Position numbers and translations under genes: made by a program | Source: a virus | DNA length: 64,000 nt | Virus record (IMG/VR): IMGVR_UViG_3300032215_000682 | Coordinates: 51,637 to 115,636 of that record | Reading direction: 5' to 3' (one strand) | The notes under the pieces: generated by a model | Database searches by the model: none | What the model was told of the DNA's origin: nothing | What the model saw: only the letters and a program-made list of their open reading frames with translations | Part shown: positions 1 to 64,000 of the stretch, one piece after another | Position numbering within the stretch: position 1 is the first letter of the stretch | How the letters are laid out: every line of letters begins with the position of its first letter

Positions 1-94
1 CTTCATTAGTACAACCACCTAAGTCTGATTTATTATTTACATATCCTCCTTCAAATTGCAAAAGCATATCTGAAAATTTGTTTACATCTGCCAT
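1..94 (-). CDS. GH108-type muramidase (endolysin), N-terminal fragment
   Basis: The first 31 codons of a gene that runs off the left edge. The peptide has the pattern F-x-EGGYVN-x(5)-GGCTNE, which matches the N-terminus of glycoside hydrolase family 108 (DUF847) muramidases, where the Glu of the EGGY motif is the catalytic acid. Such enzymes cut the glycan strands of peptidoglycan for host lysis or entry. It lies 2 bp downstream of the 1966-residue tail protein on the same strand, so it is probably co-transcribed with the late genes. Family call is from the motif alone; the rest of the gene is not visible. Confidence 0.72.
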   Translation of the reverse strand, partial: MADVNKFSDMLLQFEGGYVNNKSDLGGCTNE

Positions 95-96
95 AA

Positions 97-3000
97 TTAT
101 GTTTTACTTATTGTTTGATTATTAATTTGAAATTTCATTATATATTTGTGTTGTGAATCATTATTATTAGAAAGTCTAACAATAAAAGCATCACTTCTTA
201 ATTGTTTTGTTAAAAATTCTTCTTTATAATTTAATGCTTTAGTATTAATATTTTTATAAGGAACTTCACATGTATAAGTCATTAAAGGTTGTCCTTTAAC
301 ACTAACATCTGTTATTGAATTAAATCTCCAATTATTTTCTATATTATCTACTAAAATGTCTTTAGAAAAGTGATTAATTTTTGGATAGGCAATTGATTGT
401 TGCATATCATCTTTTTTAGCTACAATTAAATTTAACTGTCCTGTAGTTTGATTTTGATTATAAATTAAAACCCCATCTAATGTTCTATCATTTACAAAGA
501 AATAATTTAACATGTCTTCATATCTTAAAACATCACATTGATATTCTATAAAATCTACAGTGTTATTAATAAATTTATCTTGTGTAACATATTCTATTAT
601 AAAAGGAAACAATTCTTCATAAAACACTTGATATGATTTGTTTGTTAATAAATGACTCCAAAGTCCTGTGCTATTTCCTGATTGAAAATATGTATTATTA
701 GAGATATAATAATTAGGAATAAAAGAATAAAAACTAATCCATTCACCATTAATAGGAGAATAAGCTAATGTCCATGATTTATTACAAAAATATCTCTTGT
801 CTTTTAAATTTATTTCTTCTCCATTTAAATAAAAAGCATTATTTTTATATTCCACTTTTCCTTTATATTGAGAATTTAAAGCATAATCAAGTTTGGTAAT
901 AAACATCCTATCATATTTATTATCCCATGTAGTTGCTATTCCTATTTTATTATAAGCATCATCAATATTAACATCTGGAAAATCTTTTCTAATACTAAAA
1001 GGAAGATGTTCTCTAAACCATGCTCTCATTTTAGGTTTATCTTTTCCTCTTGTTATATCTATTAGCTGATTTCCTCCTAATTGAAAAATAGAAGGATTTT
1101 CACTATTAACATAAAAATGTCCAAATGGTGTACTTTCAAAACTTTGATGTGTAGAACCACCAAAACCTAAATCAGATTTATAATATTCTTGAGGCTTTGT
1201 AGCAAACATATTGCCTATGCTCACTTGTTGTTGTTCTAATGATGTATTAATTGTTATATAAGCATTAAATACTTTTGTAGAATTGGTTTGTCTACATACC
1301 ACCTTATCTTGTTCTATTCCATTTAAAGCTATTAGAGCACCATCTTCTAATGGAAAATCATAATAATCATTGGCAGAATAATTAAGCCAATTAGGAACAC
1401 CTTTATTAGAATAAATTGCTCTATTAGGAAATTGATTTCTTATATAAGAAAGGGCATTTGTATAATCATTTCTAAGAATGTAATAAGGATTTTCTAAATT
1501 TTGTTTAGAATAATCAGAATTATAAAAATAATAATTATCAAATGATATTGGGTTCAAATATTGTTGAGTCCATGTTACAATATCTCCTACATAAGGATAG
1601 AAATTCTTTTCTTGATAATTTTCCCCATGTCTCATATCCACATTATAATCACTTTCACAAGCAAAATATGGAATGCCATATGAATACATTGGAAAATATC
1701 CTCTCTGATAAAACACACTACTTTCATCAACTATTGCATGAAGTTCTGGTGGTGTAAAATTAAAAAAGGCTTGACTGCCACTAGGATCTACAGGAGCTGT
1801 ATCCATATAATATTTACTAAAAGCAACATTGCTTAATAATGAATATTGGACATCTGTATTAGGCTGGTCATTTATTCTATCTTGAATAAAAAAAGGCATT
1901 TTTCTCTTTAGTCCAAAATTATTAATATATGTATCACCTCCAAATATTGTATCACATGAAGAATCTTGTATATTATTCCAATCTATTATACCACAATACC
2001 CTGTATCTACCCACTCAATATTTTCTATTGTTCCATACTGATCTGGTACATAAATTTTATTAGAAGCATAATAACTAGCTATATTAGAATATACACCTGT
2101 TTGAAGTTGATTAGAAGCTGCTATATTATTAAAAGCATCTGTTCTACTTGTATCACCTGTTAAATTTCCATTAACATCATATATTAATGCCCCATTATTT
2201 AATACCCAATCAACACATTGAAAAGCTTTAGCAGGAATAATAACATCAGGAGTTGTAGCATCATAAGCTGGAATAGAAAAGAAAATAGAACTTTCTCTCT
2301 CAAAATTATTAATTCTTACACTGGAATAATTATCATTAATTTGTATATTTCCAGGATTTAAATATATATTGTTACTAGTGACACTAATTTTTTTATAAGG
2401 CCCATTTTCTATAAAAGAAGAACTATTATATTTACCATCAGAAATATAATATATTGTAGGATTTCTAGGAATTCCAAGAGATTTAAATAAGTCTGTAAAC
2501 TCTTTAGTATATTTACCTTGATTAGTAGCAAAACCAAATCCTATACCTATTGCAAGTTCTATAGCAAATCCTACTAATGGAGCACTTGTTCCAAATATTG
2601 TTATAGGAGCTGCTGCTGATGCTGCATTAAAAGCATCTATAACTATTTCAAGAGCTGCTAACACTTCTGCAAATGTATAAGCTTGTTTAGTTAATAATGT
2701 ATAAGGAGCATGTTTCACCACTTCTACATATTCACCTCTTGATATTCCATATTGAATAGATTCAAGTTTAATAATATTTCCTAAAAATGGTTTATTAAAA
2801 CTTGTATTAGGAGAGTGAAATGTATATCTAGCATTAACATAATTATTATTTTTATAAGGGTGCTTAACATTGCTTCCTCCTCTTTTATCTAAAAGATAAA
2901 CATCTGTATTTAAATCATTATAAGAATAAGATGGATAGTATATTTTTTCAAAGCTTTGACTACCATCTAATGCTTTTATAGGCTCTCCTTTAGAATTTAA

Positions 3001-5997
3001 AGCATTTGATTTCCATACATCATATAAAAGCCCATTAGCTAAAATAGATTTATTGCTTCTTCTATTACTTCTTTTAATTCCATAACCTACAATATTAAGC
3101 CTTTCTTCATTAGAAATTAATTTAGAAATCTCAGCATCTATTAATATTTCTTTTACACTTTCAACATCTAAATTAACCCCTATAGGATAGAATTTATTTT
3201 TTATAGTATATTGTGTAGGTCTATTAGCTACACTTCTATCAGAAGCATTGTAAGCACTATTTTGAATGTTTGCCACCCTACAATCAGGAAATTTAAAATG
3301 TCTAATTGGTTGTGAACATAATTCAGCATAAACATCTTTATTATTTGGATAGGATTCACTACTTTTCCAATAGGCAAAATCACCTATATGATAGGTTTGT
3401 TTTTCACATTCAGCATTAACATATACTTGTGTAGGTGTAGGGACTAATGATTTATAAATACATTCAAATTCATAAATTCCAGGTATATCAATAATTTTAC
3501 TTCCAATAACTGTAGGAGTGGTGATACAAATTGTAGCAAATCCCCATTTAGCTTGTCCAAAAAGTCCACTATTTTGATCCCAAGAAGGATTTGCATCATT
3601 TGTAATAGTAGTGGGATCTGGAGTAAATATTCTAAAATAGTATGTTTGCCCCACTGTTAAAGCAATTTGACCATTTGCTACATCTCCTACTAGTAAATAT
3701 ATCCCTGTAGAAGAATCTTGTGGACTTGAACAAGCTATTGGACAACTTCCTAAACAATCTTGAAATACTTCTAAACTAAATTTAGTATTAGTAAGACCAG
3801 AATTTATACCACTGAGTCCTAAATTAATAGCATGTGTTTTAGCTGTAGCTATAAATGAATACCACACTTGATTATCTGTATAACATGTACCAAAACTATT
3901 ACATGATTGACATCCTGCACATCCTGATGGATTATATAAATCTGTTGGTGATGACACTCTTGCTAAATAAGCATAATCATTAGGTTGATTAGTTGTAGGA
4001 TTGAGTCTACATGCACCATTAGTACTTGGAGCTATTTGTAAAGCTGTTGCACATGTTTTATTAATAGGAACAAATAAATCTGAGTTTAACACTTGACTGG
4101 CAGCATTACCTGTTCCTGCTCCAAAAGCATCTGCAAATGTTGTATTATATTTTGGACTATGTATTAGATTAGTTTGAGTGTATGTTGAAACACTAGTGTT
4201 AATTTGTGGTGCTTGTAATGTTTTAAATATTATTGAATCTGCAATATTATTATAGCCACTAGGAATTATACATCCACAATTTGTTAATAAAGTGTTATTA
4301 ATATTATAAAATGTAATATTATCTGAGCTATATATCTTTGTATTAGGCTCAATACCACCAATATTATTAATTTTTGAATAATAAAAAGGTGGTGTAGAAG
4401 ATTGTGGATCATTAGTATATAAATCACTATTACAACTAAAGTATTTATATGTGTCTACTATTTGTACACCAGAAGCATTATAGGGACAATTTGGAGATTG
4501 TCCTTCATCTTGTGCTGTATTATATACTTGCCATAATTTATTAATTTCTTGTGAAGGACAACCTTGTGCTGTCAACTCATTGCCATCTGTAACAATATAA
4601 TCAACATCTAAAACATCTGTTGTATTTATATAATTATCTATGGTGTCTTTCATTTTATAAGCATCTTTATAATACTGCTTATCATTATTAGAAAGAATAA
4701 AATCTGCTGTTGTTCCTCCTCCTTTTAATTTAAAATATATACTAAAAGCATATACTTCATCTCTATTATATCCTACATAATTAGCAGCATTATTACTATT
4801 AGAATAAAAATCAGATGGCACTTCTATTGTTTGCCATTTTAAATGTAATTTATTAACTACAGGTTGTAAATTTAACTCTCTTTGAGCTTCTAGTCCATAC
4901 CAAAATAGAAAATCATTAGCTTTTGTTATTCCCTCAGCTTTATTATAAAGAGGTCTTCTTCTTAATACATCATCAATAGTAAGTCTTGCTTCACTATCAT
5001 ATTCATTACCTGTAAATGTATAAATAAAATTATTAGAATTAATAGAAAATGTCCCTATTTGAAATATAGATGTTGTGTTATTTACTGTTATTAGAACAAT
5101 AATATTTATATAATTATATCTTTTAGCATCTAAATTACTAATAGAAAGTTTAATTGCTTGACTTGTTAAATAATCTGTATTAACTGTAATAGTGTTAGTG
5201 GTATCATAAATAGGAAATGGGTTGGATATTGTAAAATAATCTGTTAATTCTACACCAATACTATTAGAATAGCTTACACTAAATTGATATGTTCCAGCTT
5301 TTAAACTTCCTCCAATAACATCTTCTATTGTATTTAAACAAGGAATATTAAAAGGTTCATTCACTAATATTTTAGAACAATCTAATTGATTTGTATATAT
5401 AATTTCTCCACAATCTCCTGTTGATTGTACAATATAAGGAATATGAGAAATATCTAAAAATCTCATTCCATTATTATAGTCTGTAAAATAAATAACAATT
5501 GATTCATTATTAGGAAGATTATTATTAGGATTGTATCCAATACTAAAAGAACTTCTAATAGGAAAATTTATATTAAAATTAAGACATGGAGCATTAATTA
5601 TTGTTTCATATTGACAAAGTTCTTTCTGTTCTATTAATTCTAATGGCTTTCCTTCAATATAAGAAGCATTACATGTAGAACAAAATACTTTTTCATCAGC
5701 AATGTCTTCATAATTAGAACTTCTAATCATTCCAATTTCTGAATCTTTTGTTGATTCATTTACTAGAAAGAATATAACAATATTTTTAATAGAAATATTT
5801 AATGTTCCTATTACAGAATATCCTTCTTTAAATCTTGTACATAGCAAATTACTAGGCTCATTAGAAATTCTAAATAAGTTTCCTGATACATCTTGTATAT
5901 TAGCATTTACTGCAAGACTATAAGAGTTTGGAGACATGTTTGAGATATGAGAATCCATATCCATCCCAACACTTGTCTGATTTATTTCTTGTGACAT
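97..5997 (-). CDS. Very large tail protein, crAss-like 'muzzle'/tail stabilisation candidate
   Basis: 1966 residues, the largest gene in the window and last full gene of the late strand. Its length, its N-terminus (short polar leader, PNSYSLAVNANI, then beta-rich sequence) and its place after three connector-type genes fit the large tail-end (muzzle) protein of crAss-like phages. About residues 640-826 carry a Cys-rich region with NKTCATALQI, VWYSFIATAKTH, GQTYYFRIFT and FATICI, which resembles domains of Flavobacteria type IX secreted proteins, apparently an insertion. Residues around 1130-1190 form a long Ala/Ile/Gly-rich hydrophobic stretch that could contact a membrane. Structural role is inferred from size and order; no enzymatic motif seen. 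Confidence 0.68.
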   Translation of the reverse strand: MSQEINQTSVGMDMDSHISNMSPNSYSLAVNANIQDVSGNLFRISNEPSNLLCTRFKEGYSVIGTLNISIKNIVIFFLVNESTKDSEIGMIRSSNYEDIADEKVFCSTCNASYIEGKPLELIEQKELCQYETIINAPCLNFNINFPIRSSFSIGYNPNNNLPNNESIVIYFTDYNNGMRFLDISHIPYIVQSTGDCGEIIYTNQLDCSKILVNEPFNIPCLNTIEDVIGGSLKAGTYQFSVSYSNSIGVELTDYFTISNPFPIYDTTNTITVNTDYLTSQAIKLSISNLDAKRYNYINIIVLITVNNTTSIFQIGTFSINSNNFIYTFTGNEYDSEARLTIDDVLRRRPLYNKAEGITKANDFLFWYGLEAQRELNLQPVVNKLHLKWQTIEVPSDFYSNSNNAANYVGYNRDEVYAFSIYFKLKGGGTTADFILSNNDKQYYKDAYKMKDTIDNYINTTDVLDVDYIVTDGNELTAQGCPSQEINKLWQVYNTAQDEGQSPNCPYNASGVQIVDTYKYFSCNSDLYTNDPQSSTPPFYYSKINNIGGIEPNTKIYSSDNITFYNINNTLLTNCGCIIPSGYNNIADSIIFKTLQAPQINTSVSTYTQTNLIHSPKYNTTFADAFGAGTGNAASQVLNSDLFVPINKTCATALQIAPSTNGACRLNPTTNQPNDYAYLARVSSPTDLYNPSGCAGCQSCNSFGTCYTDNQVWYSFIATAKTHAINLGLSGINSGLTNTKFSLEVFQDCLGSCPIACSSPQDSSTGIYLLVGDVANGQIALTVGQTYYFRIFTPDPTTITNDANPSWDQNSGLFGQAKWGFATICITTPTVIGSKIIDIPGIYEFECIYKSLVPTPTQVYVNAECEKQTYHIGDFAYWKSSESYPNNKDVYAELCSQPIRHFKFPDCRVANIQNSAYNASDRSVANRPTQYTIKNKFYPIGVNLDVESVKEILIDAEISKLISNEERLNIVGYGIKRSNRRSNKSILANGLLYDVWKSNALNSKGEPIKALDGSQSFEKIYYPSYSYNDLNTDVYLLDKRGGSNVKHPYKNNNYVNARYTFHSPNTSFNKPFLGNIIKLESIQYGISRGEYVEVVKHAPYTLLTKQAYTFAEVLAALEIVIDAFNAASAAAPITIFGTSAPLVGFAIELAIGIGFGFATNQGKYTKEFTDLFKSLGIPRNPTIYYISDGKYNSSSFIENGPYKKISVTSNNIYLNPGNIQINDNYSSVRINNFERESSIFFSIPAYDATTPDVIIPAKAFQCVDWVLNNGALIYDVNGNLTGDTSRTDAFNNIAASNQLQTGVYSNIASYYASNKIYVPDQYGTIENIEWVDTGYCGIIDWNNIQDSSCDTIFGGDTYINNFGLKRKMPFFIQDRINDQPNTDVQYSLLSNVAFSKYYMDTAPVDPSGSQAFFNFTPPELHAIVDESSVFYQRGYFPMYSYGIPYFACESDYNVDMRHGENYQEKNFYPYVGDIVTWTQQYLNPISFDNYYFYNSDYSKQNLENPYYILRNDYTNALSYIRNQFPNRAIYSNKGVPNWLNYSANDYYDFPLEDGALIALNGIEQDKVVCRQTNSTKVFNAYITINTSLEQQQVSIGNMFATKPQEYYKSDLGFGGSTHQSFESTPFGHFYVNSENPSIFQLGGNQLIDITRGKDKPKMRAWFREHLPFSIRKDFPDVNIDDAYNKIGIATTWDNKYDRMFITKLDYALNSQYKGKVEYKNNAFYLNGEEINLKDKRYFCNKSWTLAYSPINGEWISFYSFIPNYYISNNTYFQSGNSTGLWSHLLTNKSYQVFYEELFPFIIEYVTQDKFINNTVDFIEYQCDVLRYEDMLNYFFVNDRTLDGVLIYNQNQTTGQLNLIVAKKDDMQQSIAYPKINHFSKDILVDNIENNWRFNSITDVSVKGQPLMTYTCEVPYKNINTKALNYKEEFLTKQLRSDAFIVRLSNNNDSQHKYIMKFQINNQTISKT

Positions 5998-6006
5998 TAT
6001 TATTTT

Positions 6007-6966
6007 TTAAAAGTGTCTTACATTCATTCTCTCATAGGAATAGTATTGATTCCTAAGCCTTCTGCTATCTTCAACAAGTTTATTAAAACTAGGTAATTTT
6101 GAAAGGAATCTTGCCTCAGCCATACTTTTAGCTGATTTTTCATTCCAATATTTTAATTTATTTTCTAAATTAACATCTTGACTATCAGACCACATAGCTT
6201 CAAAAAAGAATAATATTAAATAATCTCTAAGAGCTTGTAAGAGCACAGGATGATCTCCCACTAATGGCAACCCTGTTTTTTCATCAAAAGGCCCTGAATA
6301 ATATCTAATAAACATCATAGGGTGCTTTAAATTAGAAAAGACATAATAAGTGTTTCCTTGTTTTCTAATAGAAATATCATGTACACCACCTCCTTTAAAA
6401 TTTTTACAATGTTTATGACAAAATGTTTCTGTTAATTTATTTCCAAGTTTTAAAAGTCTTGGTGTAAAATTCCATTCATAATTAGCATTAGCCCATGAAT
6501 TTCCTTCAACATATTCTTTAATAGTCACTTTTTCTATTACATTTTCTGGAGCACAACCATTTATATAAACACCATAAGTGGGTTGATTACATATTCCTCC
6601 AGGCTGTTGTATCATTTCACAATCTTTATGTGTATAAACAACAATTTTATCTTGAAATTCTCTCCAATGAAAAGGCTTTATTTCTTTTCCATTATATGTT
6701 TCATTTTCTAATTCTCTATGATTTTCTTTACAAAGCCAAGCAGAATCTAACATCATAAAGTCACAAGGAAGTTGTCCTTTGTGATCTGTAAGTGTTATCA
6801 TAGTGTCTTTTCTTTCAAAGAGAGAAAGTCCTAAATTAGAATTAAACCAAGCTATTTGGTCATAAAATTTACCAACATCTAAAAGACCATTAGCTGAATA
6901 AGAAGCTAAATAGTCCTCTATATAGTTCATTGTGGAGTCACAACTTATTAAATTAAAATCACTCAT
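6007..6966 (-). CDS. Tail/connector structural protein
   Basis: 319 residues, between the muzzle candidate (9 bp away) and the next gene, which shares one base with it (stop/start TAATG arrangement). Mixed alpha/beta composition with many aromatic residues and a few scattered Cys; no signal peptide or membrane segment. Position among the connector and tail-end genes of a crAss-like late operon suggests a tail hub or tail tube component. I do not recognise a named domain, so the role is inference from context. Confidence 0.55.
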   Translation of the reverse strand: MSDFNLISCDSTMNYIEDYLASYSANGLLDVGKFYDQIAWFNSNLGLSLFERKDTMITLTDHKGQLPCDFMMLDSAWLCKENHRELENETYNGKEIKPFHWREFQDKIVVYTHKDCEMIQQPGGICNQPTYGVYINGCAPENVIEKVTIKEYVEGNSWANANYEWNFTPRLLKLGNKLTETFCHKHCKNFKGGGVHDISIRKQGNTYYVFSNLKHPMMFIRYYSGPFDEKTGLPLVGDHPVLLQALRDYLILFFFEAMWSDSQDVNLENKLKYWNEKSAKSMAEARFLSKLPSFNKLVEDSRRLRNQYYSYERMNVRHF

Positions 6967-7529
6967 TATATTATTTGATTAATTCTTCTTTTATAAAAAT
7001 CTTGAAATTTATAAGAATAAAAATTAGCATCAGTTTTTACTTTCTTAGCTAATTGTTGTTTTAATTGTTTTGTAGGTTCCCATCTATAAACATGTGCTTT
7101 TTTAGAAGTTGTATTCTTTCTATTAAACCACATAAATCTAAACCAATCTAAATAGTGTTCTAAATTCATATATCTTTGTGGGTGAGAATATTTTTTTAGT
7201 CTTCTTTCTTTTAAATATTCTGAAAGATTAGAATTCTTTATTTTTTCTATTGTTTCTTCTTTATTTTCTCTATGGTTAATAGGTGTATATTTAGACACCA
7301 CTAATGTTCCCATATTTTTAAAAATATTAAAACCTTCAGGATTTTCTAATAGCCATTTACCTATTTCTATATTAGAAAGCATTATCACTTGGTAAATATC
7401 TGAATTAGAAAGTTGCCTTCTATTCATCTTAAATCTCTTTCTGATTTTTTTACATAATTCATTAGAAAATACAGAAGTTTTTTCTCCATATTTTAGAATT
7501 CCTTTAGATGTTTCTATCTTTTGACTCAT
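6966..7529 (-). CDS. Small basic late protein, tail module
   Basis: 187 residues, very Lys/Arg-rich (for example KKIRKRFKMNRRQL and the C-terminal YKRRINQII), with overlaps of 1 bp downstream and 4 bp upstream, so it is translationally coupled within the tail operon. The central YMNLEHYLDWFRFMWFNRK segment is aromatic. No catalytic motif is visible. Likely a structural or assembly protein of the tail or head-tail connector; function unknown. Confidence 0.5.
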   Translation of the reverse strand: MSQKIETSKGILKYGEKTSVFSNELCKKIRKRFKMNRRQLSNSDIYQVIMLSNIEIGKWLLENPEGFNIFKNMGTLVVSKYTPINHRENKEETIEKIKNSNLSEYLKERRLKKYSHPQRYMNLEHYLDWFRFMWFNRKNTTSKKAHVYRWEPTKQLKQQLAKKVKTDANFYSYKFQDFYKRRINQII

Positions 7530-8245
7530 TCTTTTGGTTGTATTGGTTGTTTAGTTTTGATATTTGAATCAAGGTCAGGATTGGAATCTTTTACAAACTT
7601 GCCATAAACAGAAGCTAATTCTGTTATAAGTTGTTGTTTAACATTATGTAAAAGATATTCAGGACATACAAATTCATAATCTAAAGGACTATCTATACAA
7701 TCAGGCACATCACATGATTCACATTCATCTTGTATTAAACTATCTACAAGCCAAGGTTTTTTAAAATAAGCTTCTATTGTAATAGTTTCAACATCAGAAT
7801 TAGGAATATAAATATATCCATCAATAAAAAAATAATATTTCTTTCTAAAATCAACATATTGTCTATTTTGAATAGCTCTCCACTGTTTGGGAAATATAGG
7901 TTCATAATAAGTTTCTAAATTGACACTAGAGACATACTTTATTAGATTGCCATATCTTGTAGAAAATGTGCTTGGAAGCCTGTATTTAGTCCTCTGTAGC
8001 CTTTTACATACATAAGTGTCAAGAGCTTCACAACTTGTTATAGGTACATCTATAAGGTTTAAGCAATTAATAACTTTCCACCCCTCCTGTAATTTATACA
8101 CCCTTCTGGAATCATTTTCCTTTTTAATGTAGTCTGCTGCTATATCAATAGCTTTACTAATTACAAATTGTGGAGGAAGATAATCATCTACTGAAATTGC
8201 ACGAAGATCATTCCATGTCTCACTAATTAATTGTCTGTTGGTCAT
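7526..8245 (-). CDS. Head-tail connector / tail accessory protein (P22 gp4-like candidate)
   Basis: 239 residues. The N-terminus (ETWNDLRAISVDDYLPPQFVISKAIDIAADYIKKE) is helical and precedes a beta-rich middle and a C-terminal helix ending in QLITELASVYGKFVKDSNPDLD, a layout typical of gp4/gp10-like ring proteins that extend the portal. A CxxC...C cluster (ESCDVPDC) lies near residue 195. It is the first gene after a terminator and promoter, so it heads the tail-end operon. The -7 box ends only about 8 bp before this ATG, so its mRNA may be almost leaderless. Domain call is by fold pattern and position. Confidence 0.6.
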   Translation of the reverse strand: MTNRQLISETWNDLRAISVDDYLPPQFVISKAIDIAADYIKKENDSRRVYKLQEGWKVINCLNLIDVPITSCEALDTYVCKRLQRTKYRLPSTFSTRYGNLIKYVSSVNLETYYEPIFPKQWRAIQNRQYVDFRKKYYFFIDGYIYIPNSDVETITIEAYFKKPWLVDSLIQDECESCDVPDCIDSPLDYEFVCPEYLLHNVKQQLITELASVYGKFVKDSNPDLDSNIKTKQPIQPKE

Positions 8246-8252
8246 AATTGTG

Positions 8253-8304
8253 TAAATATACTAATAATTATTGAATTTTCCTAATACCTCATAAAATTAT
8301 GTGA
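8253..8304 (-). promoter_or_regulatory. Palindrome-marked late promoter, copy 1
   Basis: Read on the minus strand: imperfect palindrome TCACATAATTTTATGA (8289-8304), 3 bp, ATTAG as -33 (8281-8285), exactly 20 bp, then TATATTTA as -7 (8253-8260). The same layout and spacing occurs at 37650-37701 and 40322-40373. It drives the tail-end operon starting at 8245. Confidence 0.75.
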
Positions 8305-8321
8305 AATTAGTGAATATAAAT

Positions 8322-8350
8322 AAAAAACCCCTAGAGGATGTCTCTAAGGG
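8322..8350 (-). terminator. Rho-independent terminator after the 8364-9662 genes
   Basis: On the minus strand CCCTTAGAG and CTCTAGGGG pair around a 5-base loop (one mismatch), followed by six T. It separates the exonuclease unit from the tail-end operon and sits just upstream of promoter copy 1. Confidence 0.8.
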
Positions 8351-8363
8351 CTTGTGTTAATTG

Positions 8364-8756
8364 TTAATTTAAGTATTCCAAACTAGAAGATAGCAATGTT
8401 TGGTTAATTTGCCCTAGAAGCTCTTCAGACATCTCTACAAGCTCTTCATCTCCTATGTCTATACTCCAATCTAATAAGTCTTCTACAAAGCTTGCAAATG
8501 AATCTAATAGCATTTTATTTGATAAATCTTCATTTACATCTGCTGTAATAGTTTCTGGAATATGTTCATATTCTCTCATTACATGTTCTGGTATAGCTTC
8601 TGCATAAAAAAGTGTTATTTTATATAACTCTTCTAATGCTAGTCTTTCTGTAGCTCTTTCTGTAATTGACATATTAAAAGTTAGTTGCTCAGGGAAAACT
8701 ACAAAACCTAGAAATATATCTTCAATGGTAAATTCATCCTCTATTTTATTTTTCAT
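8364..8756 (-). CDS. Acidic hypothetical protein
   Basis: 130 residues, strongly acidic (Glu/Asp-rich, almost no Lys after residue 3) and predicted mostly helical. Its start codon overlaps the stop of the upstream 46-residue gene (ATGA). It is the last gene of the exonuclease unit, ending just before a terminator. Acidic small phage proteins can be DNA mimics or inhibitors of host enzymes, but no specific similarity is recognised. Confidence 0.6.
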   Translation of the reverse strand: MKNKIEDEFTIEDIFLGFVVFPEQLTFNMSITERATERLALEELYKITLFYAEAIPEHVMREYEHIPETITADVNEDLSNKMLLDSFASFVEDLLDWSIDIGDEELVEMSEELLGQINQTLLSSSLEYLN

Positions 8757-8893
8757 TTTATTATTTCTACTTTTCTTACATTCATTCCTTCCACATCTTT
8801 TGCTAAAATATTAGCCATTTGTGATGTATAATTGCCTAAACAATTCATTATTCTGTATGTACCATCAATACATTCTATTTTTATTTTAGTCAT
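8753..8893 (-). CDS. 46-residue hypothetical protein
   Basis: A short gene coupled on both sides: it overlaps the exonuclease stop by 8 bp and its stop overlaps the next start (ATGA). Sequence begins MTKIKIECIDGTYRIMN. The tight packing supports it as real; function unknown. Confidence 0.55.
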   Translation of the reverse strand: MTKIKIECIDGTYRIMNCLGNYTSQMANILAKDVEGMNVRKVEIIK

Positions 8894-9662
8894 TTCTGAA
8901 TTTTTTTATCTGACAATAATCTTGCAATTTCTGATATACTTTTTTAGTAATTATTACATCATTTTCACAGTAATCAATCATGTTTTTCAATGCTTCCTTA
9001 TCTTTTTTAAGAATAACATCATTCCATAATTGTAAACCACCAGTTGATACTTTTTCACCAAGTCCAAGAAATTTAGCTATATAATCAAGTTTATTGTTAT
9101 TAAAACTAAAACTATTTCTAGCCATTTTCAATGTATCAATTGTTTGAAGTTTAGCAGGAAATGGTATTCCATGATATATGCATCTTGTCCTAATAAAAGG
9201 AATGTCAAACCCATCAGAATTATGTCCTACTAGAATAACATCTTCATTTAAAAGTTTGCTAAATTCTAATAGAAGTTTAGCATCACCATCACTATTCCAA
9301 GAAAGTGTTTGCACTTTATCACTATCATCCCAAGAATAACTAAGGCATATAATCTTTTTTTCTTCTATTATATTATCATGTGAAAGGTTAATTTTACTAC
9401 CAATTCTCCATGAAGATACAATATTAAATGAAGACTCAATATCAATAAAAAGCTTTCTTTTAGGAGCTTTAACTTCTAAGACAGAATCATCATTTTTAAT
9501 TCTAATCTTTCTAAACCTATTTCTGATATATTCACTGGACAAACCTTCACCTATCTCACTTGCCACTAAGCTCCATCTAAATTGTGTGTCTTTAGTTCTC
9601 CAATCTTCAATAAATGCATAATTTTCTAATAGAAAAGCATCAACTTTTTGTTTTAAATTCAT
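8886..9662 (-). CDS. DEDDy-type 3'-5' exonuclease
   Basis: 258 residues. Residues 70-80 have LFIDIES (Exo I DxE), the middle has VGHNSDGFDIPFIRTRC (Exo II), and the C-terminus has YCENDVIITKKVY (Exo III, YxxxD), the signature of the RNase H-like DEDDy proofreading-exonuclease family. The first 55 residues resemble a small helix-turn-helix. The PolB at 49855 carries its own exonuclease domain, so this stand-alone enzyme may act in DNA processing, packaging clean-up or host DNA degradation. It has its own promoter (9693-9725) and lies in the late strand, away from the replication genes. Confidence 0.82.
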   Translation of the reverse strand: MNLKQKVDAFLLENYAFIEDWRTKDTQFRWSLVASEIGEGLSSEYIRNRFRKIRIKNDDSVLEVKAPKRKLFIDIESSFNIVSSWRIGSKINLSHDNIIEEKKIICLSYSWDDSDKVQTLSWNSDGDAKLLLEFSKLLNEDVILVGHNSDGFDIPFIRTRCIYHGIPFPAKLQTIDTLKMARNSFSFNNNKLDYIAKFLGLGEKVSTGGLQLWNDVILKKDKEALKNMIDYCENDVIITKKVYQKLQDYCQIKKFRND

Positions 9663-9692
9663 TAATTATATTTAATTAAAATTTCAATAATA

Positions 9693-9725
9693 CAAAGATA
9701 TGAATAATAATTCACAATTCCTAAT
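9693..9725 (-). promoter_or_regulatory. Bacteroidota-type promoter for the exonuclease unit
   Basis: On the minus strand ATTAG (9721-9725), exactly 20 bp, then TATCTTTG (9693-9700), matching the Bacteroidota TAnnTTTG -7 box. Unlike the other three copies it lacks the upstream palindrome. The start codon is about 30 bp downstream. Confidence 0.65.
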
Positions 9726-9737
9726 TTTTAACAAAAA

Positions 9738-11852
9738 TTAATTATAAATTACATAATTTAACAAAGAGGTGTCTAAAGTGTTTATAACACCTGTAGGCCC
9801 AACAGCACTTATAGTAAGTGTATTAGCTGTACATACAGCAGTGTAATTAAATGTGTTAGTTAGTGTGCCTCCAACAGATACTAATTGTAAAAATGCTCTT
9901 GAAGATGTTGTAAGTCCTGTTATTGTTATTGCTTTTGTTCCTGCTACTAAAGCTATTTGACCTAATCTACCTCCAGATCCTTCAGTGATTGTGATTTTAT
10001 TACCTGCTGTTCCTAAAGTTAAATTTCCATTAGATGTCCAGTTTCCACTAGAATCACTTTGAAGTCTTATATGACCCTGACCATCAGCTAAAACAATATT
10101 ATTGGCTAATGAGGAACTTAAACCAGTTATTTGACTGCCTATTACAGTATTATAAGAACCTGTTGTTATTCCCACTTGAGTTGTCCCAGCTCCTATAATT
10201 ATATTATAAGAGCCACTTTGTATATTTTGGCTCATAGCATAACCTATACCAATATTTCCATCACCAGTTGTATTAAATAATGCTGCATAACCTAATGATG
10301 TTCCATAGTATCCATTAACATAACTACCTCCTGCACCATAACCAACATGTGTGTGATATAAACCATTTGTAATTAATGCTCCTGCTACTGATCCCACAGC
10401 AACAGAATTTGAACAAGATGTTGCTTTTTGAAGAGCTTGATACCCCAATGCTGTATTATTTCCACCAGTTAAAGAAACACTACTTAAAGTACTAACTCCA
10501 ATAGCTGTGTTTGTACTTATAGCCCCAACTCCCTTTCCTATAGTTAAACTATTTATTGTAGAATCATTAGTACATGTAAATGTATTTGCAGTTAATGTAG
10601 TTCCATTAAATGTTAAATTTGCACTTTCACTCACTACACCACTATTATCATATAAAATTCTTGTAGAAGTTCCAGAAGTTATAGCTGTAGTTCCTATTGT
10701 AATTCCTCCTGATGCAATTGTTCCCCAAGAAGTATTAGTACCATCAGTGGTAAGATATTTACCTGAATTGCTTGTTTGTAAAGGTGCTAATGCATTAAAA
10801 GCTGCATTAGCTGTTGTTTGTCCTGTTCCACCATTAGCTATTGCTATAGATGTACCATTCCATGTTCCTGATGTTATAGTGCCCACTGTTGCTATATCAC
10901 CTCCTACTAATTTACTTGAAGCAATACTACCTGCTAACATAGCATTTGTTACAGCACTAGCTGCTATAGTTGTTGTTATTGTTGTTGTACCTGAGCCAGT
11001 AACATTACCACTTAATGTTATTGTTTGATTACCTGTTATGTATGAATTAGAATCTAAACTTCCATCAGCTTTTATAAATTGGCTTGATGTGCCAGTTATA
11101 TAACTTAAAGTTCCTGCTGTAGATTTTATTATTCCTGTACCATTTAAAGCTGTTGTTAAATCTGCTGTTGCTATAGCTCTAAAAGTTGGGATACCATTAG
11201 AACCATTAGGAGCTAATAAACAATAATTTGCTGTTTGTGAAGGTATGCTAAATACACCAGTGGTATTATTATAACTTAATGGAGCAGAAGCTGATAAACT
11301 TAACAAAGAAGATTTATTATTAAATGTAGACCAATCTGAGCTAGAAAGTAATCCTCTATTAGAAGCACTAGCTGTAGGAATATTAAAAGTATGTGTACTA
11401 CCTGAAGAATTTATTGTAAAATCTGTACCACTACTCCCTGTTGTAAGAAGTTGTGCAGAAGAAGTGAGAGTGTTAATTGAATCTATTCCACTAGCTGTAT
11501 TTGTTTGTATAATAGAGCCATTATTATTTAAATATAAAGTGCTATAAGCAGGGAGAGAGGCTGTAAATGAAACTAAATGAGCATTTGTTATTCCATTGAC
11601 ATAAAGTTTTATATTAGTGACAGCACTACTAGAATAATTAACAATATTAATATTAGAAATGTCTATATTAACAGATAAACCTGTATTAACAGAAGAATAA
11701 GTGTATATTGTACTAACACTATTATTTAAAGTTATTTGAGCTAAAGGGGCATATAAATTTTCTGCTCCTACATTATACCACCCAAATAATGTACAAGTGA
11801 CAGCAGCATCTGCATATCCTGAAAGAATGTCATTTTCTTTTAAAGTAATCAT
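9738..11852 (-). CDS. Tail fibre / receptor-binding protein
   Basis: 704 residues, rich in Thr, Ser, Gly and Asn. Around residues 290-380 it has the repeated fibre sequence AANGGTGQTTANAAFNAL followed by LTTDGTNTSWG, common in trimeric phage tail fibres. Residues about 445-590 contain repeated N-T-A-I-G / N-T-A-L-G-Y-Q-A-L / V-G-Y-G-A-G units like the left-handed beta-roll heads of YadA-type adhesins. The C-terminal part is beta-rich (GKITITEGSGGRLGQIALVAG). It overlaps the upstream membrane protein by 4 bp. Likely determines host binding; strain-variable by nature. Confidence 0.8.
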   Translation of the reverse strand: MITLKENDILSGYADAAVTCTLFGWYNVGAENLYAPLAQITLNNSVSTIYTYSSVNTGLSVNIDISNINIVNYSSSAVTNIKLYVNGITNAHLVSFTASLPAYSTLYLNNNGSIIQTNTASGIDSINTLTSSAQLLTTGSSGTDFTINSSGSTHTFNIPTASASNRGLLSSSDWSTFNNKSSLLSLSASAPLSYNNTTGVFSIPSQTANYCLLAPNGSNGIPTFRAIATADLTTALNGTGIIKSTAGTLSYITGTSSQFIKADGSLDSNSYITGNQTITLSGNVTGSGTTTITTTIAASAVTNAMLAGSIASSKLVGGDIATVGTITSGTWNGTSIAIANGGTGQTTANAAFNALAPLQTSNSGKYLTTDGTNTSWGTIASGGITIGTTAITSGTSTRILYDNSGVVSESANLTFNGTTLTANTFTCTNDSTINSLTIGKGVGAISTNTAIGVSTLSSVSLTGGNNTALGYQALQKATSCSNSVAVGSVAGALITNGLYHTHVGYGAGGSYVNGYYGTSLGYAALFNTTGDGNIGIGYAMSQNIQSGSYNIIIGAGTTQVGITTGSYNTVIGSQITGLSSSLANNIVLADGQGHIRLQSDSSGNWTSNGNLTLGTAGNKITITEGSGGRLGQIALVAGTKAITITGLTTSSRAFLQLVSVGGTLTNTFNYTAVCTANTLTISAVGPTGVINTLDTSLLNYVIYN

Positions 11853-12580
11853 TTATGAGTGTATACATAAAATAATGTTTCTACTAGTGTTGCTACACTA
11901 AACCCTATTACACCTCCTATTACAAAAGTTTTAATAGGCTTTTTAGAAATATTTTGTTTAACAAAAATATTTTTTGTATCAGATTGTTCTAAATATTTAT
12001 TAGAATTTTTAATTTTAACAATTGACTCTGTTTTAAATAGTCCTTTTTTAACATCTCCTATAGTTATTTCCACCTTATTTGGAATGTTTAAATGTTCTAT
12101 TACAAAACCATCTTCTGTTATAACTCCATACATTTGTAAATTAGAATCAATATTTTCTATTTTTACTGGAAGTGGAAGACATTTAAATGAATCTATTTTT
12201 CCATTAATTGTATCTATTATTTCTACTAATTTAGTAGAATCTTTATATCTTATAGTATCATGTACAACTTTTATAGATGTGTTATATTTAATTTGACCTA
12301 TTAAAGAAGACATTTTATTTTCTTTCTCAATATGCTTCACTATCTCTTGATTTTTATTAGTTAAAAGCTGTTCTTGTGTGGTTATAAGCCCATCTTTTGT
12401 CTTCACTTGGAGTGTTCTCATAGAATCATTGTAAATAGCTGTAATGAGCTTATTTTCAAGTGTTCTATTATCTCCTAATGTTAGAATAGTTTTATAGCCA
12501 AATAAAACTAAAAGAAATAATAATATTATTATAATACTATTTTTGAGGAGGTTCTTCTCCTGTGGAGTTGGTTGTAACAT
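11849..12580 (-). CDS. Membrane-anchored coiled protein, spanin-like candidate
   Basis: 243 residues. One membrane segment at residues 15-32 (IIIILLFLLVLFGYK), a long soluble region with coiled-coil character (LENKLITAIYNDSMRTLQVKTKDGLITTQEQLLTNKNQEIVKHIEKENK), and a second membrane segment at about 218-238. It overlaps the start region of the downstream fibre gene and the end of the two-helix membrane protein upstream. Together with 12537-13174 it forms a cassette of small membrane proteins resembling phage lysis genes. The spanin idea is inference from topology. Confidence 0.5.
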   Translation of the reverse strand: MLQPTPQEKNLLKNSIIIILLFLLVLFGYKTILTLGDNRTLENKLITAIYNDSMRTLQVKTKDGLITTQEQLLTNKNQEIVKHIEKENKMSSLIGQIKYNTSIKVVHDTIRYKDSTKLVEIIDTINGKIDSFKCLPLPVKIENIDSNLQMYGVITEDGFVIEHLNIPNKVEITIGDVKKGLFKTESIVKIKNSNKYLEQSDTKNIFVKQNISKKPIKTFVIGGVIGFSVATLVETLFYVYTHK

Positions 12581-12818
12581 TTGTTGATTGGTTTTGTTTT
12601 GCTAATATTGCTGTATTGTAAGCCCCATAAGTCATCCACCCACCTATAACTATCATAAATGAAGTAGAGTCCATTTTGTCTATATTTTTATATACATAAA
12701 CATATGTCATAAATAACATAGATAAAAAAGTAAGACATCTTTCTATTCTTTTAGAAGAAAGTAATGTAGGCTGAGAAGAAAATGTAAGATATAATTCTTT
12801 TAAAAATGTTTTTATCAT
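12537..12818 (-). CDS. Small two-helix membrane protein, holin candidate
   Basis: 93 residues with two membrane segments (about residues 30-45 and 54-72) and a polar C-terminal tail (QNQSTNVTTNSTGEEPPQK). Size and topology fit a phage holin. It overlaps its neighbours by 44 bp (downstream) and 4 bp (upstream), as is common in lysis cassettes. No family-specific motif recognised. Confidence 0.5.
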   Translation of the reverse strand: MIKTFLKELYLTFSSQPTLLSSKRIERCLTFLSMLFMTYVYVYKNIDKMDSTSFMIVIGGWMTYGAYNTAILAKQNQSTNVTTNSTGEEPPQK

Positions 12819-13174
12819 TTTCCAAAATGTTTAAAAAATACAAAAAAGGCTGTACCTATAGCTGTTATTACACTTACAACACTTGCTACAATAGGTATAG
12901 AATCTTTAACACCATTTTGTGCAGCTTTAGTTCTTTCTAAAGCTTCTATTCTAATTTGTAATTTTTCTATTCTATCTATAGAGGCTTCTTCTAATTTCTT
13001 ATGAAGCTCCATAGCTGTATCAGAAGTAAAATCTATCTTTTTTTCAAGATCAAAAACTTTATCATTTAAACTTTTCAATTCATAAAAAGTTGCCAATTGA
13101 ATTTGTTTTTCTGTTATTTCATCTTCTTTCCCCTCCATAATCCTTCTTACAATATCATCTAGAAATGTTGTCAT
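12815..13174 (-). CDS. Coiled-coil protein with C-terminal membrane anchor
   Basis: 119 residues: a helical, highly charged N-terminal region (residues 20-88, coiled coil) and one C-terminal membrane helix (residues 93-114, IVASVVSVITAIGTAFFVFF) ending in KHFGK. The topology resembles haemolysin XhlA-type and other phage membrane-disrupting or holin-associated proteins. Coupled by 4 bp overlap to the holin candidate. Lysis role is inferred. Confidence 0.5.
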   Translation of the reverse strand: MTTFLDDIVRRIMEGKEDEITEKQIQLATFYELKSLNDKVFDLEKKIDFTSDTAMELHKKLEEASIDRIEKLQIRIEALERTKAAQNGVKDSIPIVASVVSVITAIGTAFFVFFKHFGK

Positions 13175-13177
13175 GTT

Positions 13178-13702
13178 TTATATTGTTATTGTATTACTTA
13201 AAAATTCATTACCAAACATATCAAAACATCCAACTTGCACCACTGTTCCTGTAGAAAGTCCTGACCAAGTATTTGTTCCTTGATTAGCCAATCCTGTAGT
13301 GTTTGAATCAAAATAAACAATATGATTATTTTTATATTGATTAAGTTGATAAAAACTATTTACTTGAATTATATCTACACTAGAACTTGTTTGATTTGTC
13401 AATGATACATTTGTAAAATTTGTAAGCCAAACATTTTGTATATTTGAAGATTCTCCTGTCACATTGTCTACAATCCTAAGTTGAACAAAATCTCCTATTT
13501 GAGGATTTCCAGTGCCTCCTATAGGCCATGAAGGGGTTTCAAATCCTCCACTAGTAGGAAACCCAGATATTACAGGACTTATAGTATTCCATGTATTTGA
13601 TTGCCATAGTTGAAAATAATATTCTCCAGAACAATTTTCTACTGTAACTATTGGAGTCATTGATGTTAGACCTTGATCTAATCTAAAAGTTAAATTTATC
13701 AT
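13178..13702 (-). CDS. Beta-rich virion protein (Ig-like candidate)
   Basis: 174 residues, no Lys-rich or helical stretches, with alternating hydrophobic beta-strand pattern (LTFRLDQGLTSMTPIVTVENCSGEYYFQLW). Such sequences are typical of Ig-like decoration or fibre domains. Lies between fibre-type genes and the lysis cassette. Specific function not recognised. Confidence 0.5.
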   Translation of the reverse strand: MINLTFRLDQGLTSMTPIVTVENCSGEYYFQLWQSNTWNTISPVISGFPTSGGFETPSWPIGGTGNPQIGDFVQLRIVDNVTGESSNIQNVWLTNFTNVSLTNQTSSSVDIIQVNSFYQLNQYKNNHIVYFDSNTTGLANQGTNTWSGLSTGTVVQVGCFDMFGNEFLSNTITI

Positions 13703-13719
13703 TATTTTTATTTAATTTA

Positions 13720-14388
13720 TTAAACAACTCTTTTATAAACATTTGATGTTGAATTATAATAAGTATTTCCTATTACAAGTCCTCCTGTTATAGCTGCTGC
13801 ATTATTTGCATAGCTAGGTACATGAGATAATAAAGATTGAATATCATTAAATGTTAAATTACCAGCACCATCTGTAGTAAAAACACTTCCATTACTACCA
13901 TCTGTTAGGGGGAGATTAAAAAATAGTGTATTAGTTGATCCCCAACCTATACCATTATTATCTATTTTAAATCCTCTTGTAGAATTACTACTTTCAACTC
14001 TCCCAAAAAGACATGCATCATTGGTAATGCTTCCAAAAAAACCATTTGAATCTCCTACAAAAGAAAAACATACTATTTCTGTATTTAAATCAGAAGCAAT
14101 TAACGTACTACCAAAAGAATTTCCTAGGTCTGTTAACACTCCTGTAGCTAAAACAGTTACTACATTATTAGTAGGAGAAGCAGCTATTCTTGTACTTCCA
14201 TCTCCTCCTGTATTTATATTATTTCTTGTAAAATATTCATCTGAAGTAATACCTGTTCCAGTGCCATAAACTACTTGTCCTAATGGTTGACCTCCATTAT
14301 TCTTAGTATAACAACAAAAATTCTTATCAAGATTTGTTATTCTATTAGAAAGATTTCCAAATATCTCTTCTGCTTTTCTATCAGTCAT
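13720..14388 (-). CDS. Tail fibre-type protein
   Basis: 222 residues; short N-terminal helix (KAEEIFGNLSNRITNLDKNFCC) then Gly/Ser/Thr/Asn-rich sequence ending in VFTTDGAGNLTFNDIQSLL and ITGGLVIGNTYYNSTSNVYKRVV, typical of trimeric fibre tips. Starts 22 bp after a terminator, so expression depends on read-through or an unseen promoter. Confidence 0.6.
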   Translation of the reverse strand: MTDRKAEEIFGNLSNRITNLDKNFCCYTKNNGGQPLGQVVYGTGTGITSDEYFTRNNINTGGDGSTRIAASPTNNVVTVLATGVLTDLGNSFGSTLIASDLNTEIVCFSFVGDSNGFFGSITNDACLFGRVESSNSTRGFKIDNNGIGWGSTNTLFFNLPLTDGSNGSVFTTDGAGNLTFNDIQSLLSHVPSYANNAAAITGGLVIGNTYYNSTSNVYKRVV

Positions 14389-14410
14389 CTTTTAATTTTT
14401 AATTTGATTT

Positions 14411-14440
14411 GAAAAAAGAAAAGGGAATTTCTTCCCTCTT
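14411..14440 (-). terminator. Intra-operon terminator
   Basis: On the minus strand AGGGAA-GAAA-TTCCCT followed by a T-rich tract. It lies between the 14475-15461 and 13720-14388 genes with no clear promoter after it, so it may act as an attenuator. Confidence 0.65.
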
Positions 14441-14474
14441 CATAAATATATAAAAAACCAATAAATTATATATT

Positions 14475-15461
14475 TTATATTCTTTCTACTACTAATGAAA
14501 CAAAACATTTTCCACCTGGAGTATTTTTTCTACCTCTAACACTTAATAAATAATAAGAACCAGTGGTAGCTGTACTATTTGTTAATGTACTAGAAACATT
14601 TGATTGGCTTGAATTTGTTGTTCCAGCAGCAATTGTTATACTTTGAAATGAGTTAGGCCCCATAATATTACTTTCTATTTCTACAGTGGCATTATCTGTA
14701 GATTCTATGTTTTTTATTATAGATATTGTAACTTGTTTTATATTATAAGGATAACCTACAGGAGCTAATGAGAATGCTTGTTCACCACTCTCAAAACTTA
14801 TTGGAACAGTTATTGTTTCTGTAAAGCCTGATAGAATATTTACCCTATCAATAGGAACTAGTATACCACCTCTGTTAATTAATAGTTGGTCATTTGATAG
14901 AGCAATATCTGTAACATTTCCAGAAGGATTTGTACATTTAATAGAAGCATCTGGGCCATGAGCAAGTTTACTATTTGTAACAGCATTTGCTATTATTTTT
15001 AATGTACTAACAGAATTTGTAGCTAAAATTGGTGTTGTAACACTACCATTTTGCAATTGATTAGTAGCAACACTATTTACAGCTATTGCTGAGTTAGTGA
15101 CACTACTGTTAGTAAGATTTGCACTTGTAATAAATGCTTGTGTGCTATTAGGAATAATTTGTACTACCCATTGTACTCCATCATAATATATTTGTGCTCT
15201 CCATTTAGTAGAAAGCAATGTTTGATTTATTGATGTACCAAAAACACTGAAAGTTGTACTATTTGTTGTAATATCAAGATTACCTTCATAATTAATTATG
15301 ATTGTAGTGCCTTGAATTGGTGTTCCTGATGGAACTAAGGTATAATTACCAATAGCTATAACAGATCCTTTTATAATATATTCATCAATAGATGCTGTTG
15401 TTACAAAAGCTGGAATTTCTGTTCCTGTACCATTAAGAGTGTATAATTGTGTAATTGGCAT
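14475..15461 (-). CDS. Fibre protein with shaft-like repeats
   Basis: 328 residues. Residues 110-175 have the short repeat pattern TSANLTNSSVTNSAIAVNSV / ATNQLQNGSVTTPILATNSV, typical of beta-prism shaft segments of tail fibres. The C-terminal half is beta-rich. Overlaps the upstream gene by one base. Probably a virion fibre or fibre-adaptor. Confidence 0.6.
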   Translation of the reverse strand: MPITQLYTLNGTGTEIPAFVTTASIDEYIIKGSVIAIGNYTLVPSGTPIQGTTIIINYEGNLDITTNSTTFSVFGTSINQTLLSTKWRAQIYYDGVQWVVQIIPNSTQAFITSANLTNSSVTNSAIAVNSVATNQLQNGSVTTPILATNSVSTLKIIANAVTNSKLAHGPDASIKCTNPSGNVTDIALSNDQLLINRGGILVPIDRVNILSGFTETITVPISFESGEQAFSLAPVGYPYNIKQVTISIIKNIESTDNATVEIESNIMGPNSFQSITIAAGTTNSSQSNVSSTLTNSTATTGSYYLLSVRGRKNTPGGKCFVSLVVERI

Positions 15462-16453
15462 TAATATTTTTTAATTATTTCTGATGTAAAACAATTTATT
15501 GTATTATATCCTGGAGCTGCATATCCACCATTACTCACTGTTTGAGCTATTTTTACATTTAAAGCTGTAAAATCTATATTAGAAATATTAGCTCCTAATA
15601 CAGAAGCATTATTGCCTACAGATATAAGATTAGAAGCAATTGGATTAACACCAAGTTGTGTATAATATGTTATTGTTGTTATACAATTTAATATTGCTGT
15701 TGTTGCTCCTGTTACAAAAAATGTCAACTCTGTAATAAAAGCTGTTTTAATAGCACTACCCCCTGTTATTGAAGATGTCTGTGTATCTAAAACAGTTGAT
15801 CCATTATTAATTGTTAATGTAAATTCAGTGTTATTAGGAGAAGGAAAACTTGTTATTTGTCCTAATATTCTATATTTAATTATATCACCAACATTAACAT
15901 TTGATTTTGTTACAAAATTTTGTGTATTATTTATCATTAATGAATTAACAAAAGAATCATGAACAACATAATCAGCATATGTAACACCTGAAAGATTTGT
16001 ATTTCCAGCAGGAGCTTCTATGTTAAATGTATGAGGGCTTGGTGTTGTAATTGTTAATGAACTAGATGTTATATTTGTAACTGTATCTGTTAAAAAATTA
16101 TTAATAGAAACAATATTATTTGTATTATTAGTAATATTATTAAGAATATTATTAGCAATCCCCACTTGATAATTGGTATTAGAACCAATAGTACTAGGTG
16201 TCACAACAGTTTGACCACTAACATTACTAACAGAAGTTGTAAAGCCACTAGCAGGAGATATAGAGCATATTTTAGCATCTAAAGCCTGTACAATAGCTTC
16301 TAATGTACTTCCTGTAGGCATATTAGTGCATGTAAGTGTGTTTCCTTTATAAAATACACATTTAGAATCATAATTTTGTAAACATCCTAAACATGTGTTT
16401 TTACATGTACAAGTTTTATTAAAACAAGAAGGACAAGAATATTGATTTGTCAT
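15461..16453 (-). CDS. Fibre protein with Cys-rich N-terminal adaptor
   Basis: 330 residues. N-terminus has a dense Cys cluster (YSCPSCF-x(4)-CTCKNTCLGC) followed by the module CVFYKGNTLTCTNMPTGSTL...LDAKIC that recurs in the next three genes. The body (residues 110-330) is a beta-rich fibre or lectin-like domain starting near LSGVTYADYVVHDSF. The N-terminal module probably docks on a common virion site. Paralogue of 16463-17431, 17437-17979 and 17990-18643. Confidence 0.6.
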   Translation of the reverse strand: MTNQYSCPSCFNKTCTCKNTCLGCLQNYDSKCVFYKGNTLTCTNMPTGSTLEAIVQALDAKICSISPASGFTTSVSNVSGQTVVTPSTIGSNTNYQVGIANNILNNITNNTNNIVSINNFLTDTVTNITSSSLTITTPSPHTFNIEAPAGNTNLSGVTYADYVVHDSFVNSLMINNTQNFVTKSNVNVGDIIKYRILGQITSFPSPNNTEFTLTINNGSTVLDTQTSSITGGSAIKTAFITELTFFVTGATTAILNCITTITYYTQLGVNPIASNLISVGNNASVLGANISNIDFTALNVKIAQTVSNGGYAAPGYNTINCFTSEIIKKY

Positions 16454-16462
16454 TTATTTATT

Positions 16463-17431
16463 TTATACACCAACAAACTCAAAAGAAAGAGAAATATTAG
16501 AACCACCTGTTGTTGTTGCTACACCTGTAGTATTAAATATTTTAATTGAATAAACATCTCCACTATTTAAAGTGAGTCCTTTAATAACACAGCTTGAATA
16601 AGAAGTTGCTTGAGAAGTGCAATAAATTGTACCATAAGCAATTGCTTGTCCACAACCATTACAAGGACTACCAACTTTCACTAAAGCAGCTCTTATAAAA
16701 CTTGGAGCATTTGTTGCTGAACCATTTAAAAGAAAGTTAGCTACTAAACCAATGTCATAAACACCAGTTTTGTTTATTGTAAAAGCTCCTGATATATTAG
16801 TAGGAGCACCTGTTACAAATGTATTAGAAGGAGATGTCCATCCTGTTGTTAAAACAGTACCAGATCCTATACCATCTCCACATGCACCATTTCCAGAAAT
16901 TACTTGAGGAGCTGCTACAAATGTTATTTGTTGTCTAACAAATTTAATTTGCTGACCACTTGTTGTATCTAATAAAGGAGCAACAGCACCATTACCAGAA
17001 AATTTTCCTAGTAAATATCCACATGTATCACTAGAATTTACTTTATTTATATATTGTAAACATGTGTTAACAGGAATTTCTAAATTTAATTTATGATTGC
17101 CTGTAGCAGAAGTTTCTGTTATTGTTAATGTACTAGAAGTAATTTTATTTATTAAGTAATCACATACAGAGTCTGTATTAGACACTTTAACATTACATGT
17201 TGTTGGTGTAATTATAGGAACATTATTACAAACATAATTTCTTATATTATTTATTTGTTCTTGTAAATTACTTCCATTAGTTATACAATCATCTTGAGGT
17301 TGTATAGACACACATGTAGCAGGCCATATATATGGACAAGTTATTTCTGTAGGACATGGAGATGTACACAAACTACTTGGTATACTAGATTTAGAGCCAT
17401 TAAGAATTGTTGTACAACATGAATTATTCAT
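16463..17431 (-). CDS. Fibre protein with Cys-rich N-terminal adaptor and C-terminal C1q/TNF-like fold candidate
   Basis: 322 residues. N-terminal Cys-rich stretch (NNSCCTTILNG...CTSPCPTEITCPY) then the shared module CVSIQPQDDCITNGSNLQEQI...YVC. A second Cys region CNVKVSNTDSVCDYL...TCLQYINKVNSSDTCGYL follows. The C-terminal 150 residues (TGVYDIGLVANFLL...LSFEFVGV) have the pattern of jelly-roll heads seen in C1q-like phage receptor-binding tips. Fold call is from pattern only. Confidence 0.55.
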   Translation of the reverse strand: MNNSCCTTILNGSKSSIPSSLCTSPCPTEITCPYIWPATCVSIQPQDDCITNGSNLQEQINNIRNYVCNNVPIITPTTCNVKVSNTDSVCDYLINKITSSTLTITETSATGNHKLNLEIPVNTCLQYINKVNSSDTCGYLLGKFSGNGAVAPLLDTTSGQQIKFVRQQITFVAAPQVISGNGACGDGIGSGTVLTTGWTSPSNTFVTGAPTNISGAFTINKTGVYDIGLVANFLLNGSATNAPSFIRAALVKVGSPCNGCGQAIAYGTIYCTSQATSYSSCVIKGLTLNSGDVYSIKIFNTTGVATTTGGSNISLSFEFVGV

Positions 17432-17436
17432 TAATT

Positions 17437-17979
17437 TTATAAATTTATAATTTTATAAGAAATATATAAGTCTAAAGTTCCATCTCCATTTGCAGGATTT
17501 CCTGTTGCAACATTTATGTTTATAGGAGAATTAATTTCTATATAATTATTTGTTAAATTATTAAGTGTTATTGAAGAAGAAGTATTAAATAAAATACTAC
17601 CATCAAAAAATACTGTAAAAGAAGGACTACCATAATATATTTGTATAAATCTATTACCTGTATATGCTGTAATGTTATAAATGTAATTAGAAACTATGTT
17701 AAAAATTAATATTATTTTATTTACTCCAGGAGCAGGTAGTAACTCTAATGGTGTTGTATGTAAATTTAATATTTGTTCTGATGTTAATGAAATTTTTGTT
17801 GTTATTAAATCATTAACTGTTGTACAACATGTAGAACATATACCACTTAATGCCTGTGTTAATGTAGCTCCTCTTGTTAAATTAAGACATGACAAATCTT
17901 GTGTTAAATAAACACAATCTGATAGTGGTGTACTATCACATACACTATTAGAATATGGAGAACAATTACAATTACACAT
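17437..17979 (-). CDS. Short Cys-rich adaptor/fibre protein
   Basis: 180 residues. Contains the shared module CVYLTQDLSCLNLTRGATLTQAL...GICSTCC near the N-terminus, then a compact beta-rich domain (residues 70-180). Smallest member of the paralogous adaptor set, 5 bp upstream of its neighbour. Probably a short head or tail fibre. Confidence 0.55.
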   Translation of the reverse strand: MCNCNCSPYSNSVCDSTPLSDCVYLTQDLSCLNLTRGATLTQALSGICSTCCTTVNDLITTKISLTSEQILNLHTTPLELLPAPGVNKIILIFNIVSNYIYNITAYTGNRFIQIYYGSPSFTVFFDGSILFNTSSSITLNNLTNNYIEINSPININVATGNPANGDGTLDLYISYKIINL

Positions 17980-17989
17980 TATATTCTAT

Positions 17990-18643
17990 TTAATTACAAA
18001 GATTTCCTCCTTGTGCATTTAAACAATTTACTCTATCTTCTAATGTATTGAATAAACTTGTTAATGTACTAAGAGAAGTTTGCTGTAGAATTAATTGACT
18101 TGCTAATGAGCCAGCATTAGAAGTGTTTGTTGTAGCATCTGTTAATGATGCTAAATTATTTTGAAGAACATTTATTTGGTCTTGTAATGTACTTATATTA
18201 GTAAATAATTGACATAAACATGTAATTATATTTTCAAAGGCTGTTGTTAAACTAACAGTTCCATTAGTTACACAAGGATTTTGTGAACAACATTTAAAAT
18301 CCACTGTTACATTAGGTTCTGTTGGAGTTTGTAAAGCTGTTATCTGAGCTTGTAAAACACACTCTTGTTCTAATAGAAAATTAACTAATGTAAATATTGT
18401 TTTATCTTCTTGACCAATATTCCATACAGTTTGTAAACATGTAGGAATAGTTATATTAGAAAGATCTGTTGTATTTAATAATGCACAAATATTATTAGCA
18501 AAAATTAATTCTGCTGAACTAATAGGCATTCCATTACAAATATTAAGACAAGGAACATCTCCTGATTGCCAACTAATACAAGTGTTAGGCCCTGAGATAG
18601 GACATACATCTGTTAAATAAGAAGCTGAAACACATGCTGGCAT
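17990..18643 (-). CDS. Cys-rich adaptor with coiled-coil C-terminus
   Basis: 217 residues. Module CISWQSGDVPCLNICNGMPI...NNICALL near residues 20-55, a CC-containing middle, and a helical C-terminal region with heptad character (LQDQINVLQNNLASLTDATTNTSNAGSLASQLILQQTSLSTLTSLFNTLEDRV). It could be the coiled-coil base on which the paralogous fibres assemble. Function inferred. Confidence 0.55.
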   Translation of the reverse strand: MPACVSASYLTDVCPISGPNTCISWQSGDVPCLNICNGMPISSAELIFANNICALLNTTDLSNITIPTCLQTVWNIGQEDKTIFTLVNFLLEQECVLQAQITALQTPTEPNVTVDFKCCSQNPCVTNGTVSLTTAFENIITCLCQLFTNISTLQDQINVLQNNLASLTDATTNTSNAGSLASQLILQQTSLSTLTSLFNTLEDRVNCLNAQGGNLCN

Positions 18644-18861
18644 TATATTTTATTTATTGTACTTTTAATAGCAGAAGTTATTTCTTCTTCTGTAAAACTA
18701 TTTAAACAATCATAACAAGGAACTTCTAGCATTTTTTTATAATTTATTAATTTAAGAAGGACATCATCATCAGTTCTATATCCTAAATCAAACTTTCTGC
18801 TAGAATTTAATTTATTCACTCTTTTAGCTATTGCTTTATTTACATCTTCCAGAAGGGTCAT
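18643..18861 (-). CDS. 72-residue helical hypothetical protein
   Basis: Small, charged, helical protein containing one CxxC (VPCYDCLN). Overlaps upstream gene by 26 bp and downstream gene by 1 bp, so it is coupled to the adaptor/fibre genes. Role unknown. Confidence 0.55.
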   Translation of the reverse strand: MTLLEDVNKAIAKRVNKLNSSRKFDLGYRTDDDVLLKLINYKKMLEVPCYDCLNSFTEEEITSAIKSTINKI

Positions 18862-19399
18862 TTTGAAAACAATTTATTATTTTGTCTAATTCTTTATTTG
18901 CATAATTATAAAGCTCATTAGCTTTTCTAATATCATTGTTATAAGCATTAGCTTTAACACCTTCTATATACACTCTTATTGTTGCTAATTCTTCTGATAA
19001 TTCTTTAGAATAACAACTAGAACAAGCATTTAAATCTAAATATAAAATAGCTTTATTGTATTTACACTCTATTTTACAAGTTCTATATTCCACTTGTTCA
19101 TACCAATTACTTTCATAAGGGCATACACTAATTTTAATTGTATATGCACCATCAGGCAAATCTTGTAAATATTGAACATCATCTACATTTGTTACATTTA
19201 AATTATTAGAATTTAATAATGTAATAGCAGATCTGTTATATGTTAATTCTACAATCTTTAAATATCCTGGAACTTTTATTTGAAGTAGAGCACCTGATAC
19301 TGTTGTAAGAGGATTATAATAGGAACTATCTAAAATGGCAAGAGTTTTGCAATTCTTAGTATCTACTATATCAAAAGAAAGTGTTGTATTACTTAACAT
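18836..19399 (-). CDS. Virion-associated hypothetical protein with beta domain and helical tail
   Basis: 187 residues: beta-rich first 110 residues (LSFDIVDTKNCKTLAILDSSYYNPLTT...YTIKISVCPYESNWYEQVEYRTCKIEC) followed by a helical tail (ELSEELATIRVYIEGVKANAYNNDIRKANELYNYANKELDKIINC). Several Cys. Organisation resembles small crAss-like and flavophage virion proteins but I cannot name a family. Confidence 0.55.
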   Translation of the reverse strand: MLSNTTLSFDIVDTKNCKTLAILDSSYYNPLTTVSGALLQIKVPGYLKIVELTYNRSAITLLNSNNLNVTNVDDVQYLQDLPDGAYTIKISVCPYESNWYEQVEYRTCKIECKYNKAILYLDLNACSSCYSKELSEELATIRVYIEGVKANAYNNDIRKANELYNYANKELDKIINCFQNDPSGRCK

Positions 19400-19511
19400 T
19401 TTTTATTACTATTCTTTTTACTCCATTTTTTATACATTCTGAACAAAGTCCATTAGTTAATTGGCAACTACATCCATGAATTATTTTTTTACATCCTCTA
19501 CAAGTTGACAT
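19389..19511 (-). CDS. 40-residue zinc-ribbon-like protein
   Basis: MSTCRGCKKIIHGCSCQ followed by LCSECIKNG gives two CxxC knuckles plus C-x-C, enough for a zinc ribbon. It overlaps the next start by 11 bp. Short but well supported by the Cys pattern and coupling. Confidence 0.55.
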   Translation of the reverse strand: MSTCRGCKKIIHGCSCQLTNGLCSECIKNGVKRIVIKNVK

Positions 19512-19537
19512 TGGTTATTATTTTTATGTTTTAAAAA

Positions 19538-20011
19538 TTAATCACAATTAGGCATACTAAGTGCTACAGGAACACTTTGATGTATTACATTATATCCATT
19601 AGCAATTAATGTCACTGTCACTGTTACAATAACAGGAGAAGGTTGAAAAGCACCTTCAAAAGAAGATTGCAAATTACCTGTCCACATACCATTTTTATCA
19701 AATGTTATTGTATTAATAACACCTGCATCAGGATATTCAGGAGCTGAAAAATACACTTGGCAGGTTTTTCCTGCTAAAGCTGTATCAATTATAATAACAT
19801 TTGAAAATTTAATACCATAAACACCATCTGTTCCAGTACAAGAAAATGTACCAAAATCTACTGTTGGAATACAACAGGGTGCTAATAGTAATGCTATATC
19901 ATTATATATACTAAATGACACCACTCTTTGAATAGTATTTAGAATGTTTGATCTACGCTGGCTAGTTAATTTTTGTGCCAGTTTACCTGAAGCCTGTTGA
20001 TATATTGCCAT
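19538..20011 (-). CDS. Virion protein with Ig-like beta domain
   Basis: 157 residues. N-terminal 40 residues helical/basic (KLAQKLTSQRRSNILNTIQRVV), remaining part beta-rich with one domain of alternating strands (YGIKFSNVIIIDTALAGKTCQVYFSAPEYPDAG...VIVTVTVTLIANGYNVIHQSV). Looks like a decoration or anchor protein with an Ig-like fold. Comes directly after a terminator. Confidence 0.55.
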   Translation of the reverse strand: MAIYQQASGKLAQKLTSQRRSNILNTIQRVVSFSIYNDIALLLAPCCIPTVDFGTFSCTGTDGVYGIKFSNVIIIDTALAGKTCQVYFSAPEYPDAGVINTITFDKNGMWTGNLQSSFEGAFQPSPVIVTVTVTLIANGYNVIHQSVPVALSMPNCD

Positions 20012-20032
20012 TTTATATGTGTTTATTATATT

Positions 20033-20066
20033 AAAAAAGGAGAGCAGAGATTTTCTACTCTCCTTT
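20033..20066 (-). terminator. Strong intra-operon terminator after the 642-residue structural gene
   Basis: Perfect 9-bp stem AAAGGAGAG/CTCTCCTTT with a 13-base loop; on the minus strand it ends in a T-run. It separates head genes (high level) from the adaptor and fibre genes and likely lowers their expression. Confidence 0.8.
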
Positions 20067-20091
20067 ATTTTAAGGACTCTTGAATTTTTAT

Positions 20092-22020
20092 TTAAAGAAC
20101 AACTGGAGGCAATTGTATAGGGCTAGATTGAAGGTATGAATTAATTGCCACCTCAAATTGTTTACCTGTAGTTTCAGGAAAGTAAAAATGATACTCAAAT
20201 TTTTCATCTTTATGTCTAGCAAATGAACCATCAGGAGTTTCATAATCATAGTTCAATACATATTCATCATAATATTGATCTAAGTCAGTCATGAAATGCC
20301 AGATTTTCATATCTCTTTCAGCAGGATCAGCAGCCCAAGGGTCATTAAAATAACTTCTTGAAAGCCTTTCAAATTCTGCTACAAACCTACCATTACCTGA
20401 AGGATATTTTACTTCCTGTACAAGTGTTACAGGCCATGTATGACCACAAAGTTGTGTATAGTCATTTATATCAGGATTTCTTTCTGAAATTTCTATGAAC
20501 AATGGATCACTTTCATAAGGCACTGCATCAAAGAAACATTCTTGAGATTGTCTTGCAACATAAGCACTTTCAAATTTAACACCACAAACACAATTAGTAC
20601 CATAAATATTACCATCAACTTCAGTCCACCTAATACCTTGGAAGGCAGCAGGAGCAGTGAATGTGTAATTTTGAATGTCACATGTATCACATGCTATATT
20701 ATCAGAAACTCCTGTTATTTGATATACAGATGTACAATCAGAAGTGTTATTACTTACAAGAGTTACACCATTTCCATATATTGATTGCAACACTGCAAGA
20801 GATGTACCACCACAAGCAGGATTTTCAAGAGTTATTTGGAAATATGTTTGAGCTTTAGTACATGTTCCTACATTAGTCCAAGCTGTTGTCAATCCAGGGC
20901 CTGTAAGACTACAAGTATTTTCTTGTACATCTATAAAAGCTACAACATCACCTGCTGTTACAGGACTAAGTGTGCTAGTTGATTTATGTACTTCATAAAT
21001 AGAAGAACCATATTGATATGCAAGTCTTATTGCTGTAGTGTCTGAATAATTTGATTTAAGAGTGGTAAGAGCACTTGCATTACCAGCATCAGTTCTTGTT
21101 ACAGTGTAAATATACAAAGCAGCATTGTATGTATAACCAGAAGGACATGATGTACAATTTGGTATAATACTAGAATCTAGAGATTGATAAGCTGCTGGAG
21201 CACTAGCAATAGCAGGTTGACTAAATTGATAAGTGCTATAAGCATCTATTCTATTTATTCTTGTTATTACAAGTCCTGGATATTGTGCTTGCACAGAAGC
21301 CAAAGCATCTGGTGTACCTGCATCAAGTACAGTGAGATTATAATTTGTGTAATTAGTAGTGGTATATCCTGAAGGTGTACCACAATTAAGCAATTTAGTA
21401 GCTTTTACATATTTAGAAAGATATTGACCACCAACTGTCTTTCTACCATTTACCATTGTACCTGCAACTTTTCTACCATTTATTGCATTTATAATAGCAT
21501 CAGCTACTACATTACAATCAGTAGTGGCAGCACAATTATCAACACAATCACTTGCACAAGGAAGTGTAATAGTTATTTCTTCTACTAAATATCTCCTTTG
21601 GTCAGGAAAAAAGTTAAGAATTGGTTGACCTGAAAGTTTTATCCAGAATGTATATACTTGTCCTGGATTTGCTGTCAATGTTTTTGAAGCATTAACACCA
21701 TCATAACCAAGAGTAACAATTCTATTCTGTGGTCTTTGAGAAGCTTTACCCACCCAACTTTTAATGAGTTTACCATTAATTACAGGTGTTTTATAGGTTT
21801 CATTACCTAAAGCTGCACCATCTGGTAGCATACTCCTATCTTCTGTTCCTTGAGCTATTACAAGCTTTGGAGAAACATTATAAGATGGAGCTGTTTGAGC
21901 TTGCCATGTTTTTGCATCAAATACACCTATCTGACCAACTGCTAAGTCTGTAGTAGTGCCTGAGCTAAGAAGAGTACCTGTAGTGGCTACAAAGCAATTT
22001 CTGTAGGATTTATATGCCAT
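20092..22020 (-). CDS. Major virion structural protein with three internal repeats
   Basis: 642 residues. N-terminal 160 residues form one beta-rich domain (LAVGQIGVFDAKTW...LVEEITITLPC). Three related units follow at about residues 215-285, 290-365 and 385-445, each with Y-x-Y/F-x-(I/L)-T-(V/L)...DAG/CGG...L...YPG or YGN...YQ(I/F). The last 150 residues are conserved-looking (ICGHTWPVTLVQEVKYPSGNGRFVAEFERLSRSYFNDPWAADPAERD). Position right after the head completion genes and before a terminator suggests an abundant capsid or tail component. Name not assigned. Confidence 0.65.
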   Translation of the reverse strand: MAYKSYRNCFVATTGTLLSSGTTTDLAVGQIGVFDAKTWQAQTAPSYNVSPKLVIAQGTEDRSMLPDGAALGNETYKTPVINGKLIKSWVGKASQRPQNRIVTLGYDGVNASKTLTANPGQVYTFWIKLSGQPILNFFPDQRRYLVEEITITLPCASDCVDNCAATTDCNVVADAIINAINGRKVAGTMVNGRKTVGGQYLSKYVKATKLLNCGTPSGYTTTNYTNYNLTVLDAGTPDALASVQAQYPGLVITRINRIDAYSTYQFSQPAIASAPAAYQSLDSSIIPNCTSCPSGYTYNAALYIYTVTRTDAGNASALTTLKSNYSDTTAIRLAYQYGSSIYEVHKSTSTLSPVTAGDVVAFIDVQENTCSLTGPGLTTAWTNVGTCTKAQTYFQITLENPACGGTSLAVLQSIYGNGVTLVSNNTSDCTSVYQITGVSDNIACDTCDIQNYTFTAPAAFQGIRWTEVDGNIYGTNCVCGVKFESAYVARQSQECFFDAVPYESDPLFIEISERNPDINDYTQLCGHTWPVTLVQEVKYPSGNGRFVAEFERLSRSYFNDPWAADPAERDMKIWHFMTDLDQYYDEYVLNYDYETPDGSFARHKDEKFEYHFYFPETTGKQFEVAINSYLQSSPIQLPPVVL

Positions 22021-22032
22021 TTGTTTTTATTT

Positions 22033-22695
22033 TTATGATTCTGAATTTATTCTATCTTTTGCTAAAGCCACTCCTAATTGATTTTCATAATTTCTCATGA
22101 ATTCCTCAGCAGCTCTACTTATTATTTGATCTACATATTGTTCTGAAAGTATAATTGGAGCATTAGTAGAAGCTGTTCCATCTATTTTTATATAACCTTC
22201 AATATCTAATGGAGGAATAAGTTTGAAATATTCAACATCCACTTTTAAAATTTCAAAGTCTGTTTTATAAACTCTTAATTTATTATTTTGAATTGTTAAA
22301 AAACTCCATTCCCATTCAAAACTTGGCTTATTAAATTCATCAAAATATACAATTTGTTTATTTGGATTTTTTATTTCTCTAAGCCTTATTGTTCTTTTAC
22401 AATTTCCTTTTTTAGCTAAACATTTGGCATCTATGAATTCATAAAATTCATTTGTAAAACTAAAATCAGAATATTCATCATAAACAGTAGGAGAAACAAT
22501 TGAAACAGATTTAACAAGTTCTTGAATAGAATCTATTAGAATAGAATTCTTATTTTTTAACTGTTGATCTACCCATCTATTCTTTTGCTCATTAAATATA
22601 GTGATGAATCTTCCCTTATCACAAGTTCTATTAGCTCCTGTGTTATTCCTATTTATTTTTATTAGAAATTTTGAATAACATTCTTGTGGGGACAT
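22033..22695 (-). CDS. Head-tail connector/ring protein candidate
   Basis: 220 residues; begins MSPQECYSKFLIKINRNNTGANRTCDKGRF and ends with a helical segment (SEQYVDQIISRAAEEFMRNYENQLGVALAKDRINSES). A helical-beta-helical layout two genes downstream of the capsid protein fits the first portal-adaptor ring of crAss-like virions. No motif proves it. Confidence 0.5.
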   Translation of the reverse strand: MSPQECYSKFLIKINRNNTGANRTCDKGRFITIFNEQKNRWVDQQLKNKNSILIDSIQELVKSVSIVSPTVYDEYSDFSFTNEFYEFIDAKCLAKKGNCKRTIRLREIKNPNKQIVYFDEFNKPSFEWEWSFLTIQNNKLRVYKTDFEILKVDVEYFKLIPPLDIEGYIKIDGTASTNAPIILSEQYVDQIISRAAEEFMRNYENQLGVALAKDRINSES

Positions 22696-22738
22696 TTTCT
22701 ATTTGTTTGTTTGTGTATGATTTAGTTATAAATCATCA

Positions 22739-23674
22739 TTAGCCAGCTATATTTTTTCTATTAGCTTCATGTTTTTTAACTTTTCCTATTAATTCAGCAA
22801 GTTCACCTGCCATATCTGGAGTTTTAAAATATTCAATACTTTCTTTTTCTGTACCTCTATAATTTAATCCACCTCTGTAGAAAAGTTTATCTGAACTATT
22901 ATATTTTATAATACCATAAATAACAGCCCTTTTAAATGTGTTAGCTATTATAAGTTCTTCATTAGAAAGTTTACAAGCTTCAAAGAATGCTTCTAATGTA
23001 TTTTCATATTTATTACCTTCTGTTGTATAAGTTTCTAAATCTTCTTCAAGTTTATCAAAACTTATATTTTTCTTAGGTTTGAGTCCTAAATAGAAAGTTA
23101 CATTCCAAGCTCTATCATATCCTGTTTGCTCATCTTCAAAAAGAGCAGTCATTTCAACACTTCTCTTTCTTTCCATCCTAATTTTAGTTTTGTTAAAAGA
23201 CACTTCTTCTTCTTCAGAAGTAAGATAGAATTTAGCATTTCTAAATCTAGGGTCATGCATTTCTGATTTAGAGAAAGGTATATCACCCCTTCTCTTTAAT
23301 ACTATCAATGCAAGTTCATCCATTGGATTGGATTCAGGATGAAATTCTCTAACATTTCCTTTCATATCTACTACAAAAGGTATGACATATCCATCCCAAA
23401 ATTGAACATTTTTATATGACAAGTCATCTATACCAGTGAGAGCTTGAAGTTGTTCCCTCTTTTCTTTCACTTCTTTTTGTTTGGCTTCTCTTTCTTTCTT
23501 ATCTTGTATTCTAAGAATTTGAGGATCATTTTCATCAAATCCTGTTAAATGTCTATTAAGATTGGAATCAAAAAGAGGACAAAGATAATCACCTGTGTTA
23601 GGATATTTAGACAAATTATACTGTCCTAACTGTTCATATTTATTTACTTTCTGATATGCTTTTGTTGCTAACAT
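22739..23674 (-). CDS. Conserved-looking capsid-module protein
   Basis: 311 residues, directly after the major capsid gene. Contains a highly charged helix (KKEREAKQKEVKEKREQLQALTG) near residues 58-85 and a region LIVLKRRGDIPFSKSEMHDPRFRNAKFYLTSEEEEV. Soluble, no Cys cluster. Likely a head-associated or auxiliary capsid protein by position; unknown fold. Confidence 0.55.
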   Translation of the reverse strand: MLATKAYQKVNKYEQLGQYNLSKYPNTGDYLCPLFDSNLNRHLTGFDENDPQILRIQDKKEREAKQKEVKEKREQLQALTGIDDLSYKNVQFWDGYVIPFVVDMKGNVREFHPESNPMDELALIVLKRRGDIPFSKSEMHDPRFRNAKFYLTSEEEEVSFNKTKIRMERKRSVEMTALFEDEQTGYDRAWNVTFYLGLKPKKNISFDKLEEDLETYTTEGNKYENTLEAFFEACKLSNEELIIANTFKRAVIYGIIKYNSSDKLFYRGGLNYRGTEKESIEYFKTPDMAGELAELIGKVKKHEANRKNIAG

Positions 23675-23705
23675 TTTATTGGTTTTTGTTTGCGTTTATT
23701 TTAAA

Positions 23706-25367
23706 TTAATTATAGTTGTTTTGTATAGCATCCAACTCAACAAGTACACTGCGGGTAGGATCTTTTAACCATATAGAAGATTGACCTTCTGCTATCATTC
23801 TAAATCCATCTGTAGCACTTGATGCAACACCATATTTACCTGAATAAAGTCCATAAGGAGATGTTCTACCATTTATAATTGTAAATTTAGTGGCAGGCAT
23901 TCCAGAGTTTCTCACCATGAAAACATTAGCATTCTTATTAGCACCATCCATAAATTCTATAGAAGAACTTGGTGTAGCTGCATTTGTAGATTCACCATCT
24001 GTAACATCAAATATTGCAGAAGTGTAAGAATATCTACCATAAGCTCCTATTAGAGGCTCATCTGCTTTCCTAGATGTTTGTGCATCAAAAGCTGGATTGT
24101 ATTCAATTTCCACCCATCCTGTACCTGGAAGATACATTTTACTCACTTCAAAACCTGCACTAAGATTCATTCTATCACCTGATACAATACCAAGAGATTT
24201 ATTATCTAGCATCAAGCCAAATTGTGTAGCTGTTCTTTGAAGTTCTTCAGCAAAAATTCTTGTATATTCATTCACTGCACCTCTACCACCTTGCACTTTA
24301 AAATGCCTATCTTTAGGAGCAATATCAGGTCTTGAATAGAACAATGAACCAAAAGCATTCATAATAGCTTCTCTAGAATACCTAGGAATCCTATATCTAT
24401 TACCTTTTTTCATTTGGTCATACAAACCACCATTAATAAACATCTTCATACCTCTTGCACCCATAACCTCTCCAGGTTGTGCCCACATGAGTTCATTTTC
24501 TTCCATTCTAAGATATTCTTTAGCTATCATGATTTCCACCATTGAAGCCCAAGTAAGAGTACCTTTTTCTATTCCACCTTTTCCATCATTCTTACCAAAC
24601 ACAAGAGCAAACTCTTCTGATTGAGGAGACATCATAGAATTATATCTTTTTTCAAAATCTATATTCTTAGGAAGTTTCAATCTACTTGCAGAACCTGTAA
24701 TAGTGTATTCAACACCTCTCCAAGAACCAAGTTTATGAAGCAACTTCATCATTCCAGACTCTTCTACTATACCAGAGAATTGTTCTGAGAATTCATCTAT
24801 TCTATTAGACACTTTGAAGAATTGTGTTCCTGGAGACAAATAATATTTATCAAACCAAGAATTCTTTTTATCTACAGCTACAAGTTCCACTGTATATACA
24901 AAACCTTCACCCAATTGATCTCCAACTTCTCTAATAAAGAGATTTTGACCATCCCTAAAATCATATGTTATTGTATCACCTTTTTGGAATGTAGGCATGT
25001 TAGAACCATCACCAAGCAATACATCAAATGTTTGACCATCTATACCTGGTTTAATGTTTGTAACATCAGTGATGTCTTCCATCACCCTTACACCTTCAAG
25101 CTTATAAGGCATTGAGAATGTAAATTCACCATCATCACCATTTACATATATGACATTCTTTTGAAGTTCTGTCATTTTTATCAAAGGTGTGCTTATAAGT
25201 TGCATTTGATTCCATACATCTATAACACCCAAATATGTTCTTGAAATATCTTCACCCCATATATTGAATAAGTGGTTAGCATCTGAAAATATACCAGATG
25301 TTTTAAAAGCAGATTTCTTAACTACTAGGTTATTACCAAATGCACTAAAAGTAGGATATTGTGCCAT
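23706..25367 (-). CDS. Major capsid protein
   Basis: 553 residues. Sits where the major capsid gene is found in crAss-like phages: terminase, portal, acidic scaffold-like protein, capsid. Begins MAQYPTFSAFGNNLVVKKSAFKTSGIF, has long mixed alpha/beta sequence with regions such as GFEVSKMYLPGTGWVEIEYNPAFDA and LMLDNKSLGIVSGDRMNLSAG, consistent with an HK97-fold capsid protein of this group. Base composition is slightly less AT-rich than small neighbours, as usual for a highly expressed gene. Forms the icosahedral head. Confidence 0.78.
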   Translation of the reverse strand: MAQYPTFSAFGNNLVVKKSAFKTSGIFSDANHLFNIWGEDISRTYLGVIDVWNQMQLISTPLIKMTELQKNVIYVNGDDGEFTFSMPYKLEGVRVMEDITDVTNIKPGIDGQTFDVLLGDGSNMPTFQKGDTITYDFRDGQNLFIREVGDQLGEGFVYTVELVAVDKKNSWFDKYYLSPGTQFFKVSNRIDEFSEQFSGIVEESGMMKLLHKLGSWRGVEYTITGSASRLKLPKNIDFEKRYNSMMSPQSEEFALVFGKNDGKGGIEKGTLTWASMVEIMIAKEYLRMEENELMWAQPGEVMGARGMKMFINGGLYDQMKKGNRYRIPRYSREAIMNAFGSLFYSRPDIAPKDRHFKVQGGRGAVNEYTRIFAEELQRTATQFGLMLDNKSLGIVSGDRMNLSAGFEVSKMYLPGTGWVEIEYNPAFDAQTSRKADEPLIGAYGRYSYTSAIFDVTDGESTNAATPSSSIEFMDGANKNANVFMVRNSGMPATKFTIINGRTSPYGLYSGKYGVASSATDGFRMIAEGQSSIWLKDPTRSVLVELDAIQNNYN

Positions 25368-25383
25368 TTTTTATTGTTTAATA

Positions 25384-26559
25384 TTAAATTGTAAAAGGAT
25401 TCTTTTGTTTTGTTTTACTTGCAAATTCAGGAGCAAAAGTTGTTTTCTTTGTACCTTCACCTTGACTTCTCCTTAAAAAATCAAATGTAGCTTTTTTCAC
25501 TTCATTTGCTGTAACATTTTCATTTTCAAATTTATCAAAATCTTTTACAAATTTAACAAATTTATAATATTTTTTAGGATCTTGTTGTATTTCTAAAAAT
25601 TTAGCTCTAAAATCATTATTAACACCTTCTGGTGTATTTTTATATTCAAAGTAAAATTTTTCTAATTCTTTTTTTTCTCTATCAGGAAGATTGTCAGAAT
25701 GTATAAATTTCTTCATACTCTGATTAAATTGCTGTTCAGCAATCTTTCTTCTATTCTCATATTCTTTTTGAGCAGCTTGTGTAGCTTCTAATTCTTCTTT
25801 AACAGAATCTAATAGAAGAGTTTTATTTTCTGTAGCCTCATTCCTAAGAGCTTCATCACCTTCTTCTTTAAGAAAATTGATTTGTTTATCAGTCCAAGTT
25901 TTAGACTTACCAGCTCTTGTATAATATTCTCTAATTATTTCTTCACAACCTTCAGTTGTTTCAATATCAATAGCAGAAATATCTCTTTCTTGTTCAAATA
26001 TAGAAAGAATTTGTCTTGGATCACCATTATTAGCTTCAAACTCTACAAGTTGTTTAGCTACATCACCAAGAGTGTTTATTTTTTCTGAGACAGCATCTTC
26101 AGCTTGAGCTTTCACTTGTGCTTTAAGAAGTTCTCCAAATGAATTCTTATCAAATTCAAAAGTATCTCTACCATCAAAATCAATAAAAAGTCCTTCTTGA
26201 ACTAAATAATCCACTGCTGACTTATAATCAATATCTAAAGACTCAGAAGATTTTTCTTCTTTTACATCTTTAGACATTGGTTTTTTTTCTTTTTTAGCAG
26301 GAATTTCTGCTTTTTCTTCTGAGGATTTTTCCTCAATTTCTTCTTCCTCATCTTCTTCAAAAGCATCTAAATCTTTGATTTCAAGCTTTTTATTAGAAAG
26401 AGAATTAACAGATTCTTTAGTGGATTCTGTTTTTTCAATAACTTTTCCCTCTTCAGAGGCTTTCAATATATCTTTCTCAGACACATCTGGGGAAAGCATA
26501 TTATTTATTTCATCATCAGATAGGCTTTCTATCTGAATAGATCCTGGTGAATTGAACAT
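25384..26559 (-). CDS. Acidic scaffold/assembly protein candidate
   Basis: 391 residues, between portal and capsid. Residues 50-110 are extremely acidic (AFEEDEEEEIEEKSSEEKAE) and Lys/Glu mixed; residues 150-390 are nearly all helix with coiled-coil character (EELEATQAAQKEYENRRKIAEQQFNQSMKKF). This composition and location are typical of capsid scaffolding proteins or head cargo proteins. The C-terminus is basic (FASKTKQKNPFTI), which could contact the capsid shell. Role inferred. Confidence 0.6.
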   Translation of the reverse strand: MFNSPGSIQIESLSDDEINNMLSPDVSEKDILKASEEGKVIEKTESTKESVNSLSNKKLEIKDLDAFEEDEEEEIEEKSSEEKAEIPAKKEKKPMSKDVKEEKSSESLDIDYKSAVDYLVQEGLFIDFDGRDTFEFDKNSFGELLKAQVKAQAEDAVSEKINTLGDVAKQLVEFEANNGDPRQILSIFEQERDISAIDIETTEGCEEIIREYYTRAGKSKTWTDKQINFLKEEGDEALRNEATENKTLLLDSVKEELEATQAAQKEYENRRKIAEQQFNQSMKKFIHSDNLPDREKKELEKFYFEYKNTPEGVNNDFRAKFLEIQQDPKKYYKFVKFVKDFDKFENENVTANEVKKATFDFLRRSQGEGTKKTTFAPEFASKTKQKNPFTI

Positions 26560-26644
26560 ATGTGCTTATTGGTTTAATGTAAAAGTAATATTAATTTTTG
26601 ATTAAAAAAATTTTTTAAAAAGTCTAATTATTTATATAGTATAT

Positions 26645-26881
26645 TTATAACCAAATGTATTCTTCTTGACTTATCCATACTTTAATTCTATTAGAATTAG
26701 ACTCTTTTATTTTTTTTATAGTTTCTTCAGAATGCTTATACCATTTTCTATTTTCTACTATTAGATTTTTAGTAACATCAGACATTTTTCTTCCTTTATT
26801 ACCATGTTCTAATAATTTCTTATTTGGATGGCTTCCTTGCTTTTGCAATTTGTTTGTCTGCTTGTATTCTTTCTCTTTCAA
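26645..26881 (-). pseudogene. Relic of a homing endonuclease after the portal gene
   Basis: The open frame gives GSHPNKKLLEHGNKGRKMSDVTKN...WYKHSEETIKKIKESNSNRIKVWISQ, resembling the NUMOD-type DNA-binding tails of GIY-YIG/HNH homing endonucleases (repeated K-x-S-E-E-T-x-K-K-I). Only about 60 residues remain, there is no catalytic domain, and the first 15-20 codons overlap the portal C-terminus in another frame. Probably the decayed 3' end of a former insertion; expression as a protein is doubtful. Confidence 0.45.
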
Positions 26882-29519
26882 GGGTGGCTTTAATTTTAGA
26901 TTCTTTTTCTTTCAAATTAAGTTCTTTATCTTTTAGTTTGAGTTTGTCTCCTTCAAGTTTATTCTTCTTATTTTCAGCTTCTCTTTGTAAAGCAAGTTCT
27001 CTAATATGTTTAAGTTTTTCAAACTCTAATTTCTCAGCATCAAGAGATTGATTAGCAACATCTTGTATAAGAGCACCATCTTTAGTGTAGCCTGTAGCTT
27101 TTATTTCAGCTTCTCTAATTTTAGTTTCTCTATCAAGTTGCTTATTCATATTTTCATTTTCTCTAGCTTTTTCAGCCTCATCAGCAGCAACTTTCAATTG
27201 AGCATCTTGCATTTCTTTTTGTTGACTCTGCATAGCTTGTTCATTTTGATTAAGCTCACTTTCAGCTTGTTCTAACATCTTCTGAAGATCTTTAACACTA
27301 TTTGCAGCCACCATAGAGACAAGTTTACTCATTGGAAGCTTAGTGGTATTATTATTTATTGCAAGTTGTCTAATAGCTTCTAATTGTCTCTGAGCCTCTT
27401 GTGAATTAATTATATTAACACCCAAGTCTCTAAGCATTAAATCTGTACCATTAACTTTAATAAATGATTTACCAAGATCTGATGTAACATAAGACATTGT
27501 AATATCATCTTCTCTTAAAGCTACAAATTGAGCTATATCAAGATGCATTTTAAGCTTTCTTTTCTTATAATTATAGAATTTTTCAAAATAAGATTCTGTT
27601 TGAGCATAAGAGTTATTAACAGCTTGTGTTGTACCTGTAGCTGTTTCACTAGCTTGCACTTGTCCTGCTCTTTGTGGTGTAATTCCTATTTGCATATAAG
27701 CTTGTTGTTCTACAAGCATAGCAAGATTTATAAGAGCTTGTACTTTATCATGTTCTGACATATCCACTTGTTGAAAGTGTGCAAAGTTAGAACCTTGTGT
27801 ATTTTGAGGTCTAGCATCTACAATACCAAGCCCTAATGATTTAGCAATAGTCATAAATTTTTGAGCACCTTCTTCACTTCCCCAATCTTTTAATGAAGGA
27901 ATTATATTCACATCCATTAAAAAGAATTTACCAAGATTTTTTTGTGCTATTTCATATGCTTGATTATAAAGCATATTATAAAAGATTTGATAGGGCTTGA
28001 GCAAATCTACTAAAGCCATACTCCTACCATTTCTATTATTAAATATTTGTCCACAAACAGGAAGTTTAGAATTAAAAGGATTGTAATCACCTTTAAATTG
28101 GAATTCATTAGGAGCTATATCTAAATATATAGCCATTCCTTTCCTCTTTTCTTGATCCATATTGTAATTAGCATTAATTTTAATGCCTTTCCAAGTTTGA
28201 GGTGCCCATGTCCAACATATTGTATTAGGCTCATCAGAATCTCTAAAAGATTTATCTACTATTTCTATATCAAATAATTTAGGATTGAAATTCTCATCTA
28301 CTATATGTACTATAGGCTCTCCTGTTTGTTCATCTAATAGAATAAGCTTACCAATTTTTCTTTGAGATCTCCAATAAGCTTCTGTCACTTGAACTAAATC
28401 TCTTTGTGTAAAATAGTGATTAGAGCCATATAATAAATTATTTTCATTAGCTGCATCAAGAGAAGGAATACCTGCAAGAGGAAGTCCTGAATGTGGATCA
28501 AATCCTAATGTATTCACTTGACTAGCAAAATCTCTATACCCATCCCAAGGATACATTGTAGCATTAAAAAATTCTGTATAAACATCTTCAGATGTACCTT
28601 TCTTATAATATTCTGGATAGAGGCTTTCTATTTCATCTTGAGTCATTTTCCATCCATATCTATCTATTATTTGAGCTTTAGATATAAAAAACACTCTTCC
28701 TATAAAATCTCCTTCTTCTAAATATCTTACTTCAGGACTATAATGAAAGAATGTATTTATTGGATTCCAATTCTCAACATCATATCCTGTAGATGTTAAA
28801 TAATAATGTGCAAAACATCTATCTGCCACTAAAACATCTTCAAATTGTTCTTGTTCTTTTTCTCTTATATAAAGCTTCTCTGTATCATTAAGAATAATAC
28901 TCTCACCCCATGATTCAGCAGCACTTCTATAGTCATATCTCATGTATTTTTCAATAGACTTAGGTGTTAGCTCTTGTTCTTTCTGTTGTAAATCTTTTTG
29001 ATAAGCATCTGCTTCTTCTTGACTTTGAAAGTCTTTTTTATTAACATCAACACCTTGTCTCTGAAGTTTCATCATCACTTCTTTATGCACTTCTCCTTGC
29101 ATATAAGATTGTAACATTTCTGTTTTAGTTCTAAGGAATTCAGAATCTGCTTCATTGCCAGAAGCACTCACCCTAAATATATCAGGTCTTTTTATAAATT
29201 CTCCCACTAGAATATTAACAGCTTTAGATGTAATATCATAATGCTTTAAATATTTAGGAATGGAAAATTCTTGAGCAACAGTGCTAGACAAATCTGCTAT
29301 ATCTTCTTTATCAAAATAATGTTCAGCAATAAATCTGCCTTTGATTATTTCATAATTTTCTTTAAGAGCAAGATTTTGAACAAATTGTATTCTGCCTATG
29401 CTCTCTAATGAATCCATACAGTCTTTACCCCACTTTCCCTTGTCTTGTAACTTTCTTTTTAAAGGTACTTGTTGTGGCGGAAGTTGAGCGTTTATACTTT
29501 TGTTTATATTATTTAACAT
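26820..29519 (-). CDS. Portal protein
   Basis: 899 residues, immediately downstream of the large terminase (7 bp). The body up to about residue 690 has the mixed alpha/beta layout and length of crAss-like portals (for example DLLKPYQIFYNMLYNQAYEIAQKNLGKFFLMDVNIIPS and QVQASETATGTTQAVNNSYAQTESYF). The last 200 residues are an unusually long, charged coiled coil of Lys/Glu/Gln repeats, which may form the barrel inside the head. Forms the DNA entry/exit dodecamer and docks the terminase. Confidence 0.82.
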   Translation of the reverse strand: MLNNINKSINAQLPPQQVPLKRKLQDKGKWGKDCMDSLESIGRIQFVQNLALKENYEIIKGRFIAEHYFDKEDIADLSSTVAQEFSIPKYLKHYDITSKAVNILVGEFIKRPDIFRVSASGNEADSEFLRTKTEMLQSYMQGEVHKEVMMKLQRQGVDVNKKDFQSQEEADAYQKDLQQKEQELTPKSIEKYMRYDYRSAAESWGESIILNDTEKLYIREKEQEQFEDVLVADRCFAHYYLTSTGYDVENWNPINTFFHYSPEVRYLEEGDFIGRVFFISKAQIIDRYGWKMTQDEIESLYPEYYKKGTSEDVYTEFFNATMYPWDGYRDFASQVNTLGFDPHSGLPLAGIPSLDAANENNLLYGSNHYFTQRDLVQVTEAYWRSQRKIGKLILLDEQTGEPIVHIVDENFNPKLFDIEIVDKSFRDSDEPNTICWTWAPQTWKGIKINANYNMDQEKRKGMAIYLDIAPNEFQFKGDYNPFNSKLPVCGQIFNNRNGRSMALVDLLKPYQIFYNMLYNQAYEIAQKNLGKFFLMDVNIIPSLKDWGSEEGAQKFMTIAKSLGLGIVDARPQNTQGSNFAHFQQVDMSEHDKVQALINLAMLVEQQAYMQIGITPQRAGQVQASETATGTTQAVNNSYAQTESYFEKFYNYKKRKLKMHLDIAQFVALREDDITMSYVTSDLGKSFIKVNGTDLMLRDLGVNIINSQEAQRQLEAIRQLAINNNTTKLPMSKLVSMVAANSVKDLQKMLEQAESELNQNEQAMQSQQKEMQDAQLKVAADEAEKARENENMNKQLDRETKIREAEIKATGYTKDGALIQDVANQSLDAEKLEFEKLKHIRELALQREAENKKNKLEGDKLKLKDKELNLKEKESKIKATLERERIQADKQIAKARKPSK

Positions 29520-29526
29520 TTATTAT

Positions 29527-31620
29527 TTATTTTATTCCTGTAAAAGGAGAATTATTATATTTTCTTTTATTTTCACTAAAAGGATTATTTATTTTTTGAC
29601 TTTCCATTCCTATAAATGGTGTTGTGATATGTCTTTTAGGAATATAAGTTTCACTTTTTCCAATAGAAGCTACATCAAAATTTGTTAATGGTGTTGCTAT
29701 ATCTAAGTATCTTGCTGCTGTTAAACAATGCCCAAAACCAATGATTCTATCATAGTTTCCATCATGCACACCTTTATTACTAGAAGATTTACCCTTATAT
29801 TCTATCATTTCTTCAAGAAGCATTACATCTGGAATTCTACAACATCCCATTTTTATTACTTCTTCCCCATCTTTATCATACATGTATATTTCTTCTTTGG
29901 TGTATTCCACCATAATATTCATGTAATATTTTTGATTAACTGTTGTAGCAGCAAGTCCTTTATTTCTTTTAGCAAATGTTAGAGGATTTATTTGTTTAGC
30001 AAGTTCTTGGGATTCTAATAGAAGATGATCTTTATTTTTTAAATAAAAATATTGTATAAGAGTTTTATCTTCATTCTCTGGAAGTCCTAGAGCATTATAA
30101 TATTCACATACATCTACACAAAGTCTATGAAAATCTTTCACTTCTTTACATCTTCCTGTAAAAGAACAAACAACACTATTTTGATATTCTCCAAGAGGTG
30201 TATACATTCTTTTAAAAACATATATACTTCCTAAAGAGTTTATTTTATCACTAGATTCATTTTCATTATAAGGGTCAATTCCTACAACATAAGTTCCAAA
30301 TGGTAGTCCTTCTATTGGATGCTCATATATAACTACAGGAGCTTCTTTAATATCTTTAGGGCCAACAGGAAATTTTAATATTGGTTTTAAATTAGATTCT
30401 TTATATTCTACTTTATTATTTTCATCTCTATATAATTGTACACATAAAGGTTCATAGTGTTTTTCTAATTCATTTTTATGACCTTTAATAGCATCAACAG
30501 GAAAATTGTTATTAGAATCTGAAAGGAAAACATCATCTACTGTAAGTGGGTAGTACATCTTCCACTTGTGGTACATTGCTGTATCATTAGAATTTAAAAA
30601 TGCATCAAGTTCTTTTTTTATTGTTTCTCTAGCTAATACTTTATCAGATATTTTTATAGTGGTAATCCATAATTCTGAATCTTTAGGTATTTCTAATAGA
30701 ACACTAGTGTCAAGCAGGTGTTGAGCAAGTGTTGTTATATACTTACAATCACTTCTGTATTCTCCTGATAAAAATATACCTGTCACTCTACCATCTTCTT
30801 GTACTTCAGAAATTAGATTATGAGCATCTGGATTAAAGAATAATTGTTTAGCATCAAAAGCATTTTCAACATTACCTCCTGTACCCATTAGCATTGGAAT
30901 ACAAGTCCATCCAAATTCATTAAGCATTGCTGGTTTAGAACCTATAAATGCTGAAAGAAATTCTGCCTTACCTATTTCATCCCATATATTACATTTAAGT
31001 CTTGAAACACCAGCAGCCTTTTCTGTACTTTTACCTCCTGATGTATTTCTAATCACATATTGAGAATACACATCATTATCATTATTCTTTCTTTTAACTC
31101 CAAGTAACACCCTCTCATCACTCCAATCTCTTGTAATCCTTGGTATTCTAAATGGTTTAGAACAATTTAATAGACCATAATCAAGAGAAGCTGTTAAGTT
31201 ATTAAGGTCATCTTTACTTGTTCCCATTAAAAGATTTTGACCTCCTTTAAATAATATACCAGATCTACCTGCATAAGAAGATTGTACTGTCGTCTTACTG
31301 AATTGTCTAAGGCCCATTATTCCTATACCTTTTCTTGTTCTTTCAGCTTCTAATAGAATGTCATTAAACTTTAATTCATTATCTCTAAAAGTAGGTGTAA
31401 TAGTAATGGGTACAGGTTCTCCCCAATCAGAAAGTTTAGAACCTTCTATCTTCCAATGATTAAGATGCCAATAAAGCCATCCTGACATTTGCCATCCATC
31501 AATATTAATTCCTCTCTCTACTTTTCTTCTTTCTTCATTCCAGAATTCTTTATATCCAACATCATCTGGATGCCAGGGAATTGTTTTCTCATCCATGTGG
31601 ATGAACATTTGTACATTCAT
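29527..31620 (-). CDS. terL: Terminase large subunit
   Basis: 697 residues. N-terminal ATPase with adenine/Walker A region GIMGLRQFSKTT (residues 100-111; a variant P-loop lacking the GKS form) and Walker B KCNIWDEIGKAEF (about 207-219). C-terminal RNase H-like nuclease starts at FGTYVVGIDPYNE (first catalytic Asp) near residue 440. Packages DNA into the head through the portal encoded next. It overlaps nothing and starts 1 bp after the upstream small gene stop. Confidence 0.9.
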   Translation of the reverse strand: MNVQMFIHMDEKTIPWHPDDVGYKEFWNEERRKVERGINIDGWQMSGWLYWHLNHWKIEGSKLSDWGEPVPITITPTFRDNELKFNDILLEAERTRKGIGIMGLRQFSKTTVQSSYAGRSGILFKGGQNLLMGTSKDDLNNLTASLDYGLLNCSKPFRIPRITRDWSDERVLLGVKRKNNDNDVYSQYVIRNTSGGKSTEKAAGVSRLKCNIWDEIGKAEFLSAFIGSKPAMLNEFGWTCIPMLMGTGGNVENAFDAKQLFFNPDAHNLISEVQEDGRVTGIFLSGEYRSDCKYITTLAQHLLDTSVLLEIPKDSELWITTIKISDKVLARETIKKELDAFLNSNDTAMYHKWKMYYPLTVDDVFLSDSNNNFPVDAIKGHKNELEKHYEPLCVQLYRDENNKVEYKESNLKPILKFPVGPKDIKEAPVVIYEHPIEGLPFGTYVVGIDPYNENESSDKINSLGSIYVFKRMYTPLGEYQNSVVCSFTGRCKEVKDFHRLCVDVCEYYNALGLPENEDKTLIQYFYLKNKDHLLLESQELAKQINPLTFAKRNKGLAATTVNQKYYMNIMVEYTKEEIYMYDKDGEEVIKMGCCRIPDVMLLEEMIEYKGKSSSNKGVHDGNYDRIIGFGHCLTAARYLDIATPLTNFDVASIGKSETYIPKRHITTPFIGMESQKINNPFSENKRKYNNSPFTGIK

Positions 31621-31621
31621 A

Positions 31622-31939
31622 TTAATCTTCTTTCATCATAAATGACATTTCTACATCACCTTTAGTAGCAAGTTTTTTCTTATCTTCTTTCTCTCTTAAT
31701 TCATCTAAAGCTGATAACATCTTAGGAAGTTTTTCCATAATAAATGCAACAGTTTTTAATTGATCATTTTTTGAATTAATTATACCATTAACAACTCGCC
31801 CATTTGGTAATTCTTTAGGCCCATATTCATGTTGTAAATCATCTAAATTATAAGTATCAAGAGCTTTCCTCATTGATGCTATTTTATCTTCTAAATATTG
31901 TAATTCTAATGAAATATAATTTCCTTTATTTACTGCCAT
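31622..31939 (-). CDS. Small helical protein upstream of terL
   Basis: 105 residues, helical and charged (YISLELQYLEDKIASMRKALDTYNLDDL...LKTVAFIMEKLPKMLSALDELREKEDKKK). Located directly before terL, the usual place of a small terminase subunit, but no helix-turn-helix is obvious. Overlaps the GIY-YIG gene by 14 bp. Confidence 0.5.
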   Translation of the reverse strand: MAVNKGNYISLELQYLEDKIASMRKALDTYNLDDLQHEYGPKELPNGRVVNGIINSKNDQLKTVAFIMEKLPKMLSALDELREKEDKKKLATKGDVEMSFMMKED

Positions 31940-32618
31940 AATAATCTTTTTTAAATACCCATTTAAAATCTTTATAAATTTCTTTTGATTTAATTGCTTT
32001 ACCTATCATTGGAGCACACATATTGATGCTCTTAGAAGCTTCTTTTACTGTACCAAATTCTTCTACAATAATATTAGTTATAGGATTTAATTTTAAAACA
32101 GCTTTGGCTACATAACTATCTTTACCTTTTCTACCAATTAAATCTGTCCTTTTATAAATTAAATCTTTCATCTTTTGTTTCTTAGATTCAGAACCTTTCA
32201 TACCAGTTCTTATCTTAGAAAATTTTTTACTTAGTTCTTTAGAAATTTTATAACCTTTTCTTCCATTTCCACTTTTACCACCTTCTGTAAAATTAACAAG
32301 TTCTCCTGTCTTTAATTTTCTTCTACCATAAAGTTTTATTAATTCTACCTCTCTAGCTAAACATTCTTTTCTATTATCAAATTCTTCTATAATTTCTATA
32401 TTATATCTATACTTATTAGCTACTCTTTTCCAATACCCACTTCTATTTTTAAAATTACAAGCTCTACCATAATATCCTTTATATTCACAAGTACCAATTC
32501 CTATGTAAAATATTCTATTAGTATCTGCTCTGGCATGTTGATAAAGATAATATTTTTTATTTACAAAATCACAATTTATTATAATACTATCACAACTAGA
32601 CTCACTATCAATTTCCAT
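31926..32618 (-). CDS. GIY-YIG homing endonuclease
   Basis: 230 residues. YYLYQHARADTNRIFYIGIGTC (residues 16-37) is a GIY-YIG variant, followed by Arg/Glu-containing FKNRSGYWKRVANKY and IIEEFDNRKECLAREVELIKLYG where the catalytic Arg and Glu are expected. C-terminus has NUMOD-like DNA-binding repeats (ISKELSKKFSKIRTGMKG, FGTVKEASKSINMCAPMIGKAI). A free-standing selfish gene inserted between small genes, overlapping 11-14 bp on each side. Confidence 0.8.
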   Translation of the reverse strand: MEIDSESSCDSIIINCDFVNKKYYLYQHARADTNRIFYIGIGTCEYKGYYGRACNFKNRSGYWKRVANKYRYNIEIIEEFDNRKECLAREVELIKLYGRRKLKTGELVNFTEGGKSGNGRKGYKISKELSKKFSKIRTGMKGSESKKQKMKDLIYKRTDLIGRKGKDSYVAKAVLKLNPITNIIVEEFGTVKEASKSINMCAPMIGKAIKSKEIYKDFKWVFKKDYYGSK

Positions 32619-32946
32619 TCTCTAATATTTTTTTAAGTTCAGAATAATATTCTATCTTTCCATCTTTAATTTCCACCATTCCTCCAAGAGCATACTGTAA
32701 TGAGTCTAATTTAGCTTTCATTTCTACTGTTAACACTTCTTCTAAGACACTTTCACATTCTATTTGAAGAATACTACACACCACTTTAAATTCAGCCTCT
32801 AATGCCATTATTTTAGTTATTAGAGCACCGAGTTTAATTTTATCAGATTGTGTTTTAACATCATTCTTTAATTTATCAATCTCAGGATTAATAATTCCAA
32901 TATCATTTAGTATTTTTTCTAATCTTTTTATTAACTTTTCCTTCAT
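32608..32946 (-). CDS. Helical hypothetical protein
   Basis: 112 residues, mainly helical (LIKRLEKILNDIGIINPEIDKLKNDVKTQSDKIKLG). Coiled-coil-like and acidic/basic mixed; could be a small terminase or assembly factor since it precedes the packaging genes. Not recognised. Confidence 0.5.
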   Translation of the reverse strand: MKEKLIKRLEKILNDIGIINPEIDKLKNDVKTQSDKIKLGALITKIMALEAEFKVVCSILQIECESVLEEVLTVEMKAKLDSLQYALGGMVEIKDGKIEYYSELKKILENGN

Positions 32947-33055
32947 ATATTAATTCTAATTTACCTTTTATTTCTTTATAATAATTACCTGTTATTTTAT
33001 CATAGAATACATTACCAAGTAATTCTTCTAATTCTTCTTTTTTAATATTTTCCAT
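32903..33055 (-). CDS. 50-residue hypothetical protein
   Basis: Starts MENIKKEELEELLGNVFYDKITG and ends in a basic tail (GKVNKKIRKNTK). Overlaps the downstream gene by 44 bp and the upstream gene by 14 bp. Supported by A-rich upstream sequence and close packing; function unknown. Confidence 0.45.
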   Translation of the reverse strand: MENIKKEELEELLGNVFYDKITGNYYKEIKGKLELIYEGKVNKKIRKNTK

Positions 33056-33278
33056 TTATATTTTTTGCTATAAAATAAATTGCTTCAGTGGTATCTTCCA
33101 AATCAAATTCTTCTTTTATTTTATTCAAATAAACTTCTAATTTTTTAGATTTCTTTTTTAATTTTCTAGGCAATCTTTTAACAGTATAAGGAATACTAAA
33201 GGTCACACCACTTGGTTCTATCTCAGTCATTTTAAAAGGAGAGGTGTTAATTAAATTAATTTCATTTATATCTATCAT
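33042..33278 (-). CDS. 78-residue hypothetical protein
   Basis: Short protein with basic middle (YTVKRLPRKLKKKSKKLEVYL) and acidic end. Compact operon gene of the pre-packaging cluster; no domain recognised. Confidence 0.5.
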   Translation of the reverse strand: MIDINEINLINTSPFKMTEIEPSGVTFSIPYTVKRLPRKLKKKSKKLEVYLNKIKEEFDLEDTTEAIYFIAKNINGKY

Positions 33279-33292
33279 ATTTTAATATTTTT

Positions 33293-33721
33293 TCATTTCA
33301 ATAATTCAAGTTCTTCTTGTTCTGAAAATGTACACACTGGATCTAAATTATTAAAAATTTTATCCATCTTTGTACATATAATGACTTTTCCTTCTTTATC
33401 TAAACTCAAATAAGTTTCATTAGAAAATTCAGTATTAAGTCTTGGTATACTATTACAACTTTCTATTTTATTACCTTTACCTCCATAAGCTTTTGGATAA
33501 TCAAAAGGATTAGCTCTTGTTGCTGTTAAATTAACACCCTTAATAATAGATATTTTAGGTAGAGTAAATAATTTCTTAAAATTATTATAACTTTTCCAAA
33601 ATATATTTTTAAAAGATTGTGTATAATTAGGATTAATTATATAAAATTTTCCACTTCTAATTGGAATACTAATTGTAATTCTATTCCATTGAATATCTAT
33701 TTTTTGTATCTTTTGTTCCAT
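33293..33721 (-). CDS. Hypothetical protein
   Basis: 142 residues when started at the ATG at 33721 (MEQKIQKIDIQWNRITISI), which follows the upstream stop by 4 bp; a longer form from 33772 would overlap the neighbour by 47 bp and is less likely. Contains an interesting middle NLTATRANPFDYPKAYGGKGNKIES. No known family seen. Confidence 0.5.
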   Translation of the reverse strand: MEQKIQKIDIQWNRITISIPIRSGKFYIINPNYTQSFKNIFWKSYNNFKKLFTLPKISIIKGVNLTATRANPFDYPKAYGGKGNKIESCNSIPRLNTEFSNETYLSLDKEGKVIICTKMDKIFNNLDPVCTFSEQEELELLK

Positions 33722-33725
33722 AATA

Positions 33726-34010
33726 TTAATATTTTCTAACATATTCAAAATCTTCTGAAAATTCTCCATCACCTAAATAAGATTGTTCTAATTCTCTTTC
33801 ATATTCTTCTAGTCTTTTCATATACTTATCATTAGACCAATAATGAGGACTACTTCCATCACCTTTACTTCTAAGTATATTATTTCTATGTTGTGCAATA
33901 GGTATATCTGGATAGGTTTCTGCTATTGAAGCTTCTTTATTAATAATAGCACTTCTCAAATATCTTTCTGGTTTTGCTTCTTTAAATTCTCTTATTGTTT
34001 GTTCTTGCAT
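33726..34010 (-). CDS. 94-residue hypothetical protein
   Basis: Acidic at the C-terminus (YERELEQSYLGDGEFSEDFEYVRKY), with IPIAQHRNNILRSKGDGSSPHYW in the middle. 6 bp from the GIY-YIG gene stop. Unknown function. Confidence 0.5.
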   Translation of the reverse strand: MQEQTIREFKEAKPERYLRSAIINKEASIAETYPDIPIAQHRNNILRSKGDGSSPHYWSNDKYMKRLEEYERELEQSYLGDGEFSEDFEYVRKY

Positions 34011-34016
34011 TTTGAT

Positions 34017-34700
34017 TTATTTATTAATTTTTAAATTATATTTACTCTTAATATCTCTATAATTATTTTCTTTAAATAATGTATTATGTATTGTTGCAAA
34101 TAAAATATTCAATTTTTTAGATATTTCTAATATTGAAAAATTTTCATTATACATTTTAAATATTTCTATAATTATTTCTTCTGAATATCTTCTTCTTATA
34201 TTAGGTTTTCCTTTAGTACAATTTATTATTGATAATATTTGTTTTTCTGTTTTTGGTCTTTTACCTAATTTCTTTCCATTTTCTATAACTAATTTAGAAG
34301 CTACTCTACCCTCTTTCCATTTAATACCCTTTTTTGTACTACTCATTTTTTCTCTAACTTCTTTAATAGGTGAATATGTACCTTTTCCACCATTATTACT
34401 ATTTACGAGTTTAGCTCCTAGAGATTTAAAAAGTAATATAGTTTCTATTTCACATTCATTTATACTTTCTAATTTTACACATCTTAATATTTCCATATTA
34501 ATAGTATTACCTTTAAGTAATTCAAATTGAATCCATTTATGCTTATAATATTTTAATCTCTTACTCTCACAAATATGACTTCTTAATCTTGCTTTAGGAT
34601 TTTTTGAATACCCTATATATCTAATAATATTATTACTAGAAGATTTTAATCCATAAATATAACTAATTTCAGTGTAATTATTCATATTACCATTTGCCAA
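34017..34700 (-). CDS. GIY-YIG homing endonuclease
   Basis: 227 residues. YIYGLKSSSNNIIRYIGYSKNPKARLRSH (from residue 10) carries both GIY and YIG halves plus the conserved Arg. INECEIETILLFKSLGAKLVNSNNGGKG contains the expected Glu and the Asn-Gly-rich linker, and the C-terminus has a helix-turn-helix-like stretch (IIIEIFKMYNENFSILEISKKLNILFATIHNTL). A second free-standing endonuclease in the same small-gene operon; overlaps the upstream gene by 14 bp. Confidence 0.82.
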   Translation of the reverse strand: MANGNMNNYTEISYIYGLKSSSNNIIRYIGYSKNPKARLRSHICESKRLKYYKHKWIQFELLKGNTINMEILRCVKLESINECEIETILLFKSLGAKLVNSNNGGKGTYSPIKEVREKMSSTKKGIKWKEGRVASKLVIENGKKLGKRPKTEKQILSIINCTKGKPNIRRRYSEEIIIEIFKMYNENFSILEISKKLNILFATIHNTLFKENNYRDIKSKYNLKINK

Positions 34701-34899
34701 GAGGGCAACTTATTTTTTCTTTACTTTCAACATTACTCATTGACTTCATTAAAAGTGGACATTGACATATACCACATTTATCATCTTCAACATCTTTATC
34801 CCAATCAAAAGTTTCACTATTATAAGACTGTCTATTAGGACATGTCTTACATATCTCAAGTCTAGCTTTTGATATTTTTTCTATTTCTTCTATTTTCAT
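34687..34899 (-). CDS. 70-residue zinc-binding protein
   Basis: Cys pattern CKTCPN...CGICQCP...SCPLGKW gives a probable zinc site seen in many small phage proteins of Bacteroidota. Overlaps the next gene by one base. Function unknown. Confidence 0.6.
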   Translation of the reverse strand: MKIEEIEKISKARLEICKTCPNRQSYNSETFDWDKDVEDDKCGICQCPLLMKSMSNVESKEKISCPLGKW

Positions 34900-35267
34900 T
34901 ACTCTGCTATTTGTATTATTTTAAGCATTGAATACTGTACATCATTTATAGTAAAGTCATAACAGCACCAAGGTAATCCTCCTAATATAACTTGATTCAT
35001 TTCTCTACTTCCTTTATTACTATCTAAATTCTTATCATATTGGATTTTAAACTTTCCTTTTGGAGTTAGATAATAAAATTCTTCATAATTTGGTATTGTT
35101 ATATTACCATTATTTTGAACTAAATTTACAAATTTAGGGAATATCTCTTCTATAAATATTCTAGTTAATTCACTAGTTGCTCCTCTTCCTGTTTTAATAA
35201 TAACATCTCCTTCTGGTAGAATATCTATTATTTCTTCTTTATTTTTACTTATTATTTCAAATTTCAT
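34899..35267 (-). CDS. Hypothetical protein
   Basis: 122 residues; contains DVIIKTGRGATSELTRIFIEEIFPKF and a C-terminal PWCCYDFTINDVQYSMLKIIQ. Soluble alpha/beta. The start codon overlaps the stop of the interrupted frame upstream. Not recognised. Confidence 0.5.
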   Translation of the reverse strand: MKFEIISKNKEEIIDILPEGDVIIKTGRGATSELTRIFIEEIFPKFVNLVQNNGNITIPNYEEFYYLTPKGKFKIQYDKNLDSNKGSREMNQVILGGLPWCCYDFTINDVQYSMLKIIQIAE

Positions 35268-35512
35268 GTTTTCGATTTATTTTTTTGTTCAAACTTTTTA
35301 AATTTAGTTTTACTACACACTGTAAATAATACATTTGTAAAACTAACATCATCTATTATAAAACCATCTTCTCCAAAATGTTCTTCTATAAAATTAGTAA
35401 GTTTTTCTTTTTAAATTTTTGTTAATCTTATTTGCATATCTATCGCAACTTTTCCTATATTGTATTTATGATTAGTTATTTTTTTAAATAAAAATTGTCC
35501 TATTCTTTTCAT
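35264..35512 (-). pseudogene. Gene interrupted by one in-frame TAA
   Basis: A continuous frame from the ATG at 35512 to the TGA at 35264 is broken only by TAA at codon 34 (35411-35413). Both halves look coding: MKRIGQFLFKKITNHKYNIG before, KEKLTNFIEEHFGEDGFIID after. The end overlaps the next start by 4 bp as in intact neighbours. Either a recent nonsense mutation, a sequencing or assembly error, or a 33-residue peptide followed by a dead remnant. Confidence 0.5.
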
Positions 35513-35539
35513 TTTAATATTTTATATATTTTCCATAAT

Positions 35540-35635
35540 TTATTTTAGTAGTTTATATATCTTCCATCTAATAAAATTAGTCCATCCTTCTATTATTTCT
35601 TTTCTATGTTTCCAAATGTATATTATTCTTTTCAT
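35540..35635 (-). CDS. 31-residue basic peptide
   Basis: MKRIIYIWKHRKEIIEGWTNFIRWKIYKLLK, amphipathic and basic; its ATG overlaps the stop of the upstream gene (ATGA). The similar start of the next reading frame (MKRIGQFLFKK) hints at a small duplication. Tentative because of its size. Confidence 0.4.
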   Translation of the reverse strand: MKRIIYIWKHRKEIIEGWTNFIRWKIYKLLK

Positions 35636-35979
35636 TTTTCTTCTTCATATTTATTTACTAAATCTAATAGATATTCCATAAACTTTTCTTTTGTTTTCTT
35701 ATCTATATCTTGTAAAGAATTCCAACACCAAACACAATCATAGTCTGTAGCTCTATCATAAACAAATTTACCTGCTATAGGAAATACTAAATAAACTCCA
35801 AAATCTTCATAAAAACTTTTTTGAAAAAGAAACACATCTTTTAATTGTCCTAAATCACTAAAAGTATTACTAATACTATCCTTAAAGTTATCAAATTCAG
35901 AATTATAAATAAGAGTATTATTTTGGAAATTATCCCAGTCTTTACTCTTTATATACTCACTTAATATTATTTCTTCCAT
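35632..35979 (-). CDS. Hypothetical protein
   Basis: 115 residues, acidic, with YLVFPIAGKFVYDRATDYDCVWCWNSLQDIDKKTKEKF. Possible small alpha/beta fold; 23-bp overlap with the upstream gene. Function unknown. Confidence 0.5.
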   Translation of the reverse strand: MEEIILSEYIKSKDWDNFQNNTLIYNSEFDNFKDSISNTFSDLGQLKDVFLFQKSFYEDFGVYLVFPIAGKFVYDRATDYDCVWCWNSLQDIDKKTKEKFMEYLLDLVNKYEEEK

Positions 35980-36346
35980 ATTTTTCTTTTCTTGCTAAAT
36001 AAACATGTCTTAATGATTCTAATTGTTTCCAACATGCTCTTAATTTCAATGTAACATCAGTTTCCATATTTACTATTTGTGGATAGCCAAGTCTATATCT
36101 TTCTGATTTTCTTAACCTTCTTGCTATATTAATTAAATCTCTTGTGTATTTTCTAAGAGAAGAATTATTAGTATAGAATATTCCAAGATGCTTAACTTCT
36201 AAAACAGGAAAAGATGAAGTGTCTATTTGTTTTTTAAACTCCCTCCAAAACATTTCATTGATAATTTCTATCTTTTCAAAATCTTTAATAGGACATTTAT
36301 CATTCTTTGCTACTTTATGATTTATATAAGCTAAGTTTCCTAACAT
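35957..36346 (-). CDS. Hypothetical protein, possible IHF/HU-like
   Basis: 129 residues from the ATG at 36346 (MLGNLAYINHKVAK), which follows the previous stop by 1 bp; an upstream start would overlap 40 bp. FWREFKKQIDTSSFPVLEVKHLGIFYTNNSSLRKYTRDLINIARRLRKS faintly recalls the G-x-F beta-arm start and basic helix of HU/IHF-type proteins, which crAss-like phages are known to encode. Weak evidence; may be unrelated. Confidence 0.45.
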   Translation of the reverse strand: MLGNLAYINHKVAKNDKCPIKDFEKIEIINEMFWREFKKQIDTSSFPVLEVKHLGIFYTNNSSLRKYTRDLINIARRLRKSERYRLGYPQIVNMETDVTLKLRACWKQLESLRHVYLARKEKYGRNNIK

Positions 36347-36347
36347 A

Positions 36348-36689
36348 TTAACGATTGTCAAGTAATATTTTAAACAAAGCCACATCACTTAAAGGAAAAT
36401 TTAAATCATCACAAAGACATTCTCCAAATCCTTTATTCTTAATCATTCCCACTTTTCTTAATTTAGAAACAGTGTTATCTAATGCTGCTTTATTCTTTAA
36501 TATTTTATTTTCAATTAGTTGTTCTTTAGTGTATTGATTATATCCTTGTCCTAGGAAATGAGACAACACTAATATCTCACTCTTTGATAATGTAATGTTT
36601 TTTGTTAATGCTACAATACAAACTAATATTCTTGCCATATCAATTTTGTTATTGGTTTTTAACACTGTCTTTAATTGTATTGGTTCCAT
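36348..36689 (-). CDS. Winged-helix DNA-binding protein candidate
   Basis: 113 residues. ITLSKSEILVLSHFLGQGYNQYTKEQLIENKILKNKAALDNTVSKLRKVGMIKN reads as a MarR-like helix-turn-helix with a following wing. A plausible transcription regulator of the small-gene operon. Family not assignable by eye. Confidence 0.5.
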   Translation of the reverse strand: MEPIQLKTVLKTNNKIDMARILVCIVALTKNITLSKSEILVLSHFLGQGYNQYTKEQLIENKILKNKAALDNTVSKLRKVGMIKNKGFGECLCDDLNFPLSDVALFKILLDNR

Positions 36690-36719
36690 TCTTTATTTTT
36701 ATTCTTGAAATAGTATATT

Positions 36720-36992
36720 TCAAATTTCTTTCAATACCACTCTCTTCCTAATCCATGTTTTAGGTATTTTAATACATCCATCTAAATTTTTTATTCCATG
36801 TTCTTGAGGATTTATTCTAGAAGCTATTAACATGTATTCTTTAGTTTCTTTAATTAAAAATCCTGTTTGTTGAATTACCCAATCTGTTGTATCTGTCCAT
36901 TTTAATATTTCTTCTTCTGAAAGCCATGATGTATTATTACTAATAGCATCTATCCATTCTATGTATATTAAAGGAAATGTTTTATCTTTCAT
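36720..36992 (-). CDS. Hypothetical protein
   Basis: 90 residues; Trp-rich N-terminal half (YIEWIDAISNNTSWLSEEEILKWTDTTDWVIQQTGF), beta-rich C-terminus. Overlaps the upstream gene by 4 bp. Small phage protein of unknown role. Confidence 0.5.
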   Translation of the reverse strand: MKDKTFPLIYIEWIDAISNNTSWLSEEEILKWTDTTDWVIQQTGFLIKETKEYMLIASRINPQEHGIKNLDGCIKIPKTWIRKRVVLKEI

Positions 36993-37255
36993 TCTTTATT
37001 TTTAAATATTTCTAATGTATAAATAGTATCTCCACCTCCCATCATATCTTGATAATAAATAGCTGTAATAGTTTTACAATTATAACATTCATAACATCCA
37101 GTCCAAGATAAAGATGGTAAATGATTTACATAACATCCACATTTATAACAACCTTTTTTATTCTTTTTAACATCAATTGTTTCTATTAATTTAAAGTTTT
37201 TCTGTAAATCTTTATAATCAATTAGTTTACTATCTGTATATTCTTTAATAGTCAT
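36989..37255 (-). CDS. Zinc-ribbon protein, first gene of the late-strand small-gene operon
   Basis: 88 residues with KKGCYKCGCYVNHLPSLSWTGCYECYNC, two CxxC knuckles about 18 residues apart. First gene downstream of the 37.65-kb promoter, after an unusually long leader of about 390 bp. Possibly a regulator. Confidence 0.6.
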   Translation of the reverse strand: MTIKEYTDSKLIDYKDLQKNFKLIETIDVKKNKKGCYKCGCYVNHLPSLSWTGCYECYNCKTITAIYYQDMMGGGDTIYTLEIFKNKE

Positions 37256-37649
37256 TTAAAATATATTTTGTATTTTCAATTAGACATAAGAAGCCCTTAC
37301 ACATTTAAGTGCTTTTTGTTTTTAATTTAGATTTTCATACTACCAGGTGTCTTACTTATAACCACATTTGCATGTTTTCCTTTCTGTCCACTTATTGCTT
37401 CTTGCTTTTAAAAGAAGTAGGAAATCCTGTTTCTTATATCTAAACCATTTTTGTCACTATTGGAGAAAATCAATTTCAACTATATTTCTATGTCTACTCT
37501 CCCAATCCAACTTCTGAGCTACTATTTAATAGCTGATAGAAATTATTCCTAAAGTCAAAATAATTATCTGTGACTATACAAAGATAATATATGTTTTTGA
37601 CATTTGCAAGTTTTTTACAAACTTTAACATATTATTATTTTAGTGTCTG

Positions 37650-37701
37650 CAAATATAAACTATTAATTTGACATTTCCAAATGTCTCATAAAATTATGTG
37701 A
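37650..37701 (-). promoter_or_regulatory. Palindrome-marked late promoter, copy 2
   Basis: Minus strand: TCACATAATTTTATGA (37686-37701), 3 bp, ATTTG (37678-37682), exactly 20 bp, TATATTTG (37650-37657). Nearly 35 bp are shared with copy 1, including GGA after the -33. Predicted to drive the 32-37 kb operon and perhaps the packaging genes. Confidence 0.8.
37670..37685. promoter_or_regulatory. Operator-like palindrome on the -33 box
   Basis: GACATTT-CC-AAATGTC, perfect 7-bp arms, covers the -33 element of promoter copy 2. A related half-site TTTTGACATTTGC lies 70 bp downstream (about 37597-37609). A bound repressor here would block the promoter. Confidence 0.55.
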
Positions 37702-37892
37702 AAACACTGAAAACTCTCTTTTATCTATTTAACAAATTTTATGTTAATTTATTTTAACATTAGAGCAAAATATTTTTGTTTATATAGTATATTTTTGACC
37801 AGAGGATTTTTAATTTTTATTAATTCTAAAATCTAAATAGAACTTCCCCAAGGTGAAAAGTTTCTTTGAACAGAGGAAACTTGTTTACTCAA

Positions 37893-37919
37893 TCTATTAT
37901 GTATATAATACATAATAGA
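37893..37919. repeat. Long perfect palindrome
   Basis: Arms TCTATTATGTAT and ATACATAATAGA (12 bp each) with a 3-bp centre. Could be a dimeric operator, a replication initiation element or a cruciform. Too AT-rich and lacking a T-run to be a normal terminator. Confidence 0.55.
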
Positions 37920-38140
37920 GAATATGATAGGTGAGTTTAAAAATAACCCATTAGAGACACTTTTATTTAAAATACACCCTCCTATACCACTTAGCCTATA
38001 TTAAGCCCCCTATACTAGCTTAAAATTTGTTTTATGTGTGTTTTATAGTAAACCCAGATCCAAAAAAGACCCACACCAAATCTTGAGGAGCATCTATGCC
38101 CCCTCTATCTATTATTCATTCATAAAAAATTCAGACAAAA

Positions 38141-38533
38141 ATGAAAAGAACATCTATCAAAAGTCTTGTAATATCTAAGACTATCAACTCAATATCTTCA
38201 TTGAGAACAAACACTTCAGGATATTTCTATGTCACTATGCTTAGTGGCACTAAGAGCAGCAATCTGTATCTAAGTAAAACTGCTACAGCAACTGCTAATG
38301 CATTAGGCTTGATGGCTGATGACAAAATACCTGCTGAACTTTTGAAGAACTCTGAAGTAGTTGAGACTACTAATGAGGCTAAAGAAGTGAGATATAAACT
38401 CTCATTTGGTAATTCAGGTGTCTATGCTTCATCAACAGAGCTGAATGACATCTTTGGTATTGAAGAGCAAATGGGTGATTTTGATGTTGTAGCATTCAAA
38501 GCTACATTCACTGAAAAGCCTGTTGCTGCTTAA
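38141..38533 (+). CDS. First early-arm gene, abundant-looking hypothetical protein
   Basis: 130 residues, starting MKRTSIKSLVISKTINSISS; Ala/Thr/Ser-rich with balanced codon choice less AT-biased than its neighbours and a dedicated terminator. These are signs of high expression. The beta-rich TSGYFYVTMLSG and C-terminal FDVVAFKATFTEKPVAA could form an OB-like or small DNA-binding fold, but no family is recognised. Confidence 0.6.
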   Translation: MKRTSIKSLVISKTINSISSLRTNTSGYFYVTMLSGTKSSNLYLSKTATATANALGLMADDKIPAELLKNSEVVETTNEAKEVRYKLSFGNSGVYASSTELNDIFGIEEQMGDFDVVAFKATFTEKPVAA

Positions 38534-38540
38534 ATTAATA

Positions 38541-38580
38541 GAATAGATTGGTGCTAATAACACCTTTCTATTCTTATTTG
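38541..38580 (+). terminator. Terminator after first early gene
   Basis: GAATAGATTGGTG pairs with CACCTTTCTATTC (two mismatches) around a 7-base loop, followed by TTATTTG. Confidence 0.65.
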
Positions 38581-38613
38581 TAAAACATTTAAAATCAATT
38601 AAAATTTAACAAA

Positions 38614-39039
38614 ATGAACAAAATCATCCAACAATTACTTGTCAAGACATTTCCTACTATGGACATTACTTCTCTTATGGAAGTAATAAATGCTACAGAT
38701 AAACCTGAAATAGCTACTGAAATACTTTGTGGTATTTATGTAGCTCCTGAAACTGGTGCTACTATCAGAACTCATGAAGGTAGAGGAACTGTAGAGTTCA
38801 AAGGTTATGATAAATGGAAAGATGAAATATCTTGCACATATCAAGAACCTGTAACAAAGAGTGGTTATTTTCCTAAAGAGACAGATAGAGGTATAATAAC
38901 TCTGGAGAATTTTGATACTCTCAAAGTTCCTTATTCTTCTAATACTATTAGTGTTTCTATCAAAACAGAAGAATTCAGATTAGCAAAATATACATGTTCT
39001 TTAGAAACTTGGCTTCAGCTTCCAGTATTAGCTGTATAA
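38614..39039 (+). CDS. Second early-arm gene, hypothetical protein
   Basis: 141 residues; MNKIIQQLLVKTFPTMDITSLMEVI, then a beta-rich region with VEFKGYDKWKDEISCTYQEPVTKSGYF. Flanked by terminators on both sides, so it is probably a separately or strongly expressed early protein. A-rich ATG context. Not recognised. Confidence 0.6.
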   Translation: MNKIIQQLLVKTFPTMDITSLMEVINATDKPEIATEILCGIYVAPETGATIRTHEGRGTVEFKGYDKWKDEISCTYQEPVTKSGYFPKETDRGIITLENFDTLKVPYSSNTISVSIKTEEFRLAKYTCSLETWLQLPVLAV

Positions 39040-39048
39040 GACTTTAAT

Positions 39049-39092
39049 GGTTCAGAGGAGATAACTTCAAATCTGAACCTTTCCTTTTTTTT
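39049..39092 (+). terminator. Strong terminator after second early gene
   Basis: Perfect 8-bp stem GGTTCAGA/TCTGAACC with a 15-base loop, followed by TTTCC and eight T. Confidence 0.85.
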
Positions 39093-39113
39093 ACTCAAAA
39101 TTAAAATCCATAA

Positions 39114-39305
39114 ATGTGTATGCAAGAATTTGATATAGAAGAATCTATAGGAAGCTTATCAATGCTCTATTATAGTTGTTACACTCTTAAAAAGGAAAAA
39201 GACATCAAAGAAACAAACAAAGCTATAGAACTTATTGAAAATAATATCATAGCTCAGTTTAAAAAATTAAAAAAACAATTAAATAAACAATTATGTACAC
39301 AATAA
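39114..39305 (+). CDS. 63-residue helical protein
   Basis: Acidic N-terminus (MCMQEFDIEESIGSL) and Lys-rich helical C-terminus (IIAQFKKLKKQLNKQ). Overlaps the next short gene by 13 bp. Unknown role. Confidence 0.45.
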   Translation: MCMQEFDIEESIGSLSMLYYSCYTLKKEKDIKETNKAIELIENNIIAQFKKLKKQLNKQLCTQ

Positions 39306-39421
39306 CAGTGTTTGGTCAAGTGGTTTATTCTACTATTGATAATTTAACAGAACTATTTAATATATTTTTTCTATTAAAATCATCAGAATGGAAGAATAGT
39401 GTACAAATGAGAATATCATAA
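39293..39421 (+). CDS. 42-residue hypothetical protein
   Basis: MYTITVFGQVVYSTIDNLTELFNIFFLLKSSEWKN and a short tail. Beta/alpha pattern with a coupled start inside the end of the previous gene. Small but plausible. Confidence 0.4.
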   Translation: MYTITVFGQVVYSTIDNLTELFNIFFLLKSSEWKNSVQMRIS

Positions 39422-39432
39422 CCTTTTGATTA

Positions 39433-39647
39433 TCATTTGTTTCAAATGACATCAATTTAATAGAGAAGATTTGTTGTAGTAGTGGGTACTCATGTAATAT
39501 TGAGACTAGTCTAACCATAAACAGCAATGTGTGTAACTACAACATTTCTTCTCTTATTATTTTCTTGATTAACACATTTGAGGAGCACAGAACTCTATAC
39601 AATATGAATCACTCTGAACATTGTATTCTTAAGCAAGTGTGTTAATC
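39433..39647 (+). ncRNA. Candidate structured RNA / bidirectional terminator region
   Basis: Between converging genes. Hairpin TCATTTG-TTT-CAAATGA (39433-39449), long-range arms AGAGAAGATTTGTTGTAG (39462-39479) with CTACAACATTTCTTCTCT (39537-39554, two mismatches), and GATTAACACATTT (39567-39579) with AAGTGTGTTAATC (39635-39647, one mismatch) enclosing ATACAAT/ATTGTAT. The sequence is less AT-rich than the small ORFs nearby. Strand uncertain since inverted repeats read both ways. Confidence 0.45.
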
Positions 39648-40166
39648 TTTTATCTCACCATCCTTAGTAATATCTCTAAAGAACATACTAAGTTCACAAT
39701 TAATAGTCTTTCTTTTCCTTGCTATATAAGGATTAAGCATATAAATCTTTTGTACATAACCAGAAGGTGCACATACACAATAAGATAGAACATTCTTATT
39801 AAACAGTCTTTTGACCATTTTATAAAACTCATCAATACTCATATTAAGTTTAACTGCAAGAGTATCAGATGTATGTGGATGATTATTATTTTGTGATATA
39901 ACAGAACAATCTCCTTTTAACATATTTCCCATTTTAAATACTCTTGCTATATCTACATTAGAAAACTCTTTAGCAAGATATATCATAGCTTCAGAGCTGA
40001 ATGTTACATACTCATCTGAGTTGATAATGAATTGATTAGTTCCTTCTTTCATAGTGATAGTAATGTTATTCTTCACTTCAGAAGATAATAGTTCACCTGT
40101 TTCAATATTAACATATTGATCAGGTATTAATTTGGAATTCTTTTTAATTTTTGTAATTGTATTCAT
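39642..40166 (-). CDS. RepL-like winged-helix protein
   Basis: 174 residues, the only clear minus-strand gene in the plus-strand arm. A helix-turn-helix region (TSDTLAVKLNMSIDEFYKMVKRLFNKNVLSYCVC) is followed by a wing ending YVQKIYMLNPYIARKRKTI, the pattern of plasmid RepL-type initiators where G-x-Y-x-(I/L)-N-P-x-Y-I is conserved. Its 5' leader (40167-40320) contains two direct repeats (AGTAGTGGTTTTT, AGTAGTGATTTT). It has its own copy of the palindrome-marked promoter. Could initiate plasmid-like replication or act as a regulator; a plain repressor is the alternative. Confidence 0.6.
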   Translation of the reverse strand: MNTITKIKKNSKLIPDQYVNIETGELLSSEVKNNITITMKEGTNQFIINSDEYVTFSSEAMIYLAKEFSNVDIARVFKMGNMLKGDCSVISQNNNHPHTSDTLAVKLNMSIDEFYKMVKRLFNKNVLSYCVCAPSGYVQKIYMLNPYIARKRKTINCELSMFFRDITKDGEIKD

Positions 40167-40321
40167 ATATTTGTATTTTAAATCCTGAAAGTAGTGGTTT
40201 TTCTCTACTAATAACCTAAAAAGTAGTGATTTTCCACTAGTCTTATAATCTTTTGTAATTTATACTAGTATTAAGTTAGAGAATGATTTTAATTAGTTTC
40301 CTTCTTATTATTATTTGAATA

Positions 40322-40373
40322 CAAATATACAAAGAATATTCCAATAAAACAAATCTCTCACATAATTATGTGA
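40322..40373 (-). promoter_or_regulatory. Palindrome-marked promoter, copy 3
   Basis: Minus strand: perfect palindrome TCACATAATTATGTGA (40358-40373), 3 bp, ATTTG (40350-40354), exactly 20 bp, TATATTTG (40322-40329). Drives the RepL-like gene about 155 bp downstream. Confidence 0.75.
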
Positions 40374-40390
40374 ATTTATATAAAACTTAT

Positions 40391-40475
40391 GCCTCCATGA
40401 TGAAAAGGTAGACATGAAAGATTTAAAATCTTTTTTCCCTAAAAGGAAGTGTTGGTTCAAATCCAACTGGAGGTA
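40391..40475 (+). tRNA. tRNA-Leu (TAA)
   Basis: 85 nt, acceptor GCCTCCA/TGGAGGT (one G-U), anticodon stem AAAGA/TCTTT with loop TTTAAAA (anticodon TAA), long variable arm as expected for Leu, T-loop TTCAAAT, discriminator A. Reads UUA, a favoured codon here. CCA not encoded. Confidence 0.9.
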
Positions 40476-40503
40476 CTATTAATTAATTTAAAAACAAAAT
40501 AAC

Positions 40504-40674
40504 ATGTTTAATATAAAAGAAAAACTTGCAGTAGTGTCTATTATTAGCAATGTGTCTCCTGAATCTAAAAAAATTCAACAAGAAATCATTGATGAATTTG
40601 AAAGAATTCAAAAAGAAAATGAGAAATTAAAAATTTTAATTGATTTATCTAATATATTTTGGATAACTAATTGA
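40504..40674 (+). CDS. 56-residue helical protein
   Basis: Starts MFNIKEKLAVVSIISNVS; middle is a charged helix (KKIQQEIIDEFERIQKENEKLK). A-rich upstream region. Unknown function. Confidence 0.45.
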   Translation: MFNIKEKLAVVSIISNVSPESKKIQQEIIDEFERIQKENEKLKILIDLSNIFWITN

Positions 40675-40689
40675 TTTTCATTAAATTAT

Positions 40690-40761
40690 TAATAGAAATT
40701 AGTGTTGATTGATGTACATAAATTACATTCCATCAATAAAACTCTTACAAAATTTCTATTT
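40690..40761 (+). ncRNA. Candidate hairpin RNA
   Basis: Perfect outer stem AATAGAAATT (40691-40700) with AATTTCTATT (40751-40760), perfect inner stem ATTGATG (40708-40714) with CATCAAT (40731-40737). Lies in a 158-bp spacer with no other feature. Confidence 0.4.
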
Positions 40762-40832
40762 AACATAATATTATTTACAGAACACTCTAATAACAAATTA
40801 ATTTGTTAAAAAATTGTTAAAATATACAAATC

Positions 40833-40985
40833 ATGCTACAAACCATCTTACTAATATCTCTAATTTGTAATGGAATATTTATTTCTTTTAATGAAGAAGG
40901 TATGATATTTTACAAAATTGGAAAATATTTAGAACAACATACAATAAACATATTGAGAGAGTATAATGAGGGAAGGGTAGCTTAA
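40833..40985 (+). CDS. 50-residue protein with N-terminal hydrophobic helix
   Basis: MLQTILLISLICNGIFISF could be a signal or membrane anchor; the rest is polar and helical. Small phage peptide of unknown role. Confidence 0.4.
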   Translation: MLQTILLISLICNGIFISFNEEGMIFYKIGKYLEQHTINILREYNEGRVA

Positions 40986-41240
40986 ATTCTATAATAATAG
41001 CTATTTAGGAAATATCATATATATTAGTAATTATATTTTCTCATATCTTATTCTTGCAAGATAAAAAGTTAAGCCTGATCAGCTTAATAGAACAGATTTT
41101 TATTGAAATTAGCAGGCAAAACTTATAGCACTAACTATAATACCTAGCTGTAGGGTGTATTCCAATGATACAATCTAATACATAGTTTTTATGTTCATTT
41201 TTTAATTAATTGTCTCATTCATTATAAATGCCTCATTTAT
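40986..41240. other. Hairpin-rich spacer
   Basis: 255 bp with no gene. Short perfect hairpins include TTAAGC/GCTTAA (41069-41087), TTATAG/CTATAA (41123-41140) and TGTAT/ATACA (41156-41172). More GC-containing than flanking spacers. Possible small RNA or decayed tRNA region. Confidence 0.4.
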
Positions 41241-41314
41241 TACTTCTTAGTTCAATTGATTAGAGCATCTGACTGTTAATCAGAAGATTATTGGTTCAAA
41301 TCCAATAAAAATAG
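41241..41314 (+). tRNA. tRNA-Asn (GTT) with imperfect acceptor stem
   Basis: Anticodon arm TCTGA/TCAGA with loop CTGTTAA, T-arm ATTGG-TTCAAAT-CCAAT, D-arm GTTC...GAGC and discriminator G are canonical. Acceptor TACTTCT against AAAAATA has two C-A mismatches, so function is uncertain. Confidence 0.72.
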
Positions 41315-41345
41315 CATTATTTATTAACACACAAAAAACACATTT

Positions 41346-41636
41346 ATGAATAGAAAACAAATTCTCAAACAAGCTTTAATAGCATTTATTTGTAAGTTAA
41401 ATTATACAGATAAAGGATTGTGCTCTTATTTTTATAATATGGGGCATATGAAAATTCATGAGCTTGAAATATTATTTCCTGAAATTTCTATTTATAAACC
41501 TATTAATAATGATAGAATAATAACAACAAATTATTGGTGGGCAAATACTATTCAAAAAGATAAGTCTTTGACAAATCCTTTAAATAGAGAACAAAGAATC
41601 AAAATATTAAAACAATTATATTGTTCTATTAAATAA
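41346..41636 (+). CDS. 96-residue hypothetical protein
   Basis: MNRKQILKQALIAFICKLNYTDKGLCSYFYNMGH; Trp-rich centre (TTNYWWANT) and basic helical tail. Common style of small Bacteroidota phage protein; family not known. Confidence 0.55.
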   Translation: MNRKQILKQALIAFICKLNYTDKGLCSYFYNMGHMKIHELEILFPEISIYKPINNDRIITTNYWWANTIQKDKSLTNPLNREQRIKILKQLYCSIK

Positions 41637-41652
41637 TTAAAAACATACACAA

Positions 41653-41778
41653 ATGAAAAAAACAATAACACTTACAATTGAAGAAGCTAGAAATTTGTAT
41701 AAAAATGCAAATTTTAACTTTAAAACTAAAATATATGTTTACAGATATAATAACTTGTATATTTCTTTATATCATTAA
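41653..41778 (+). CDS. 41-residue protein, possibly truncated
   Basis: MKKTITLTIEEARNLYKNAN is an N-terminus I associate with longer proteins in Bacteroidota phages, but here the frame stops after 41 residues. A membrane-protein frame overlaps the second third. Could be a decayed gene. Confidence 0.35.
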   Translation: MKKTITLTIEEARNLYKNANFNFKTKIYVYRYNNLYISLYH

Positions 41779-41911
41779 TTATGTAATTAGCCTCATAATT
41801 ACAGCAGGGGATTTCATAAAATCTATATTTTGGTTCATTTTACTTATAAAACAGATAATCAAGATATTAACTAATCTTCTTTTTGTATTTATTAAGATAA
41901 TTTTTGAGTAA
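41735..41911 (+). CDS. Small membrane protein
   Basis: 58 residues from the ATG at 41735 (alternative in-frame ATG at 41705). Two hydrophobic helices: IITCIFLYIINYVISLIIT and FIKSIFWFILLIKQIIKIL. Overlaps the truncated frame before it. Confidence 0.4.
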   Translation: MFTDIITCIFLYIINYVISLIITAGDFIKSIFWFILLIKQIIKILTNLLFVFIKIIFE

Positions 41912-41916
41912 ATTCT

Positions 41917-42109
41917 TTAGAATAGATTGTGTTACTTAAATTCTCAGTGTAACATCTGCAAAAAATTTAATACTTTCTATTCTAATCTTATAAAACCCTA
42001 ACTAAACATCAAATTAATAGTAAAAAAATTAGATTTATCACCAAATTTTAAACATATGTTCAGTGAATTTAGAGTTGTAACTACCAACTTAGAAGTAGTG
42101 AGGGTTTTA
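41917..42109 (+). ncRNA. Candidate structured RNA with two stacked stems
   Basis: Perfect 10-bp stem TTAGAATAGA (41917-41926)/TCTATTCTAA (41976-41985) enclosing GTTAC/GTAAC, then TAAAACCCT (41991-41999)/AGGGTTTTA (42101-42109), 9 bp, enclosing ACTAC/GTAGT. Lies in a 283-bp spacer with only a 28-residue frame (42056-42142). Confidence 0.45.
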
Positions 42110-42142
42110 CTTTATATTTTAGAAATGACAAAAGCAGAATAA
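42056..42142 (+). CDS. 28-residue frame (doubtful)
   Basis: MFSEFRVVTTNLEVVRVLLYILEMTKAE. Overlaps the candidate structured RNA; included because nothing else is coded here. Weak support. Confidence 0.2.
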   Translation: MFSEFRVVTTNLEVVRVLLYILEMTKAE

Positions 42143-42194
42143 TAACAAATAGTATTGAGGATTTAATTAAAGAATTAGAAATAAAACTAAAACA

Positions 42195-42407
42195 ATGAAC
42201 ATATTTTATTTACAACTGTTATCTAGTTTATTATCAATAGGATTGATAATTTACAATGGAAATATAGAAGATTTTATAGCTAAAAGAAATTATAATTATT
42301 TAATAATAGATATTCTATTTAAAATATTAGCATGGCAAATAGCTTCTTTAATAATTTCTATTATAATCTATTTACTATATTATTCAATAACACATTTAAT
42401 TAACTAA
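42195..42407 (+). CDS. Two-helix membrane protein
   Basis: 70 residues; hydrophobic segments at about 5-20 and 44-66 separated by a polar loop (NGNIEDFIAKRNYNY). 3 bp from the next small membrane gene. Role unknown; such genes often target the host envelope. Confidence 0.5.
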   Translation: MNIFYLQLLSSLLSIGLIIYNGNIEDFIAKRNYNYLIIDILFKILAWQIASLIISIIIYLLYYSITHLIN

Positions 42408-42410
42408 ACA

Positions 42411-42497
42411 ATGAAACAACAACCAACATATACATTTCTATTAGCTGTTACAATATATTTTTATACTATAGCTTTAGGATGTATGTATATTTTTTAA
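42411..42497 (+). CDS. 28-residue single-pass membrane peptide
   Basis: MKQQPTYTFLLAVTIYFYT and a short hydrophobic end. ATG preceded by an A-rich tract and follows its neighbour by 3 bp. Confidence 0.4.
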   Translation: MKQQPTYTFLLAVTIYFYTIALGCMYIF

Positions 42498-42518
42498 TAA
42501 AAATTTAAAACACACAAA

Positions 42519-42668
42519 ATGAAATCAAGAGTAAAAAAGAATTTGTACACAGGAAGTTTCAATCTATCTCCTAAAACACCTGAAATACTATTACCTAAAA
42601 AAACTAAAAGAGATGAATATTCTTATTCTAATAAAGGAATAATGGAATTTTTAGGATTTAATAAATAA
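42519..42668 (+). CDS. 49-residue basic protein
   Basis: MKSRVKKNLYTGSFNLSPKT with Lys-rich middle. Ends 8 bp before tRNA-Arg. Unknown function. Confidence 0.45.
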   Translation: MKSRVKKNLYTGSFNLSPKTPEILLPKKTKRDEYSYSNKGIMEFLGFNK

Positions 42669-42676
42669 TTATTTCT

Positions 42677-42752
42677 CTTTCCATAGTTCAATTGGATAGA
42701 ATATATTACTTCTAATAATATGATGGAGATTCAAATTCTCCTGGAAAGACCA
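42677..42752 (+). tRNA. tRNA-Arg (TCT), CCA encoded
   Basis: Acceptor CTTTCCA/TGGAAAG, anticodon stem TATTA/TAATA with loop CTTCTAA (anticodon TCT), T-arm GGAGA-TTCAAAT-TCTCC, discriminator A, and CCA at 42750-42752. Reads AGA, the main Arg codon here. Confidence 0.9.
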
Positions 42753-42779
42753 TTAAAATTAACACACAAAACAAAAAAA

Positions 42780-43541
42780 ATGAAAAAATTACTAGAAGCT
42801 TTAAAAAATCAAAAATTTATTTCTCCTGATTCTAAACAAAAATTTTATTTTATGTCAGGAATTAATAGAGAAATAAATCCAGGACATGTAACTAAAATGG
42901 TAAGTTCTATACAAAAAATGGGTGTGATAAGACCTGTAGTATGTGTAATGACATCTTGTATAGAAAATATAAAGAAACTTTATATAATAGATGGACAACA
43001 TCTTTTTACAGGATGTATAAGAATAGGTTGTGAAATACCTATTATAACACTTTATAGTGAATCTAAAGAAGAAATAATAGAATGGATGGCAGCACTTAAT
43101 AATTCTTCAAAATCATGGTGTTTATTAGATTATATAAAAGTGTGGAAATGTCTTGATGGTAAAGAAGATTATAATGTTCTATTAAACTCTTTTAACACTT
43201 ATGATTTAGAAATAAATATTATAGCTTGTTGTTATAATAATATTCAAATAGGATGTTCTCAATCTAAAATTATTAAAAAGGGAGAATTTAAAATATTAGA
43301 TAGAAAAAAAGGTGATGAAATATTAAAGGATGGTTCTGATTTGTTTTCTGTTTTAAAAGGAAATAGAGAAAGCAGAGATGTTATTAAATATTTTATGACT
43401 GCTTATGTTAAATGGAGATATTCAACATCTTCATATAATCATAGTAAATTTTTAGAATTTCTTAATAAAAATAAGAATGTTTTTGAAAGTTTAGTCAATT
43501 CTCCTAAAGAAACAAATGATTTTTTAAATAAATTTAAATAA
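42780..43541 (+). CDS. ParB/sulfiredoxin-fold protein
   Basis: 253 residues from the ATG at 42780; the in-frame ATG 60 bp earlier lies inside tRNA-Arg and is rejected. FMSGINREINPGHVTKMVSSIQKMGVIRPVVCV and YIIDGQHLFTGCIRIGCEIPII show the ParB-N (ParB/Srx) fold, with the DGQH motif at 71-74. In phages such domains occur in partition factors, nucleases or DNA-modification enzymes. No HTH is visible in the C-terminal half, so a partition role is not proven. Confidence 0.75.
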   Translation: MKKLLEALKNQKFISPDSKQKFYFMSGINREINPGHVTKMVSSIQKMGVIRPVVCVMTSCIENIKKLYIIDGQHLFTGCIRIGCEIPIITLYSESKEEIIEWMAALNNSSKSWCLLDYIKVWKCLDGKEDYNVLLNSFNTYDLEINIIACCYNNIQIGCSQSKIIKKGEFKILDRKKGDEILKDGSDLFSVLKGNRESRDVIKYFMTAYVKWRYSTSSYNHSKFLEFLNKNKNVFESLVNSPKETNDFLNKFK

Positions 43542-43548
43542 AAAATTT

Positions 43549-43677
43549 ATGAATGATGATTATATAGATGAATTAGCAGATGGTTTTTTATTATTTGGAG
43601 ATAATAGTCCTGGTGGGATAGTTATTTTTATTATAATATTAATAATCTTTTGTATTTATGAATACACTAAAAATTAA
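43549..43677 (+). CDS. 42-residue membrane protein
   Basis: Acidic N-terminus MNDDYIDELADGFLLFGDN, then one membrane helix (GGIVIFIIILIIFCIYEY). 7 bp after the ParB-like gene. Confidence 0.45.
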   Translation: MNDDYIDELADGFLLFGDNSPGGIVIFIIILIIFCIYEYTKN

Positions 43678-43692
43678 ATAACACACTACTAT

Positions 43693-43757
43693 TAGTTAGA
43701 TAATATAGTGGAAGTATAGCGAAAGTTGGGGAATGTTCAAATCATTCCAATAATGTA
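43693..43757 (+). other. Degenerate tRNA-like sequence
   Basis: D-arm-like ATAT-AGTGGAA-GTAT and a perfect T-arm GAATG-TTCAAAT-CATTC are present, but only about 13 bases lie between them, too few for an anticodon arm, and the acceptor ends do not pair. Looks like a tRNA that lost its anticodon arm. Confidence 0.4.
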
Positions 43758-43837
43758 TAACATATTATGAGAAAACAGAAACAATGGTTATATGAATATA
43801 TAGGAACCCTCATAGATATGAGATAAGTGGTGTGTTA

Positions 43838-43915
43838 ATGCCTTTTGATAGTTTTGGAACATTAATTTGTTTATGGGGAGGTGATTTAATTTCACCAAAA
43901 AACTATTATTTTTAA
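43838..43915 (+). CDS. 25-residue frame (doubtful)
   Basis: MPFDSFGTLICLWGGDLISP, preceded by a 19-residue frame at 43767-43826. No conserved feature; listed because the 250-bp spacer otherwise only holds the tRNA relic. Confidence 0.2.
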   Translation: MPFDSFGTLICLWGGDLISPKNYYF

Positions 43916-43932
43916 AAATTTAAATAAATATT

Positions 43933-44181
43933 ATGAATACTTTAGAAGAAGGAATAAAAATTTTAGAAGATTTACCAATTGGAACTTATAAGTGTTATGA
44001 TAAAAATAATGAATTATTTATTTTTATGAAAGTAAAAAGTCCTCATGATAATGATGAAAGTTTAGATATTTATGCAATAGGTTCAGATGAGCCATATACT
44101 GCTAAAGAAATTTTAAAATTTAATATAATTAATTCAAATTCTGAATTTCATAAATATTTTAATATTGAATTAATAAAATAA
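43933..44181 (+). CDS. 82-residue acidic protein
   Basis: MNTLEEGIKILEDLPIGTYKCYD; beta-rich small domain with acidic surface. A-rich ATG context. Function unknown. Confidence 0.5.
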   Translation: MNTLEEGIKILEDLPIGTYKCYDKNNELFIFMKVKSPHDNDESLDIYAIGSDEPYTAKEILKFNIINSNSEFHKYFNIELIK

Positions 44182-44446
44182 ATTATTTATAAAGTTAAAA
44201 AATTTTTTTAAAAATTTTAAAATGGGGGGTGAGAAGAATAGATTAGATTGATTAGTTAAATAATTAAGCAAGTGAATGATATTTTACACTTTAAAAATTA
44301 ATATCAAACAATAAATGCAACAGAATTGTCTGCCTTTACCTTTGATGATGCAATGAATTTTGTATCTCAGGATGAGCTTGTAGAAGCTGCTATATAAGAA
44401 ATTATATTGCTGTTCTTGGAAACAGAAGTCTACAAATATAGCTTTT

Positions 44447-44620
44447 CTTATTTACTTAGAAATAAGATGGTGGAGCACAATCAATATTTGGTTGTCCTAT
44501 TTTTATTAATTTAGTAAAATTAATTATTTGGAATACTAGAATAGTATTATCCTAAGCTTATAATAAATTATTTAATAAACCTTTTTAAGACCTGGCTAGC
44601 ATTATGCCAGCACCTCCACC
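44447..44620 (+). ncRNA. Candidate structured RNA
   Basis: Hairpin CTTATTT-ACTTAG-AAATAAG (44447-44466), closing stem GGTGGAG (44469-44475)/CTCCACC (44614-44620), inner CAATC/GGTTG near 44479-44494, and a perfect hairpin CTGGC/GCCAG (44592-44610). Lies in a 538-bp gap without a good ORF, directly before a tRNA-like element. Confidence 0.45.
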
Positions 44621-44690
44621 ACACATTATATTTTAAGTAGAAGTTAATGCTCAAGCATTAAGGTTTTGGTGCAAATCCAGATAGTGTGTC
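44621..44690 (+). tRNA. Atypical tRNA-like element, identity unclear
   Basis: Acceptor CACATTA (44622-44628)/TAGTGTG (44682-44688), T at position 8, and T-arm TTTGG-TGCAAAT-CCAGA are good. The D-loop lacks GG, and the anticodon stem TTAAT/ATTAA encloses eight bases (GCTCAAGC), so no clean anticodon can be read. Probably a decaying or unusual tRNA. Confidence 0.4.
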
Positions 44691-44719
44691 TATTAACAAA
44701 ATAAAATTTAAACAAAAAC

Positions 44720-45862
44720 ATGAATTTAAAATCAAAACTAAACAACTTTTTATTCAATAAGAATAAATATAAAGAACATGATGAAGCAATTATAATATCT
44801 TGCTTTTTTAATCCTCAAAAATCTATTTATAGAATAAATGCTTTTAATCAATTTTATGAATCAATTAAACATCTCAACCATCATATAGTAGAATGTACTA
44901 TTGGAAATGATATTAGGCAATTAGATACTTCTAATAAAAATATTTCACATGTAAAAACAGATGTTTTATTGTGGCATAAAGAATCTCTTTTAAATAAAAT
45001 TATTAAAACACTTCCTGCTAAATATAAATATATTCTTTGGATAGATGCTGATGTAATATTTGAGAATAAAAATTGGATGATAAATGCTGTTGAACAACTT
45101 CAAAAGAATAATATTATTCAATTATTTTCAGATTGTGTACATTTAAATCAATATGAAACTCCTAATAACTTAAATTCTGATTTTAAAGATCAATGGAGTA
45201 AAAGATCATTTCCAATTAATAATAAAAGAATATGGAATTCATTTGCTTATAATTGGGTGTTTAATAGAATATTGGCAAAATCTGAAAACTATGATATACA
45301 TGGACATGTAGGATTTGCTTGGGGAGCTAAAAGAGAAGTATTAGAAAAATGTCCTTTATATGATAGAGCACTAATTGGTGGGGCAGATCATATAATGGCT
45401 CATGCTTGTGTAAATCAAATTCCTTGTTCTTGTATAACAAAATCTTTTACAGATGATATAGATGAAGTGAGCAAATGGTCTAAACAATTCTATTATGCTT
45501 GTGAAGGTAAATTAGGAGTTGTAAGTGGTACATTATATCATATTTGGCATGGAGATATTCAAAAAAGAGAATATTTAAAAAGAATTAAAGAGTTTACACC
45601 TCAAACTAAGCATATTACTAAAAAAGATAATAATGGTTTATACACTACAACTAATAAACAGGCTTTACATTATGTAAATGATTATTTTGATAGAAGAGAA
45701 ACAGGACATGATAGTGATTTTCTTACATCAATGGTTTTAGGATATATAACAGATATGCCTTTTATAGGTAATAATACATTAGGAAGTATGATAGGAGCTG
45801 AATTGAGAGATGCTTCCAACAATAATTCTACAAATATAGTAGATTTTCAAAATTTTTCTTGA
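44720..45862 (+). CDS. GT-A fold glycosyltransferase
   Basis: 380 residues. EAIIISCFFNPQKSIYRINAF at the N-terminus, YILWIDADVIFENKNW (about residues 102-117) with a D-x-D motif, and GHVGFAWGAKREVLEKCPLYDRALIGGADHIMAHA, the acceptor-side region of GT-A enzymes. Would transfer sugar from a nucleotide donor to phage DNA, a virion protein or the host surface. Stands alone between the tRNA region and the following small gene, with ATG after an AAACAAAAAC tract. Confidence 0.82.
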   Translation: MNLKSKLNNFLFNKNKYKEHDEAIIISCFFNPQKSIYRINAFNQFYESIKHLNHHIVECTIGNDIRQLDTSNKNISHVKTDVLLWHKESLLNKIIKTLPAKYKYILWIDADVIFENKNWMINAVEQLQKNNIIQLFSDCVHLNQYETPNNLNSDFKDQWSKRSFPINNKRIWNSFAYNWVFNRILAKSENYDIHGHVGFAWGAKREVLEKCPLYDRALIGGADHIMAHACVNQIPCSCITKSFTDDIDEVSKWSKQFYYACEGKLGVVSGTLYHIWHGDIQKREYLKRIKEFTPQTKHITKKDNNGLYTTTNKQALHYVNDYFDRRETGHDSDFLTSMVLGYITDMPFIGNNTLGSMIGAELRDASNNNSTNIVDFQNFS

Positions 45863-46084
45863 AATAAAATTTAAACAAAATGATAAAAATTAAAAATTGG
45901 CTTTGGTAATAAATATAAATATTTATAAAGAAGACAATAATTAAATAGTTCTTTTAAATAAATTTATGAAAACAAAACAAAATTCTATGCCATGATGTTT
46001 AGTAAAAAGGATTTACTTTTAGAGCAAGAATAAAAACATCTGATATATGTGTTATATATTAAAACAATTTAAAAAAGTAAAAAA
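45863..46084 (+). other. Spacer with no recognised feature
   Basis: 222 bp, AT-rich, only very short frames (largest about 13 codons). May contain the promoter for 46085 but no clear -33/-7 pair is seen. Confidence 0.4.
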
Positions 46085-46450
46085 ATGACAACAGTAACAA
46101 GGATCACAAACTTTTCAGGTAAAGGTGGTGAAGTAAATGCAGACAAAAATGGTAAAAATCCAGTTTACCTGACATACATTAAAGGTGATGCAATTCCTGA
46201 TAGGGCAAGAGTACTTAGTGGTACAATAGCTGAAAATCTTGGATTAGAAGTGGGCAAGACATATCTTATTAACACTACAGAAGGTGTTGAAGATGCAGTT
46301 TATGGTAAACAATATACACATACAGTGGTAACAGAAATGTCTGGTGCTGATTTGCTTGGATTGTTTGCTAAAGAACTTAGTAAAACAGTTAAATCTTCTG
46401 TAACAGTAGAAGAAAAACAACAAGTACATCAAGGAGGTGGGCTTGATTAA
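46085..46450 (+). CDS. Hypothetical early protein with own terminator
   Basis: 121 residues. MTTVTRITNFSGKGGEVNADKNGKN, a beta-rich core (GKTYLINTTEGVEDAVYGKQYTHTVVTEM), and an unstructured tail ending HQGGGLD. Less AT-rich than neighbours and followed by a strong terminator, so probably abundant; an OB-fold nucleic-acid-binding role is possible but unproven. Confidence 0.6.
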   Translation: MTTVTRITNFSGKGGEVNADKNGKNPVYLTYIKGDAIPDRARVLSGTIAENLGLEVGKTYLINTTEGVEDAVYGKQYTHTVVTEMSGADLLGLFAKELSKTVKSSVTVEEKQQVHQGGGLD

Positions 46451-46478
46451 TTAACAATTTGAGAAATTGAGATCATTA

Positions 46479-46521
46479 GAGAGAGCATAAGGATCTATTA
46501 TTCTTGTGTTCTTTCTTTTTT
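46479..46521 (+). terminator. Strong rho-independent terminator
   Basis: Fifteen consecutive pairs GAGAGAGCATAAGGA (46479-46493) with TTCTTGTGTTCTTTC (46501-46515), four of them G-U, 7-base loop, then six T. Confidence 0.85.
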
Positions 46522-46526
46522 ATTAT

Positions 46527-46598
46527 GGAGTTTATAGTTCAATGGTAGAATAATTAATTGTGGTTTAATAGATTTATGTTCAACTCATAATAAACTCC
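46527..46598 (+). tRNA. tRNA-His (GTG)
   Basis: Acceptor GAGTTTA/TAAACTC with the extra G(-1) facing C73 that is diagnostic for His; anticodon arm ATTAA-TTGTGGT-TTAAT; T-arm TTATG-TTCAACT-CATAA. Lies 6 bp after a terminator, in the leader of the peptidase operon. Confidence 0.9.
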
Positions 46599-46617
46599 CT
46601 TAAAAAATTAAAATAAA

Positions 46618-47256
46618 ATGAAACAAAAAATAATTGGAATTCCTGCTTATTCTGGTAAGGAAATCTTTGGATGTGGATTGGGCTACTTGGATTGGATTAG
46701 CCAATTTGGTATTCCAAGACTTATATTTCCTAAAGAAGAATTTGTTAAAGGATTGGATATGTTATTTCTCCCAGGAGGCCCTGATCTTAATCCCACTTCA
46801 TACAATGCTATACCTGAATTCTACACAAACTCTCCATGTATTCATAGGCAATTCTTTTATGATATAAGACTTAAAAATTATATTGGAAAGGTTCCTATAT
46901 TTGGAACTTGCCTTGGGTTTCAAATGTTGAATTGTTTTTTTTCAGGAAAACTTGAGCAGGATATTTCTCACTACGTGGACAAAGATGGATGTCATGAAAT
47001 TTATGACATGGAGTATAAATTAATAAAAGCACTACCAAAAGATAAAGAAGGAATTAAAGTGACAAGTTCACATCATCAAGGATTTAAAATAAATAATCTT
47101 GGAGAAAATCTAACACCATTAGCTCAAAGTGCAGAAGGATATATAGAAAGAATGGAGAATACACATTTAAATATAGCAGGAGTGCAAAGTCACCCTGAAA
47201 GATTAGAAGATGAATGGAGTGTAAATAAAATTAATGAATTTTTAAAAATTAAATAA
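46618..47256 (+). CDS. Class I glutamine amidotransferase-like hydrolase (peptidase C26 / PuuD-like)
   Basis: 212 residues. Nucleophile elbow FGTCLGFQML with Cys98, and the His-Glu pair in GVQSHPERL (His192, Glu194). FLPGGPDLNPTSY and SSHHQGFKI are typical of gamma-glutamyl-gamma-aminobutyrate hydrolases. The catalytic triad is intact. No synthase domain is attached, so it likely hydrolyses gamma-glutamyl or similar amide bonds. Its stop overlaps the next start (TAATG), coupling it to the AAA+ and amidoligase genes. Confidence 0.85.
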   Translation: MKQKIIGIPAYSGKEIFGCGLGYLDWISQFGIPRLIFPKEEFVKGLDMLFLPGGPDLNPTSYNAIPEFYTNSPCIHRQFFYDIRLKNYIGKVPIFGTCLGFQMLNCFFSGKLEQDISHYVDKDGCHEIYDMEYKLIKALPKDKEGIKVTSSHHQGFKINNLGENLTPLAQSAEGYIERMENTHLNIAGVQSHPERLEDEWSVNKINEFLKIK

Positions 47257-47513
47257 TGCTTACAATAATAATTAATAATGATATATGGAAAATGCCTGAT
47301 GATGAATCTTGGCATATATTTTTAATAAAAGTTGCTCCAACTGAATCACAAGTTGTATTTATGAGATGTGCTTGTAATAATAAATCTGTACATTGTACAT
47401 CATCTGAAAAACTAGCACAAGAAATAGTGCAAGAAATTACAAAAGGTATAATGGAAGGAAAAACTATTATAAATATTCAAACAAAAGAGAATTTAATTGT
47501 TGAAACTAAATAA
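47256..47513 (+). CDS. 85-residue protein in the amidoligase operon
   Basis: MLTIIINNDIWKMPDDESWHIFLIKV; compact alpha/beta with two Cys (MRCACNN). Coupled by 1-bp overlap to the hydrolase. Conserved role unknown; possibly a substrate or adaptor. Confidence 0.5.
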   Translation: MLTIIINNDIWKMPDDESWHIFLIKVAPTESQVVFMRCACNNKSVHCTSSEKLAQEIVQEITKGIMEGKTIINIQTKENLIVETK

Positions 47514-47519
47514 TAATAA

Positions 47520-48362
47520 ATGATAAGAACTGTTATTAAATACACAGATAATAAAATATTATTAAATGATGCTGAAGTGTTTGAAACTTCTAAAGAATTA
47601 TTTCCTGGTATATATGAAATAGAAACTGACACTTATGGGGCTTTTAAAAATTTTGTATCATTAGAAATACCTAAAGCATTTCCATTGATGCCCTCAGATG
47701 AATTACAAAACTTAGAAGACTATATAAATAATTTTTTATCTGATGATTATGAAAATTTGTGTAAAGAAGCAAGAATTTTAAAAAAATCAGGTATATTATT
47801 ATATGGTAAGCAAGGAATTGGTAAATCTAATTATATTAATTATATTATAAATAAGTGTCTAGAAGAAAAACAAGCATGTATTTTTAGTTGCACTGGTTTA
47901 AGAGATGTACAACAAGTAAATGATAAGTTAAAGGAATTAAGAAATATACAAAATACTTTGTTTGTAGTGTTATTAGAAGAAATGGATGAAATATTAAACA
48001 GCAATGCAAATCCAGAAGGTACATTAAAAAATTTTATGGATGGTATTAATAGTGTTGATAATTGTTTATTTTTAGCTACAACTAATTATATAGATAAAAT
48101 ACCAAAATCTTTAACTGAAAGACCTTCTAGATTTAAGAAAGTGTTGGAAATAAAACCAACAGAAAATATAGAAGAGTTAAAAAAATGGCTTACTATTACA
48201 TATAAAAATTTTATACCAGATTTAAGTAATGAAGAATGTGAACATTTACATGATATGTGTATAAATAAATCTATTGATGAAATTAAACATATTATTATAG
48301 ATTATAAAATGGGAATTGAAAATTTAGAAAAACCAAAAAAACTAGGATTTAAAAAACAATAA
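47520..48362 (+). CDS. AAA+ ATPase
   Basis: 280 residues. Walker A GKQGIGKS (96-103), Walker B-like LFVVLLEEMDE (147-157), sensor 1 LATTN (185-189) and Arg-containing ERPSRFKK (200-207) give a complete AAA+ module of the FtsH/Rubisco-activase type. The N-terminal 80 residues may recognise substrate. Located between a C26 hydrolase and a COOH-NH2 ligase, it could remodel a protein that these enzymes modify. Confidence 0.82.
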   Translation: MIRTVIKYTDNKILLNDAEVFETSKELFPGIYEIETDTYGAFKNFVSLEIPKAFPLMPSDELQNLEDYINNFLSDDYENLCKEARILKKSGILLYGKQGIGKSNYINYIINKCLEEKQACIFSCTGLRDVQQVNDKLKELRNIQNTLFVVLLEEMDEILNSNANPEGTLKNFMDGINSVDNCLFLATTNYIDKIPKSLTERPSRFKKVLEIKPTENIEELKKWLTITYKNFIPDLSNEECEHLHDMCINKSIDEIKHIIIDYKMGIENLEKPKKLGFKKQ

Positions 48363-48365
48363 TAT

Positions 48366-49226
48366 ATGATAAAAATAACTAATATAGGATGTGATCCCGA
48401 ATTTTTCATTCAATCTCAAGGAAAACATATTTGTGCTATTCCATATTTAGGAGGAGCATGTAAAGAACTTCTATTTCCAATGATGGAAAATAACATAATT
48501 AAAGAAGGATTTTTCTTTTGTCATGATAGAGCTTCTGTTGAATTTAATGTACCTCCTACAATGGATTTTAAGACATTTAGAGATCAATTAAATTATGCTA
48601 AACAGTTTATATTGCATCTGGTTAATAATGACTACAATGGCCCTAAAATTGAAATCTCAGAGGATGCTAGTGCTTTCTTTAATTGGGATGAACTAACAAA
48701 TCCTAAAGCTTTAGAAGTGGGATGTCATCCATCATGGAATGCTTGGACTAATTCTCAGAATAAATTAACAAAAGATTTAGAAAAATCTAATTTTCAGTGT
48801 GCGGCTTTTCACTGGCACCTTGAATGTGATTTTGGTTGTGATGATAAATTTCATCTCATGATGGCTTGTATTAGAGCATTTGACTTATTTTTAGGTGTTC
48901 CTTCTGTAATGATGGATAATGACTTATGGAGGAAAGATTCAGGCTATGGACTTGCAGGTCAATTTAGAGAAATGTTAGATAAAAACAGATTTGAATATCG
49001 TGTTTTGTCTAATTTTATTCTATTTGATGATGTAGCATTAGAATTTATGTGGAATCAAATGTTTAAAGCTATTGATTATGTTAATGAATTTGATATAATT
49101 ACAGGTGAATTAGGAGATAGAATACAAAAATGTATTAACACTTCTGATAAAATATTAGCTTATGAAATTTGTAAAGAGTTTAAAATTGAAATTCCTGTAA
49201 ATGAAAAAGTATTAACTAATGAATAA
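48366..49226 (+). CDS. phiEco32-type COOH-NH2 amidoligase
   Basis: 286 residues. N-terminal IGCDPEFFIQSQGK and the later FCHDRASVEFNVPP match the start and acidic metal-binding strand of phage COOH-NH2 ligases (glutamine-synthetase/GCS2-like fold). FHWHLECDFGCDDKFHLMMACIRAFDLFLGVPSVMMDND and RKDSGYGLAGQFREM supply further conserved acidic, His and Arg positions. Such enzymes form amide bonds between carboxyl and amino groups using ATP. The neighbour gene cluster is the key clue to its target, which is unknown. Confidence 0.82.
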   Translation: MIKITNIGCDPEFFIQSQGKHICAIPYLGGACKELLFPMMENNIIKEGFFFCHDRASVEFNVPPTMDFKTFRDQLNYAKQFILHLVNNDYNGPKIEISEDASAFFNWDELTNPKALEVGCHPSWNAWTNSQNKLTKDLEKSNFQCAAFHWHLECDFGCDDKFHLMMACIRAFDLFLGVPSVMMDNDLWRKDSGYGLAGQFREMLDKNRFEYRVLSNFILFDDVALEFMWNQMFKAIDYVNEFDIITGELGDRIQKCINTSDKILAYEICKEFKIEIPVNEKVLTNE

Positions 49227-49365
49227 AAAAATTGTATTAATACCAATAATACTTGTATGTACAATGTTTCTATTACATGATGCTAATAATTCTCCTTTAA
49301 CAAGAGATTGGATGTTATTTGTTGTATTAGAACTTTGTTTACAAATATTAATAAAAGAAAAATAA
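49219..49365 (+). CDS. 48-residue membrane protein
   Basis: MNKKIVLIPIILVCTMFLLH then polar linker and a second hydrophobic helix (WMLFVVLELCLQILI). Overlaps the amidoligase stop by 8 bp. Confidence 0.5.
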   Translation: MNKKIVLIPIILVCTMFLLHDANNSPLTRDWMLFVVLELCLQILIKEK

Positions 49366-49366
49366 A

Positions 49367-49468
49367 ATGAAATATACAAGAAAAAAATATTCAGATGTAC
49401 AAATTTATGTAGAATTTGAAGATTATTCTATAGATGAAGATGGAAGTTTTATAATCAAACTACATTAA
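49367..49468 (+). CDS. 33-residue peptide
   Basis: MKYTRKKYSDVQIYVEFEDY; acidic, beta-like. 1 bp after the previous gene, A-rich ATG. Tentative. Confidence 0.35.
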   Translation: MKYTRKKYSDVQIYVEFEDYSIDEDGSFIIKLH

Positions 49469-49511
49469 CAAAAATTAGAGAAAAATTGAATAATAATTAA
49501 AAACAAAAAAA

Positions 49512-49778
49512 ATGAGAATATCAAAAGAAGAAGCATTAGAAAAAATGCAAAACAATAAAGGAAGATTTTTTACAGTGGAATTCACTACTAAAAAAGATAA
49601 CACTGTTAGAAGAATGAATTGTCAGTATCTTTCAGGACAAAAAGTTTCAAAGCTTGGACTTGTAAAAGTAAAAGAATGTTCTAAAATGAAGAAAACCCCA
49701 GATAATTGTATTAGGAATTTTTATATAGGAAACCTAATAGAATTAAAAATTAATGGTGAAGAGTGTAAAATTAAATAA
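49512..49778 (+). CDS. 88-residue conserved phage protein, SH3-like candidate
   Basis: KGRFFTVEFTTKKDNTVRRMNCQ is a pattern I know from many small phage proteins of unknown function (beta-barrel-like, often near replication genes). Basic (pI high). Probably nucleic-acid-associated. Confidence 0.6.
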   Translation: MRISKEEALEKMQNNKGRFFTVEFTTKKDNTVRRMNCQYLSGQKVSKLGLVKVKECSKMKKTPDNCIRNFYIGNLIELKINGEECKIK

Positions 49779-49894
49779 TGAAAAATTTTAAAGATTTTTT
49801 CAGAATAATATTAGTGCTATGTGCAACATATTTAATGTTACATAATATTGATGGTTGGGGATGGTTGATATTTACTTTAATATTAACTTTTTGA
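49778..49894 (+). CDS. 38-residue single-pass membrane protein
   Basis: MKNFKDFFRIILVLCATYLM and a second hydrophobic end (WGWLIFTLILTF). Its ATG overlaps the stop of the gene before; its stop TGA overlaps a TTG that may be the true PolB start. Confidence 0.45.
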   Translation: MKNFKDFFRIILVLCATYLMLHNIDGWGWLIFTLILTF

Positions 49895-51717
49895 ATTTAA
49901 TTAAACAATTCTCATTGGAGAAGATAGTATATGACATTGAAAGTTATAAGAACTTCTTTTGTTGTACATGTCTTAATTTAGAAAATAATGATAAACAAAT
50001 ATTTATCATTGATGAAAAAATTAACAATTATGAACAATTAAAGAAGTTCTTTTTTCAAAAATGCTTTATTGGTTATAATAACAAAGGATATGATGATGTT
50101 ATTATTAATTACATTTTAACAGAAAAAATAATGTGTCCTTATAAAATAAATGATTTTTCAAATTTAATTATTCAAACAAAAGATAATTATGAAGAAATTA
50201 AATATTATAAGTATAATAATAATTATAAAAGTGTTGATTTAATGACACATTTGTTTTCTAAAGCTCTTAGAGTAGGGCTTAAAGAATTAGAAGTGAGTAT
50301 GAACTATGAAAATGTACAAGAACTTCCTATAGCTTATGATGCTATATTAACAGAAGATGAAAAACAACAGATTATAGAATACAATTTAAATGATGTTTTG
50401 GCTACTAAGATGTTAGCTGAAAAATGTAAAGATTCTTTAAAACTTAGAGAAGCTATTAAACAAGAATTTGGTTTAGATTGTTATTCAAAAGATGGTGTTG
50501 GTATTGGTAAAGATTTACTTTCTAAATTATATTGTGAAAGATTGAATTTAAAATATAAAGATATAAAAGAATTAAGAACTTATAATCAAGAAATTAAATT
50601 TAAAGATATAATCAGTGATAGAATTAAATTTTCTTCTAAAGAATTTAATAATTTATTAAAAACACTAATAAATACAAATATAACAACAACTAAAGATGCT
50701 TTAGATTATAAAATATTATATAAAAATGTAATGTTTGTATATGGGACTGGGGGTTTGCATAGTAAAGATGGACCTGCTTATATCATACCTAAAGATGATG
50801 AAATATTACAAGATCTAGATATTTCTAGTTTATATCCAAGTATATTAATTGAATATGGCTTTAAACCAGCTCATTTAAGACCTGAATTTTTAGAAATATA
50901 TAAACAAGTAAGAGATGATAGAATAAAAGCTAAAAAAGAAGGAAATAAACTTATTTCAGAAACTTATAAATTACTTTTAAATTCTAGTTATGGTTTATTA
51001 TTAAATTCTTATTCATGGCTTTTTGATACAAAGTCTGCAATGGGGATCACTATAAATGGACAATTATTTTTAACAATGTTAGCTGAAAAACTATTAGATA
51101 ATAGTATTCAAATAGTATCAATTAATACAGATGGTATAACATGTTTATTTAAAAAATCTCAGTTAGAACAATATTATCAAATATGTAAAGAATGGGAACA
51201 ACTAACAAAATTGGAAATTGAATATACAGAATATCAAAAAATATTTAGAAGAAATGTTAATACATATTTTGCTTTATTAAAAAATGGAAAAGTAAAAGAA
51301 AAAGGAGAATTTCTTACTACTCCAGTGTTAGGTAAAGGATATAATTCCTTTATAATTCCAATAGCTTTAAAAGAATATTTTATTAATAATATTCCTATTG
51401 AAAAAACAATTGTTTCTCATAAAAATATTTATAATTTCTGTAATATGCAAAAGATTGATAAGAAATTTAAAGTAGTATGGAATAATAAAAAACAACAAAG
51501 AATTAATAGATATTATGTTTCTAATAAAGGAGCATATTTGTATAAAATTGATGGACAAAAAACAATAAATATGTTATCTGGATGGGGTGTTCAGATATTT
51601 AATAAATTTGAATATAAAGAGAATTTTGAAGAATATGATGTTAATTATAAATATTATATTTCTGAGACAAATAAAATATTAAATGAAATATGTCCTAAAC
51701 AATTAAATTTATTTTAA
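49855..51717 (+). CDS. DNA polymerase family B with 3'-5' exonuclease
   Basis: 620 residues from the ATG at 49855; TTG at 49891 is an alternative start that fits better with the upstream stop. Exo I DIE (27-29), Exo III-like YNLNDVLATKML, palm motif A DLDISSLYPSI (about 320), motif B LLLNSSYGLLL (about 373) and motif C SINTDGI (about 420, first Asp replaced by Asn, the essential second Asp kept). The protein ends CPKQLNLF: QLNLF is a bacterial sliding-clamp binding motif. Replicates the phage genome. Confidence 0.9.
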   Translation: MGMVDIYFNINFLNLIKQFSLEKIVYDIESYKNFFCCTCLNLENNDKQIFIIDEKINNYEQLKKFFFQKCFIGYNNKGYDDVIINYILTEKIMCPYKINDFSNLIIQTKDNYEEIKYYKYNNNYKSVDLMTHLFSKALRVGLKELEVSMNYENVQELPIAYDAILTEDEKQQIIEYNLNDVLATKMLAEKCKDSLKLREAIKQEFGLDCYSKDGVGIGKDLLSKLYCERLNLKYKDIKELRTYNQEIKFKDIISDRIKFSSKEFNNLLKTLINTNITTTKDALDYKILYKNVMFVYGTGGLHSKDGPAYIIPKDDEILQDLDISSLYPSILIEYGFKPAHLRPEFLEIYKQVRDDRIKAKKEGNKLISETYKLLLNSSYGLLLNSYSWLFDTKSAMGITINGQLFLTMLAEKLLDNSIQIVSINTDGITCLFKKSQLEQYYQICKEWEQLTKLEIEYTEYQKIFRRNVNTYFALLKNGKVKEKGEFLTTPVLGKGYNSFIIPIALKEYFINNIPIEKTIVSHKNIYNFCNMQKIDKKFKVVWNNKKQQRINRYYVSNKGAYLYKIDGQKTINMLSGWGVQIFNKFEYKENFEEYDVNYKYYISETNKILNEICPKQLNLF

Positions 51718-51718
51718 A

Positions 51719-51952
51719 ATGAAACAAGAAAGAAAATTATATACATTAAGTGGGGAAGGAGATTCTATATTTTATATATCAGTAAATGATATTAATAATA
51801 AAGTGGTTTATTTTTCAAATATTAATAGAGAAGAAGAAGGTGATGCTGGATGGAAAAATAAAGAATGTGCTAAAGAAATAAATCCAGACTATTTAGAAAC
51901 TTATACAGTGACAAGAATTAAACCAAATTGTTGGGAAAAACATATAAAATGA
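51719..51952 (+). CDS. 77-residue hypothetical protein
   Basis: MKQERKLYTLSGEGDSIFYISVND; short beta-rich protein starting 1 bp after PolB. Unknown function. Confidence 0.5.
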   Translation: MKQERKLYTLSGEGDSIFYISVNDINNKVVYFSNINREEEGDAGWKNKECAKEINPDYLETYTVTRIKPNCWEKHIK

Positions 51953-52176
51953 ATATAGAAATTAAAGGATGTAAAACTTGCCCATTTATAAAGTCTAGTA
52001 CAACATGGATGGATACTGAAATAGGATTTTGTAAATTAATTTTTTATTTAAATAATACTAAAAAAAGAACACTTAATTTAATAGAATATAATAAAGACAA
52101 GGTAGAATCTAAAAATAAAAAAACTTTAGATAATTGTCCATTAATTAATAAAAGTTTAACAATAGAATTAAAATGA
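51949..52176 (+). CDS. 75-residue Cys-containing protein
   Basis: Begins MNIEIKGCKTCPFIKSSTTW when started at 51949 (ATGA overlap with the previous stop); an upstream in-frame start at 51928 is less likely. CxxC near the N-terminus plus Cys in GFCK and NCPL give a possible metal site. Confidence 0.5.
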   Translation: MNIEIKGCKTCPFIKSSTTWMDTEIGFCKLIFYLNNTKKRTLNLIEYNKDKVESKNKKTLDNCPLINKSLTIELK

Positions 52177-52277
52177 AATACACAAAAGAAAATATAATAG
52201 GAATAGTATTTAAAGAGTTTAATAAAGCATTAAATCTTATAAATCAAATTTGTGAAAATGAAAAAGAAAAAAATTAA
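52173..52277 (+). CDS. 34-residue peptide
   Basis: MKYTKENIIGIVFKEFNKAL; helical. Overlaps the end of the previous gene (ATGA). Tentative. Confidence 0.35.
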   Translation: MKYTKENIIGIVFKEFNKALNLINQICENEKEKN

Positions 52278-52374
52278 AAAGTATTTAAAATGGATAATAA
52301 TTATAGAGATAATTCATATTATTTATTCAACTATAGGTACTTATTATTTTATTGATTATATTTTAAATAAATAA
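52258..52374 (+). CDS. 38-residue membrane peptide
   Basis: Lys-rich start MKKKKIKKYLKW followed by one hydrophobic helix (IIIIEIIHIIYSTIGTYYFI). Overlaps the previous gene by 20 bp. Confidence 0.4.
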   Translation: MKKKKIKKYLKWIIIIEIIHIIYSTIGTYYFIDYILNK

Positions 52375-52376
52375 TT

Positions 52377-52784
52377 ATGGAAGAAGTATGTATAAAGTTT
52401 GAAACTAGTAAATTAGCTAAAGAAAAAAATTTTCATTGGGATCAATTAATTTTACCTGATTATAAAATTATTAAAGGTGTAAAACTACCCAGAGGAGGAT
52501 ACACTTGTTATGATAAAAATGGTAAAGAGATTTGTCCTAAAAGATATAATGCTAATAATTTTCATTATTCTAGACCTACACAAGCACTACTAGCTAAATG
52601 GTTAAGAGAAGTTCATAATATTCACATAGAAATACATTATTTTACTAATCAACCTGTAGGTGATGAAAATTGGGAACATGCTTATCAATGCTTTATTGAT
52701 AATAAAGATATTCATCTTTATTTTAAAACTTATGAAAAAGCTTTAGAGGTTGGATTATTTAATGCACTTAAATTAATAAAATGA
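52377..52784 (+). CDS. Conserved Bacteroidota phage protein of unknown function
   Basis: 135 residues. SRPTQALLAKWLREVHNIHIEI and a C-terminal YEKALEVGLFNALKLIK match a widespread hypothetical family in Bacteroidota phages and prophages that shares the pattern (P-T-Q-x-L-L-x-K-W-L-R-E). Function not established. Coupled by 4 bp to the glucosaminidase gene. Confidence 0.65.
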   Translation: MEEVCIKFETSKLAKEKNFHWDQLILPDYKIIKGVKLPRGGYTCYDKNGKEICPKRYNANNFHYSRPTQALLAKWLREVHNIHIEIHYFTNQPVGDENWEHAYQCFIDNKDIHLYFKTYEKALEVGLFNALKLIK

Positions 52785-53314
52785 ATAAATCAAAATGTTG
52801 TGGGAAAGATTTAAGAAAAGTCCAATATGGAACTATATGTTCTAATTGTCTTTTAGTATCTAAATCAAAATTAAACACTAGACTATTTTTCATTATAGGC
52901 TTTTTAAGCATTATAATGTTAGGAGCTAATACTAGTATTAAAAATAATACATTTAAGTCTGTAATAGTCTATAATGAAGTAATTAAGGACACTACAGACA
53001 TTACTCCATGTGATTCAGATATTATACACCAATTACAGAAAGATTCTTGTATGTTCATAGACATGGGAATAATCCAAGCTCACATAGAAACTGGATGGTA
53101 TACTAGTACTATAATGAAAGAAAATAAAAACTTATTTGGACTTCGTTGTAACTGTAAATATACATCAGGATATATAAATGGACATTCTAAATATAATTCC
53201 TATATCAATTGTTGTAAATGTTATGTAGAATTTACAAATAAATATTGGAAAGAATATTGCAATAATTATGCTGAAAACAAGAATTATTATAAAACAATTA
53301 AATTAATGAAATGA
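52781..53314 (+). CDS. Membrane-anchored glucosaminidase-type lytic enzyme with zinc knuckle
   Basis: 177 residues. N-terminal KCCGKDLRKVQYGTICSNC (CC...CxxC), then one membrane helix (LFFIIGFLSIIMLG, 35-48), then a lysozyme-like domain: QAHIETGWYTSTIMKENKNLFGLRC (99-123) matches the FlgJ/glucosaminidase motif A-x-x-E-S/T-G-W...N-L-F-G, with Glu103 as catalytic acid. The N-terminal cysteines would be cytoplasmic. An odd enzyme for a replication region; possible role in superinfection, peptidoglycan remodelling or entry. Confidence 0.78.
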   Translation: MNKSKCCGKDLRKVQYGTICSNCLLVSKSKLNTRLFFIIGFLSIIMLGANTSIKNNTFKSVIVYNEVIKDTTDITPCDSDIIHQLQKDSCMFIDMGIIQAHIETGWYTSTIMKENKNLFGLRCNCKYTSGYINGHSKYNSYINCCKCYVEFTNKYWKEYCNNYAENKNYYKTIKLMK

Positions 53315-53631
53315 AATTTCAAATAAATAACACAGACATATCTATCAAATTCCATCATGAGAATAATACTAACAGTCTAAATAAAAATGAAACTAAAAGT
53401 ACAAAACCATCTTTTACCATTTGTACTATACAGGTTGATAATAGAAAATATACTGGAAAAGCTCAATTACATAAAGGTGATAACTTTTCCAAGAGCTTTG
53501 GTAGATTAAAATCACTAAAAAGAGCTTTAACTTTAGATAAAGATGAAAATGGTAAAATTATTTCATATCTTACTAAAGATGAAAGAAATAAACTGTACCA
53601 GCAATATTTCACTCAATGTAAAATTAAATAA
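53311..53631 (+). CDS. 106-residue basic hypothetical protein
   Basis: Lys/Asn-rich; ends YLTKDERNKLYQQYFTQ. GRLKSLKRALTLDKDENGKI is a helical basic region. 4-bp overlap upstream. Unknown. Confidence 0.5.
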   Translation: MKFQINNTDISIKFHHENNTNSLNKNETKSTKPSFTICTIQVDNRKYTGKAQLHKGDNFSKSFGRLKSLKRALTLDKDENGKIISYLTKDERNKLYQQYFTQCKIK

Positions 53632-53632
53632 A

Positions 53633-53887
53633 ATGATAATAACAATAATGTCAATAATGTTAATAATAATCGGATTAGGAATGTTATATTACACATTAAG
53701 TACAATGTATGATTCTTTTGGACTCACTGTATTCTTTGGAGAAATTGGTTTAGGAGCAATAATTCTTGGATTTATGTTGTTTGGAGATGTTTTTTATAAA
53801 AAAGGTTATGAAAAAAGTCAAATAGATTATGCTAATGGTGAAATAAAAATTGAAAAAGAATTAAAAATAATTTATTACACAAAATGA
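53633..53887 (+). CDS. Two-helix membrane protein
   Basis: 84 residues from the ATG at 53633 (MIITIMSIMLIIIGLGMLYY). Second helix GEIGLGAIILGFMLFGDVFY, then a charged tail. Longer upstream starts overlap the previous gene by 89 bp and are rejected. Confidence 0.5.
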   Translation: MIITIMSIMLIIIGLGMLYYTLSTMYDSFGLTVFFGEIGLGAIILGFMLFGDVFYKKGYEKSQIDYANGEIKIEKELKIIYYTK

Positions 53888-54141
53888 AAACAACACTTAA
53901 TCAATTATTAGAATGGATTAGAGAGAATCCAAAGTATCATGAAGATAAATGTTGGTATGTTAAAACAGAGGATTTAAATAAGAAAATCCAAGAACTAATT
54001 CCTGTAGAAAAAGAAATAATTGAGAATGCTTATGATAAAGGAAATTATGAAGAATATAAACATCGTTATAGTTTAGGAGATAGTGTGTATAAAAATTCAG
54101 AAGATTATTATAATAAAACATTTAAAGATGAAGAAAAATAA
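53884..54141 (+). CDS. 85-residue hypothetical protein
   Basis: MKTTLNQLLEWIRENPKYHEDKCW; acidic helical protein coupled by 4 bp. Ends in YNKTFKDEEK. Not recognised. Confidence 0.5.
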   Translation: MKTTLNQLLEWIRENPKYHEDKCWYVKTEDLNKKIQELIPVEKEIIENAYDKGNYEEYKHRYSLGDSVYKNSEDYYNKTFKDEEK

Positions 54142-54364
54142 ATCAATCAAATGGTGTTTTAATTACTTTCTAATAGGTTTTATTAATAATCTAAGAAGTT
54201 ACTTCAAAGATAAGAATAATAATGCCTACAGAGCATATAAAGCATCAAGAGAACCAAAAGTAATTACTATTAATCCTGATGGATGGGAAAGTTTTTCAGA
54301 AATGGAAAGATTGGAACAAATTTCAGAATCTTTATTAGAAAATAAATTAATAATGCAGAAATGA
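54128..54364 (+). CDS. 78-residue hypothetical protein
   Basis: Started at 54128 (MKKNKSIKWCFNYFLIGFIN); overlaps the previous gene by 14 bp. Helical with basic N-terminus. Confidence 0.5.
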   Translation: MKKNKSIKWCFNYFLIGFINNLRSYFKDKNNNAYRAYKASREPKVITINPDGWESFSEMERLEQISESLLENKLIMQK

Positions 54365-54420
54365 TAATAACTATAATAGTAGTAGTATTACTAATATATT
54401 ATATAAATAAAAAAAAATGA
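54361..54420 (+). CDS. 19-residue membrane peptide
   Basis: MIITIIVVVLLIYYINKKK with ATGA overlaps on both sides. Very short but the double start/stop coupling supports translation. Confidence 0.35.
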   Translation: MIITIIVVVLLIYYINKKK

Positions 54421-54560
54421 ATAAAATTTTATGTTTTTTAGGAATACACAATATTAAATTTATTCTAACAAATAAACATGCAATTAAAAGGCCATGTTGT
54501 AAAAATTGTAGAAAAATCTATACATGGAAACAATATTATTTAAAGAGCAATATTATTTAG
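54417..54560 (+). CDS. 47-residue Cys/Lys-rich protein
   Basis: MNKILCFLGIHNIKFILTNK and HAIKRPCCKNCRKIYTWKQ with CC-x-x-C. Ends at TAG, one of the few TAG stops here. Starts with ATGA overlap. Confidence 0.4.
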   Translation: MNKILCFLGIHNIKFILTNKHAIKRPCCKNCRKIYTWKQYYLKSNII

Positions 54561-54703
54561 AAATAGAAAGAAATAAACAAGAATTAGAATTATTAAAAAA
54601 AATAGAAAATGGAAATAAAATTTCAAGGGAAATATTGGGAAGATGGCAAACAAAAGGAATTTTCAAATCTTACACAAGAAGAGTTGTTAGAAAAAGTAGA
54701 TGA
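54524..54703 (+). CDS. 59-residue frame overlapping the next gene (uncertain)
   Basis: METILFKEQYYLEIERNKQE; good ATG but 95 bp of overlap with the next gene in another frame. Either a short real gene or chance. Confidence 0.25.
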   Translation: METILFKEQYYLEIERNKQELELLKKIENGNKISREILGRWQTKGIFKSYTRRVVRKSR

Positions 54704-55073
54704 TGACATAGATAATATAGAAAATCTCATTATATCTATTAAGCTTGATGGTAGACATAATATTTTTGATGTGAGACAAAATTGGTCTAATTGTGGAATT
54801 CTAGATATTAGAAATTTCTTTGCAGGATCATCAGGGAGATATGATGAGCCATACACAGAGCAACAAATTAAAGGATTAGTAAGCACAATTGAACAACTTA
54901 CACCAGATTTTGATTTAACAGGTAATTTTTTAATGGGGACAATTAATGAAGATCAAAAAATAGAAATTGGGGATGATTTTGAAAAATGTGGCTGGAATAT
55001 TACAGAATTATTTACTAATGATAATGGAGGAAATGTTTGTTATTTAATTACTAAAAAATTATTTGAAGAATAA
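54609..55073 (+). CDS. Acidic hypothetical protein
   Basis: 154 residues; starts MEIKFQGKYWEDGKQKEFSN, contains FFAGSSGRYDEPYTEQQIKGLVSTIEQLTPDF. Soluble acidic alpha/beta. The next gene starts on its stop (TAATG). Function unknown. Confidence 0.55.
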   Translation: MEIKFQGKYWEDGKQKEFSNLTQEELLEKVDDDIDNIENLIISIKLDGRHNIFDVRQNWSNCGILDIRNFFAGSSGRYDEPYTEQQIKGLVSTIEQLTPDFDLTGNFLMGTINEDQKIEIGDDFEKCGWNITELFTNDNGGNVCYLITKKLFEE

Positions 55074-55282
55074 TGGTAAAAAGTAAATTAGATTTTGTAA
55101 ATGATAAAGAAAAATTATTTGATATTTTAAGAGAAATTCCAACAGCAAAAACTTGTCATGGAGAAGCATCTTTTAGTTATTCTTTTAAATTAGAAGATGG
55201 ATCAACATTACAAATTGGACAATCAGATGATGATGTATCAGAACCACATTTTTGTTTCTTTCATTGGTGGAAAAAAGATTGA
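55073..55282 (+). CDS. 69-residue hypothetical protein
   Basis: MVKSKLDFVNDKEKLFDILREIP; ends HFCFFHWWKKD. Coupled to the previous stop. Unknown function. Confidence 0.5.
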   Translation: MVKSKLDFVNDKEKLFDILREIPTAKTCHGEASFSYSFKLEDGSTLQIGQSDDDVSEPHFCFFHWWKKD

Positions 55283-55284
55283 AA

Positions 55285-55431
55285 ATGAGCAGTAAAGAAA
55301 GATTAAAGAAAACAGAAGGTTATTATGAAATGGCAGCTTTAGTAACACAATGGTATAAAAAAGATAAAGTAATTAAAAAGTCTTTATTTATTAAATTTAA
55401 AGAATGGTTAAATAAAATATTGAAAAATTAA
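55285..55431 (+). CDS. 48-residue basic helical protein
   Basis: MSSKERLKKTEGYYEMAALV and KKSLFIKFKEWLNKILKN. Starts 2 bp after the previous stop. Role unknown. Confidence 0.4.
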   Translation: MSSKERLKKTEGYYEMAALVTQWYKKDKVIKKSLFIKFKEWLNKILKN

Positions 55432-55441
55432 TTAAGAAATT

Positions 55442-55651
55442 ATGACAGAAAGAGATTTTGTATATTGGCTTCAGGGATATTTTGAAATTTGTGACACTGA
55501 TAAACTTACTGAAAATCAAGTGGTAATTATAAAAAACCATTTAAATTTAGTATTTCATCATACAATTGATAATCAATATAAAGAACCTGAAAAGGCTCAA
55601 AGAATACATGATGAAGGTAGATTTAATTCTGATAGAAGAATTAAATGTTGA
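55442..55651 (+). CDS. 69-residue conserved phage protein
   Basis: MTERDFVYWLQGYFEICDTD and VVIIKNHLNLVFHH match a small protein pattern seen repeatedly in phages of Bacteroidota; no function known. Sits just before the replication block. Confidence 0.6.
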   Translation: MTERDFVYWLQGYFEICDTDKLTENQVVIIKNHLNLVFHHTIDNQYKEPEKAQRIHDEGRFNSDRRIKC

Positions 55652-55712
55652 AGGTAAGAAAACAAAAATAATTGTTAAAAACAATAAAAAAGAATGTCTT
55701 AGATGTATATAA
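55611..55712 (+). CDS. 33-residue frame (uncertain)
   Basis: MKVDLILIEELNVEGKKTKI ending KKECLRCI; overlaps the previous gene by 41 bp. Would explain why the next gene begins at 55720. Confidence 0.25.
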   Translation: MKVDLILIEELNVEGKKTKIIVKNNKKECLRCI

Positions 55713-55719
55713 CATCTCA

Positions 55720-56310
55720 ATGGATCAATTATTAATAATTGAGCTTTTATTTTTTAAAGAATATATTGAACTAGAAAGCTATATTACAAGACTTGTACAA
55801 AATTATGATGTTATAATGCAAAATCTTTTTAGAAGAGATTTTATTAAACTTTATAACACTAATATTTCAGGATATAAGCATGTTAGAAATATATATTTAA
55901 GTTTGAAAGGAGAGAATGTTATAAAAACATTAAGAGATGTTAAATTTGAAGAAGGAGATGGAGAAATTATCATTACAGTGGAAACCTATTTTAATGAATT
56001 CTGGGACACTTTTCCAGCTAGTGATAAGAATCCTCCATTTCCTCCTACAAGAAGCCTTAAAGCTGATAAGAATGGCTGTAATAAGAAGTATGTAAAGCTA
56101 TTAATGGAAGAAGGATATAAACATGAAGAAATAATAGAAGCTTTGAAATTTCAAATAGCTTTATTTAAGAAAAATTCTACAATGGTGGAAAATAAAATGA
56201 AATATTTCCAAAATAGCTCTACATGGCTTAATCAAAAAACATTTTTAGAATATCAAGAGCTTGCTAAATCTGAAAATATTGAAAATGAATCAAGAGGACT
56301 TATTTTATGA
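55720..56310 (+). CDS. Replication initiator / helicase-loader-like protein
   Basis: 196 residues from the ATG at 55720 (in-frame TTG at 55672 is possible). The C-terminal half FNEFWDTFPASDKNPPFPPTRSLKADKNGCNKKYVKLLMEEGYKHEEIIEALKFQIA...FQNSSTWLNQKTFLEY has the F-x-x-F-W-x-x-(Y/F)-P ... T-W-L-N pattern of phage replisome organisers and O/DnaT-like loaders. Overlaps the helicase start (ATGA), as loader and helicase genes often do. Loads the helicase at the origin, by inference. Confidence 0.72.
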   Translation: MDQLLIIELLFFKEYIELESYITRLVQNYDVIMQNLFRRDFIKLYNTNISGYKHVRNIYLSLKGENVIKTLRDVKFEEGDGEIIITVETYFNEFWDTFPASDKNPPFPPTRSLKADKNGCNKKYVKLLMEEGYKHEEIIEALKFQIALFKKNSTMVENKMKYFQNSSTWLNQKTFLEYQELAKSENIENESRGLIL

Positions 56311-57515
56311 ATCATTATTTTCAAGAAGCACAAGATTTAGTAATAAGAGGTACAGAAGAAAAGTCTGAATATATTCCATTAACAAAACATCCATTAAGTG
56401 ATGAGCTTTCTAAATTAGGTAAACAAGTGACAATTGGTAAGAGCCAGTACATATTATTAGGAGGCCAAAGTGGGGCAGGTAAGACAGCGATAGTTGACAG
56501 TCAATTTGTTTTAAATACTTATTTTTGGTGGAGAAGGCATAAAGAAACAGCTAATAATAGTTTATATTATATTTACAGATCAATGGAAAGACCAGTAAAG
56601 TATAAAATACTGAAATGGATGGCATATTTAATGTATGTTGAGCATGGAATATTAACAGACACAGCAATATTAGCTGGAAAACCTAATAGAAGAAGGGATA
56701 TAACAAAACAAGAAATTAAATTAATTGGAGAATATGAAAAATTCTTTGATGAATTTTTTGAACACATTGAACTTTTTAATGGTGGTGAAAATCCAACAGG
56801 TATTAGAAATACAGCTATGAAAATAGCTTTTGAGAAAGGTAAACTTGTTACAAGCAGAGAAGATGGTGTTTATATTAATAATGTAAAAGCTGCTTCCTAT
56901 TCTAATAAAAGTAATGGTGAAAAAAGAGAAAAGCTTTATGCTGATGTCACTATTAATAATGTTCCTTATAGACATTATGAATTTACAAAAAAATATTTTG
57001 CTAACAATCCTAAAGAAATTGTATTTCATATAACAGATCACTGTGGAAAAATTATTGCTGAAAGAGGTATGAATGATAAACAAACCCTGGATAAACATAG
57101 TGAATACATGGGAGAAATGAGGGATATTTTTGAATGGAATATAATTGATATTCAACAATTAAATAGAGGACTTACAGATGTTTATAGAAAAATGAATACA
57201 GAACTTGATGTAGGCCCTGAAGATTTCTCAGGAACAAGTGACCTATACCAGAACTGTGATTTAGCTATTGGTCTATTAAACCCATATAAACTTGATGTTT
57301 ATGATTATTGTAAATATCAAATCAAAAAGCTTGTAAGTGACAGTGGAGAAAACCGTTTTAGAGGATTGAAGGTAATAAAAAATTCAGATGGTATAGATGA
57401 TTTTAGAATAGGATATATGTTTGTTGGTGAGAATGGAATGATGCTAGAACTCCCACAAGCAAAAGACCTAACTGATGCTGATTATCAGAAAATTAGAGAG
57501 GCTAAATACATTTAG
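56307..57515 (+). CDS. DnaB-like replicative helicase
   Basis: 402 residues. RecA-type core: Walker A GGQSGAGKTA (52-61), conserved YRSMERPVKYKILKWMAY, Walker B-like VFHITDHCGKI, and DIQQLNRGLTDVYRKM which holds the Gln/Arg motif of superfamily 4 helicases. No N-terminal primase-interaction domain, so it is shorter than bacterial DnaB. Unwinds DNA ahead of PolB. Coupled to the loader-like gene. Confidence 0.87.
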   Translation: MNHYFQEAQDLVIRGTEEKSEYIPLTKHPLSDELSKLGKQVTIGKSQYILLGGQSGAGKTAIVDSQFVLNTYFWWRRHKETANNSLYYIYRSMERPVKYKILKWMAYLMYVEHGILTDTAILAGKPNRRRDITKQEIKLIGEYEKFFDEFFEHIELFNGGENPTGIRNTAMKIAFEKGKLVTSREDGVYINNVKAASYSNKSNGEKREKLYADVTINNVPYRHYEFTKKYFANNPKEIVFHITDHCGKIIAERGMNDKQTLDKHSEYMGEMRDIFEWNIIDIQQLNRGLTDVYRKMNTELDVGPEDFSGTSDLYQNCDLAIGLLNPYKLDVYDYCKYQIKKLVSDSGENRFRGLKVIKNSDGIDDFRIGYMFVGENGMMLELPQAKDLTDADYQKIREAKYI

Positions 57516-57590
57516 AGGCTAAATGTGTAACAAAAAGTGAGAATAAATAGCTGTGAAGCTATATTTGAATGATGATTAAAGTGTGGAGAA

Positions 57591-57911
57591 ATGTTTTATA
57601 CAAATAAGGTAGCAGCCTATGAAAAAATAAATGATGTCATAAAAAGTGGTGGCATTATGTGCATGAGAGAAATTGGAAGAAATGGTGTAGTGGGTAAAAT
57701 CATTGGTGTTAGTTATACAGAAGAAGGACTTAGGGGAATTGCTAATAAATCAAGCAAATATCCTTATTCTGGTGTAAATAATATTAAAGATGCTTACAAA
57801 GCACCAAAAGCTTCTAATATTAAAGTGGAAAAATTTATTCCAAGTGACATTCCTTCAAAAGAAGAAGTGTTGTGGATAGATAAGAGTTATAGACTATTGA
57901 ATATACGTTAA
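57591..57911 (+). CDS. 106-residue basic hypothetical protein
   Basis: MFYTNKVAAYEKINDVIKSGGIMCMREIGRNGVVGKIIGV; alpha/beta N-terminal, then a Lys/Ser-rich linker (YKAPKASNIKVEKFIPSD). Between helicase and Sak4. Not recognised. Confidence 0.5.
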   Translation: MFYTNKVAAYEKINDVIKSGGIMCMREIGRNGVVGKIIGVSYTEEGLRGIANKSSKYPYSGVNNIKDAYKAPKASNIKVEKFIPSDIPSKEEVLWIDKSYRLLNIR

Positions 57912-57920
57912 AAAACAAAA

Positions 57921-58703
57921 ATGGATTTACCATTTACTCCTGTAGTAGGAGAACAAAAAAATGCAAGAAAACTTCTTATTTTTTCACAAACTAAAGTGGG
58001 TAAAACAACAGCCCTATCAATGCTTCCTAATAATCTTATTATAGATTTGGAAGATGGTAGTGATTTTGTTGGAGGACTTAGAATAAATGTGAGAAAAGAA
58101 GCAGCTTTACAAGGAAAGAAGCCTTTAGATATAATTGTAGATATATCTAATAGTATTAAAAAAGAGAATGAAAAACAAGGAAAACATGTTTATGATTATA
58201 TATCTCTTGATACATCTACAGCATTAGAAGAAGAAGCTAGAAAATATGCAGTGGAATTATATAAAAGAACCTTAATGGGAAATAAATTCACTGGTACAGA
58301 TGTAGTTACAGAACTTCCTAATGGCGCAGGTTATAATTTTTTAAGAAATGCTTTTGATAAAATATATTCTTTATTTGAAGGTCTTCCTGGAATTTGTTTA
58401 ATATTATCTTGTCATATAAAAATGACAGCAATATCAAAAGAAGGAAAGGATTTTCAAGCAAATGATATTTTATTAACAGGTAAATTAAAATCTCAGGTGT
58501 GTGCAGATGCAGATGCAATAGGATATATGTACAGAGATAAAGAAAATCCACTAAAAACAATGATTTCATTTAAAACAAATGAACTTGATTTAGTTAGTGG
58601 TGCAAGACCAGAACATTTAAAACAAAAAGAATTTACATTATTAGAATATAATCCTAATACAAAGGAAATGAAAGCTAATTGGGAAGAGATTTTTTTAAAA
58701 TAA
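57921..58703 (+). CDS. Sak4-like RecA-fold ATPase
   Basis: 260 residues. ARKLLIFSQTKVGKTT (residues 15-30) is a variant P-loop; LIIDLEDGSDFVGG and YDYISLDTSTALEEEARKYA (Walker B) follow, as in Sak4/Rad52-associated phage recombinases. Shorter than RecA. Probably works with the SSB-like protein (59536) in annealing or recombination-dependent replication. Confidence 0.82.
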   Translation: MDLPFTPVVGEQKNARKLLIFSQTKVGKTTALSMLPNNLIIDLEDGSDFVGGLRINVRKEAALQGKKPLDIIVDISNSIKKENEKQGKHVYDYISLDTSTALEEEARKYAVELYKRTLMGNKFTGTDVVTELPNGAGYNFLRNAFDKIYSLFEGLPGICLILSCHIKMTAISKEGKDFQANDILLTGKLKSQVCADADAIGYMYRDKENPLKTMISFKTNELDLVSGARPEHLKQKEFTLLEYNPNTKEMKANWEEIFLK

Positions 58704-58707
58704 TATT

Positions 58708-59511
58708 ATGAATAGAAATGATAGAGACAAACTTGTAAAAGAAAGGTTTTTAGAAAAATATGTAGAAATAGTGCTAGATTTACAAGGTATGAATGGGTAT
58801 ATAGGTAAAAAAGGAAAAGTAGTAGATATACAAGCAGGAGATCATAGCACTATGTTGAGAGTAGAAGGAGAAAATTTAAATATTTGGATGTATATTTCTG
58901 AAATAGAACTAATACCAGAAGAAGCCCCAATTCCTCATAAAGAAAAACAAATAACATTTCTACCTAAAACTATAGAGAATGTTGATGAATGGGGAAATTC
59001 TTATATTATACATTTGCTTCCAAATTCTGATGAAAAATTTATATATCTCTCAACAGCATTAAGAACCCTTCTTAATATTAAAGATGGGGAATATATAAGT
59101 TTTGCAGTGGATACAGAAAATAAATTGTATTATATTTGTAAAGAGAATGATAGTAATAATGGCTATAAAGTGGAGCATGGTAAAATAGAAAGTAATGTTG
59201 AATGGCGCAATCTTTATAATACATTTAATAATGAAAAAACAAAGCCTAATGATGGAAAATTAATATTACATGTTTCTCATTATGAAAGAGAGCAAGATGA
59301 ATTTCCAGATTATAGTTTGTTTCTTATAAATGAATCTTGGGAAATGGTCAAGAAAGCTAAAGATGTAAAAATTTCTGCAAAAAGCTATTTTGATAATGTT
59401 TATAAACCTCAAATAAAAATGGTAGATTGGGGAATAGATAATTTTGAAGTAGAAGTAGATAAAGCAGTAAACTTAATAGAAGAGCCTCAAATAGCAAGAA
59501 TTAGAAGATAA
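58708..59511 (+). CDS. Hypothetical protein with KOW/SH3-like N-terminus
   Basis: 267 residues. YIGKKGKVVDIQAGDHSTMLRVEGENLNIWMYISEIELI (near residues 31-70) looks like an SH3/KOW barrel. A second beta-rich section around 75-140 and a helical C-terminus. Encoded between the Sak4 and SSB-like genes, so a replication or recombination accessory role is likely. Confidence 0.55.
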   Translation: MNRNDRDKLVKERFLEKYVEIVLDLQGMNGYIGKKGKVVDIQAGDHSTMLRVEGENLNIWMYISEIELIPEEAPIPHKEKQITFLPKTIENVDEWGNSYIIHLLPNSDEKFIYLSTALRTLLNIKDGEYISFAVDTENKLYYICKENDSNNGYKVEHGKIESNVEWRNLYNTFNNEKTKPNDGKLILHVSHYEREQDEFPDYSLFLINESWEMVKKAKDVKISAKSYFDNVYKPQIKMVDWGIDNFEVEVDKAVNLIEEPQIARIRR

Positions 59512-59535
59512 TTGATAGTAAATTAAAAACAAAAA

Positions 59536-60129
59536 ATGAATTTTAACACAAAAACAGAAAAGACAACACAATGGACAAGTCCTAAATTTAATGTAGGATG
59601 GAATCAAGCTAAAATAGAAAATATTTCTATTAAAACAGCTACAACAGGTAAAAAACAATTGAAATTTCAAGTGTATGGCCCACCAATTACAACAGAAGGT
59701 TTTAAACCATTCATGAAAGCAGATAAGGTGACACCATATGCAGGACAATGTGGACTCATTCAAACATTCTATTTTGATGATACAAATGAAGAAGCTATGT
59801 CTAAAGTTATATCTCAAACCATCAATCCTATAGCTGTAGCTTTTGGTGTTAAAGAACAATTGGATGAAATTACATCATCAGGTGACATTACATCTCTTGA
59901 GAAATTTGTAGATGTGCTTAATAGGCTTTTCACTAATGAAGATCTTCCATATGTATGGATGAATTTTAGTGGTTCTGAATATGAAAAACCTGGCTCTACA
60001 TATCCTGGATATACACTTTCTTTTAGAAATATTGTTAAAGGAGAGCCTGATTTCACTAAAATGCCAGCAGGAATAATGAAAACTCTTGCTCCAAAAGCAG
60101 AAGATACATCAACTGATGTTGTTTTTTAA
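59536..60129 (+). CDS. Single-stranded DNA-binding protein candidate
   Basis: 197 residues. TSPKFNVGWNQAKIENISIKTATTGKKQLKFQVYGPP starts an OB-fold-like domain, then STYPGYTLSFRNIVKG; the C-terminal tail is acidic (APKAEDTSTDVVF), like the protein-interaction tips of SSBs (acidic then hydrophobic end). Followed by a strong terminator and less AT-biased than small genes, signs of high expression. Coats ssDNA during replication, by inference. Confidence 0.72.
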   Translation: MNFNTKTEKTTQWTSPKFNVGWNQAKIENISIKTATTGKKQLKFQVYGPPITTEGFKPFMKADKVTPYAGQCGLIQTFYFDDTNEEAMSKVISQTINPIAVAFGVKEQLDEITSSGDITSLEKFVDVLNRLFTNEDLPYVWMNFSGSEYEKPGSTYPGYTLSFRNIVKGEPDFTKMPAGIMKTLAPKAEDTSTDVVF

Positions 60130-60157
60130 ACATGTTGTATTTTAATTTTTAAATAAT

Positions 60158-60188
60158 AAAAGGGAGGAGAGAAATTTTCTCCCTTTTT
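60158..60188 (+). terminator. Terminator after SSB-like gene
   Basis: Perfect stem AAAGGGAG/CTCCCTTT with a 12-base AT-rich loop, then TTTTT. Confidence 0.85.
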
Positions 60189-60200
60189 AATTATATTTTT

Positions 60201-60614
60201 ATGAATGAACAAGAAATATTAGAAGGAAATAAAATATTAGCTGGATTTATGGAAATAGAAAAAGTAAATTTAACTCAATCTGATATTTATAGATTAACTT
60301 CTAGTCTTTATCATAGAATATTTACTAAAAATCATTGTAAATATTTAGATTTTGATAAATCATGGGATTGGTTAATACCTGTAGTAGAAAAAATAGAATC
60401 TATTAGAAATAAAAAATTTGGATGGTTTTGTGTCTACATAAATTCTAATAATTGTTCTATTCAAAGTAAATATTTATCTAAAGATATAGATGGAACACTT
60501 AATAAAACAATAAATGATGTTTTTTATACAGATTGGACATTAGACACAAAATTAGAGTCTGTATGGAAAGCATGTATATTATTTATAGAATTTTGGAATA
60601 AACAAGAAAAATAA
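60201..60614 (+). CDS. Hypothetical protein
   Basis: 137 residues; MNEQEILEGNKILAGFMEIEKVN, Trp-rich end (YTDWTLDTKLESVWKACILFIEFWNK). Mostly helical. First gene after a terminator, 12 bp downstream. Unknown. Confidence 0.55.
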   Translation: MNEQEILEGNKILAGFMEIEKVNLTQSDIYRLTSSLYHRIFTKNHCKYLDFDKSWDWLIPVVEKIESIRNKKFGWFCVYINSNNCSIQSKYLSKDIDGTLNKTINDVFYTDWTLDTKLESVWKACILFIEFWNKQEK

Positions 60615-60907
60615 TGAAAGAATTTACATACAAATTTACACTTCCAGATATTACATTAAAAGTAACAGAAGAAAAATCTCATTGGAAAGCTTATTCTTTA
60701 AATATGGGAAACACTTATATAGGTTGTATGGGTTATGATTTTTATAACAAAACTGCTGATTTAAGTTTATATCTTCCTTTTACTACAAGTTATGAAGTGA
60801 ATTTAGAAAAACCAGAAGATATTATTAATGAAATTTATATTTTTATGGAAAATAAGTTAACATACTTTAAAGATGAAGGGATAATAAGTAAAAAAATAAA
60901 AAAATAA
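60614..60907 (+). CDS. Hypothetical protein
   Basis: 97 residues; beta-rich with GNTYIGCMGYDFYNKTADLSLY and a basic end (DEGIISKKIKK). Overlaps the previous gene by one base. Unknown. Confidence 0.55.
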   Translation: MKEFTYKFTLPDITLKVTEEKSHWKAYSLNMGNTYIGCMGYDFYNKTADLSLYLPFTTSYEVNLEKPEDIINEIYIFMENKLTYFKDEGIISKKIKK

Positions 60908-61885
60908 ATGAATTTTTCAACAAAAACAAAAACACTCTATCAACAACTTTTAGAAAAAATTAATGAAGAAGATGTCTTTCAATATTATTTTCCTTTTACA
61001 TTAAACAAAATGTATTTAAGTCCATTTAGAAAAGACAATTTGCCTAGTTTTCATATTACAAGAAATAAAGAAGGAAATTTATTCTTTCATGATTTTGGAT
61101 TTGGTGGTGGAAATTGTATAAGATTTGTTGAATTATTATTCAGAATATCATATTCAGCAGCTTATACAAAAATATTAAAAGATTTTTCATTAAATGAGCC
61201 TATTAATAAAAACTATGAAAAAAGCTATATAAGTCTTCCTAAGCAAGAAAAGAAAGAATATAATATAAAGTTTAGCCCAAGGAAATTTAATGCCTTAGAG
61301 AGGATGTATTGGCTTCAATATAATATTACAGAAGAAGAATGTTTAGAAAATGAAATTTGGGTTCCTAAAAGTTTATTTATTAATGATAAGAAACAATATT
61401 TATCAAATGAGTTATTATTTATTTATAGATTCACAAAAGATGGAGAGCCAGATAAAAAGAAGATTTATAGACCTTTTAATAAAGAATTTAAGTGGGCAGG
61501 GTCTGTATCACAAAAATTAATTGAAGGAATAAATTATTTACCAAAGATTTCTAATATTGTTCTAATAACTTCATCAAGAAAGGATAGAATTGTGCTTTCT
61601 CATATATTTCCTGACACTGTGAATACACAAAATGAGAATGAAAAAGCCATTATAGAAAAAAATGATAGATTTTTTAATGAAAATTATGATGCTAAGTTTA
61701 TATTTTGGAATAATGATAAAAAAGGTAAAGAAGAAAATAAAAAATTAAATTCAAAAGGATATTTGTGGGTAAATATTCCTGATGAGTATGGAGTAAAAGA
61801 TCCTTCTGATTTAATAAAGAAATTAGGAGTGAAAGAAGGACAAAAGATTTTAAAACAAGAATTAATAAAAAAGGGCATATTATGA
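60908..61885 (+). CDS. Small DnaG-type primase
   Basis: 325 residues. LSPFRKDNLPSFHITRNKEGNLFFHDFGFGGGNCIRFVELLF (38-78) is the N-terminal DnaG-like domain, but the CHC2 zinc ligands of bacterial primase are absent. Toprim-like C-terminal region starts near ISNIVLITSSRKDRIVLS and has FWNNDKKGKEENKKLNSKG where Asp residues are expected (one Asp retained). The basic C-terminal tail may contact the helicase. Makes RNA primers for lagging-strand synthesis. Confidence 0.8.
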   Translation: MNFSTKTKTLYQQLLEKINEEDVFQYYFPFTLNKMYLSPFRKDNLPSFHITRNKEGNLFFHDFGFGGGNCIRFVELLFRISYSAAYTKILKDFSLNEPINKNYEKSYISLPKQEKKEYNIKFSPRKFNALERMYWLQYNITEEECLENEIWVPKSLFINDKKQYLSNELLFIYRFTKDGEPDKKKIYRPFNKEFKWAGSVSQKLIEGINYLPKISNIVLITSSRKDRIVLSHIFPDTVNTQNENEKAIIEKNDRFFNENYDAKFIFWNNDKKGKEENKKLNSKGYLWVNIPDEYGVKDPSDLIKKLGVKEGQKILKQELIKKGIL

Positions 61886-62214
61886 AGTATTTAGTAAAAC
61901 AAACAAAGTATTATTTTGATGGTCATGGAGAAGGTATGGTCGGGGAAGGATCAGAAAATAAATTTATTAGTGATAATCCTGTTTATGGGTTTGTAGATAA
62001 TGATTATGAGGGTTATTATTATGATTTAGAAGATGTAGATCCAGAAAGTGGTGATATAAAAGGAGAAATAAAAGAAAATTGTATGGCTGATGAAGATAAT
62101 TTACATGAACAAGATGGATATAACTGTACAGCATATACTTATGAAGTTAAAAAAATCTCAGATGAAGAAGCAGAAAGAATTAATAAAATTTTAGAAGAAT
62201 ATAATAAAATATAA
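61882..62214 (+). CDS. Acidic hypothetical protein
   Basis: 110 residues, strongly acidic (YGFVDNDYEGYYYDLEDVDPESGDIKGEIKENC). Overlaps the primase stop (ATGA). Acidic phage proteins sometimes mimic DNA; nothing specific seen. Confidence 0.55.
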   Translation: MKYLVKQTKYYFDGHGEGMVGEGSENKFISDNPVYGFVDNDYEGYYYDLEDVDPESGDIKGEIKENCMADEDNLHEQDGYNCTAYTYEVKKISDEEAERINKILEEYNKI

Positions 62215-62504
62215 TGAGAAAAAGAGCAGATGATTTTAAATTATATCAAATTAGAAATACATGTTCAATGAGAGAAATGTCTTTTGTGCATGATTATAAT
62301 TTTAGAGAGGATGTATTAACTATAGAAGAGTTTAATAGTGTAGTACAAAAGTATAATAGTAAAACAAGATTTAAAACAATTTTGTATAATTGTACAATAA
62401 AAGACTTAGAATTTAAGTTAATAGAAAAGTTTGGATTTAAGAAAGTATATGAATATATGGGAAATGGAGGTATGATGGTTAGTGTATTAATAAAAACAAT
62501 ATAA
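62214..62504 (+). CDS. Hypothetical protein
   Basis: 96 residues; MRKRADDFKLYQIRNTCSMREMSF; ends MVSVLIKTI. TAATG coupling with both neighbours. Unknown. Confidence 0.5.
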   Translation: MRKRADDFKLYQIRNTCSMREMSFVHDYNFREDVLTIEEFNSVVQKYNSKTRFKTILYNCTIKDLEFKLIEKFGFKKVYEYMGNGGMMVSVLIKTI

Positions 62505-62680
62505 TGGAAACAACTAAAGAAATAAAATGTTCTTGTAAAGACGAATGGCAAGATAAAATATATGGACTAGGAAGAAGACTTATGAATGCTTTTGGAAAAC
62601 CTCATAAAGGATATAGATGTACAGTGTGTGGAAAAGAAAACACACAAAATGAAAAATTTCCAAAATTAAATTCTAAATAA
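62504..62680 (+). CDS. 58-residue zinc-ribbon protein, crAss-like family
   Basis: KCSCKDEWQDKIYGLGRRLMNAF...YRCTVCGKEN: C-x-C and CTVC knuckles around a D-K-x-Y-G-x-G-x-R core, a small protein recurrent in crAss-like and other Bacteroidota phages. Function unknown. Confidence 0.7.
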   Translation: METTKEIKCSCKDEWQDKIYGLGRRLMNAFGKPHKGYRCTVCGKENTQNEKFPKLNSK

Positions 62681-62701
62681 TGTATATTTTAAAGAAAACA
62701 A

Positions 62702-63022
62702 ATGACAATAAATACAGAAAAAGTAAAACAATCAAATTTATTTAAAATATTAGACTTAGCAATAGAAAAAGGATTTACATTTCCTGCTAAAAATACAACA
62801 CAAATATATTTATTTATAAGAGAATGGCTTGAAGCACAAGATATTTTTATTGTAATTAAAAAATATGAGGGAATGACAAAACCTTATTTACATGAATTAA
62901 GAATTGGCAATAGAGTGGTGACACCTACAGCAGTTGATTCTTGTGAAACAGCTAAACTTTCTGTAGAAAAAGCCATTTTATATTGTTTAAATCAAAAAGT
63001 GTTTGCTAATGATAATAAATAA
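62702..63022 (+). CDS. Hypothetical protein
   Basis: 106 residues; FKILDLAIEKGFTFPAKNTTQIYLFIREWLEAQDIFI then a beta hairpin (YLHELRIGNRVV) and helical end. Unknown. Confidence 0.5.
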   Translation: MTINTEKVKQSNLFKILDLAIEKGFTFPAKNTTQIYLFIREWLEAQDIFIVIKKYEGMTKPYLHELRIGNRVVTPTAVDSCETAKLSVEKAILYCLNQKVFANDNK

Positions 63023-63275
63023 ATTTATACTAGAATATGAAAGTAGTGTTATGGAAGAGGGTAATGAATATTTACCAATTTTAACATCCTTATCTAAAGA
63101 AGATTTAGTGATATTTATTCAAAATAATAATAAAGATATTAAGTTTTCAGGGCCTTGGGAGACAGGATTTATTAAAGAGTTTAATAGACATCTCAGTAAA
63201 TATGAGATAGATAATTTAGAAAAGTTTTTATTTACATTAGATGAATGGTTTGATAAAGAAAAAATTAAAATATGA
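63009..63275 (+). CDS. Hypothetical protein
   Basis: 88 residues from the ATG at 63009 (MIINKFILEYESSVMEEGNE), overlapping the previous gene by 14 bp. Acidic, helical C-terminus. Ends overlapping the UDG-like start by 4 bp. Confidence 0.5.
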   Translation: MIINKFILEYESSVMEEGNEYLPILTSLSKEDLVIFIQNNNKDIKFSGPWETGFIKEFNRHLSKYEIDNLEKFLFTLDEWFDKEKIKI

Positions 63276-63919
63276 ATGAATTAGAACAAAGACTTTCTCC
63301 TTATATTGAGGAAAAATGGCTTAAATTTCTTGTTCCATTTTTTAATGCTCATCCAGAAATATTTAAAACACTTTCTGAAAGAAAAACTAAATGTAAAATA
63401 GTTCCTGAACAAAAAGATATGTTTAATGTTTTTAAATATACACCATTTGATAATGTAAAAGTTGTTATTATAGCAGATACTCCATATAATGAATTAATTA
63501 ATGGAAAAATAAAAGCTAATGGACTTGCTTATAGCTTAGACAATAGTTTATATATTTCTAAAAGTTTACAGAAAATTAGAGGTGAGATAGAAGATGAAAT
63601 TGCACAAGGACAGCCTATTAATTTTAATACAAATTTAGAACATTGGGCTAAGCAAGGAATATTATTATTGAACACATCATTAACAGCAGAATTAAATTGG
63701 AAAGAAGCTCATATTTATTTATGGAAACCCTTTACAGAACATGTTATTAAAACATTAAATGAATATAGCTCTGGTGTAATATATTGTTTGTGGGGAAAAA
63801 ATTCTGAACAATATAGACATTTAATAAACAAAAATAATTATATTTTAGAAGATAAATATTTTTCAAGAATTAATGAAATATTAAAAGAAAATAATAAAGA
63901 TAAGATAGAATGGATATAG
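63272..63919 (+). CDS. Uracil-DNA glycosylase fold protein, catalytically degenerate
   Basis: 215 residues. The family 1 UDG frame is visible: VKVVIIADTPYN (62-73) at the GQDPYH position, KANGLAYSLDN, WAKQGILLLNTSLTAE, HIYLWKPFTEHVI and LWGKNSEQ. The catalytic Asp is replaced (T70), the His of PYH is Asn, and the HPSP leucine-loop motif is missing, the sequence going straight to YFSRINEIL. It probably still binds DNA but should not cut the uracil bond efficiently. Ends at TAG. Confidence 0.75.
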   Translation: MNELEQRLSPYIEEKWLKFLVPFFNAHPEIFKTLSERKTKCKIVPEQKDMFNVFKYTPFDNVKVVIIADTPYNELINGKIKANGLAYSLDNSLYISKSLQKIRGEIEDEIAQGQPINFNTNLEHWAKQGILLLNTSLTAELNWKEAHIYLWKPFTEHVIKTLNEYSSGVIYCLWGKNSEQYRHLINKNNYILEDKYFSRINEILKENNKDKIEWI

Positions 63920-64000
63920 AAATAAAACATGATGATGAGAATAAATTTAAGAATTATTTTTATGACAGTACAAAAGCAAGACTTGATGCAATAATGTGTC
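63910..64000 (+). CDS. N-terminal fragment of a further gene
   Basis: Starts MDIEIKHDDENKFKNYFYDS inside the last 10 bp of the UDG-like gene and runs off the right edge. Acidic start; too short to identify. Confidence 0.45.
   Translation, partial: MDIEIKHDDENKFKNYFYDSTKARLDAIMC

What the first reader, a model, noticed from the sequence alone, without database searches (positions are those of the whole stretch)
37650..37701. Three-copy promoter with a palindrome at fixed distance from -33 and -7 boxes
Minus-strand elements at 8253-8304, 37650-37701 and 40322-40373 share TCA(C)ATAATT(T/A)T(A/G)TGA, then 3 bp, ATT(A/T)G, exactly 20 bp, TATATTT(G/A). All three face minus-strand units: tail-end operon, small-gene/packaging operon, RepL-like gene. 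The -7 box matches the Bacteroidota TAnnTTTG consensus, but the 16-bp palindrome in front is not part of it. Constant spacing suggests an activator or phage factor that recruits host polymerase, a late or lifestyle switch for distant units.
Basis: partly seen in the sequence, partly recalled or inferred. Interest (0 to 1): 0.85.

Follow-up and report, generated by a model that had tools for sequence, protein, structure and literature searches.

The report
Shared switch motif on phage late promoters
In a crAss-like virus of bacteria, the start sites of the capsid, tail, RNA-polymerase and replication-type gene blocks carry the same short mirror-image DNA site at one exact distance from an ordinary host promoter, which looks like the docking place of a protein that turns late virus genes on together.

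Summary
Three exact 52-bp elements exist, all minus-strand and intergenic, none elsewhere in the 115,636-bp genome. I found a fourth, degenerate copy outside the window, in front of the virion-RNA-polymerase operon. The -33/-7 part is an ordinary Bacteroidota sigma-A promoter with an extended -33 box (TTTGGAA). A matrix built from relatives picks seven such promoters genome-wide, all intergenic. Four carry the palindrome (tail-ring, capsid/packaging, RNA-polymerase, wHTH gene). The other three lack it and have stronger cores.

Relatives lack this palindrome sequence. One distant clade of crAss-like phages has a different dyad, GTTAA-N8-TTAAC, whose centre is also 12 nt upstream of the -33 TTTG. 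In 19 of 22 distinct hits of a gap-tolerant collection scan the dyad-to-box gap is exactly 3 bp. In most of these phages it is shared by two back-to-back promoters, of the helicase and packaging operons.

Best reading: a class-II-like activator site (centre about -48.5) that recruits host RNA polymerase to late promoters, like phage P2 Ogr or Mu C. Activation, TSSs and the binding protein are inferred. The "RepL-like" wHTH protein is probably not the binder: its family has its own paired dyads.

The parts
8253..8304 (-). Element 1: dyad 8289-8304, -33 TTAG(GAA) 8281-8284, -7 TATATTTA 8253-8260; predicted start near 8248, about 3 nt before the ATG of the tail-ring gene
8325..8353 (-). Intrinsic-terminator-like hairpin closing the upstream unit just before element 1
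7526..8245 (-). First gene behind element 1: CrAss_Ring_2 tail ring protein (CrAss_Ring_1-like 6007-6966 follows, just below the Pfam cut-off)
37650..37701 (-). Element 2: dyad 37686-37701, -33 TTTG(GAA) 37678-37681, -7 TATATTTG 37650-37657; start of the capsid/packaging operon (first gene 36989-37255, terminase 29527-31620)
37579..37610 (-). Weaker second host-type promoter without palindrome, in tandem downstream of element 2 (score 13.2 with the relatives-trained matrix, within the shuffled range)
40322..40373 (-). Element 3: perfect dyad 40358-40373, -33 TTTG 40350-40353, -7 TATATTTG 40322-40329; faces the wHTH gene
40192..40239 (.). Pair of TAGTG-N6-CACTA-type dyads (40192-40207 and 40224-40239) 32 bp apart, the conserved own sites of the wHTH gene family
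9693..9724 (-). Host-type promoter of the same core class without palindrome, in front of the exonuclease gene 8886-9662

Best explanation
The elements are late promoters for the host's sigma-A RNA polymerase (extended -33 TTTGGAA, 20-bp spacer after TTWG, -7 TAnnTTTG), each preceded by the operator of a dimeric activator. The 16-bp dyad lies at about -56 to -41, centre -48.5, 4 bp upstream of the -33 box. A protein made earlier in infection, most likely phage-encoded, binds the dyad, touches host polymerase and switches on four units together: capsid/packaging, tail ring, virion RNA polymerase and the wHTH gene. Shown: sequence, register, gene context, the core class in relatives, a different dyad at the same register in another clade. 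Inferred: that these start transcription, that a protein binds, that it activates.
For: Three exact elements, none elsewhere, all intergenic and facing operons; a fourth in register before the RNA-polymerase operon. A matrix trained on 78 sites of relatives picks seven sites in the genome (18.3-31.9), all intergenic, including all four palindrome sites; the best score in ten shuffles is 16.9. The four palindrome promoters have the four lowest of the seven core scores (1 in 35 by chance), as expected of activator-dependent promoters. A terminator sits just upstream of element 1. Dyad symmetry peaks at centre 12 nt upstream of TTTG in this phage and separately in a distant clade, 0 of 300 shuffles each. 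A collection scan allowing dyad-to-box gaps of 1-8 bp found 22 distinct hits; 19 have gap exactly 3 and all 19 are intergenic, mostly as divergent promoter pairs sharing one dyad. In crAss001 the middle and late genes are thought to use host polymerase (PMC8375218).
Against: No transcript or binding data. No binding protein identified: no Pfam-recognised activator among 74 early-side proteins. The palindrome sequence is in no relative, not even the closest, so the site itself has no phylogenetic support. The start of the late operon in phi14:2 has a host-type promoter without an evident dyad. Position alone does not exclude repression. The relatives' training sites were first found with a matrix that included this genome's own sites. 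The GTTAA sites belong to one clade and are not independent of each other.
Confidence: 0.55

Rival explanations
1. The dyad is a repressor operator: a phage repressor keeps late units and the wHTH gene off (early in infection or in a carrier state) and is removed later.
For: Perfect dyads next to promoters are typical of repressors, and control of a replication-type gene together with late genes would suit a carrier state. Another dyad in the nearest relative overlaps the -33 box, as an operator would (G002 at 111514).
Against: The site ends 4 bp upstream of the -33 box and overlaps neither box; the palindrome promoters have the weakest cores, the opposite of what a repressed strong promoter needs; no repressor-type gene was recognised.
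Confidence: 0.15
2. The wHTH protein encoded at 39642-40166 is itself the dyad-binding factor and autoregulates through element 3 while controlling the late units.
For: The most perfect dyad lies at its own promoter; it is the only DNA-binding-like protein recognised on the early side; family dyads have the same 5-6-5, 16-bp geometry.
Against: The family's conserved sites are a pair of dyads 32-33 bp apart at its own gene; the window has that pair separately, with other half-sites (TAGTG). In the two homologue genomes searched whole, the family dyad occurs only at its own gene.
Confidence: 0.15
3. The palindrome is the site of a host transcription factor that the phage exploits.
For: The core promoter is host-type; no phage factor has been identified.
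Against: Exact re-use in late units only, and a different dyad at the same register in another phage clade, suit co-evolving phage factors better. The host is unknown, so host genomes could not be searched.
Confidence: 0.1
4. The repeats are recent duplications, replication or packaging signals, or chance, without a role in transcription.
For: Elements 1 and 2 share an identical 16-mer.
Against: Spacer sequences differ while spacing is fixed; strand and position are tied to promoters and operons; chance is excluded.
Confidence: 0.05

Closest known systems
Phage P2 late promoters with the Ogr activator
   Same: Four late operons share one dyad upstream of a host-polymerase promoter, turned on by a phage activator; in the P2-like phage Smp131 one dyad serves two divergent promoters (PMC3931495), as in the GTTAA clade here
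   Different: Dyad is TGT-N12-ACA at sigma-70 promoters; Ogr is a C4 zinc-finger protein and no homologue was looked for by profile here; different phage order and host phylum
Phage Mu late promoters with transcription factor C
   Same: Activator site directly upstream of the -35 region of several late promoters of host polymerase (PMC4461284)
   Different: Sigma-70 promoters; C protein not found here; mechanism untested here
Bacteroidota sigma-A (sigma-ABfr) promoters
   Same: TTTG at -33 and TAnnTTTG at -7 (PMC7366714; PMC9723704)
   Different: Fixed spacing and extended TTTGGAA here, plus an upstream dyad that is not part of the consensus

Membership tests
Bacteroidota sigma-A promoter | -7 box TAnnTTTG | tested here: met
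   TATATTTG in elements 2 and 3, TATATTTA (one mismatch) in element 1, TATCTTTG in the fourth
Bacteroidota sigma-A promoter | -33 box TTTG at usual distance | tested here: met
   TTTG or TTAG 20 bp before the -7 box; relatives show TTTGG at the same distance
Bacteroidota sigma-A promoter | Transcription start 4-8 nt downstream | not testable with these tools
   needs dRNA-seq
Activator-dependent phage late promoters (P2 Ogr / Mu C type) | Common dyad at fixed distance upstream of several late promoters | tested here: met
   Four sites, fixed register, three before structural or virion-polymerase operons and one before a wHTH gene
Activator-dependent phage late promoters (P2 Ogr / Mu C type) | Phage-encoded activator | tested here: inconclusive
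   No Pfam-recognised activator; only a wHTH protein and small zinc-ribbon ORFs
Activator-dependent phage late promoters (P2 Ogr / Mu C type) | Loss of late transcription without the dyad or activator | not testable with these tools
   needs reporters or mutants
   No RepL hit in Pfam, PHROGs or NCBIfam; weak DnaD_N and a solved wHTH regulator 3r0a

The most novel reading that the evidence does not exclude
Crassvirales-type phages of environmental Bacteroidota use a common late-switch layout, a dimeric activator centred near -48.5 on an extended sigma-A promoter, in which the dyad sequence and its cognate protein are replaced from lineage to lineage while the register is kept; the same activator also controls synthesis of the next generation's virion RNA polymerase.
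Probability: 0.35. Interest if true: 0.75.

Novelty: new variant of a known kind. Interest (0 to 1): 0.55.

Why it matters
How crAss-like phages pass from their injected polymerase to timed middle and late transcription by the host enzyme is open; the literature searched only says that host polymerase is likely. A defined operator with an exact register, its target operons and an independent parallel clade make the late switch directly testable with a reporter and a pull-down, and give a search rule for the missing activator.

Tried and rejected
Structural-protein query found no relatives; terminase alignment A1 did. Exact element patterns in viral contigs: no hits; the looser TCACAT-N4-ATGTGA promoter pattern gave five hits without the arrangement, four in coding stretches and one in a 46%-GC contig. 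AlphaFold of the wHTH protein, alone and with two homologues, was low confidence (pLDDT 36 and 46), so no fold search was run. Rfam: only tRNAs, so no riboswitch or known leader RNA explains the 395-nt leader after element 2. Sigma-70 scan uninformative (12 sites against 13.9 in shuffles). Idea that the palindrome is a terminator stem: rejected; the terminator before element 1 is a separate hairpin. Idea that the wHTH protein must bind it: demoted after finding the family's own 32-bp-spaced dyad pair. Ogr-like zinc-finger search by pattern gave HNH-like and small zinc-ribbon ORFs, none convincing. The Nature paper on the phi14:2 virion polymerase is not held.

Full report
Setting. The window is positions 51637-115636 of a 115,636-base virus record. 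Pfam finds crAss tail-ring domains, CrAss_Ring_2 above its cut-off and CrAss_Ring_1 just below it; the terminase matches Leptolyngbya phage Lbo-JY46 (38%), csAssE-Sib and Cellulophaga phages. The layout is that of crAss-like phages: one strand carries replication and nucleotide genes (window 38.1-63.9 kb and genome 0-21.9 kb), the other carries packaging, capsid, tail and giant virion-polymerase genes. The 4378-residue protein holds DFDID at residue 3152; that this is the catalytic motif of crAss-like virion polymerases is my own knowledge.

Observation. The three elements are exactly where stated, are the only exact matches in the genome and are not expected by chance (4 matches, one of them the reverse reading of element 3, against 0.20). 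A genome scan with mismatches found a fourth member in the same register at genome 47152-47203, minus strand, in the 85-bp gap before a 545-residue gene that is followed by the 4378- and 3212-residue genes. Aligned on the -33 box, all four read TTCACATAA-----TGAG--ATT-G...TAT-TTT. Only element 3 has a perfect palindrome.

What the -33/-7 part is. Host-type promoters in Bacteroidota have TTTG near -33 and TAnnTTTG at -7 (PMC7366714); the -7 box occupies -12 to -5 in Flavobacterium psychrophilum (PMC9723704). Intergenic sites TTTGG(A/T)A(A)T-N-TCAAA...TAnnTTTG recur in most terminase-related loci, nearly always with the same distance. A matrix trained only on 78 such sites from relatives ranks seven sites of this genome at 18.3 to 31.9, all intergenic; shuffled genomes reach at most 16.9. 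One caveat: the training sites were first collected with a matrix that included sites of this genome. The seven are 12513 (+; before an endonuclease VII/HNH-like gene), 22622 (-), 61329 (-; before an exonuclease gene), and the four palindrome sites 89286, 47152, 59889 and 91958 (genome coordinates). So the palindrome is an addition carried by four of seven promoters. The three without it have the three highest scores.

Which units. Element 1 (genome 59889) starts the tail-ring unit right after a terminator-like hairpin and would give an almost leaderless message. Element 2 (89286) starts the packaging/capsid operon, with a 395-nt leader and a weaker tandem promoter at 37579. Element 3 (91958) faces the wHTH gene. 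The fourth faces the virion-polymerase operon. Palindrome-less promoters face nuclease genes and a small distal unit. The split fits coordinated late control; timing itself is inferred by analogy with crAss001, where middle and late genes are thought to depend on host polymerase (PMC8375218).

Register. Counting the -7 box as -12 to -5, the -33 TTWG starts at -36 and the dyad spans -56 to -41, centre -48.5. The palindrome sequence is absent from the closest relative (57% terminase identity, searched whole) and from other viral contigs. In a distant clade (27-32% terminase identity) another dyad, GTTAA-N8-TTAAC, has its centre at the same 12 nt upstream of the TTTG. Symmetry peaks at offset 12 in both groups, with 0 of 300 shuffles each (the clade's sites are not independent, and in it offset 18 also reached 0 of 300). 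A scan of the viral collection that allowed gaps of 1 to 8 bp between dyad and TTTGG gave 22 distinct hits; 19 have a gap of exactly 3 and all 19 are intergenic, most as two back-to-back promoters sharing one dyad. In the two loci whose genes I listed, the dyad lies between a helicase operon and the small-gene/packaging operon. This is the strongest evidence that a dyad at this place is a functional part of such promoters.

Mechanism. An activator dimer at -48.5 next to the -33 box, contacting host polymerase, explains the fixed register, the weaker cores and the use in late units. It would work like P2 Ogr (four late promoters with TGT-N12-ACA dyads; a shared dyad for divergent promoters in Smp131, PMC3931495) or Mu C (site upstream of -35, PMC4461284). 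Membership of those families is not claimed: the protein is unknown. A repressor or a host factor is not excluded.

The wHTH gene. The protein at 39642-40166 has no RepL match, a weak DnaD_N match and a profile match to the regulator 3r0a. Homologues occur in other phages. Nearly all their upstream regions hold two identical or near-identical 16-bp dyads 32-33 bp apart, with sequence differing between lineages (GTCCC-N6-GGGAC, GTACT-N6-AGTAC, TATCC-N6-GGATA, TGGTC-T6-GACCA); two near-identical loci (L138, L143) show no exact pair. The window has the pair TAGTG-N6-CACTA and TAGTG-N6-CTCTA at 40224-40239 and 40192-40207, 32 bp apart. In the two homologue genomes searched whole, the dyads occur only at this gene, with three perfect or near-perfect copies each. 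So this protein's own sites are most likely the TAGTG pair, and the factor for TCACATAATTATGTGA remains unidentified.

Verdict. Among the open-access papers searched no late-promoter operator was described for crAss-like phages. It is a new variant of a known kind.

Noticed in passing
window 40192-40239; L107, L108, L133, L136, L137, L139-L142, L144-L150 upstream of the homologous gene: A wHTH gene family of phages carries a pair of 16-bp 5-6-5 dyads 32-33 bp apart in front of its own start, with lineage-specific half-sites but constant spacing: possible autoregulation or origin iterons.
   Followed up: partly
L064 6842, L069 6835, L072 6835, L079 6839, L080 6835, L084 2459, L090 6822; L156-L176: One GTTAA-N8-TTAAC dyad is shared by two divergent TTTGG/TAnnTTTG promoters, each exactly 3 bp away, between a helicase operon and the packaging operon.
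   Followed up: yes
L007 (PP438436.1): Leptolyngbya phage Lbo-JY46, listed with a cyanobacterial host, is the nearest named phage by terminase and uses Bacteroidota-type TTTGG...TAnnTTTG promoters; the host label may be wrong.
   Followed up: no
G002 111514-111545 (L099 12014): In the nearest relative a dyad CCTTATAATTtggAATTATAAGG overlaps the -33 box of a promoter, as a repressor operator would.
   Followed up: no
window 36989-37255: The first gene of the packaging operon encodes an 88-residue protein with a CxxC...CxxC zinc-ribbon pattern and no family match; possible regulator.
   Followed up: no
window 37256-37645: A 395-nt stretch without an ORF of 50 codons lies between element 2 and the first late gene, with a second weaker promoter inside and no Rfam match.
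   Followed up: partly
window 40391-40476: tRNA-Leu on the plus strand starts 18 bp beyond the dyad of element 3, back to back with it; three more tRNAs follow on the plus strand.
   Followed up: no
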